Part shown: positions 1 to 64,000 of the stretch, piece after piece
Layout: the number at the start of each line of letters is the position of its first letter
Position numbering within the stretch: position 1 is the stretch's first letter
Source of the DNA: Sycon ciliatum
Lineage: Eukaryota > Porifera > Calcarea > Leucosolenida > Sycettidae
Direction of reading: 5' to 3'
Length of the DNA stretch: 64,000 nt
NCBI RefSeq assembly: GCF_964019385.1
Contig: NC_088655.1
Location: 22,587,627 to 22,651,626 of the forward strand
Position numbers and translations under genes: made by a program
Notes under the pieces: generated by a model
Seen by the model: only the letters and a program-made list of their open reading frames with translations
Database searches by the model: none
What the model was told of the DNA's origin: nothing

Positions 1-58
1 CCTCAAACCATCAAACTCAGTGCCTTGCAAGTTGCTGATGCTATTCAGAGACAAATCC
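1..58 (-). CDS. Leucine-rich repeat exon, cut by the window edge
   Basis: On the minus strand a pyrimidine-rich acceptor ending in ATCCAG (59-70) is followed by an open exon reading DLSLNSISNLQGTEFDGLR, a leucine-rich repeat with its conserved Leu and Asn positions. It is closest to the plus-strand exon at 57693-57764, which reads NLRRNSITSL then NGNEFDGLR, and the upstream intron matches too. The paralogous exons are 72 nt, so about 14 nt lie outside the window. The phase (one nucleotide completing a split codon) fits the LRRNT exon at 706-872. Confidence 0.75.
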
Positions 59-705
59 CTGGATGAAAACAAAGCAATAGAATGACATGATCATTAATGC
101 TTTTATACAGGCACAAGGAGGACTAGTTTAGCTGTTAACATGTCCTATGTGTCGACAAGCATGAGTACAGCCTGTATGATGTAAACGATGAATTTAGGGC
201 GCACAACGAGAAAGACTGACAGAATTTGTTCAGAACTGATTTCCTTGTTACTCTAATCAGTGAATCTACGTCACAACGGACTGGGGATTACTGTGAAGCC
301 GCGAGACGTCATCGCGTCGTCAATAACGAAAGGCCCCTTTTTCTCATCTGACGGCTAACTCAAATCTTGCAGCTCCGGGAAGGGCACATGCGACGTGCTA
401 CACAACATGTTGTTGCCACTATTATTCATTCCAAGTGTTTGATTCAGCTAAGTTTGTTGCCTCAAGTAAATATGGACGAGGCTGAATAATCTGGTAACAA
501 ATACCTTTTAATATTAAACGTTGCGAAAGCTTAATCCCTTCTTTTGGTGGTAATTTGGTTTCCTCCAAATACATGTACAAAATAACAAGGCATTGTCGAT
601 CATGGCGTTTCACAATGAATGGGACAGTACGACGCAAATTGGTGCGGACTTAAAAATATGCAGGCGCATGCAAACTGATATGAGTCTGGCTAATACTTTT
701 CTTAC

Positions 706-872
706 AAAATTTCTGTGTTCGGCGGGTAGCTAGTTGGTGCAGACGTGAAACCTTTCTTCCAGCAGTCCACTGTCACTCCAGTACAGGAACAGGGAAAAGG
801 GCATTGTGCATTGGTGCACGCTGCTATGATCAGCAGGAGAGCAACAATCCTGCAGACGACAAAACGTGACTC
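706..872 (-). CDS. LRR N-terminal cap exon of the left LRR gene
   Basis: This 167-nt exon encodes a hydrophobic stretch (IVALLLIIAACTNAQ) followed by a cysteine cluster CPFPCSCTG, typical of an LRRNT cap that shields the first repeat of secreted or cell-surface LRR proteins. The minus-strand acceptor TTTGCACAG (from 873) and donor GTAAGA (705 downward) are both present, and the frame runs in phase 0 and out phase 2, matching the 72-nt LRR exons. It is paralogous to 48375-48544. That copy has ATG at the start of the hydrophobic segment; here the aligned codon (846-848) is ATT, so translation must begin upstream, at 929 without splicing or in the exon at 3262-3438, or the copy is not functional. 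Confidence 0.7.
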
Positions 873-2095
873 CTGTGCAAACACAGACACACCAAAGATG
901 CAATCGTGAAAATTCCCACCTTCCACCAAGCCTCCGGTGTTGATTCAATACAGGGTGCAGGAATTGACCCGTGGTGAATTTTAAGTGAGGAGAAAGGTCC
1001 AACAAGTTACGAGTTATGACCAACAGTCCACCAAGGTAAGAATATACTACGCAGTCAGATACTTTAGTAGTGCACAAAAAGGCACAAAACTGTCAAGAAT
1101 ATTCAGACTGTCGGAATCGCTGTTTATTTTGTTCGAACATTGGTGCGACCCTTCCAGCGCAATGTCTACTTGTTACTGAAGCCGTGGTGGTCTCAGACTT
1201 TGTCGGAGCTCTCTTCCGCACCAAACAAATTCATCCCGCTGCGAACTATTCAGCCCCAGAGCGCGTATCGTTTTTCTGGTGTTCGTGCCGTCCCACATCG
1301 TTCGCGTGGGCATTTATCAAGACTGCAAGCTCGGGTATAAGAATCCTGGTATCTCTCCTCAATTCGAAATGCTGAAGTTGACGATGGCAAGGAGAAAGTG
1401 TTTCTCAAATTTCTAAAATGCGCTACGAATGGCGCATGTTGCTGCGAAGGTAGCAGGTAGGAAAACACCAACAAATCAGAGAAGCGCTTGCCAAGGAAAG
1501 AAGGTGCGGAAATGCTTACCCTATCCCGCTGGAAGGTCGTTACAGTGTACTAGAAAAATGCTAGCTTGCGTTCATCGCCTGCCGCCTGGATTCATGGATG
1601 GCTTGGAAAAGAAATTTCTTGACCTGAATTTGAACGCGCGTCTTGTTCAGCGTATTGTCGAGTGCTGAAGGGTCTGCCTCAAACTATGATGCAGACGTCA
1701 ACCTTGGCTGCAAGTGCAGCGAAGCCGGAGACCACAAACTAAAGCTTGGTCCGTCGACAATACTCTCCCTCCACTTCTACCTGATTTCTTTGCCCTTCGA
1801 GTGGACAAAATAAAAATTTAATTTGAAAAATCGCTCTAGGAAGCGACAATATTATGACGCGGAGGAAGTAGTTCCATTGGAGCTGTAAGCGTCATGTCGT
1901 TGAATGTCACAGTATCCCTATCAGCTGTGTGCCTTGTCGCACTCTCTAATTGAATAATAATTATATCGTTGCCTTGGTGGAGTGTTATTCAGAATTTGAA
2001 ACTTAGGCGCACCGTATAAGTCTTTTGTTTCGGGTAACATGAACAGAAAAATACTGGTCAATCGGTCGGCTTTCTATTTGTCTGATAACATGTAT
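873..2095. other. Intron of the left LRR gene, no further gene seen
   Basis: Short open frames on both strands around 985-1668 resemble no family I know and have no paralogue in the right arm, which suggests inserted DNA. I see no domain, RNA gene or clear terminal repeats. Confidence 0.4.
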
Positions 2096-2259
2096 GTATG
2101 CCAGACCGCGAATGACCGAGGGTCCTCGACGTCTGTCTCACCGTCCAGGAGCGACACTGACTCACGCTGCTATCTGGTGTTCACGAGGTGTTTGTCGCGC
2201 TGGAAACGGAGTGTCTCTGTAAGTTTGTATCCCTGGTGATGTTTGTGCCTGGAGAGCAC

Positions 2260-2267
2260 TATATAAG
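2260..2267 (+). promoter_or_regulatory. TATA box upstream of the hammerhead
   Basis: TATATAAG lies 38 bp before the first ribozyme base (2298). A usual 25-35 bp TATA-to-start distance would put the transcript start at the 5' strand of ribozyme stem I. The same motif and spacing recur in the copies at 54010-54432 and near 56550. Confidence 0.55.
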
Positions 2268-2297
2268 TGGTGCTATTCAGGCACAATCTTCCTCAGC

Positions 2298-2360
2298 CTA
2301 CTCAAGCTCAACTGATGAAGGGTGAATTCCCCGAAACACTGTGTATTGAGCAGGGAGTGG
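2298..2360 (+). ncRNA. Type I hammerhead ribozyme, copy 1
   Basis: Core order seen: stem I strand GCTCAA (2306-2311), CTGATGA (2312-2318), stem II AGGGTGAATTCCCC (2319-2332), GAAA (2333-2336), stem III ACA/TGT around a CTG loop, then A2345 and the complementary stem I strand TTGAGC (2346-2351). Predicted self-cleavage falls after GTA, between 2345 and 2346. Stem I extends beyond an AA/AGG internal loop through CTACTC (2298-2303) paired with GAGTGG (2355-2360). The first stem II pair is A-C here where copy 3 has G-C, so this copy may be weakened. Confidence 0.8.
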
Positions 2361-2542
2361 TGCTTTCTTGCAGGTTTGCCGAGTCGAAGGTTCGATGGAC
2401 TTCTCGTGTGCTCTGGATGGCAGTCGTGAGTCAGTCAAGTGTCAAGTAAAGTCGGCGGAATAGCGCGAGCTCCGGTGTGGGGAGCAAACCCTTTCTTACA
2501 AGTCATCGCCGAAGTCGCAACCACTACTTCGTATGCCAGACC

Positions 2543-3261
2543 AGTATGCACATTTCAGTACACATCCCAGATAGAAAATTGGGTGGTCGATAAATCACGC
2601 ATATATGTCGACTACGTAGCAATCAACAGCTCGATCAGACCGCCAGGAACACTGAGTCAAACTTGTCATTCTCAGACACCGAGCAGAGCAGAGCTCCAAG
2701 ATGTTGCACATCAAACCATGGTATGATATTGATTTATTTGAATTAGGTATCTCAACAGTACAATGTGCGACTTGGGAAGATCCGAATGACATACATACAT
2801 AAACATAAAAGTGGAGTAGGTGCTACAGCTGATCATTTCATCGCAGGTTGTGGGACTAAACTAATACCAGTACGCAAGTACACAAGAAATAAAAGCTGAA
2901 TAAATATGACTGCATGACATTGGAGAAAAGCACCAATTAGAGCAAAATAAAGCGACACATCACTCATTGAAAACATTTTCAAAAAGGAGCTGTTTTAATT
3001 AATCGGCGTTTTTTCAGCAATCGTAGTGGGCCAGGAACTACACGACATGGTTCATTTTTAATTAATTTTTTGATGGGACTGGCTCAACGTCCGAGTTTTG
3101 ATCATGTGGATTTTCATCAATTGCTCGAATTCAGAGGTAGGTTTTCAAAATGTCAACACACCTACGCACTGTACCCCAAGATGGTGACCTCCTCCTTACA
3201 ATTGTCCCTTAACTGAAAGGAAATTGTCGTATTTTGCAAATTGGTGCCGTGCGTAACCTAC
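2543..3261. other. Intron of the left LRR gene, nothing further recognised
   Basis: AT-rich non-coding sequence lying between the hammerhead insertion and the first exon of the left LRR model. I see no coding domain, repeat array or RNA gene. Confidence 0.4.
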
Positions 3262-3438
3262 CATGCATAACTTGAGAGGATTTTCCATGATGAACAATGG
3301 TACGTCCACTGGGGAAGAGTCGTGTCGCTGGTCAAGACCTTCACAGCCTGCATGTAAAGTCAAGAGAAGAAATGCAACCACTGGTATGTTAGCGGAGAGG
3401 GTGAGAGTGATGAAGCTGTGACGCCTGGTATGAACCAT
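3262..3438 (-). CDS. Possible first exon with signal peptide, left LRR gene
   Basis: From ATG at 3438 the frame encodes a basic start (MVHTRRHSF), a hydrophobic stretch (PVVAFLLLTLHAG) and a segment GCEGLDQRHDSSPVDVPLF, ending at donor ATG|GTAGGT. The 177 nt are in phase 0 and can splice directly to the LRRNT exon at 872. The right arm preserves the sequence (47910-48074) but its aligned ATG frame is broken by a stop. An internal acceptor at 3348-3350 could instead make only 3347-3262 exonic. Linkage to the LRRNT exon rests on phase and on conserved order in both arms; a separate gene is possible. Confidence 0.45.
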
Positions 3439-5560
3439 GATGTCCGTACTGATGTTCGTAAGTCAGCACGTGTCTAACCCCCAGTGCAGCGTTGTTTATG
3501 ATGACTGATGCTTCTTGTACGATACGACAGTATTGTCCGACAACTTCATGTTTTAGAAGCTATCTTCATACGCCAACCCAACCGAGATGCATGCCTTCAG
3601 AATAAACGCGTAGCTGCTCTCACATTTCTCACCTACCACCTACATGTATGCACGTATATGTAATGCCGACTTTCAAACCCTCCACTCTTTTTCACCCTTA
3701 CACCGTGGGACAATTTGTAATAGAATTGTCCCTCCTTGCTGTGTTCTTAAAGTGAATTTCTCCTCCTTTTTCACAATTATATTCCCCTTGCTGGCTTTCT
3801 TGGAATTCGTTGTGGTGAATCTTTCCTGTATATAGCCACGAGAAAACGTTTCAAATAACGGCATTTTGCTGTGTCTGCGAATGACTGCGCTCGCTGTTTT
3901 CCTATCCTTATTGAAATCTCTGATTCGAAAGCCATTTCGTGTGATGTTACTCAATTCAACTGAAAGTGGACCTTCAATGGAAAGCTAGGAATGCCCTTTA
4001 CTTTAAATGTAGTCACTCACAGCGTCAGGTATGGTATATGCGTGATATTGTAACAACAGTGGTAAAGTAAATATTGCGACAGAGCTTTCGGCCATATTTT
4101 CAATTCATTGCATTCCCAACTCATCACAACCACGCGCTCTTCAGCCGAACCATACAGACACCAGCAAGGACACTTCCGTTGAGAGACAATATTGCTCCAC
4201 GCCTCTAGACAGCTGTTTCACTCCCTGTCGGAGCTCATCAGTAGAGGATAATAATGATGATAATGGAGGAATGATCATTCTTATACACCAGAAATGGCGC
4301 AAATGCGCGCTTTCCACATATATCAATGGCATATGCAAGCTGCTAAAATGGTAAAGTGTGAGAACAGCGATAAGTAGTAACGTAGATGGAAGTTTTGTGA
4401 AACGAGCTGACCCCCTCCTTGCTCTATAACTGCCCCCGAAAACCCAAGCCTGGATTTGATCACCGCACGGCTCGAGTTAGGATCGCGTGACGCAAAACCG
4501 TCAAAATCTGATCAAACGCGAGCTAAACGCAAGCGGCGAGCCGTAGTGTAATACAGTAACAGCCTGAGTCACAACAGAATTATTCTGGGGGCAGCTGAAA
4601 TCACGCCATGCTCAATGCGCTCAAATTTCAGAGACCCAGCACTCGCTTGTAACGCAAAGAAATGAAGACGGCTAGAATCAGTGCTGACACATCCTCTCCA
4701 CCTCTTTGCACTACCGGCTGTGACTGCCCCACAAAGCGACATGGGGGTACAAAATGCATGGCATAATTATGAGTCTCAACTCTGCTCTCTAAGCCAGTGA
4801 CATTCCGTGGACCTGCACGCAGATTGTGTTTAGAATCATTACCTTTGGAGATGCTCCGAGTAAACTACAATTTAATGCGGATGATATCTTCCGATTTAGT
4901 GCCGCGTTATGAAAAAAAGCGCCATTTGACACCTGGATTATCAGACATCTTCAAACTCACCAATTCCCAGCACACGTCTCGACCAAAGTCAACTCACCGT
5001 GCACCCATAGCGGAGATCTTCGACGGTGCCTCCCACTACTGCCTGCTCTACCAATCTGGTGATCACTGGAAGCATAGGTTTCTGGCTGTGCCGTTCACAA
5101 TCGAGCGAACACAGTCTTTCACTTCCACGCTTGTTCGGTTGGTCTAAAATGAAGCGGAATTGAGTTACGCGTAGCTTTGAATGGTCCTATCATACTGTAA
5201 CTTGGGTGCTGTTTGTCTCACGTTACCATGTATCTGTAGTAGCAGTCGTAACTGTTGTTGTTGTCGCAACTTACGCAAGGGTACAAGTCCTTTGTGTGCC
5301 CTAGGCGCGGTGGTACCTTGTTTTTACGTTAGGCCGTCGACGTCCACTGTCAGCTCATTCCCTGGAATCGGAAGATTTGGGTGTGAGCAAAAGGGCTATG
5401 TCACGTGCAGCTGCATAATGCGATTGCATTCCCAGCAGCTACTGGTTGTCAAAATGTGACACCTGAAATGTGTGCGGGGCAGAAAAAAACTGTCATTCCA
5501 GCTCCACGCGTACTTCGGGGCTGCCATGACAAACTTCATAAACACAGTAGCTGATTCTGG

Positions 5561-7185
5561 CAACTCCATAATTATGGTGGATTGGCACAGCAAAAAGAAC
5601 GAAACCGTGCGCGGACTACGCAAAGTCGGCAGCGGTGAAATACATGCACATGACTGTACCGGTGTATCGTTGCTAGTAGCTGCATGGGAGTCTGGTGATT
5701 CCCAGCCTTCATGACGGCAGAGCCATCAATGTCCAACCTGTCACTTCTGGCACTGCGTCGTCGTGCATGCAGTCCGTGCCCGGTAGCTGTCACGTTTGTC
5801 CTAGATTCAGTACCATGGGCCATGGTCTTTCATTACTATTAGTATTACTTTTCGAGCCGGGTTTGTTAACATAGTAAAAGTAAATGAAAGTCCGTACATG
5901 TACTGTCAACATATCGCGTGCCGCAGACCTGGGGGTCAGCCTCGTAATCTAGGCCGTTCCTACTGTCAATGTCATGTACTACGGTCTATACACCGTTGAG
6001 TCACCGTATTATTATAAATTGTTATACTGAGCTTGTATACAAACTCCCATCTCTCCCCACACAACACTCCAGACTTGTATTTTGCATATAACAGGTACTT
6101 CGATGACAAGAATATAAACTGGTATTTAAACTGGTATATAAACTGGTGTATAAACTGGTGTATAAACTGGTATATAAACTCCTTTTTTTTAGGATCACAC
6201 TAGTGACCTGCAGTCCGCCTTGATGGTTTTTCGACATGCACGACGGTCCCAACTTCAGGATCTCTTTCCCGTCAACGATGAAGAATACAATTACAACGTC
6301 GTCCTTTTTGATTGAGGCTTACATTTCGCTTCCACGAAGACAAAGCGCAACATCAGATAGAACCATTCGTAATAGGTAAGTTTTACTGCGTCGTTGCCAT
6401 TGGTGTCGTCGATGTCGCTGAAATAATGGTGTAACAGGTGCCTTGTGCTGCACCTGACGTTCGAGGCTGTCCTTCTTTCGCTGTTTCAGCACTCCGTCTG
6501 TCAAGCGCAGCACTCGACATGTGCGGCTGAAGAGCCCCGCGTGCCGCTCCTCCTGCGTTTTTGCATAGACATAGAATGCAGATAGAAGGGGCGACGGAAC
6601 TTCACTACTGGTGGTTTTCCAATCGATGTTCTCCTTTCCGCGTCCCTCGCAGAGCGGACGGAACATGCGCAGCCATAATCCGTGGCATTGCCAGTGTTCT
6701 TGGAAACTGCTGCTTGAATAATGGCATCGTGATTCGTGGTCGTCCTCAGAAGAACTAAAGAAACGTTTGGGAGTCGATTCAACAGGCTCGTGCTGATTCA
6801 TTTTACTCTTACTTTGGAAAGGAGACGAACTCTAATCTCTATGTCAAACGGTTCTTTTACAGAGCCCGCGGTGAGATCTGCGCGCGGTAACGGTCACTAG
6901 CACTGTGAGGTTCAAACTAACTAACTTACTTACTTGGCGCATAGCTGTTACTTCCGATGTAACTAGTACTTCAGTACTAAACTGAAGTCACAAAGAGTGT
7001 GTGATGGTACTGCACTGCATGCACTGGCCACTGCACAGAGTCAATGGTAGTCTTGTACTTGATCCGCACACTACACACGTTGGTGAAACGAAGACTCGTC
7101 GAGCCATGGTTGTGGGTTGGAATTCCAATCTCTACCCTTGTGGGGGAGAGAGGAGTTTGTATATCAGCTCAGTATAAGCATAATA
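5561..7185. other. Unassigned stretch with a 160-codon open frame
   Basis: The longest frame is 6801 to 6319 (minus), starting MNQHEPVESTPKRFFSSSED, with a Ser/Arg-rich and basic composition and no recognised fold. Overlapping frames are also open, so coding status is doubtful. No splice pattern or paralogue supports it. The minisatellite at 6111-6180 is the only clear structure. Confidence 0.25.
6111..6180. repeat. Minisatellite of about 12-13 bp, six units
   Basis: ATAAACTGGTGT-type units repeat in tandem with small substitutions, mostly TATA/TGTA alternations before AACTGG. Confidence 0.8.
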
Positions 7186-7298
7186 TAACCTACTCAGTTG
7201 ATTATATGGGAAATATAAACCAATATACAAACCTCGGCTTCGCCTCGGTTTGTATACAGGTTTATATTTCCCATAATTATAATCAACTGGTTAGGTTA
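7186..7298. repeat. Palindromic MITE-like hairpin
   Basis: Arms such as GGGAAATATAAAC and its complement GTTTATATTTCCC enclose a perfect central palindrome CCTCGGCTTCGCCTCGG flanked by AAA/TTT. The outer arms TAACCTACTCAGTTG and CAACTGGTTAGGTTA also pair imperfectly. The same 17-bp centre occurs in the hairpin at 41707-41832. Confidence 0.75.
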
Positions 7299-7667
7299 TA
7301 ATTATACGTATGCTGCGCTTGGTGAAACTCTAGCGTGTTCGTTCGTCAGCACCCCGTTGCTCGGCATCACTAGACAGTCACTACATCACGTTTCCGAGTG
7401 ACTTGTCCTGGCCCCACAATCGTGTAAATAATAGACCGATCCCCTTATTATTGTCTGGGTTCGAGCAAGGGGGCAACTCCGCAGTCGCGTGGGATCCTGC
7501 TGCACACGCGACCAACCTCACCTCGGCTGTGCGTGACTTCTCGCATGCGAAGTGCAGAGCACGCGAAATCTACATGCAGTGCAAGCCTGTCTACAAAAAT
7601 GCCACAAGGACTTTTGATTTGAGCTGTTTTGTTTTTGTTTAGACGTCTTCCTTTTTACGACTTCAGG

Positions 7668-8490
7668 ATGCCTTCTCAGGATCATTGCTGCGTTCCTCAC
7701 TGTCAGAACAGGAGGACGAAGCAAACAAGTCATTTCACTCCTTTCCTCGTGTGGAGCAAGCGGATCCAGGCTATTCCCCGTGAGGAAGGACGTAGTTTTA
7801 GGGTAACTCTGAATATTTGAGTTGCAGCGATCATTTCGATCCCGAAGTCGAAATCGTTTTTGCCCAGCTCTATAAGGGCAGGATGAGTCCAGGAAACCAA
7901 ATAGCTGTCCTACGGTACCAGGTTTGCTTTTCGCAAGAGAGTGAAGTCTGGACGCTCTGCTCCCCATGCTCGCAAAACATGAGCCTAGTGCAGTTCGATC
8001 ATGGAAGTGCAGCGTCTGCATCACAAGCTCCCCATGCTCGCAAAGCAGTATTTTGCTGAGAGGCAACGGCATTTTGAGTTGGAAAGGAACCTGGCTTAGT
8101 GCAGTTTGGTCCTTTAATGGAAGTGCAGCATCTGCATCAGGAGTTGGCAGCAAGTAGAGCTCGTGTACAGAGTCTCGTGGAGCAGTTGGACGATGGGGTG
8201 AAGAAAGCCGAAAACAGCTTACGTACATTAACATAAAGAAAGACTCTGAGCCGCTCCAGTTTCTGACTGGTTTGCCTTCAGGTGTTTGGACCGCTCTGTG
8301 GGACTTCTTTGAGCCTAGCCGAGAAAATGTACTACGCCCAGCCAGATCTGCGAAGACGGAAGCTGAGGGACGGCGGATACAGTTGGACGTGGCCGTAAAT
8401 CGCCAATGAGCATGTAATGGAGGATCAGCTGCTATTAGCATTGATGTGTCTAAGCCTGGGCCGAATGGAACAGAAGCTGTCATGCGTAGC
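7668..8490 (+). pseudogene. THAP-domain / Harbinger-like transposase relic
   Basis: From ATG 7668 the frame reads MPSQDHCCVPHCQNRRTK and on to a W..RI.AI.RE pattern. After a short frame break it continues CSDHFDPE (7825-7850). The Cys-x3-Cys then Cys-x2-His-Phe arrangement is the THAP zinc-finger signature. Further on, in broken frames, come PLQFLTGLPSGVWTALWDFF (about 8240-8310) and EDQLLLALMCLSLGR (about 8420-8460), which resemble the region ahead of the DDE_Tnp_4 catalytic part of THAP-bearing Harbinger transposases. No intact catalytic triad is visible. The long minus-strand frame across this region is a shadow. Confidence 0.5.
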
Positions 8491-8499
8491 ACAAGTTAA

Positions 8500-10265
8500 T
8501 CATCCGTTTCACGGTATATACTATATAGCTAGCTGAGCTGGAAAGATGTCTTGTTCCTCCGTTTGGGCGAGCTGGCGAGATGTTCAGTCATCAATGCCAT
8601 GTACCGCAAGACATTCTGCATTGTGGATGAAACAGTTCTATTTTGCCATGCACTTAGGTTTCTCGCACCGGCACAACAAGACCCAACAGATCCTTGCGCT
8701 CTTATTTTCTCCATTGGTAACATTGCTGATCACAACACCCGGTAGCCAGTCGCAGATGCAACCAAATCAACCAGGTTCTCTTACTCTTTTTTTCCAATAC
8801 TGAAACCAAAGGTATACCAATATTTGCATCGAATGCAGTGATGATTTCAATGCTGTCCACTAGTACAACGCATTACCAGACTGGCATATAATCATGATAA
8901 TAATTATTATCCATTTCGCAATCACTGTCATTGCTTTCTTAGATCTTCAATCATCAATATCGGACAATAAGCCGTCTATCATCTTATATTATATCATCAT
9001 TAGTATCCTGCTACTATCCTCCTCTAACGATGAGCTCGAAGAAAAGAAACCGAGGTCTAGAGGCGTAAACAATATCTGTCAACGGAAGTGTCCTTGCTGT
9101 GCTGGTGTGTTTATGCTTCGTGCATTAGTTCAGCCAAGAGCGCATGGTGGTGGCGGGTTGAGGATGTTAAATATACTAGAAAATAGTTCACTCTGAACAT
9201 GCAGGGGGGGGGGGGGGTATATTCATAGGTTTGAAAGAACCGCACGCACACTTTGCTGCAGACAGCGGCAAGCTTTAGCCCTCGTGCTTCGGAGGGAGCA
9301 ATCCACTGCGCTACGCTTGCGATTAACAGCAAGCTTCGACTTTTCAAAGGTACGACTCATCATTGGCTCTGGGGTAATGTTCCTGGAACAAATGCCCCAT
9401 TGCCAACTGAGGGCCAGGGAGCACGCAATCTGCCTTCCTGGGCGAGAAGTGTTCCAGCACAAGAAGCAGCACGAATATATTATGCTGACAAAGACCACCA
9501 TCACCACCAGCCGGCACACAGCACACTGTTCTTCAAACACCATCCACTCCGTCCATGTGTTTGCACTGTCCTCCTCTAGCTCTTCACGCTCAACAAATAC
9601 CACGCACTGCTCATCGTTTTTTTATGCTTCCTCTGGGTTGGCTTGCCCTTCGACTTGACAAAACAGCGATCACCACTGAACTGCTATCGTCACCTCATAG
9701 CAGTCGCTTCCACCAGTGGCTTTTCCTGTCTTTGCAAGGTGTCCAAGGATGGCTGCTGTTGTCACTACAGGCAAATCAGAAGTACTTTAGTGGCTGATGT
9801 CCAACCAGATCGTTGGAAAATCGATTTTTCCACTTCAGGGCTGCTGATCGCGACTCGGTGACTTGGCAGCACCACGGTTACCTTCATAGAAGATGGCTCT
9901 GGAGAGGAAAAGACAGACCAGAAAAAGGTTACTATTATCTTCAGCACCGATCGCAAGGAGAAAGAAATATGGTCTACTGTAGCCTAGGCACAAAATAAAT
10001 CTCACAACACGATTCGCGATTCGAATATTTCAACAACAAAAAAACTCACCCCTGGAGTAACTCCTGTTTGTGGCCCGAGATCGTTCCCTCCCGCGCCTTG
10101 AAAAAACCTGCAGCGGCATCACAGTCCATGTCTCTCTCGGAGACTCTGCTCCTACCAGAAGGAGGTTTAGCACCGCTCGAAGCCATCGCAAACTACTTGA
10201 ACTAAGCAGAAGACATTCCAAAACAAACCTGAAACACACTGTCAAAGATGCTGTCACGTTCAAAA
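8500..10265. other. Non-coding or unassigned stretch
   Basis: Holds a G-run (about 9204-9218) and scattered short open frames on both strands that match nothing I know. It may include further decayed transposon sequence downstream of the THAP relic. Confidence 0.3.
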
Positions 10266-10269
10266 ACTA

Positions 10270-10460
10270 GCTCGATCGCGAGTGAGGTTGCCCCCGTGCT
10301 CGAACCCAGTATAATAAGGGGATCGGTCTATTGCACAGGAGGAGGCGAGATCCTTCCGGGTTTGAGCCTGGAACCGTAACTGTTGTTCAATGCGCAAATC
10401 GTTTGCACTGGATGTCACTGGTGCGACGCACAAGTGAATGTACTGGCATTTGAATGACAT
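10270..10460 (+). repeat. Two adjacent interspersed repeats, one SINE-like
   Basis: Positions 10270-10335 (containing AAGGGGATCGGTCTATT) reappear inverted at about 7420-7490. Positions 10340-10460, with GGGTTTGAGCCTGG resembling a pol III B box and GTGCGACGCACAAGTGAATG, match inverted copies at about 45595-45710 and 45725-45850. Confidence 0.6.
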
Positions 10461-11059
10461 ACATAGAATCATGTAGTTGACACTTGCCGGTATTCAAAGT
10501 AACATAGTTTAGGCAGTCGGGAGCATTATCACCGTATTCATATGCACGTCTGGTACGCTTTCCAACGGCCAAAGAGAGTTGGAAAGCTTGTGTCTTTGTG
10601 GGTAACCTGAACATTTGGGCTCATGCAAAAATCGCTTCGCCATTGCCGAGCCACCGTGCTCACAGCAGAGACTTCTGTGTGTGTTATTGTTGTGAAGTGG
10701 ACCACAAGGACTGTATGGTTACATTCGTGTACGAACACACAACAGAATACATTCTGCTGTATATACATGCGATTTAGGTGTAGTAAAAAGGCGGTGTCGG
10801 GGACCTGCCCAGGCTTCAGGTGTGGTGTAGAATTAGGTGACCAGGGTTCTTTGCACATACAGTGTAGAGTGCATACTCCAGTGCCACTCAGGTGTAATCA
10901 TTCAAGTGATGCTTCAGGGGTAATCTACCCTGTCGCCTGGTTTCTCTACCAAAATGTCCGATGTTAAACTTATCTTGTTCGTTTTGAGGGGGGAGGGAGG
11001 GGAGAAATGAACAAATATCGTCTTGAAAAAATATCGATATTTACGGACGGCCGCTTACG

Positions 11060-11575
11060 AAATAGTGGTAGCGATGATTGTTTGCAAAGAGTTTGCTCCC
11101 CACACTGGAGCTGGCGCTATTCCGCGTCTTCTGTTCTTACCGTCCACGAGCGATACTGACTCACGCTGCCATCTGGTAATCAAGAGGTGTTTGTCGCGCT
11201 GGAAGCGGACCGTTTCTGTAAATTTGTCTACCTGGTGAAGTTTGGGCCTGGAGAGCACTATATAACTGATGCTTGCACAATTTCGGTCAGACTACTCAAG
11301 CTCAACTGATGAGGGGGGAATTCCCCCAAACACTTTGTATTGAGCAGGTAGCGGTGCTTTCTTTCAGGTCTACCGAGCCGAAGGTTCGATGGACTTCGCA
11401 TGTGCTGAGCACACGAGAAGTCCATTGAACCTGCAAGGAAGCACCACTCCCTGCTGCTGGGAGTGGTGCTTTCTTGCAGTTTTGCCGAGTCGAAGGTTCG
11501 AGGCACTTCTCGTGTGCTCTGGATGACAGTCTTGAGCCAGTCAAGTGAAGCGTCAAGTCGGTGGAAAATTGCGAG
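11060..11575 (+). mobile_element. Rearranged hammerhead retroelement copy 2
   Basis: The block begins with an inverted piece of the element's 3' end (GTTTGCTCCCCACAC, about 11090) and then runs forward through TATATAAC, the ribozyme region and the 3' part. The 3' segment is itself partly duplicated as an inverted repeat around 11400-11480 (AGCACCACTCCCTGC and complement). It is clearly more diverged than the copies at 2108 and 54010. Confidence 0.7.
11292..11354 (+). ncRNA. Decayed hammerhead ribozyme, copy 2
   Basis: GCTCAA, CTGATGA, a GC-rich stem II and the closing TTGAGC are kept, but GAAA is replaced by CAAA: the invariant G12 is C. Outer stem I is also damaged (TAGCGG instead of GAGTGG). 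It should not cleave. Confidence 0.7.
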
Positions 11576-11819
11576 CTCCAGTTTTATTTATTTGTTTTGT
11601 CGTTTGTTTTTTTCTAAATTCGTACATTACACGGGTACTTGGGCCCAAAGAGAAAAAAGGCGAATAGAGAAATAATGGTGCAAAGGAGGAAAAAGAAATA
11701 ATATGACAGGATAACAGAAGAAAATCACAAAGCAAAATGGCCCAGGCTCCAGAAGCGCTAACGAAGCGACAGAAACTGTGGGAGCTGCGATAATTCACAT
11801 GTCCAGGAAATAAGGCAGT

Positions 11820-12243
<424 letters not shown>

Positions 12244-12338
12244 TTATCATGCACGCTTCACATTCTCATTATTATATTTCTCGTATAATTTTGCATGCTT
12301 CACACTCTTATGTAATATTTCCTTCCTCTCTTCGTCAG

Positions 12339-12370
12339 GTTGTGAGGGTTTGGACAATCCACTTGTCCAG
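12339..12370 (+). CDS. Orphan exon-like copy of the LRR-gene leader segment
   Basis: A pyrimidine tract and CAG acceptor, 32 nt reading CEGLDNPLVQ, then a strong donor GTGAGTAAG. The upstream sequence resembles the region before CEGLDQ at 3347 and before SQGLDQ at 47998. The splice phase is the same in all three (two nucleotides completing a codon, ending in phase 0). Probably a decayed third paralogue; I found no LRRNT exon after it. Confidence 0.4.
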
Positions 12371-12379
12371 GTGAGTAAG

Positions 12380-13010
12380 CAGCAATGCCTCTTCATTCAG
12401 TCTGGCAAAGTATAATAACATAATTACACCAACCAACCCAACTGGTCACTTATGTACACACATATTCACTTGCCATAAGGAAAGACAGCAGCCGCAGCAG
12501 CAACACCAGCAGCACTCCAACGCACCAGTGTGGAGAGCAAACAGTTTCCTATGCCAAGGCATCTAACATAATTATTGCATTGAATTTCTATAAGTGCATT
12601 GAGTAGTCCAGCTTCTTCTATTCCAGGACATCTAACAAGCTTCAGCGCGTTCGTCCCATCATGCCCGCATCCAACACACATTATTTTGCAGTCGTTGTTT
12701 GTAGCAGTTCACATTGCACGGGAGCCAGATGGGTGTAGGTTCGTCGATCGTGAGTTCAGTCTACCAGCAAACCGAACTCTGTTCCTACGCGTACGTCTAG
12801 CCTAGCGCGTACGCGCGCAAAGATGAATAGCATGAATGAGAACGATACGACACATGGATCCTATGAGGCATGCAATGTATACAACAACACTCATCCGTAC
12901 ATCTAGTTTGATCACTGCTAGCCATGAAGTTTCCGCATCATACTAATCTCACTATAATTATTATCTCTTATTGGCCACAGGCCATCGTGAGAATAAAGAT
13001 TTGAAACACC
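12380..13010. other. No gene recognised
   Basis: Contains a CAG-rich patch near 12490-12530 and otherwise unremarkable sequence. Confidence 0.4.
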
Positions 13011-13191
13011 TTTAATAATAGCTATGAAAAGTATGAATGCCGCAGACATCACCACGCAACATGACAATTTGTTCAAGGTTTGGTTTTGTGTGAAAATCGA
13101 TTTTGGAAACACACAAAACCAAACCTTGAACAAATTGTCATGTTTCGTGGTGATGTCTGCGGCATTCATACTTTTCATAGCTATTATTAAA
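13011..13191. repeat. Near-perfect 82-bp inverted repeat with 17-nt loop
   Basis: Arms 13011-13092 and 13110-13191 are complementary with about one mismatch; the loop is AAAATCGATTTTGGAAA. The arm sequence (GCCGCAGACATCACCACG) is the same repeat as at about 53200-53280 and 53690-53765, so this is a fold-back copy of the Penelope-associated element end. Confidence 0.9.
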
Positions 13192-13337
13192 CTTTTATCT
13201 CCACGTAGATTAATTAAACACCTTTAACCTTCTCATAAACGTATCTCTTATTGGCGATGGTGGGATCGTGAGAACAAAGAATTCAAAATAGCTGACTACG
13301 GACTTGTCACAGACATTACTTGAGAAGGCCCTCTATT

Positions 13338-13580
13338 ACAAGTCCTCGAAATGTGAATTTGGCCCACATGCAGTCCGGTACCAAGCCCGCCACATTTATG
13401 GGTTCTATGTAGCACCAGACCCGAAGAAATTCGAAGTGGCGAGATCCGGGTCACCTCCTACATCATTTTAATTAAGCAGGATAGACAATTTGTTTGGCTT
13501 TGCCAATTACTTCAGAAGATTCTTTGATCAGTACTGGTTCGTTTCAGCACCTCTTGAGGTTGAGGAAATAACTGGGTGGC
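13338..13580 (+). pseudogene. Ty3/gypsy reverse transcriptase relic
   Basis: One frame gives KSSKCEFGPHAVRYQARHIY then VAPDPKKFEV, the KCEF...YLGH...PDP.K region of Ty3/gypsy pol. After a frameshift comes GFANYFRRFFDQYWFVSAPL, equivalent to the family's FLG..NYYRRFI....APL motif. Stops and frameshifts are present, and no LTRs, protease or integrase are visible nearby. The LTR class is clear; the lineage is not. Confidence 0.75.
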
Positions 13581-14089
13581 AGCGAAGAGTGTGAGACAAT
13601 GTCAAACTAAGCGCCTAACGCCCGCTGGAGCCATTATGTGGAAGAGATTGCCGTCAGAATCAAAAGGTTCAAATAGGTATTTGGATAAAATTTTCTATTG
13701 TCCGCAAGCTCCAATGCAGCCACTTACACATAACTTCACTTCCCACCTCCAAACTCCAAAAACCGTCTCTTTACTGCGATTCAAATTCCAATGTCCGTTA
13801 CAAAAACAAGGCAACCTGTTCACACATTGACACTGCCAGTTCATTGCTGCCAATTGTTTTTGGTTACTTCATTTTGTTGCCATTTCTTCTTGGTTCTTAG
13901 TTCTGTTTTACCCTTTATAATCTGATGCATCGCATGCCTTGGGTGTCTTTCTCTTGCAACTACTTCAGTATCTTGGAACTAAGTTGGAGCTGTTACAACC
14001 CTTCCAGGACGCTGTTTAACTGTGGTTACCTATCAAAAAGAATTATAGATATGCTTTCTGAGGAGCCAAAGCATGGAGAGTGGACAGCG

Positions 14090-15000
14090 TCACGGCAGGT
14101 GGCTCGCCATCTCTCTCGATCCTGGACGATGGTACCAAGCTGATCCCGACGACCGCCAACACTTGAACAGCCACCAAGTCGCATTTCGCAAAGTCCTTCC
14201 AACGCTTACGGGGTGCATGCTACCAACGCTTGGATGGTAACGCACCGTACAGCAGCTGGGCAGGGATACGATCTGGCATGTGGGATACGTCACCAAGCAA
14301 TCGAAGTTGGCCGACTCTGAATTTATCCGCGACGTCCTCCAGATCGCTCCACATCCTACGAAACTGGAGAGAGGAAATGTGCTCCTCTACCTGCCGGCCA
14401 CGATTCAACTTCAGGATGGAACCTGTACACTGTATATGAAAGGAGTCCAGGCCCCTGACGTCGCGCTGCCTGACACTCCAACTCTCCGATTCATAAAATA
14501 AGGACTGCCACGACAGTCACTCTGTACACAATGCGTTTTAATGGCGATGCGGAAATCGTCATTGTGGAACACCGACCCCCACTGCGTACAGAATGCACCC
14601 GATGCAGCAGCGACTCGTCGAGACACATCAAATGAGCTCCTAGCGTATGGCGTCACATGGCAACAGATGTGGCGGAATGCCCCCAAGAGCTCCACAACAC
14701 CATCCAAAGTTGTCTGATCGGCATCCGCATTACCAGCCCCAGCCGCTATGATTTTTTGTAATTTGCAAACCGAACGGACTGAACATTTCCAATGACAAGG
14801 AATTTGCGCTGGGACAAGTCGACAAGGACGCCACATGCACATAGCTACATCCCTGAATGAGGATAGGGTACTCTCATGCAGAGATTAAATAAAACGGGGG
14901 CCATAGTGCAACCCTGCCGCAAGCCATTCTCAACACTGATCGGCGCGAGCAGGTCTCCAGCCACACGGTTACTGGCAGTCATATTGCTTTGGAAGGAACA
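14090..15000 (-). pseudogene. Non-LTR retrotransposon relic A
   Basis: Minus-strand frames give an RT motif ENGLRQGCTMAPVLFNLC (about 14890-14945), then decayed sequence. From about 14480 it reads ESESWSVRQRDVRGLDSFHI and PDRIPAQLLYGALPSKRW, collinear with LLYGAENWTPRQWDLQRLES and DDRIPRQLLFGALPSKRP in the better copy at 37201-37810. Several frameshifts and stops break it, and it lies beside a (CA)n array. Confidence 0.7.
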
Positions 15001-15004
15001 GATG

Positions 15005-15030
15005 ACAGACACACGCACACATACACACAT

Positions 15031-15071
<41 letters not shown>

Positions 15072-15115
15072 TGTACGCACACACACGCGCACACACACAC
15101 ACATATACACACATG

Positions 15116-15157
<42 letters not shown>

Positions 15158-15240
15158 TGCACGCGCGCACACACACACACGTACAAACATGCAGATACAC
15201 ATACACGCACACACACACACACACGCACATGCACACACAA
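15005..15240. repeat. (CA)n-rich microsatellite
   Basis: CA dinucleotides with TACA and CGCA variants. Long open frames here on both strands are artefacts of the repeat. Confidence 0.95.
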
Positions 15241-15860
15241 TTCAGGCATTGTATGGGCACCATTGATGTGTATTCACATTAGAGAACAGGGATGGAGCCT
15301 GGCAATGCTGACTAGTGAATAGTAGTAAAGAGCTGTGAGTGCTCAGATAAATATGCAATGACATGTAGCGAGTAGTAAGTCTCCACATAAAAAATACGTA
15401 GTTGCAAACTTTTAAAATTTTTTACATATCGATGTTGATTTGAAGTGTTGATTTGAAGTGAGAATTGCAGCAAGGAAATGCTACCAAGTGTATAAATAGG
15501 AAATCCATCAGTAATCCGATCCGTGATACGATAGTGACGAAAAAATTACCAGATTTTTAAAGAAGAATGTGTTGAGTCAGCAGATCGCAAAGCATAAAAG
15601 TGAAATATTATGTATTAGCTGACTGTGATGCCCTGCTTACACCGGAGTTCCCAAGGGCAGGTGGCGAAAGAAATGCGCTGAACAGCTTTGGCAAAAAACA
15701 CCGAGCTGGACCATATTATTCAAAGTAAATTATCTCCTTATTGTAAAGAATGCCGTTGTTGTTTCCAAGGAGACTGCTGAGTGAGTACTGCTAAAGTGAG
15801 TACTGCTTGTAGCCCAAGCACTAGGTCATTCATTCCCAAAAGCATGTACACGATAATAAA
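15241..15860. other. 3' flank of the MAM receptor gene
   Basis: On the minus strand this follows the TAA of the last exon. AT-rich sequence with ACAATAAGG and GAATAATAT near 15720-15750 could hold a polyadenylation signal, but no canonical AATAAA is obvious. Confidence 0.35.
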
Positions 15861-38525
<22,665 letters not shown>

Positions 38526-39264
38526 CTGGAAAAAAACGTGTTAGTGCACAACATACAGAAATCTTAGTTGGAAGTGTTGTGACACATGCGGACACGAGAA
38601 CATTGAGCGACGTGCAACACGTTAGGGCAGATGAAGCAGGGAAGGGTGATGACATCATGGTGGCGTATACACCACTTCTTATTCTCGATTAGAGGATAGA
38701 ATCTGACGAAGGCAATACATTTGGTCGGAGCGGGTGGACATTGTTTAATTAATTAAGGCGTCGATAATCGCCGATTTCACTCCCCAGTTGTGTGGACAAG
38801 TGAAACAAAGCAGCTCAACCTCGATGACGACTACAGATTTCTTCAATGGGCATCACTGCTCACAATACAGACACCACTGTATGCCCAACCTCCACCTCCA
38901 ATGCCGCTACCACAACCACCCACCACCACCATACTAGTGCAGTCAACTTGGCGACTAACGGCCGGATTTCAATGCCCAGAGCAAAGCCCCATGTAATTGG
39001 GTACATGTATCACCACAGCAACGCCACAACAACTACAAATGTTGTTGTATGAAAGTGCCAAAGACCCCCTAGCGACTACAACCTAAGGATAGACTCTGCA
39101 TGGAAGACAATAATATTGTAGGGTGGATGCGGCTGGCAAGCATGCCATTTTACATAGGCGATCGGAGAAGATCGCAAATTCTGTCTGTGATGATCAGATT
39201 GGCCCGCAGACTGCCCTCTGCCACAGTGTCTTTCAGTGAGATGAGCCACTGGCCACCATTCATA

Positions 39265-39598
39265 GGGCTTGAAAGTGATGACGTCAAAAACGGCCAGGGA
39301 GTACTAAGTTGACATCAGATTTCTATTTTGGATCCACTAAGGTGTGACTTTGCTATTGCCTCAGTGTGTGGGTGCATAGCAACCCACTCATGTCGCATGC
39401 AGGGGTGACTTTTACTTCGCCACCAGTTGTAACCCCGCCCCCATTAGCCAAATCAGTCAGTTTCACTGGTTACATCACCTTGCTGTGAGTAAGACGGCTT
39501 GAAATGTGCTTGGATCCATACAAAAACTGGATCCAAATGGATCCAATTTTTGAATTTTTGCAATTGTTGCTATGCTGTGACGTAGCACTTTCAAGCCC
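39265..39598. mobile_element. TA-flanked MITE
   Basis: Termini GGGCTTGAAAGTGATGACGTC and GACGTAGCACTTTCAAGCCC (near-inverse) with TA at 39263-39264 and 39599-39600; 334 bp, with GGATCCA-rich interior. Confidence 0.75.
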
Positions 39599-41706
39599 TA
39601 TTGGGACTGTCCATCACAATAAAAAAATGGGTTATCTGCAAAAAAATGTCTTATGATATTAGGACTACGACACATGGCGGATTGAATTTCAATGCCCTGA
39701 TGGAGTCCCTACACATACTGGAGCGTAGGTGTACATGAACTAGAATAGTCATCTTTTCGCAGGCATCAACGCACCGTACATCACGGTGCTGCGCACGGCA
39801 ACATATCGGTTTGTACACACTGCTACTCATTCTGACGCTAAAGTCTCCGGCAAAACTGCTGCAAATCAGTCGGCGCAATGCATTGCCGCCGAACCTTACC
39901 AGCTAAGTGCAGATGAAGTACAAGCAGAGCGCCGATGAGTTTATGAAGCATCCTCGCTGCGCCCGCTTACGGGCAGATACAGCAGCCAGTCGCGTTCTGC
40001 AAACACGTTCACGTAGACGTTTGATCATGAACGCTGGCACCGCACTTCTCCTATCTTTGAACTCCGCGGTTCTGCCGAGGTTCCTCCGACATAGGCGACC
40101 GTTCCAGTCCGGCTCTTGTCTACAACCTAGTCATTGCGATCCGAATTATCTGGAATACAGGCTGTATTTACTGCTTGAAGATGTTCTGCCTCAGACTCAA
40201 TGCAGCGCTGAACAATCTTCTGGAAAATGATTCGATTGAGGATGAAATGATTTATTTGATATGCATCTTGCATATTGCATTGGCTCTTACCATGTACCAT
40301 ATGGCGGAGGCGGATCGAATGGGATGCTCACGATCTTTTGCTGACTAGGGTAGAGTTGACAGCACAGCTTGGAACCTGTGCGTTTTCAATTTGGATTTGC
40401 AATGAAGATCTGAAGGAAACAGGTTTCTCGACTGCAAACTTTACAATTCGTATTTACTGAACTACTACTAAGTCTTCTTTATTACTAGTAAGTAGTATGT
40501 TCGAGAAATCCTGGTCAGATGCACACGCATCACTCTGGCGAGTCGGAGTCAAGAAGCTCACGTGTTTCGCAGCGAAGGTGTCCGTGACATGGTACGGAAG
40601 GTACCGCGAGAGTACGCAGTGCACAGTGCACGGTGGATGTCGCTCCTGTCACTTTTTTTGTCTTTGTCACCTGGTCACAGTTTGTGCCTTGCACCGTCTA
40701 GACGTCGACTCGTTGTCAAAACTTGGCATGGCATGTCATGATGAGCAAAGGTACCCAATTATGGTGGTGTAGATCTGCCATGCACTTGTACTAAGTCTAA
40801 GGAGCAAGTTTTAGCAAAATGCCTACAAAGTGCTCAAGGCACAGAGTGCAGAACGTTTCAAACGAAAGGAAAAGAGGCCCAGTTTGGGTTCGTACTACTG
40901 TCGTGGACATGGAATTGCGGTCGCACGTCTAGCGGCCCCAGCGCGCTGGGCCGCTGGCCATGCAGCCGCAGCCTGTATTATTATGCGCTGCTGCTGGTCG
41001 CATAGGCCTAAAGTATAGGATCAACATGATTGTGCACAGCATGCAACGACTTACGTTCTGTACGCGCTGAGGGCGCCGGCCCCGGTCAATCGACTGGATT
41101 ACCATGTCAGCGACAGTAGTACAGTGTATTACTATAACTAAATTTGTGTCCAGCTACTGCAATCATCAGACGACTGATGCTGAGACCTGAGACTAATCAT
41201 TATTATATAATTATTATAATGTGTGTGATCATGCGTGATACTTGGCGGAAAAGGCCGGTATACACGGACGGATGGTGCTTCGACTGGCTACGAACTTGCT
41301 GTACTATGCCACGCTATGTGAGAAATTTCGTATGTGCATTTGCTTTCGTGGCGGCATTGTGATATTAGTTCGCTTCTTTTGTTCATGCTCTTCGGGTTCT
41401 TGGCATTGTTGAGTTTGGCGAGCTTCTCGAATCTGCAGAGGTTGCACATTTTATTGTTGGAGTACGCCTCTGTTCTTCTGTGAATGCCTGCCACCGGACG
41501 GAAATATGGCTTCCGATTCCGCACCTGCTTTGATAATCTGTTGCTGTTCTGGTACCGTTCATGGCGGAAGCTCTGTGTGTGTGGCGGGTCTTGGAATGGA
41601 GATTTGAACTTGCATTATAATTATATGAAGATGTAGGAGTCATGGGTCTAAAGGCTGGGCTCATCTTTAATACTAGTACGGTATTTGGGGTCTACTACAT
41701 ATGTAT

Positions 41707-41832
41707 CTAATATAGACTGAGTACGAGGTCAATACAGGAAATAAAAGCGGAGTAAAAGACCGAGGCGAAGCCGAGGTCATTTACGAGGTCTTTTATTTCC
41801 AATACTGACCAAGTACGAAAGTCATTATTAGA
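41707..41832. repeat. Palindromic hairpin with shared CCGAGGCGAAGCCGAGG centre
   Basis: Outer arms CTAATATAGACTGAGTACG and the inverse ending CATTATTAG, inner arms GGAAATAAAAG and CTTTTATTTCC, and the same 17-bp centre as the hairpin at 7186-7298. Confidence 0.75.
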
Positions 41833-42066
41833 TTTATCACGACTAGCCAAAGCCTGTGTTCAATCGCTAAAAAGGAGTCAAATATAAGCGGTCAATATAG
41901 CCCTAAGAAGTGAAATATGCAGGAATATTTGACTGCTTAGGTATGGCAAAAATCTATGGGAGTCAATACTAAGGGAGTGATAAACCACTATAAACTCTAC
42001 TCGGCTCCAGCACCAAAATAACGTTTACATGTGCATTTAAAACTGTTCATCCTCCGCCTGTATCTT

Positions 42067-42104
42067 TGTGTGTGTGTGTGTGTGTGTATGTGTTTATGTG
42101 TGTT

Positions 42105-42141
<37 letters not shown>
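42067..42141. repeat. (TG)n microsatellite
   Basis: TG array with TATG interruptions. Confidence 0.95.
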
Positions 42142-42145
<4 letters not shown>

Positions 42146-42655
42146 CAACCTGTGGGAAGTCTACCGTCTTGCCAAAGCATTAAGTTAGACTAGTTTCGGC
42201 TCCACAATCCAGTGTGTCGTTACTACAATAGCTTTCATGGCTGAGGTGGTTGGTACGTCTGTTGACTCTGGGTTCCCAGTACTCAGTAGCGGAGGCTGGC
42301 TGGTAAAGTAATTCCAATTTCACTTCAAGGTACCAGTGCATCTAGTGTCTGCTTCTATCAAAGCAGCGTGCTGTCTATACTGGTTACCCCAGCAAGTGTA
42401 GGGTGTGCGTAGGTAACTGTCTTGGCCATTTTATGCCGATGTACTCCGTGTGGTGTAGTGGTGCATTAATGGTAGATTCACATGGCTTCGCCAGTTGTGT
42501 GGATTAGATAGTTATGTGGCGCAAGTCTTGATCTGTCTCATTCAGATCTTGTTTGCTATCGTTGCTATAAGAGAAAATATAAGGGTGCACATCCAGTGCA
42601 TTTGCAAATTTGCGTGCTTCTCTTGCGACATGCGTATACATGGTACATCGTACAT

Positions 42656-42702
<47 letters not shown>
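42656..42702. repeat. (TG)n microsatellite
   Basis: Pure TG array. Confidence 0.95.
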
Positions 42703-42703
<1 letters not shown>

Positions 42704-43392
42704 GTCTACAGAATATGATTAGCATATCGGGTTCTGACACAATGATCAGCTTCGTGACATCACCCTAATTTGAATCTTACCATGACGTTCTCCCGGTAAA
42801 CTAGAGCCATCAGTTGCCAGTTTGGTATCATTTTCGAATATGCTGGGTGCTGGGAACGGTTACTGTTAGATTTAGCGTAAACGGGTTAAACGCTAAACCT
42901 TGTATAATGTAGTATGGAATCATCAGCCACGTGACTTGGCTGATGCTGGCGACATGCGATTCCACTACAGTACGATCGTGTGCAGTGTTGCTGAATGACA
43001 TCCGACCGTGTCAACTTTTCGCTCTGCACACCTTGACATTCGCTAATACCACTGATGAATATAACATAAACATCGGTTTTGTAAAATTTTATGACTCCTT
43101 TGTTGTACGGTGGTGACGGCGGAATTTGTGCTTTTTATTGCGTAGACTCTGCTTTTGTACCGTGTCGAAATTACAGTCCAAAAAGCGCGGAAGCTCATGC
43201 AATTACTAGTCCAAAATAAACACTCATTTTCTGTACGAATATCTAACAAGTAAGAGCGATTCACCGATTCACCACTTCCGCTGCACAGCTCGCCGGACAT
43301 CCCATTACTTTGTAAGTTTGGAAGTACAGTGTACAAATGTTATTATTTACATTAGACTGTTTTTACAGCCATTTTATAACATAAGGTTGTAT

Positions 43393-44097
43393 TTTGAAAC
43401 ACGGATGTTGAGCCATACATAAAATTTAATGTAGAAAGGAAAAAGACATTATGGATACGAGTTAAGAGTAACTCTCCATCACTGTAACATGATACTTTAT
43501 ACAGTCAGAAAGTGCAATAACTAGGCACAAAACTGACAGAGTACTGATATATTCGACGTCCTAACACCTAGCTTCAACACATCTCCGTAGCGCTAACCGA
43601 CAGCCTTCCAACCGAAAGCCGAAAGCCAAACTTGCATGAGGAGTACTGTAGGAGTTTGGCTTTCGGCTTGTACAATTCGTTTTCGAAATGCTTCCCATTT
43701 CTTTACTTATCTTTGATAATTATGACCCACCCAAGTTGGGTGGTGTGCTGCTTTGCTGCTTCGAATTGTAGTTAGACCGCTTTGTCAAATATCGTACTGG
43801 TCTCATCATCGTCCAGTGACAATCGACATTCTTTGTTCCGTTGGGACTGTAGCTTTTGCTCGTTTTCGTCGCGCTTTCCTTCCCCTCTTTGGTCTTTCCG
43901 TAACCTTGAACCTTCCGGGTTGGAAGGCTGTCGGTTAGTGCTACGGAGATGTGTTGAAGCTAGGTGTCAGGACGTCGAATGTCTCATTACTCTGTCAGTT
44001 TTGTGCCTAGTTATTGCACTTTCTGACTGTATAAAGTATCATGTTACAGTGATGGAGAGTTACTCGGATCCATAATGTCTTTTTCCTTTCTACATTA
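43393..44097. mobile_element. MITE family P, copy split by a nested insertion
   Basis: Half-elements at 43393-43611 and 43925-44097 are inverted to each other. The intervening 43612-43924 has its own inverted ends (CCTTCCAACC and GGTTGGAAGG) and looks like a nested element. Confidence 0.6.
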
Positions 44098-44109
44098 GAC
44101 TGTTTAAAT

Positions 44110-44410
44110 GGTGGGAGGTGAGTAGATCAGACCCACCACCAAGTGGTCAAAGACCGAAATCCCATTAGCGGCATATATGTTACCCTCGTGCCAGGCCACG
44201 AGTTCCCAATTAACTGTGGGTCGCAGCACGGCTGGAAAAATTCCTGCCGCTTCCAAGCAGGACTTGAACCTGGTACCCTCTGTTTCTCAATCATGGTCTT
44301 AGACCATCCCACTACGCATCTGCGCCTTTGGTCCTAGAGGATGGTGGCGTTCCCACAGCGGATGCCGAAAACTTGGCTTCCAGCCGAGTCTCACGCGAAC
44401 CGTGAAATTT
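44110..44410 (-). mobile_element. tRNA-derived SINE (family D), fullest copy
   Basis: On the minus strand GCGTAGTGGGATGGTCTAAG resembles an A box and GGTTCAAGTCC is a perfect B box; the tail side lies toward 44110. Fragments at 26405 and 27127. Confidence 0.6.
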
Positions 44411-44593
44411 AATTTTTTTATATTTATTAGACTGTATTTACAGCCATTTTATGACATAAGACGGTATTCACAGCCATTAAAAAAATACTAATCCCTTGGC
44501 ACCGTGAATTGTATTCTGTTTGCCCGTAAAAGAGGCTTAGCAGGCATTCACTGTCCGCGAGCTACACGTGTGTGAGACATTGCAGACAAAGTA

Positions 44594-45079
44594 GGCCTTG
44601 ACAGATTATGCTAATATTTTCGTAAAATTATGCTTTTCGCATTGCTGAAAAAATTGCAGAATTATGCTATTTTAATGCTAAAAGTTATCATATTATCCCG
44701 CATTATGCTCACATATTCTGCTATTGTATATGATGGTTCTGTTCAAAATAACAGGTGAATTTGTTTGTAGAGGGCGTTGTACTGTAGTAGCAAAAGTTCA
44801 ACGGGGTCAACGCACCGTCCGACCTAGCTACGACCGTCACCCTGCTCACTGATTGTAGTGGACTGGACATGTTATCAAGGGAGTCGTAAACCTACGCCTT
44901 CCTGGTGCATCTACTTGTACTTGTACTTGTAGAACATGTACAACTGTATGGAATTTGATGCGAACAGGCGGATTATTCCAATTTATGCGATTCGTATGTA
45001 ATTTGCGTCGAATTATGCGATTAATCGATTTTGGTAGGAAATATGCGAAAAAAGTATGCTAGCATAATCTGTCAAGGCC
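44594..45079. mobile_element. TA-flanked MITE with perfect 20-bp inverted ends
   Basis: GGCCTTGACAGATTATGCTA and its exact complement TAGCATAATCTGTCAAGGCC, with TA at 44592-44593 and 45080-45081. AT-rich, non-coding, 486 bp. Confidence 0.85.
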
Positions 45080-45594
45080 TAAGACAAAGTACGACCAGAC
45101 TTCTTCTGTTCTCTGCCGTCAGTAAAGCACAACGGGCTAGTTACGAACAGTTGCAGCTTCTCTCTGAATAGAAAATACACGTTATGTTCGGTGTAAGTTT
45201 AATAAGTTAAACTTGGGTAATTTGGGTAGGGAGACCAGGTACGCTGGTTGATTAAACCAGAAGTATTATCTGAATGACTTCCTGAATGATCACCTGACTG
45301 ATCACATGTACACCTTAATGGCAATGGCGTATGTACTATAAAGTGCAAGGAACGCCGGTCATTTGATGCTACATTACACCTGAAACTGGGCAGGTCCCTG
45401 ACACCGATTATTTACCTAACCTAAAATTACATCTTATGCGGCCGAATGTATTCTGTTGTGTGTTCTTACATTAAAGTGTCCCGCACACTCACCACTTCAC
45501 GGTGTAAATATAGTGTCTATAAATACGGTGACGTGCTGGCCGTTGCCGAAACTGGGCTTGAGTATAGGCAAGGTTGAACTACATTGTGGATGCA

Positions 45595-45850
45595 GGTCAT
45601 TAAAATGCGAGTACATGCACTGTTGCGTGGCACGAGTGCCATCCAGAGCAAACTAGAACGACATTGTACAACTGTTCTAGGCTTAAACCCGGAAGGATCT
45701 CTTATGAACTGCATTGTACATGTACATGTAGGTGATTCAATTGGCAGTACATTCACTTGTGCGTCGCACGAACGGCATCCAAAATAAGCCAGAACTGCCC
45801 GCATTGTACCACTGTTCTAGGCTTAAACCCGGAAAGATCTCGCCTCCCAG
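45595..45850 (-). repeat. Two tandem copies of the 10340-10460 repeat
   Basis: GGCTTAAACCCGGAAGGATC and GGCTTAAACCCGGAAAGATC mark the two units; both contain a GTGCG(A/T)CGCAC-like segment and are inverted relative to 10340. Confidence 0.65.
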
Positions 45851-47997
45851 ACAAGTCAGTCCCTACTTGATGTACGGCACTGTTTGGTGCCGAGCACCGT
45901 GGCGCCAACTCAACTCAACTCAACTCCACTCAACTGTGCATAGACTATTGCGGTCTACGCTACGAGGCTGACTCCCTCCCCCCCCCCCCCCCCCTAGTTC
46001 TTAAGCACCCGACAGTACATGGAGACCTACGAACTCCAATGCCACTAATGTCACTTTCATTTCATTTAGTTCGTGCTGGCTTTGAGTCGTCCACGCAATG
46101 TTTGGTTCTATTTGCTGCAGCATGCAACCATACAAAGCTCCCAGGATCATCCTCCGTGCTACAATGCTTACAACGATTGTCAAGGGTGACCTGAGGTGCA
46201 TGTGAATCTCGCATGACAGTTTATTCTGCCACACACAGTTCGGGTGTCACAATTTGACAACAAGTAGCTGCTGGGAATGCAATTGCATTATGCAGTCACA
46301 CGTAACATAGCCGTCTTGATCAAAGTCTCACCCAGGTCTCCGGATTCCCGGGTAGGAGCTGACAGTGGACCGCCAACCAGTCTAACGTAAAAACAAGTTC
46401 CCGTCACGTCTCGGGCAGAAAAACGACTTGTACACTCGCTACGCAAACGATGACTACTACAAGTTCCACTCCATGTACATTGCAAAGGGAGACGATGCAT
46501 CCCCGTATGATAATGACCATTCAAAGCTAAGCGTAACTCAATTCCTCTTCAGTGAAGCAACCGAGCAAGCGATCGCATGAAAGCCTGCGTTTGCTTGCTT
46601 GTGAGCGGCACAATCAGAGACCATTACTTCCAGTGATAACGAGATTCGTAGAGCAGGCGGTCGCGGGATTCACCGTCGAAGATCTTCGCATTGGGTTCAC
46701 GGTGAGTCCATTTCGGTCGAGACGTGTGTTGCGAATTCCCGAGTTTGAAGATGTATCATAATCATGATGTCAAATGGCGCTCCTCTCATAAAGGTGCACG
46801 AAGTAGGAAAGTATTTTCCACAATCATGACAATGTGGTTTACTCCGAGAATGTCCAAACGTAATGATCAAGCAAACGGTGGTAATCACCAGGGAGGCTCT
46901 CGTTTTTAAGCCCTATCTGAGTACGGTTTAGCGGAACGTCACTGCGTCCGTTGGCTTGGAGGGCAGAGGTGGGACTCATATGCCATGCATTTTGTACCTC
47001 CATGTAGGTATGTGGGGCAGGCATCAGCCAGTATTGCAAAGAGGTGGACATGATGTGTCAGCACCGATTATTGAGGTCTCTATTTCGTAGAGTTTCACGC
47101 AAGTGCAGGGTGTCTGCACTGTGAGCGCACTGAGCATGGTCGGATTTACCGCAGAGAATAACTCTGTTGCGAGGCTGGTACAGTATATTATTACACCACG
47201 GCTCGCTGCTCCCGTCTAGCTCACGTTTGATCAGATTCTGACGGTTTCGCGTCACGTGATCCAAACACGAGCCATGCAGTGAGCAAATCCAGACTTGGGA
47301 TTTCGGGGGCAGGTCAGCGTGTCCGCGAGCTCTGCCGTGAGCTGGCAACCGTGATGCGAGACGCGAGCAGCTTGCCATAATGCAATGACGGCTTTACCAA
47401 TGTTGTTACAATATCACGCCCACCGGTATACCTGACACTCTGAGTGACTAAAAGAAATTCCTAGCTTTCCATTGAAGATTCGCAGACACGGAGCAACAAG
47501 TAATTACGTGAAACGTTTTCTCGTGGCTATCATCAAGAACGATTCACCACAAGGAATTGCAAGTAAGCCAACACATGGAAAATAATATTGTCAAGAAAGG
47601 GGGGACATTCAATTAATTTTAGCAACACAGCAAGGAGGGAAAATGTTTTTACATACGTCAACACGATGTAAGGGGAAAAGAAGGTGCAGGGTTTGAAAGT
47701 TACAGGTGGTAGTTGCAAAGTGTGAGCGCAGTGACGCGTTCATTCTCAATGCATAAATCTCAGTAACGTTTGTTTATGAAGATAGCTTCTAAAACATGAA
47801 GTTGACGGAGACTGCTGGCGTAACACACAATACAGGAGGATCAGTCATCATAAACAACACGGCCCTGGGGGCAAGACAAGCGCTGACTTACGAGAATCTA
47901 TACCGACATTATGATCCGTACAAGGCTCCACAGCTTCATCACTCTCACCTTCTCTACTGACATATCATGTTTTCCATTGCTTCTCTTTGCCATTCAG

Positions 47998-48074
47998 ACT
48001 CTCAAGGTCTAGACCAGCGACGCGACTCCTCCCTAGTGGATGTGCCCTGGTCCATTATGGACAATCCTCTAAAG
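47998..48074 (+). CDS. Leader exon of the right LRR gene
   Basis: Acceptor GCCATTCAG, 77 nt, weak donor GTATTG. Reads SQGLDQRRDSSLVDVPWSIM then DNPLK, paralogous to 3262-3347; same phase, nine nucleotides shorter. The upstream signal-peptide frame from ATG 47910 runs to a stop inside this exon, so either an intron starts before it, the start is ATG 47967, or the segment is decaying. Confidence 0.4.
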
Positions 48075-48102
48075 GTATTGTTGCAAATAAATGGCTCCAT
48101 GA

Positions 48103-48166
48103 GCGGGATGCGAACCCAGCGGGATTCGAACCCAGCGGGATTCGAACCCAGCGGGATTCGAACCTC
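48103..48166 (-). repeat. Fourfold 16-bp repeat of a tRNA T-arm (B box)
   Basis: GCGGGATTCGAACCCA occurs four times in a row (first with T to G, last ending CTC). On the minus strand each unit is TGGGTTCGAATCCCGC, a perfect T-arm/B box. The upstream part (to about 48210) is a tRNA-like head CCCCGGTAGCCTCATCGGC. Confidence 0.8.
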
Positions 48167-48374
48167 TTGTCTTTCCGGGACAGTGCCCTGCCGATGAGGC
48201 TACCGGGGATCACACACACACACACACACTAGTGGGTCCTTCTTCCCACACTGATCCCCCCCCCCCCCCCCCAACAGGCTGTGTCCTCACGCCGTAGATC
48301 TACCTACTCCCATGAACCTGGGTGTGCCGTGGGCATGTCATTCATGTATCTTTGGTGGGTCTGTGTTTGCACAG

Positions 48375-48544
48375 GAGTCACGTTTTCTCGTCATCAGGAT
48401 GCTTGTTCTCCTGCTCATCCTAGCAGTCTGCACCACTGCACAGCAATGCCCAGCAAGGTGTAGCTGTTCTGCGACGACTGCGTGGTGCTACCTGAAAGGT
48501 TTAACGACGGCACCGACTGGCTATCCGTTGACCACACAATATGT
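48375..48544 (+). CDS. Signal peptide and LRRNT cap exon of the right LRR gene
   Basis: Acceptor TTTGCACAG at 48366-48374; likely start ATG 48399 gives MLVLLLILAVCTTAQ, a good signal peptide, followed by QCPARCSCSATTAWC, the LRRNT cysteine cluster. Donor GTAAGA after 48544, phase 2. It splices in frame to the LRR exon at 57693 although about 9 kb of transposon-rich DNA lies between. A longer start at ATG 48312 is in frame without the acceptor. The product would be a secreted or membrane LRR protein; no LRRCT or membrane anchor was found in the window. Confidence 0.75.
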
Positions 48545-48819
48545 GTAAGATATCCAGGCTCTTATTCGTTCACATGCGCATGCATGTGTTTTTATGCTGC
48601 ACCAAAGCAGGCCATACGGTATATCGCCATGATCGACAATGGCTTGCTCTTTTTTAAATCTTTGTGAAGGAAACTAAATGGCCCTCAAAATATCTTCAGA
48701 CTTCGTAACTCACACTTCCTGTGAATCCACACAGGCGGATGGGACGCAGCCCTCACTGTAACCCACACACTTCACGAACAAACTAGCACGCGGGGGAGCC
48801 CCAAGTCATAAAATATTAC

Positions 48820-49018
48820 TGGTGTGAGGGAAAGAGACAAACGGGAAAAGGCTGAAGAAAAAATTGACTGTCACCACCAGGACTCGAATCAGGGACCTTC
48901 GCTTGTAGCCAGCGATGCTCTAACCACTAGGCTATGGTGTAGTCTTCATCCCAGCAGAGGCCGTTCAACATTTTCTTCAGACTTCGTAACTCACACTTCC
49001 TGTGAATCCACACAGGCG

Positions 49019-49064
<46 letters not shown>
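48820..49064 (-). mobile_element. tRNA-derived SINE (family B) with (ATT)n
   Basis: Minus strand: ATAGCCTAGTGGTTAGAGC (A box), GATTCGAGTCC (B box), then GTCAATTTTTTCTTCAG and a tail CGTTTGTCTCTTTCCCTC. An (ATT)n array lies on the head side (49019-49064). The 3' body also occurs at 52816-52886 and 56836-56915. Confidence 0.75.
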
Positions 49065-49065
<1 letters not shown>

Positions 49066-49541
49066 GGAGTTGGCTTTATTTCACTCACGTTGTCATGACA
49101 TGAGGTAAGAACCCCATCACCGGGCCAAAAGAGACCAAGGGTAATGAGAGAGAATAAAAAAAGGATAAATGGCGAACGCAATGAAGACCGAAGCAAAAAG
49201 GATTGTAAAAACCAAAGCAAAAATATTGAAAGCCGACGCAGAAACTGAGAGACGGAAAGAAATAAGCAGTACGATGGAGGATGCCAGGACATATTCGAAT
49301 ACAAAAAGATGGAGGAGGACAGGACATATTCGAATACAAAAAGAGTAATCACAAAAATGGACTACCAGTACAGGAATAGACCTGTAGTGTAGAAATAGAG
49401 GAAGAGATGAATGCCGGACATACTCAAATGGCAAGAGAAAAATCAGGCTGTGAGAACCGTCATACTGCACATTCATGGATGTCAAAGCAAATGCGGTATT
49501 GGAGGTTTATACAGACTAGCTCTACCCGTAACATGAGGAGC

Positions 49542-50075
49542 CTAATGCCGAATGCCAAGAACCGACTTGATGATGTTCAGCGTGCCCAGGATAGCACATT
49601 GCTGAGCCCTTTCAATGCGCAGAGTGCCTGCCAATGCCAACACAAAGTGTGACAGGGACACACCAGTCAGTCCACCAAGCGCCCCAACAACCAGGGGCAC
49701 AACGCGGACATCATCCACATGCCAGATGCGCCGCAGCTCTTGGCAAAGGGGAGCGTACTTTGTTATTTTTTCGGCGATTTTTGTGGGCACATTCTGGTCC
49801 AGTGGAACACTGACATCCATCAGCAGCACCTGTGTGCTGGACCGCAACACCAGGTCTGGGCGGTTGTGGCGCACTTGCGTATCCGTTGGGATATTGAACT
49901 CCCACAGGAGCTTCATGTCAGGATTTTCCGTGACAGGCACAAGATGATGCTTCAGCGGGTTGCTTCCCGGCTGACCCAGACCATGCCGCTTGCATAGTGC
50001 CCAATGCACCAACTTGACGAGCGTGTCATGCCGTTCGATATACAGTGTTTTGGCTAGGGCTGGGCAACAGGCCAC
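49542..50075 (-). pseudogene. R2/NeSL-type restriction-like endonuclease fragment
   Basis: A 177-codon frame contains the C-terminal region of site-specific non-LTR retrotransposons: a Cys/His knuckle (LVHWALCKRHGL), LLWEFNIPTDTQVRHNRPDL with the catalytic RPD, VLLMDVSVPLDQNVPTKIAE with the second Asp, EKITKYAPLCQEL, and VVPLVVGALGGLTGVSL. The RT is absent and the fragment begins at the (ATT)n array, so it is 5'-truncated. The motifs look intact within the piece. Confidence 0.85.
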
Positions 50076-50087
50076 AATGTGATCAAC

Positions 50088-50499
<412 letters not shown>

Positions 50500-50599
50500 A
50501 TTATTATTATTATTATTATTATTTTGGAAAGGATGGGAGAACTTCAAATTCAAAGGATCAGTCGGGGAAGTGAACTGCCTGAAAAGAGAAAAAAACGCC

Positions 50600-50672
50600 A
50601 GACCCACCAGGACTCGAACCTGGGACCCTGCTTGTCATGAGCAATGCTCTTTAACCACTGAGCTATGGGACC
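50600..50672 (-). other. tRNA-like sequence, inverted copy
   Basis: Exact complement of 50715-50787; the two form a hairpin-like inverted pair with about 42 bp between. Confidence 0.75.
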
Positions 50673-50714
50673 TATTGGAGTGAAAAACTTGTCAGCGCCT
50701 TCTAGGTTCAGCCT

Positions 50715-50787
50715 GGTCCCATAGCTCAGTGGTTAAAGAGCATTGCTCATGACAAGCAGGGTCCCAGGTTCGAGTCCTGGTGGGTCT
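50715..50787 (+). other. tRNA-like sequence (SINE or array head), copy 1
   Basis: Folds as a tRNA: acceptor GGTCCCA/TGGGTCT with one U-U clash, D arm GCTC/GAGC, anticodon stem TTGCT/AGCAG, T arm CCAGG TTCGAGT CCTGG. The 7-nt anticodon loop CATGACA lacks U33 and would give TGA as anticodon without the long arm of tRNA-Ser. I read it as tRNA-derived rather than a working tRNA gene. Confidence 0.7.
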
Positions 50788-50846
50788 GGCGTTTTTTTCT
50801 CTTTTCAGGCAGTTCACTTCCCCGACTGATCCTTTGAATTTGAAGT

Positions 50847-51871
50847 TCAGCCCTCACCATCGTCTACACGGATTTCAAAAGCGTCGACCTCCATTTTGAA
50901 AACATGGTGGCTGGCCGCGCTACCAGTAGGCGCACGTGCCCACCGCGTGTCTCAGTGCGAGCTTCGAGCTCACGAGCTAAAGATCATGTCGCCCACTCAT
51001 TTTCCTGTGTTTCCCCATTTCTTCGAACTCGCTCAGCTTTTGCTTCAGGTTTTGCTTCGCTCGTGCTTCAGCTCCACGCTGTAGTCTGAGTTTAGTTCTC
51101 TTGTCTTCTTCCAGCAGAATACTGCAAACTCTACAGCACGTCGAGCTCCTCCTAGAAGAGTTTATTTTGCGTCGAGGCAGACTGTCGATCGTTTCAGTCC
51201 TATCTTGCCGTCGTCTCATGAGCGCCCCGGAAAGCAACAGTATCTATTTTCTTGTCGTTCCATTTTCTGGCGAACTCATTCACCTACTACTTCTTCCTTT
51301 ATGAAAGCTTCAGGTGGCTGAGTTCTCCCACTAGCGACAATCATGCCTTGGAAATGAACAGGATATTCCTAAGGTATATACAGCCAGTGCAGTGATGTCA
51401 GTGTACTGCGCGTACTAGTAGTTGTTTGTTTTGTCGAGAAAGAATCCCTTTCGCACTCGCGCGGGCCGCGAGGGCGCAGCACGGAAACAGGTCTATTGAA
51501 TTCATTTCTTGGTCGATTTCGACAACCAATACGTCGTTGTTTTTCTTTTTTCACTGGCTATCCTTTCTCCGCTTCCGAATTGCGATGCCGTCCACCTGGA
51601 AAGCCTTGAATTGAAACGAGTGGAGGCCGGTTTCGGAGGTAATTTTCGGCCAAACGGCAATCAAATCGAAAAATTCGAAGCGGACGATCTGTTGGTATCT
51701 ATCGAAAGAAGACGTTGGCCCATAAAAAATCTTTGGAAACTACACCGTATGAACCAAGGAATTACGGTAAGTTCGAGAATTTTGGTACATTAGCTGTACG
51801 CTGATTGGTCGATTTGCGCGACCGTTGAGAAACGGGCCAGTGACGCTTTGTACAGCGTTGGTGAGGGCTGA
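50847..51871. mobile_element. DNA transposon of about 1 kb inserted in the tRNA-like array
   Basis: Ends CAGCCCTCACCA and TGGTGAGGGCTG are perfect 12-bp inverted repeats. AAGTT is duplicated just outside; shifting the ends by a base or more gives a longer apparent duplication (TGAAGTTC), so the exact limits are ambiguous. The intact array units at 52181 and 52488 show the empty site TTGAAGTTCTCCC. No transposase motif is seen, so it is non-autonomous. The superfamily is uncertain. Confidence 0.75.
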
Positions 51872-52789
51872 AGTTCTCCCATCCTTTCCAAATTTAATCA
51901 CTTTCTTTCACCTCTGGTAGTTTCCAGAAACTGACCGTGGTTGGTCCCCTGGGGGAGGGAAAAAGACCCAAGTGCCATCAGTATGTGTGGCACGTGTTGT
52001 GAGCTGCCTTTGGAGTGAAAAACTTGTCAGCGCCTTCTAGGTTCAGCCTGGTCCCATAGCTCAGTGGTTAAAGAGCATTGCTCATGACAAGCAGGGTCCC
52101 AGGTTCGAGTCCTGGTGGGTCTGGCGTTTTTTTCTCTTTTCAGGCAGTTCACTTCCCCGACTGATCCTTTGAATTTGAAGTTCTCCCATCCTTTCCAAAT
52201 TTAATCACTTTCTTTCACCTCTGGTAGTTTCCAGAAACTGACCGTGGTTGGTCCCCTGGGGGAGGGAAAAAGACCCAAGTGCCATCAGTATGTGTGGCAC
52301 GTGTTGTGAGCTGCCTTTGGAGTGAAAAACTTGTCAGCGCCTTCTAGGTTCAGCCTGGTCCCATAGCTCAGTGGTTAAAGAGCATTGCTCATGACAAGCA
52401 GGGTCCCAGGTTCGAGTCCTGGTGGGTCTGGCGTTTTTTTCTCTTTTCAGGCAGTTCACTTCCCCGACTGATCCTTTGAATTTGAAGTTCTCCCATCCTT
52501 TCCAAATTTAATCACTTTCTTTCACCTCTGGTAGTTTCCAGAAACTGACCGTGGTTGGTCCCCTGGGGGAGGGAAAAAGACCCAAGTGCCATCAGTATGT
52601 GTGGCACGTGTTGTGAGCTGCCTTTGGAGTGAAAAACTTGTCAGCGCCTTCTAGGTTTAGCCTGGTCCCATAGCTCAGTGGTTAAAGAGCATTGCTCATG
52701 ACAAGCAGGGTCCCAGGTTCGAGTCCTGGTGGGTCTGGCGTTTTTTTCTCTTTTCAGGCAGTTCACTTCCCCGACTGATCCTTTGAATT
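51872..52789 (+). repeat. Tandem array, 307-bp unit with tRNA-like head
   Basis: TTCTCCCATCCTTTCC recurs at 51874, 52181 and 52488 (period 307 bp), with almost identical units. Each holds the tRNA-like segment (52050-52122, 52357-52429, 52664-52736). The last unit ends abruptly in (ATT)n at 52789. The unit before the transposon (50700-50847) belongs to the same array. Confidence 0.9.
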
Positions 52790-52815
52790 ATTATTATTAT
52801 TATTATTATTATTGT

Positions 52816-52883
52816 CCTGGTGGTGACGGTCAATTTTTTCTTCAGACTTTTCCCGTTTGTCTCTTTCCCTCAAACCAGTTAAA

Positions 52884-52886
<3 letters not shown>
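52816..52886 (+). mobile_element. SINE family B 3' fragment between ATT arrays
   Basis: TCCTGGTGGTGACGGTCAAT then TCTTCAGACTTTTCCCGTTT and CAAACCAGTTAA, with (ATT)n on both sides. Confidence 0.75.
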
Positions 52887-52918
<32 letters not shown>

Positions 52919-53189
52919 TCAGGAATCGTCGTTGTACTAAAGAACAAAAATTGAACTTTTATAGAAAATCTAAGTTAGAGAAATAACACTAAGAGCAACA
53001 ACAGTGAAATTTACAAGTGTGAATTTTTTAAACAATCAAAGCGAGAACTGAACAAAGGAGAAAGGAAGGAAAGACAACGTGATAACACATAACAGCAGTA
53101 CATTACACCTAGAACATTAACGGCCAAGCTTGGCCGTTATTTTATTATTATTATTATTATTCAAATAATCTACGTGGAGATAAAAGTTT

Positions 53190-53775
53190 AACAATAGCTA
53201 TGAAAAGTATGAATGCCGCAGACATCACCACGCAACATGACAATTTGTTCAAGGTTTGGTTTTGTGTGTTTCCAAAATCGATTTTCACGTTCCGATCATC
53301 AGTGGAATTACGGAACTAAAGAGATCAAGGGAAAAACAAAGGTTAAAAATCCAAAGAAGTGTGACACATGACGGGTAACTTGTGGTAAGTATTACAAAAA
53401 GTGAGAACTAAAATAAAGAGTAAGTGTGACAAACGGGCATGAACAGTGCAGAAACAACTCATGAACACGGGGTGCAAACTCACGAAAATAACCTAAGTGC
53501 TAAACATGTTCTTTTTGCTAACACAAATCGGGCTTATGCGTACGAATACAAACAGCTTCAAGGACCTTCAACTGCTGGACATAACGGGCACGACACAGTA
53601 CACTTCTTTGGATTTTTAACCTTTGTTTTTCCCTTGATCTGATTAGTTCCGTATTTCCACTGATGATCGGAACGTGAAAATCGATTTTGGAAACACACAA
53701 AACCAAACCTTGAACAAAATGTCATTTTGCTCGGTGATGTCTGCAGCATTCATACTTTTCATAGCTATTATTATT
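53190..53775 (-). mobile_element. Penelope-like fragment flanked by inverted ends
   Basis: Positions 53200-53330 and 53640-53765 are inverted copies of the repeat seen in the 13011-13191 palindrome. Between them the minus strand encodes SVLCRARYVQQLKVLEAVCI then RTHKPDLC (53518-53610), collinear with the endonuclease-like C-terminus at 54580-54790 and 55715-55932. Each inverted end carries a hammerhead-like motif (53270-53307 minus, 53655-53692 plus). Confidence 0.5.
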
Positions 53776-54009
53776 AAGAAAGGGTTTGCTCCCCACACCG
53801 GAGCTCGCGCTATTCCGCCGACTTTACTTGACTGACTCACGACTGCCATCCAGAGCACACGAGACGTACATCGCACCTTCAACTCGGCAAACCTGCAAGA
53901 AAGCACCACTCCCTGCTCAATACACAGTGTTTCGTGTCGCTCCTGGACGGTGAGACAGACGTCGAGGACCCTCTACTCTGACACTAGTTGGTTTGGAGGT
54001 GACAGCGTT
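53776..54009 (-). mobile_element. Inverted partial hammerhead element
   Basis: Reverse complement of the element's 3' half, including GAAACACTGTGTATTGAGC (second half of a hammerhead, no CTGATGA). It then switches to a copy of the element's 5' start (GACGGTGAGACAGACGTCG), which pairs with 54020-54052 as a hairpin. Confidence 0.7.
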
Positions 54010-54432
54010 GCGAATGACCGAGGGTCCTCGACGTCTGTCTCACCGTCCAGGAGCGACACTGTTTTACGCTGCTATCTGGTGTTCACGAGGTGTTTGTCGC
54101 GCTGGAAACGGAGCGTCTCTGTAAGTTTGTATCCCTGGTGATGTTTGTGCCTGGAGAGCACTATATAAGTGGTGCTCTTCAGGCACAATCTTCCTCACCC
54201 TACTCAAGCTCAACTGATGAGGGGTGAATTCCCCGAAACACTGTGTATTGAGCAGGGAGTGGTGCTTTCTTGCAGGTTTGCCGAGTCGAAGGTTCGATGT
54301 ACTTCTCGTGTGCTCTGGATGGCAGTCGTGAGTCAGTCAAGTGTCAAGTAAAGTCGGCGGAATAGCGCGAGCTCCGGTGTGGGGAGCAAACCCTTTCTTA
54401 CAAGTCATCGCCGAAGTCGCAACCACTACTTC
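54010..54432 (+). mobile_element. 423-bp hammerhead retroelement unit, copy 3
   Basis: Same ends (GCGAATGACC, CACTACTTC) and same length as 2108-2530, with few substitutions. No target duplication is visible because both sides are element-related or simple sequence. It carries the best-preserved ribozyme. Confidence 0.8.
54200..54262 (+). ncRNA. Type I hammerhead ribozyme, copy 3 (consensus core)
   Basis: All core positions intact: GCTCAA (54208-54213), CTGATGA (54214-54220), stem II GGGG/CCCC closing on a TGAATT loop, GAAA (54235-54238), stem III ACA/TGT with CTG loop, A54247, then TTGAGC (54248-54253). Outer stem I CTACTC/GAGTGG. Predicted cleavage is between 54247 and 54248. Three-base-pair stem III is typical of animal type I hammerheads. 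Confidence 0.85.
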
Positions 54433-54579
54433 GAGCTATTATTATCATTATTATTATTAGCAAAAAAAAAAAAAAAAAAAGTGAGAACGAATGATAATAA
54501 TAACAATAATAAACAAGAAGGTGACAAAACACATTTAGGCACAAGGGGCAACAACGTTGCCACACTACACAACAGAACA

Positions 54580-55239
54580 TTATTTGAACAATTTTAGGGT
54601 AATAACACTATCTTTCTGGACACACAAATTCGGCTTATGAATGCGCTGACAAACAGCTTCCAAAACTTGTAACTGCAAAAGATAACCATGACGAGCACGG
54701 CACAAAACAGAAAAACAGGAATCAGAATAAGTACGACAACAGTCAGCACTAGAAACCAAATGATTGTATACTGAAGACTTGTTATTACGAGACGGACGCA
54801 CACAATCTCGACTCACGCGCACACCCTCACACTCACTCTCACCCTCACTCAGCTCACCTTCTCCCTCACTGTCCGAATCAGAACCTTCTCCGTCATCCAC
54901 CGCGGTTTGCCCCTCCTCCTCACTTGCATCGTCCTGCGTCTCACCTTCACCACCCACGCCAACCCTGAATGGCGTTGCCTTCACATCAGTCGTCGTCCTT
55001 TCCGATTGTTTCCTTTGTATTTTTACCGTGAATTCATAGGTCCGGTTGTAATCTGCTGTAGATCTCCGTGGTCTGTCATTTGCTGCTTTGTTTTGTGGAT
55101 TAGTTGTTGTTGTTGTTGGATGTGAACCTGGTGTTGTTGTTGGATGTGAAGCTGGTGTTGTTGTTGCAGCCATGGTTGTTGGTCTTTCTGTTGAATGCAG
55201 CTCTGGTTCCGGTGGGACGAATCGACCGCCGCGGGTGCT
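54580..55239 (-). pseudogene. Penelope-like endonuclease C-terminal fragment, left arm
   Basis: The minus-strand frame reads low-complexity TTTPASHPTTTPGSHPTTT, an acidic stretch (DDGEGSDSDSEGEGELSEGE), then KSSVYNHLVSSADCCRTYSD, FSVLCRARHGYLLQLQVLEA and HKPNLCVQKDSVITLKLF before the stop. The last part fits the S.I..H......F.IL......L..LEA..I...KP.L..Q pattern that ends GIY-YIG-linked Penelope-like reverse transcriptases. RT and GIY-YIG core are absent. This arm keeps the frame open. Confidence 0.5.
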
Positions 55240-55270
55240 CCCCACCCCACGTTGGTGGGGAGCACCCGCG

Positions 55271-55932
55271 AGCACCCGCGGCGGTCGATTCGTCCCACCG
55301 GAACCAGAGCTGCATTCAACAGAAAGACCAACAACCATGGCTGCAACAACAACACCAGCTTCACATCCAACAACAACACCAGGTTCACATCCAACAACAA
55401 CAACAACTAATCCACAAAACAAAGCAGCAAATGACAGACCACGGAGATCTACAGCAGATTACAACCGGACCTATGAATTCACGGTAAAAAATACAAAGGA
55501 AACAATCGGAAAGGACGACGACTGACGTGAAGGCAACGGCATTCAGGGTTGGCGTGGGTGGTGAAGGTGAGACGCAGGACGATGCAAGTGAGGCGGAGGG
55601 GCAAACCGCGGTGGATGACGGAGAAGGTTCTGATTCGGACAGTGAGGGAGAAGGTGAGCTGAGTGAGGGTGAGAGTGAGTGTGAGGGTGTGCGCGTGAGT
55701 CGAGATTGTGTGCGTCCGTCTCGTAATAACAAGTCTTCAGTATACAATCATTTTGGTTTCTAGTACTGACTGTTGTCGTACTTATTCTGAATCCTGTTTT
55801 TCTGTTTTGTGCCGTGCTCGTCATGGTTCTCTTTTGCAGTTACAAGTTTTGGAAGCTGTTTGTCAGCGCATTCATAAGCCGAATTTGTGTGTCCAGAAAG
55901 ATAGTGTTATTACCCTAAAATTGTTCAAATAA
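55271..55932 (+). pseudogene. Penelope-like endonuclease C-terminal fragment, right arm
   Basis: Plus-strand copy of the left arm with an extra A that breaks the frame near 55490 (VKNTKETIGKDDD then stop) and another shift near 55750. It ends LQVLEAVCQRIHKPNLC and the same stop. More damaged than the left arm. Confidence 0.5.
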
Positions 55933-56029
55933 TGTTCTGTTGTGTAGTGTGGCAACGTTGTTGCCCCTTGTGCCTAAATGTGTTTTGTCACCTTCTTGTT
56001 TATTATTGTTATTATTATCATTCGTTCTC

Positions 56030-56073
<44 letters not shown>

Positions 56074-56099
56074 ATACACATTATTATTAAGTTGATTGT

Positions 56100-56497
56100 T
56101 CCAACTAGGAACACACGCTTCTTGCCGAACTTGACACTTGACTGACTCACGACTGCCATCCGGAGCACACGAGGAGCACGTCGCACCTTCCACTCGGCAA
56201 ACCTGCAAGAAAGCACCACTCCCTGCTCAATACACGGTGTTTCGTGGAATTCACCCCTCATCAGTTGAGCTTGAGTAGGCTGAGGAAGATTGTGCCTGAA
56301 AAGCACCACTTATATACTGCTCTCCAGGCCAAACCATCACCAGGGATACAAACTTACAGAGACGCTTTGTTTCCAGCGCGACAAGCACCTCGTGAAGCTC
56401 CAGGTAGCAGCGTGAGTCAGAGTCGCTCATGGAGTTGTGATAAACAGACGTTGAGAGCCAGTATAGCTATTCGCAACGCTGTCACCTCCAACAACTA
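56100..56497 (-). mobile_element. Hammerhead element copy 5, subfamily B
   Basis: Minus-strand copy with TATATAAG, ribozyme and 3' part ending TTCCTAGTTGGAACAATC. Head-to-head with copy 4. Confidence 0.75.
56216..56278 (-). ncRNA. Type I hammerhead ribozyme, copy 5
   Basis: Identical to copy 4 on the opposite strand. CTGATGA is at 56264-56258, and predicted cleavage is between 56231 and 56230. Confidence 0.75.
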
Positions 56498-56820
56498 GTC
56501 GCACGTCTGTAGGTTTGTATCCCTGGTGATGGTTTGGCCTGGAGAGCAGTATATAAGTGGTGCTTTTCAGGCACAATCTTCCTCAGCCTACTCAAGCTCA
56601 ACTGATGAGGGGTGAATTCCACGAAACACCGTGTATTGAGCAGGGAGTGGTGCTTTCTTGCAGGTTTGCCGAGTGGAAGGTGCGACGTGCTCCTCGTGTG
56701 CTCCGGATGGCAGTCGTGAGTCAGTCAAGTGTCAAGTTCGGCAAGAAGCGTGTGTTCCTAGTTGGAACAATCAACTTCATGACTATTACCGCCGAAGTCG
56801 CAACTTCTAAGTTCACATTA
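56498..56820 (+). mobile_element. Hammerhead element copy 4, subfamily B
   Basis: 5'-truncated forward copy beginning GTAGGTTTGTATCCCTGG. Its ribozyme is identical to copy 5; the 3' segment differs from subfamily A before rejoining at CCGAAGTCGCAACTTC. Confidence 0.75.
56588..56650 (+). ncRNA. Type I hammerhead ribozyme, copy 4
   Basis: GCTCAA, CTGATGA (56602-56608), GAAA (56623-56626), ACA/TGT, A56635, TTGAGC. Stem II is GGGG against CCAC with one G-A mismatch, so it is weaker than copy 3; stem III loop is CCG. Confidence 0.75.
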
Positions 56821-56835
56821 TTATTATTATTATTA

Positions 56836-56915
56836 TTAACTGGTTTGAGGGAAAGAGACAAACGGTAAAAGTCTGAAGAAAAAATTGACTGCCACCACCA
56901 GGACTCGAACTCGAC
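56836..56915 (-). mobile_element. SINE family B fragment
   Basis: CTGGTTTGAGGGAAAGAGAC to CCAGGACTCGAACTCG, inverted relative to 52816; ATT array alongside. Confidence 0.7.
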
Positions 56916-57120
56916 TCTATTTCGCACCCTCACGACGAGCAGTGCCAAACAACTGTAAAGACAATACATTCTCCTTCTGAACACAAAGTTCAGAGTCTAA
57001 CTTACGTATCTACAAAGCTTCCAATACGGCAAGATGTAACAAAGACCTACCACGCGACAAAACAGAGAATACATCATTGAAATACCACTCACGACAACTA
57101 GGACTGGCCGATAGGTGATA

Positions 57121-57561
57121 CAGGTGGAATCCTGATAATTATAATATGGCTTAATTCGAACATACGGCTTAATTAGAAGTTTTTCCAGGACCGATTTCTG
57201 TCATACGCTTCCCACAAAAAAATTCTGATAATTCAAACCTCGAACCGGACACGTCCGGTTAATTCGAAATCCCACGGATTCCACTTACATAGAAAATTTG
57301 TGGGATTTGTGCTGATAATTCGAAGTTAGCGAAGTGTAATTCGAAGTTCACTTTACACTGTACTGGTCAGTTCAGTTTGCATGAGCAGGCTGTGCTGGTC
57401 AATTCAGTATCCGTGAAATCTGTGTCTAAGGTCCATAGCACCACTCTGCGTGCCTATGGGAGCATTTTGACATACATATTGTGTTGTGGGTCAGTCATGT
57501 TTGGACAATTAAAAGTTTTTTTCCTGGCATTTGGTGACTCGAATTATCAGGATTCCACCTG
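57121..57561. mobile_element. Pogo/Tigger-like MITE, TA-flanked
   Basis: Ends CAGGTGGAATCCTGATAATT and AATTATCAGGATTCCACCTG are inverted, with TA at 57119-57120 and 57562-57563; 441 bp, interior rich in AATTCGAA. It sits about 130 bp before the first LRR exon. Confidence 0.85.
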
Positions 57562-57692
57562 TACTTGATTGCCGATGTTATTATTAGTTTTATTATGTCG
57601 ACAAATAGGAAATGTTTACAGCCTAAGTAGTCCGCCTTGTGTGTGTACAAAAGCATTTGGCTATGCCATTCTCTTATTTTGTTTCTATCCAG

Positions 57693-57764
57693 GAATTTAC
57701 GTAGGAATTCTATCACCTCCTTGAATGGCAATGAGTTCGATGGTTTGAGAAGCCTGACCAACCT
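57693..57764 (+). CDS. LRR exon 1 of the right LRR gene
   Basis: 72 nt between ATCCAG and GTAAGG, phase 2-2. Reads NLRRNSITSLNGNEFDGLRS then LTNL, one complete 24-residue leucine-rich repeat. Confidence 0.85.
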
Positions 57765-58655
57765 GTAAGGATGATATAGCTGAGCAGAAATCTAACTATG
57801 GCATTGACACGCCAAATATGAGCTTTGACATGTGGTCGTTTTGTTTGAGAATCTCTGTTTCTTAGAATGATTGAGGAAATTTGTCACCCATTTTTGCCAT
57901 ACCGTTTAGCTGTCCCATTCCGGACTTTCTTGATTCAGACAACTCCACCTTCTGAGCATGCATCTGAGCTCCATGGAATGGCAAGTGTTGTCTCTCAGCG
58001 AAAACTTAAAAGTAGGGCATCGAGAAAATTTCACAAGACAGGTTTGCTTGCATGTTTGCGGATAGTGGGAGGTCAACGTACTACACCTGTTCCGACCCGG
58101 TGCCCATGGTGCTGTTGATCACACTTTCACGCAGACCATAATTTAAGGTTTGCAGCTTTCTACTCACAGTTCACTCTAGAACAGTGTCTGCAGACGGTAC
58201 AGGGAAAAAAAGAGACGTACATGTTTCAGTTCCATCCGTTTTTCGGATAATTGCCAGGAGCCACACCCCCCTCCCCCAGTCCCCCTGCCCTCCCGTCCCC
58301 CTCCCCTCCCCCCTCCCCCCACCCCAAACCCACAAGTCCCCGCTGAGTGTAAGTAAGTAAAGTAAAGTAAATAAATCGTGTCTGTTTCCGAAGGGAAGAG
58401 TGTAGTCGCAAAGAATGAATTCACTTTATATGCGACTTAGTGCACAGTTGAGTACCGTACCAGGTTTTAGTAGCTATTTGCAGCATGCAAACAATTGCCC
58501 AAGCGAACTGTTTGACGGGGCTATTGCTCAAATGTCCTACAGTAAACAGGGGCATTGAGACTGCGGAAACCTCGGTACAATGACTCGTACGTCAGAGAGG
58601 CACTAGTTGCATCCTTTGTAAGAATAACTGTCTGCCACTTTTATGTCTGCGATAG

Positions 58656-58727
58656 AAACCTTGGAAGCAACGATCTTTCTACCCTGCCCGTGGGCATTTT
58701 CAAAGACCTAGTAAGCCTTAAAGAACT
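58656..58727 (+). CDS. LRR exon 2 of the right LRR gene
   Basis: 72 nt between GCGATAG and GTAAGT. Reads NLGSNDLSTLPVGIFKDLVS then LKEL, an excellent LRR consensus. Confidence 0.85.
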
Positions 58728-59278
58728 GTAAGTATTTCAGACTTAAAAGTACCCTCTTCCCCACCTCCTGCCCTACTCAACTGTCTAAATATATTCCCCG
58801 GCCCTCATATAAAATTGTTATTGGTCTGCTGTCGGCTCATTATTGCTGGTTATTGCTGACATCATTGATGATGGGCCAGGCTCGAAAATTTGGTGTGATA
58901 GAAATCTTAATTAATAGCAGTGAAGACACCGTTTGTGGAGTTTGGAGTTGAGCAGTGAAGTTTCCTAAACCCCCAAAAAGGTTTTTTTAAGAAAAAAGAA
59001 GAAAAACGCTGGACTACCCGCGAAAATAAATACCTTTTATGTACGATTCCTATCGAAGTCCATAGTTGAGTACCAGTGGCAGTGTAGAGTGTTTCTTCGT
59101 GGTATGTATTTTAAAAGACAACTGTGCCAGCTAATTGTTTGTGCGATATTTGATCGCATGCCATAATTATAGTCCACAGAGGCAGTTAGACATGGGAAAC
59201 CTTCAAGTCAGCCAGGCACTATCGGCATCCTTTGTAAGATGAAAATGTACATGTATATCACTCTCATTTCTGCCACAG

Positions 59279-59350
59279 GTACATTCACGTCAACAGGATT
59301 ACTAGCCTGCCTGCAGGCGTTTTCAAACCTCTAGCAAGCCTTCGACTTAC
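59279..59350 (+). CDS. LRR exon 3 of the right LRR gene
   Basis: 72 nt between GCCACAG and GTAAGT. Reads YIHVNRITSLPAGVFKPLAS then LRLT. Exon and surrounding intron duplicate exon 2 with an offset of 623 bp. Confidence 0.85.
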
Positions 59351-59489
59351 GTAAGTATTTCAGAATTGAAAGCCCCCCCCCCCCCCACCTCCCACCTCCA
59401 TCCAACTGCCTAACAATCGCTTGTCCAGCCTCTGTCTTATACTGTTATCGGGTACCTCCCCATGCAAGGCAAAAGTAAGGGAATATAGA

Positions 59490-59665
59490 ATAGAAAAAGA
59501 GAAGAAAACACATAAGAACGAGTTATACAGCAACTATCCGCAACTGTAACAAGACTATAAACAATCAGAAAGTTCGATAAAACAGGGCACGAAACTGACA
59601 GGGTACTGAGACATTCAACGACCTGATAGCTTTCTCTAACATATCTCCAGTACGCAACCAGCAGC
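59490..59665. mobile_element. MITE family P, worn copy
   Basis: Retains the order GAACGAGTTATACAGCAACT, AACTGACAGGGTACTGAG and AACATATCTCCAGTACGC of the family with many substitutions. Confidence 0.5.
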
Positions 59666-59920
59666 CTGTCAGTGTTAATCAGCTGCGACTCAAGATTGAA
59701 CTTTTTGAGGGGGTGCTTCGGCACCCAAAGCACCGCCCCCCCCCCACCCTTGCCTACGCTCACACCGGATTCAGATCGCGGCCACGTGTTCAGCAGGTCA
59801 CGGGGTGCATACAGGCGATCTGGGAAAACGTTGTTGAAGGAGGTAATATCCGAGAGGAGGTACAAAACAGCTGTGTAAAAGCATTTGACTATGTCATTCT
59901 CTTGTTTTGTTTTCATCCAG

Positions 59921-59992
59921 GTGGATATGGGCGAATCGCATCACCTCCTTGCCCCGCAATATATTCGATGGTTTGAGCAACCTGGAATTCCT
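59921..59992 (+). CDS. LRR exon 4 of the right LRR gene
   Basis: 72 nt between TTCATCCAG and GTAAGG. Reads WIWANRITSLPRNIFDGLSN then LEFL. Both flanking introns match those of exon 1. No further LRR or C-terminal cap exon was found up to 64000, so the gene is cut, decayed, or continues outside. Confidence 0.85.
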
Positions 59993-59994
59993 GT

Positions 59995-61755
59995 AAGGCT
60001 GATGTTCCTGAGCAGAACTCTAATTACAGCATTGACACGCAAAATATGTGCTTTGCCAAGAAATCGTTTCGTTGAGAATTTTGGTTTCGAAGGATGATAG
60101 AGGAAATTTGTCACCACTTTTTGCCATACCACTTAGCTCTCCTAACGCGGTCTTTCCAGATCCAGGCAACCCCATATTACCGTAATACCAAGTATATTTC
60201 TGAGCTCTATCAAATCAAAAGAGTTAGCTTTCAGCCTACATATGGCATCACGAACAATTCATAAGACAGGATGTTGAGTTTACTCGTATCCAAATGTCTT
60301 TTACCTTTCTACATTTGAAGAAATCATCGATCTTTTCGCCGAATATGCAATTTTTGCACTAAATTTGCCGAAAATCGATGCAATTACAATTTCTGTAACC
60401 ATTTTACTGCAAAAGGTGACTGCGACATTAGGAATTTTCGAATCGGCCCGCAGGAAAAGACCCCGAAATCAATGGCTGTCAAGTAGCTCTTTTAATTCGC
60501 ACTTAGTGCTTTTCGCGTCCTTCAAAATATGCTGAAAAAGTGCTCTTTTCAGGGAAAACAGGCCAAAAGTGCTCTTTTTTCAGTGAAGCATAGCCATGAT
60601 ACATGTTTAGATATGAACCCAAGATGAGAAATGAATACGTACTCTTCCATTTATGGGTCCTAGAAAGGCAAACCAGGAAGTAAAGTTCAAAAACCCCACT
60701 TTTTACAGCATTGTGTACACCGGGTACAAGCTTCACCAACTTGTTACCCCCCAAAAAAGCGTCGTGCCAAGGCCCATCGCGATATCGAGCACTCGGAAAC
60801 TGTGATCGTATGCACGAGCAAACAAATTAGGGCACTTTTTCAGCTAAAAAAGCTCAAAAAGGGCGATATTCACCAAAAAACGCAATAAACGGCAAAAGAA
60901 ACGGGCTTTTCCAAAAAGGGTCAAAAGGGGCGAAAAAAAGGGCGAGCACCTTTGGGAAAGGGCTACTGTCAAGGAATCGCCGATGATAGCGGCGATTTTA
61001 CATAATTCGAACTGAATTCGCCGAAAATGATGTTTAGTTCCGATACAGCGTGCATGTAAAAATAATATACGTGTAAAAAATAATCTACGTGTAAAAATAA
61101 TATACGTGTGTAGTATCCCTGCCCGACCAATACGGAAGTAGTACGGAACTAATATGGAGCTTTGCATGATGTATAGTTAGTGTATCTCCGCATATAAGCG
61201 TACGGCGTCTGCTGCATAAAAGCAGCTGCGTTTTTTCTGTTTTAATTAGATTAGATTAGATTAGATAGCAATGAAAGCTAACTCGAAGAAGAAGGATTCA
61301 ACCTCTAGGTGAGCACCGGAGAGAAAGTTATTTATTTTGCCGCTTCTTCTTTCACTAACAATTATATCTCAGGTGTGTACCTGAAAGTAGAATAAAAGTA
61401 ATTCTTGTTGATTGCAACGCGCCTACCACTCGGCTACCCATTACACGTGTACATGTAAGTATACAATGTCATGTATACCGCAATCGGTGACCTCAAGTAC
61501 TGCTTTGAGCCGAATTATGACCTTGAGGCTCATAATTTGGCCGAATTTGGACATTCTCTTAGCCGGTTTTAGGAATTTTAGAGATCTGGTGCACCTAGAA
61601 CACCACGTGTTCTACGACGTCCGCAGACTAAGTCCGCGTTCAGCCTCCACATCACACTACGAGTCAGCTACCACATGATTCCGTTATAATTACAAACTGG
61701 AAACAGGAAAACTTGAAATATTGGCAAGCAATGGCGGTCGGCAGACCAAGAGAGA
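59995..61755. other. Intron or flank after LRR exon 4
   Basis: 59995-60240 matches 57768-58000 (duplicated intron). The rest shows an ATTAG run (about 61245-61266) and a tRNA-like stub on the minus strand (GGGTAGCCGAGTGGTAGGC, near 61433-61415), but no gene. Confidence 0.45.
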
Positions 61756-61761
61756 ACCTAA

Positions 61762-62186
61762 AGGCTGTGTTTACATGAGAAATTTCAATCCGGGTCGAGT
61801 TCAGCCCGGGTTGAAAGTCTGTACGATAGACAAAAAAGGTGAGCGTTTACATGAAGACAGTTGACCCGGGTCAAATACTGATATGCCGCCAAAAGTCCAC
61901 TTTTACAGTCCTGTATGGTCACGTGAATCCGTTCGCATGAAATTTGCATCTCCAGTGCCGTTCAAACCTGGCGCGAGATACGCACAGAAGTACGTTTGTA
62001 CGATTTCTTGACCCGGGATGAAATCCAATTGGGGGGAGGGTTGAAATCAACCCGGGGCGAAATTTCCACCCGGGTCAAGCGCAATGCGTCATGTAAACGC
62101 GCCATTCATTTTGTGCACATGGCGGGTTGAAATCTGACCCGGGCTGAACTCAACCCAGGTTGAAACGCTTCATGTAAACACAGCCT
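61762..62186. mobile_element. Palindromic MITE with AGGCTGTGTTTACATGA ends
   Basis: AGGCTGTGTTTACATGA and TCATGTAAACACAGCCT are inverse termini; inside are several inverted copies of TTGACCCGGGTC-type sequence. Non-coding. Target duplication not resolved. Confidence 0.8.
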
Positions 62187-62372
62187 GACTACTCTTCCTC
62201 CCCAAGGAATGGTCAGCCTGGAAAAAGGCTGGTGCAAGAAAGGTTGTACCGTAGACCTATGTGTATAAATACGTCGTCTCACTCCTGTATGCAGCAATGG
62301 GAGTGCGGACCGTGCATGATGGAATAATGTAGGACAAGAATATGGGGGAAGGTACGCTACAGGATATGATCG

Positions 62373-62518
62373 TTAAGGCCTCGGTCACACTACGGCAAAA
62401 ATGCGGCGTCAGCTTCAGAATCATGAGCTTTTCCATGGCAACTGACGCAAACGCGGGAAGTATGAGCGTCAGAGGCTGCTGCGTCGGACGTGGGGAAATC
62501 GGCTGCGTTGCCGCTGAT
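62373..62518. mobile_element. Fragment of another MITE (GGCCTCGGTCACACTACGG end)
   Basis: One terminus is recognisable; the copy is interrupted at 62519 where the tail of the non-LTR element begins. Confidence 0.4.
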
Positions 62519-64000
62519 TTTATTTATTTATTTATTTATTTATTCAACATCTCCTGGCCCGTCCGAAGACTGCCAATAAACATGAGAGGTCAGGTGATAG
62601 CCAACCACGGCAAGCTAAAAGGGAAAAAAAAGAAAGATGCTGTCAGAGAGGGAAAGGAGATAGGGAGAGAAAAAGAAAGGGAGGCACATTAATAATACAT
62701 GGGATCACTTCGGATGAGACAGTGTGGAAAGCTGGACTGTGAATTTCCTGATATCCTGGCATGTCTTAATGCTAGTAGGCAGGTTAGACCAAAGGGAGTA
62801 TGCTGAGAAGAAAGGGGATTTCAAAAACAGAGAGGAACTAGCTCGGGGCAGTGATAAGGCATTGCGTGTTGGTCTAGTGGTAACAAACCAGTTGTACTTG
62901 GCAATATGTTTCGGGACTTGGGCTAGGAAGATTTTTTGCACAAGGATACAAAGATGCTGCTGATGTCGGGCAAGAAGAGGGTGCGTGGAAGCAAGTTTAT
63001 AAAGACAAAGGGAGGCAAATGTTTGGTCTTTTCGAAACAGAATTTTCAGAAGCAAGCGTTGATGTACCTCCAGTCTGTGGAGTAAAGTCTGAGACAACCC
63101 GCACCAAGCTATATCGCAATAGTCAAATATAGGCAAAATGTACGACTTAAAGAACAATTCTCTGCAGTTATCATTCAAGTGTTGGCAGTGGGGTTGTAGC
63201 ATACCTAAGGACGCACTCGCACGCTTGCACACAGACTGGACTTGTGGAGACCAGGAGAGTTGGCGGTCGAGAATAACGCCCAGGTGCTTGTGCTCGTTAA
63301 CAACTTTAACAGGTGTACTATTTAGACCAGGAAAATACAGAAGTTGAGTGGGGGGCGAGGGAGAGAAGAACATGGCCTCGGTTTTGGCGAGGTTAGGCTT
63401 CAGTTTCCAGGTTTCCATCCATGTTACTGTAGCGTTGACCCCGGACTGCATGGAGGCCGTGAGGTTGTCTGCCGAGCTGTCGGAGCACATCAGAGCAGTG
63501 TCGTCAGCAAAAAGACTTACATTTGGTACAAGGGCTGGCAAGTCATTAACGTACAGTAGAAATAGGAGCGGCCCAAGTATGGACCCCTGGGGTACCCCAG
63601 ACACGACTAGTAATGGGTCTGATAGGGAGGTAGATACTCTGACAGTCTGGTGGCGGCAGGAAAGATAGGATGAGAGCCATTGCAGGGCTGGACCGTGTAC
63701 CAAGAAGACGGACTCTAGCTTTGCAAGCAGACCACGATGCCAGACGGTGTCGAAAGCTTTCGCTAGGTCAAAGAACACGATGCCAACATGCCGCCTGAGG
63801 TTCCGCTGGGTGTAGATGTCTTGTACTAGACGTGTTAGTTGGAAAGTTGTGGAGTCTCCACGGCAGAAACCGGATTGAGATGGTGAAAGCGCTGGGGTGA
63901 CGTGGCAGTACAGAGACTCAAAGAAAATACGTTCACAGACCTTGGACACAGCGGGAAGGAGAGAGATTGGTCTGTAGTTGCCAGCCTGAGAGCGTTGGCC
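62519..64000 (-). mobile_element. L2/CR1-like non-LTR retrotransposon, 5' part beyond window
   Basis: On the minus strand: open RT frame (64000-62705), a 3' untranslated stretch of about 160 bp, and a tail of TAAA repeats (62545-62519). The tetranucleotide tail marks the 3' end of the insertion. Confidence 0.85.
62705..64000 (-). CDS. Reverse transcriptase of an L2/CR1-like non-LTR retrotransposon (partial)
   Basis: Copies element RNA into DNA at a nicked chromosomal target. The frame is open from the window edge: NYRPISLLPAVSKVCERIF (RT motif 0/1), VGIVFFDLAKAFDTVWH (motif A with catalytic Asp), VSGVPQGSILGPLLFLLYVN (motif B), NVSLFADDTALM (motif C, FADD), WKLKPNLAKTE, and LGVILDRQLSW, then the thumb and connection with YCDIAWCGLS. 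Stop at 62705. No internal stops over 432 codons, so this is a young, possibly active copy; the N-terminal endonuclease would lie outside. The clade (L2, CR1 or a relative) is not certain. Confidence 0.92.
   Translation of the reverse strand, partial: GQRSQAGNYRPISLLPAVSKVCERIFFESLYCHVTPALSPSQSGFCRGDSTTFQLTRLVQDIYTQRNLRRHVGIVFFDLAKAFDTVWHRGLLAKLESVFLVHGPALQWLSSYLSCRHQTVRVSTSLSDPLLVVSGVPQGSILGPLLFLLYVNDLPALVPNVSLFADDTALMCSDSSADNLTASMQSGVNATVTWMETWKLKPNLAKTEAMFFSPSPPTQLLYFPGLNSTPVKVVNEHKHLGVILDRQLSWSPQVQSVCKRASASLGMLQPHCQHLNDNCRELFFKSYILPIFDYCDIAWCGLSQTLLHRLEVHQRLLLKILFRKDQTFASLCLYKLASTHPLLARHQQHLCILVQKIFLAQVPKHIAKYNWFVTTRPTRNALSLPRASSSLFLKSPFFSAYSLWSNLPTSIKTCQDIRKFTVQLSTLSHPK

What the first reader, a model, noticed from the sequence alone, without database searches (positions are those of the whole stretch)
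2096..2542. Solitary 423-bp retroelement with a hammerhead ribozyme, bounded by a 12-bp target duplication
The direct repeat GTATGCCAGACC exactly brackets a 423-bp element that carries a TATA box and a hammerhead but no protein. A copy of identical length at 54010-54432 shows it is a defined unit. This points to a non-autonomous mobile RNA (retrozyme-like) or a solo LTR-like unit of a Penelope-like element. Hammerheads in Penelope-like elements and animal retrozymes are known; this particular family may not be.
Basis: partly seen in the sequence, partly recalled or inferred. Interest (0 to 1): 0.88.

Follow-up and report, generated by a model that had tools for sequence, protein, structure and literature searches.

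The report
Hammerhead retroelement with Penelope-type insertions
A short piece of mobile DNA, carrying a predicted self-cutting RNA and no protein gene in the copies read, has many copies in an animal-like genome and leaves insertion scars like those of protein-coding jumping genes (Penelope-like elements) in that genome, which suggests whose enzyme moves it.

Summary
Window 2108-2530 is bracketed by a 12-bp duplication and belongs to a high-copy family: 5,324 hammerhead sites in the genome, up to 3 mismatches. But 423 bp is not the unit. In arrays the unit is about 478 bp; 2108-2530 is one 5'-truncated unit, and its hammerhead has a broken stem II pair. The copy "of identical length" is part of a longer insertion, 53775-54433, with its own 12-bp duplication. 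In 38 fetched clusters plus the window I found 37 head-to-head arm pairs and 10 single arms. In 28 of 37 pairs one arm ends at unit position 385-400 and the other at 418-431 (0 of 20,000 shuffles). This resembles the two-start "tail" footprint published for Penelope-like elements; a Penelope-like family in the same genome shows it too and shares 12 of the last 13 bases before the end. Arms and units of one insertion often share rare variants. Best reading: a non-autonomous retrozyme-like element copied in trans by a Penelope-type reverse transcriptase primed at both target ends. RNA processing, circular RNA and the helper are inferred; an autonomous element with the same repeat is not excluded. 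GC (53%) and unit length fall outside the published retrozyme range.

The parts
2096..2107 (.). left copy of the 12-bp target duplication of copy 1 (GTATGCCAGACC)
2108..2533 (+). copy 1: one 5'-truncated unit (u1-u426; the last GTA is shared with the target duplication)
2260..2266 (+). TATATAA box; Penelope family A has TATATAA at a similar place before its hammerhead
   Evidence: promoter role inferred
2306..2351 (+). type I hammerhead: inner stem I GCTCAA/TTGAGC, core CTGATGA (2312-2318) and GAAA (2333-2336), predicted cut after A2345; stem II pair broken by A2319 in this copy
   Evidence: structure by inspection; Rfam negative
2300..2358 (+). outer stem I ACTC/GAGT with internal loop AA/AGG around the hammerhead
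   Evidence: by inspection
2498..2503 (+). end site A (u391-396): where the outer end of one arm lies in most typed pairs (class 385-400)
2530..2533 (+). end site B (u423-426): outer end of the other arm (class 418-431); the stretch ACCACTACTTCGT ends at it
2531..2542 (.). right copy of the 12-bp target duplication of copy 1
53763..53774 (.). left target duplication of copy 2 (AGCTATTATTAT)
53775..53973 (-). copy 2, inverted arm, outer end at site A (u391), with an internal gap between u50 and u225
53983..54433 (+). copy 2, direct arm, u452 through the linker to u424 (site B)
54434..54445 (.). right target duplication of copy 2
11071..11582 (.). older, rearranged copy, pieces 85-96% identical
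56129..56737 (.). older head-to-head copy, pieces 89-94% identical

Best explanation
It is a non-autonomous, non-coding retroelement built of a 478-bp unit: TATA box, type I hammerhead, and a 3' region with two fixed end sites A (about u391-396) and B (about u423-426). Transcripts are probably cut by the hammerhead into unit or multi-unit RNAs (inferred). A Penelope-type reverse transcriptase/GIY-YIG endonuclease made by autonomous relatives in the same genome cuts both target strands about 12 bp apart, often in (ATT)n, and primes copying from both cut ends: one cDNA starts at B, the other at A (inferred from the ends). Both run towards the RNA 5' end, over more than one unit if the template is circular or multimeric, and the two truncated ends are joined head to head. 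Shown: units, two ends, A/B pairing, duplications, shared variants, Penelope elements with the same footprint. Inferred: RNA cleavage, helper use, priming order, template form.
For: Two end classes, A = u385-400 and B = u418-431: 28 of 37 head-to-head pairs are A/B, 3 B/B, 0 A/A, 6 with an untyped end; 15.1 A/B expected if independent; 0 of 20,000 shuffles reach 28; the longer arm ends at B in 30 of 37. Dropping one of each look-alike couple (L021/L022, L029/L039) leaves 27 of 35. Among the 100 places that one search lists (no mismatch, C1 first 16 Mb): 14 head-to-head and 1 tail-to-tail neighbours within 2.5 kb; 22 same-strand neighbours 472-482 bp apart. With up to 1 mismatch, site B followed by (ATT)n 336 times, site A 80 times (19 exact; many of the rest end some 4 nt earlier), one point between them 0 times; reversed controls 0. 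(ATT)n of 10 nt or more within 20 nt of an outer end in 23 of 37 pairs against 474 of 20,000 other positions. 12-bp duplications in both window copies and L020. Rare variants (in at most 3 loci) shared with units of the same arm 198 of 327, of the opposite arm 178 of 308, of other loci 330 of 22,529 (116 units, 33 loci). Penelope family A (GIY-YIG above cut-off in two of two copies; RVT_1 in one of two, below its cut-off): of 43 matches 23 end at q430-447, 19 at q469-485, 1 elsewhere (counted, 40 of 600 candidates scored); 9 of 10 candidate pairs are A/B, the tenth untyped (read); its B end ACCGCTACTTCGT matches the unit's ACCACTACTTCGT at 12 of 13 (chance 6e-7 at a fixed alignment with equal bases). 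Published footprint: PMC11167929 (main text read), PMC3846280 (passages).
Against: No RNA data. Rfam does not score the hammerhead. The 38 fetched loci are best matches to copy 1, not a random sample. No duplication was found by my search in 9 of 37 pairs. Linker-u1 junction found 1,513 times against 5,324 hammerheads: most hammerhead copies are not of the sampled layout at that junction. Penelope family A's end next to (ATT)n gave only 1 hit, its own, so it may not be the helper. Sharing of variants is uneven (0 of 16 in L014, 0 of 10 in L029 within an arm). Of 107 variants covered by three or more units, 13 are in some but not all. In vitro, hammerhead mutants of the anole Penelope did not affect insertion. 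GC is 53%, against <50% given for animal retrozymes.
Confidence: 0.78

Rival explanations
1. The unit is the pseudo-LTR of an autonomous Penelope-like element of the same sequence; the copies read here are its 5'-truncated insertions. (It shares the insertion mechanism with the best explanation, so the two odds are not exclusive.)
For: Same TATA-hammerhead-end layout as Penelope family A. Only 1,513 linker junctions for 5,324 hammerheads. Six neighbouring hammerhead places 2.9-5.5 kb apart among 100 listed, the size of a pLTR-ORF-pLTR element. In the anole element the ORF starts in the hammerhead stem II; here a 44-codon ORF starts in CTGATGA (ORF length, place by inspection).
Against: The arms in the fetched clusters consist of unit and linker. 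A tblastn of two Penelope proteins against the 38 loci and the window found only two short C-terminal fragments, in L013 and L018, outside the arms and not joined to a unit. Of the 60 scored Penelope places (3,309 candidates), five lie in C1 0-16 Mb; the nearest listed hammerhead is about 6.9 kb away (read). The ribozyme has a short helix III, unlike the Penelope families' own motifs.
Confidence: 0.25
2. Tandem units and head-to-head arms arose after insertion by unequal crossing-over, inversion and gene conversion of a single-copy element.
For: 13 of 107 variants are in some but not all units (12 if one separate insertion in L021 is left out), a few spread irregularly (L045, L041).
Against: Outer ends of two kinds, one per side, target duplications outside the whole pair in 28 of 37 pairs by my search, though many of these lie in (ATT)n where they are ambiguous, and 14 head-to-head to 1 tail-to-tail are not expected from later rearrangement; Penelope elements show the same layout.
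Confidence: 0.06
3. It moves like a SINE or other LINE-dependent element and the hammerhead is incidental.
For: Non-coding, short, duplications of 9-12 bp.
Against: Fixed internal ends, arms at both sides, tandem units. Hammerhead positions hold 1 of 75 template-borne variants against 10 of 82 later ones (Fisher p 0.0099), though the quiet stretch runs u173-311 and by distinct sites it is only 1 of 44. The (ATT)n beside the 3' end could be taken for a tail, but it stands on both sides.
Confidence: 0.05

Closest known systems
Animal non-LTR retrozymes (Acropora, Mytilus, axolotl; PMC7229834)
   Same: short non-coding tandem units with a type I hammerhead, many copies, duplications longer than 4 bp, strongly self-paired as a circle (z -4.9, -5.0 and -4.7 for three copies), Penelope elements in the same genome
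   Different: unit 478 bp and GC 53% (published repeats 150-450 bp, GC <50%); TATA box; two fixed ends and head-to-head arms, which I did not see described for retrozymes in the parts read
Penelope-like elements with pseudo-LTRs (Penelope/Poseidon; PMC11167929, PMC3846280)
   Same: TATA box and hammerhead in the repeat, head-to-head arms, a tail of about 30-40 bp on one arm, short duplications (8-10 bp in the passages seen), AT-rich/ATT targets, tandem copies
   Different: no reverse transcriptase or endonuclease in the copies read; hammerhead with inner and outer stem I and a short helix III instead of the minimal form
Plant LTR retrozymes (PMC4918200; listing only)
   Same: non-autonomous, hammerhead, dimer/multimer logic
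   Different: plants have type III hammerheads, LTRs, 4-bp duplications (as told in PMC7229834)

Membership tests
animal non-LTR retrozyme | non-coding, non-autonomous | tested here: met
   longest ORF 44 codons in a tandem of one unit; no reverse transcriptase joined to a unit in the 38 fetched clusters; unread copies remain
animal non-LTR retrozyme | type I hammerhead | tested here: met
   core and stems by descriptor in the family, not in copy 1; Rfam negative; activity untested
animal non-LTR retrozyme | short tandem repeats, 150-450 bp | tested here: inconclusive
   tandem yes; unit 478 bp, just above the range
animal non-LTR retrozyme | target duplication longer than 4 bp | tested here: met
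   12 bp in both window copies and L020; others 5-10 bp outside (ATT)n or ambiguous inside it; none found in 9 of 37 pairs
animal non-LTR retrozyme | GC below 50% (a reported property) | tested here: not met
   53%; therefore called retrozyme-like, not filed as a member
animal non-LTR retrozyme | expressed as linear and circular RNA | not testable with these tools
   no RNA data; circular fold only
Penelope-like element | ORF with reverse transcriptase, with or without GIY-YIG endonuclease | tested here: not met
   absent in copies read; unread copies remain
Penelope-like element | insertion footprint: head-to-head repeats with a tail on one arm, short target duplication | tested here: met
   28 of 37 pairs A/B; family A in the same genome 9 of 10 candidate pairs
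Penelope-like element | reverse transcription starting at two internal sites | not testable with these tools
   inferred from the ends only

The most novel reading that the evidence does not exclude
Both arms of each insertion are copied from one and the same RNA molecule: a paired reverse transcriptase sits on one RNA, one half starting at A and the other at B, each primed by one cut target end. That would explain why A/B is almost obligatory (28 A/B, 0 A/A, 3 B/B of 31 typed pairs) and why opposite arms often share rare variants, and would make bidirectional target-primed copying of a retrozyme-like RNA the normal way these elements insert.
Probability: 0.45. Interest if true: 0.75.

Novelty: new variant of a known kind. 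Interest (0 to 1): 0.58.

Why it matters
What moves animal retrozymes is open; the papers seen here name Penelope-like or LINE enzymes as candidates, and I saw no footprint evidence in the parts read (PMC7229834 discussion; PMC7761336 and PMC11722881 passages). A family with many young copies that carries the two-ended, two-armed Penelope scar, beside Penelope elements with open reading frames in one genome, makes that question testable and gives an in vivo record of where and how such an enzyme starts copying.

Tried and rejected
Rfam: no hammerhead in the element. The idea that 423 bp is the unit: rejected. Pure circular template: not decided; divergence between opposite arms is 0.0052 for units of the same order and 0.0059 for different order, within an arm 0.0055, between loci 0.0178; L024, L035 and L010 hint at a linear multimer, L045 and L041 do not fit. 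Sequence relation of the unit to Penelope family A beyond the ends: weak (score 91.5; 300 shuffles mean 63.3, sd 8.75, max 89). A common end hairpin: fold energies no better than shuffles. Hammerhead-specific constraint: suggestive only, since the quiet region is wider. Motif searches for other families with the same end and (ATT)n: 2 and 1 hits. Empty-site search for copy 1 within the window: none besides its own flanks. Two papers on Penelope hammerheads, PMC5785218 and PMC4209133, are not held. Searches behind "I did not see it described". Passages in PMC6431247 and PMC8490949 gave nothing used here.

Full report
Observation. Copy 1 lies between two copies of GTATGCCAGACC. The genome (538 Mb, unnamed, 313 contigs; the window is C14:22587627-22651626) holds many relatives: one search scored 40 of 1,007 candidates and listed 97 matches; a hammerhead pattern with up to 3 mismatches occurs 5,324 times, reversed control 0.

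The unit. I fetched 38 clusters. Nearly every junction between tandem units is the same 55-bp linker, with few base changes, so the period is 478; among 100 listed hammerhead places 22 same-strand neighbours are 472-482 bp apart. Copy 1 is therefore one unit truncated just 3' of the linker. The second copy in the window is a pair of arms, 53775-53973 inverted and 53983-54433 direct, with its own 12-bp duplication.

The ribozyme. By inspection: CTGATGA, a 4-bp stem II with loop TGAATT, GAAA, a helix III of two to three pairs, and stem I with inner and outer parts around an internal loop. 77 of 86 descriptor hits are identical; the descriptor was not met in 40 random windows. Copy 1 itself fails it, having A in place of the first stem II G. 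Rfam misses the motif. The one template-borne variant inside u199-245 turns a C-G pair of stem I into U-G (L045). Template-borne variants are scarce there (1 of 75) and later ones are not (10 of 82; Fisher p 0.0099), but the scarce stretch is u173-311 and counting distinct sites it is 1 of 44, so this is a hint only.

The footprint. In these loci plus the window there are 37 head-to-head pairs and 10 single arms. 28 pairs have one arm ending in class A (u385-400) and the other in class B (u418-431), none A/A, three B/B, six with an untyped end; 15.1 A/B are expected for independent ends and no shuffle of 20,000 reaches 28. The longer arm ends at B in 30 of 37. At the joint 24 of 37 pairs overlap by 1-7 nt, as if joined by microhomology. 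Median insertion length is 1,003 bp. My duplication search found one in 28 of 37 pairs, many inside (ATT)n where the length is ambiguous, and none in 9 (one of the 9 borders on masked letters). 23 of 37 pairs lie at (ATT)n, against 474 of 20,000 other positions. Site B next to (ATT)n occurs 336 times in the genome, site A 80 times (19 exact), one tested point between them never.

One source per insertion. In 116 units of 33 loci (L019, L022, L033, L034, L039 and the window left out) variants seen in at most three loci are shared with other units of the same arm in 198 of 327 comparisons, with the opposite arm in 178 of 308, with other loci in 330 of 22,529. It is uneven: strong in L045, L038, L036, absent in L014 and L029. 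Of 107 variants covered by at least three units, 36 are in all, 58 in one, 13 between. So many insertions look copied from one source, but whether from a circle, from a multimer of like units or from two RNAs of one locus is not settled.

The likely helper. GIY-YIG hits led to Penelope-like families with their own minimal hammerheads. Family A has TATATAA, hammerhead, then two ends about 36 nt apart: 23 of 43 matches end near q439, 19 near q476 (counted). In five held loci (L055, whose inverted arm is gapped, L061, L065, L066, L070) and four more read from coordinates, up to 6 kb apart, the arms are A/B; a tenth pair is untyped. L066 shows a 13-bp duplication, TTAGATTTTCTAT (read by eye). The last 13 bases before the end match the unit's at 12. 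A protein search scored 60 of 3,309 candidates; most rows fall at 95-98, 69-71 or 61-64% identity to family A, many with open frames, some in 2,935-bp tandem arrays and head-to-head. Family A itself is seldom in (ATT)n, so another class may be the true helper. No Penelope coding sequence is joined to a unit in the 38 loci and the window; two short fragments lie outside the arms in L013 and L018.

Literature. Frangieh et al. 2024 (PMC11167929, main text read) show a Penelope protein cutting and extending both strands, preferring ATT, with two start sites that explain the tail; mutating the hammerhead did not affect insertion in vitro, and start sites did not differ between strands, whereas here A and B fall on opposite arms. 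Arkhipova et al. 2013 (PMC3846280, passages) describe inverted pLTRs, a 31-bp tail optionally present at one of them, 8-10 bp duplications, and mobilisation in trans by pLTR sequences. Cervera and de la Pena 2020 (PMC7229834; two of three parts of the results and the discussion read) describe animal retrozymes and name Penelope elements as strong candidates for their mobilisation. I saw no report of the two-ended footprint in a retrozyme in the listings or the parts read; two key Penelope-hammerhead papers were not held.

Limits. The sample is biased to copies like copy 1. 

Noticed in passing
window 4186-4259, minus strand: A second, different hammerhead family: Rfam Hammerhead_HH9 at 21.6 bits, E 0.0035 (below gathering 52); 553 genome copies with up to 2 mismatches, control 0, with arrays of period about 851 bp and inverted neighbours.
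   Followed up: partly
window 50599-52739: Five tRNA-Ser(TGA) genes, three of them in an identical 307-bp tandem repeat, one inverted.
   Followed up: no
window 54462-56050: Near-perfect inverted repeat with arms of about 780 nt and a 29-nt spacer, directly beside copy 2.
   Followed up: no
window 53600-53774, also 13090-13218 and 53160-53362: Copy 2 sits in the ATT site of another repeat whose other window copies continue past that point, which resembles an empty site.
   Followed up: partly
G000 C1:78524486-78538265 and C7:1365655-1377049: Penelope-like elements with 902-codon open frames in direct arrays of period 2,935 bp, some head-to-head.
   Followed up: no
L062 and L063 near position 1500: Tiny insertions of about 10 nt of site B (CTACTTCGTA) in (ATT)n, in L063 beside a short inverted site A arm, as if copying stopped at once (by eye).
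   Followed up: no
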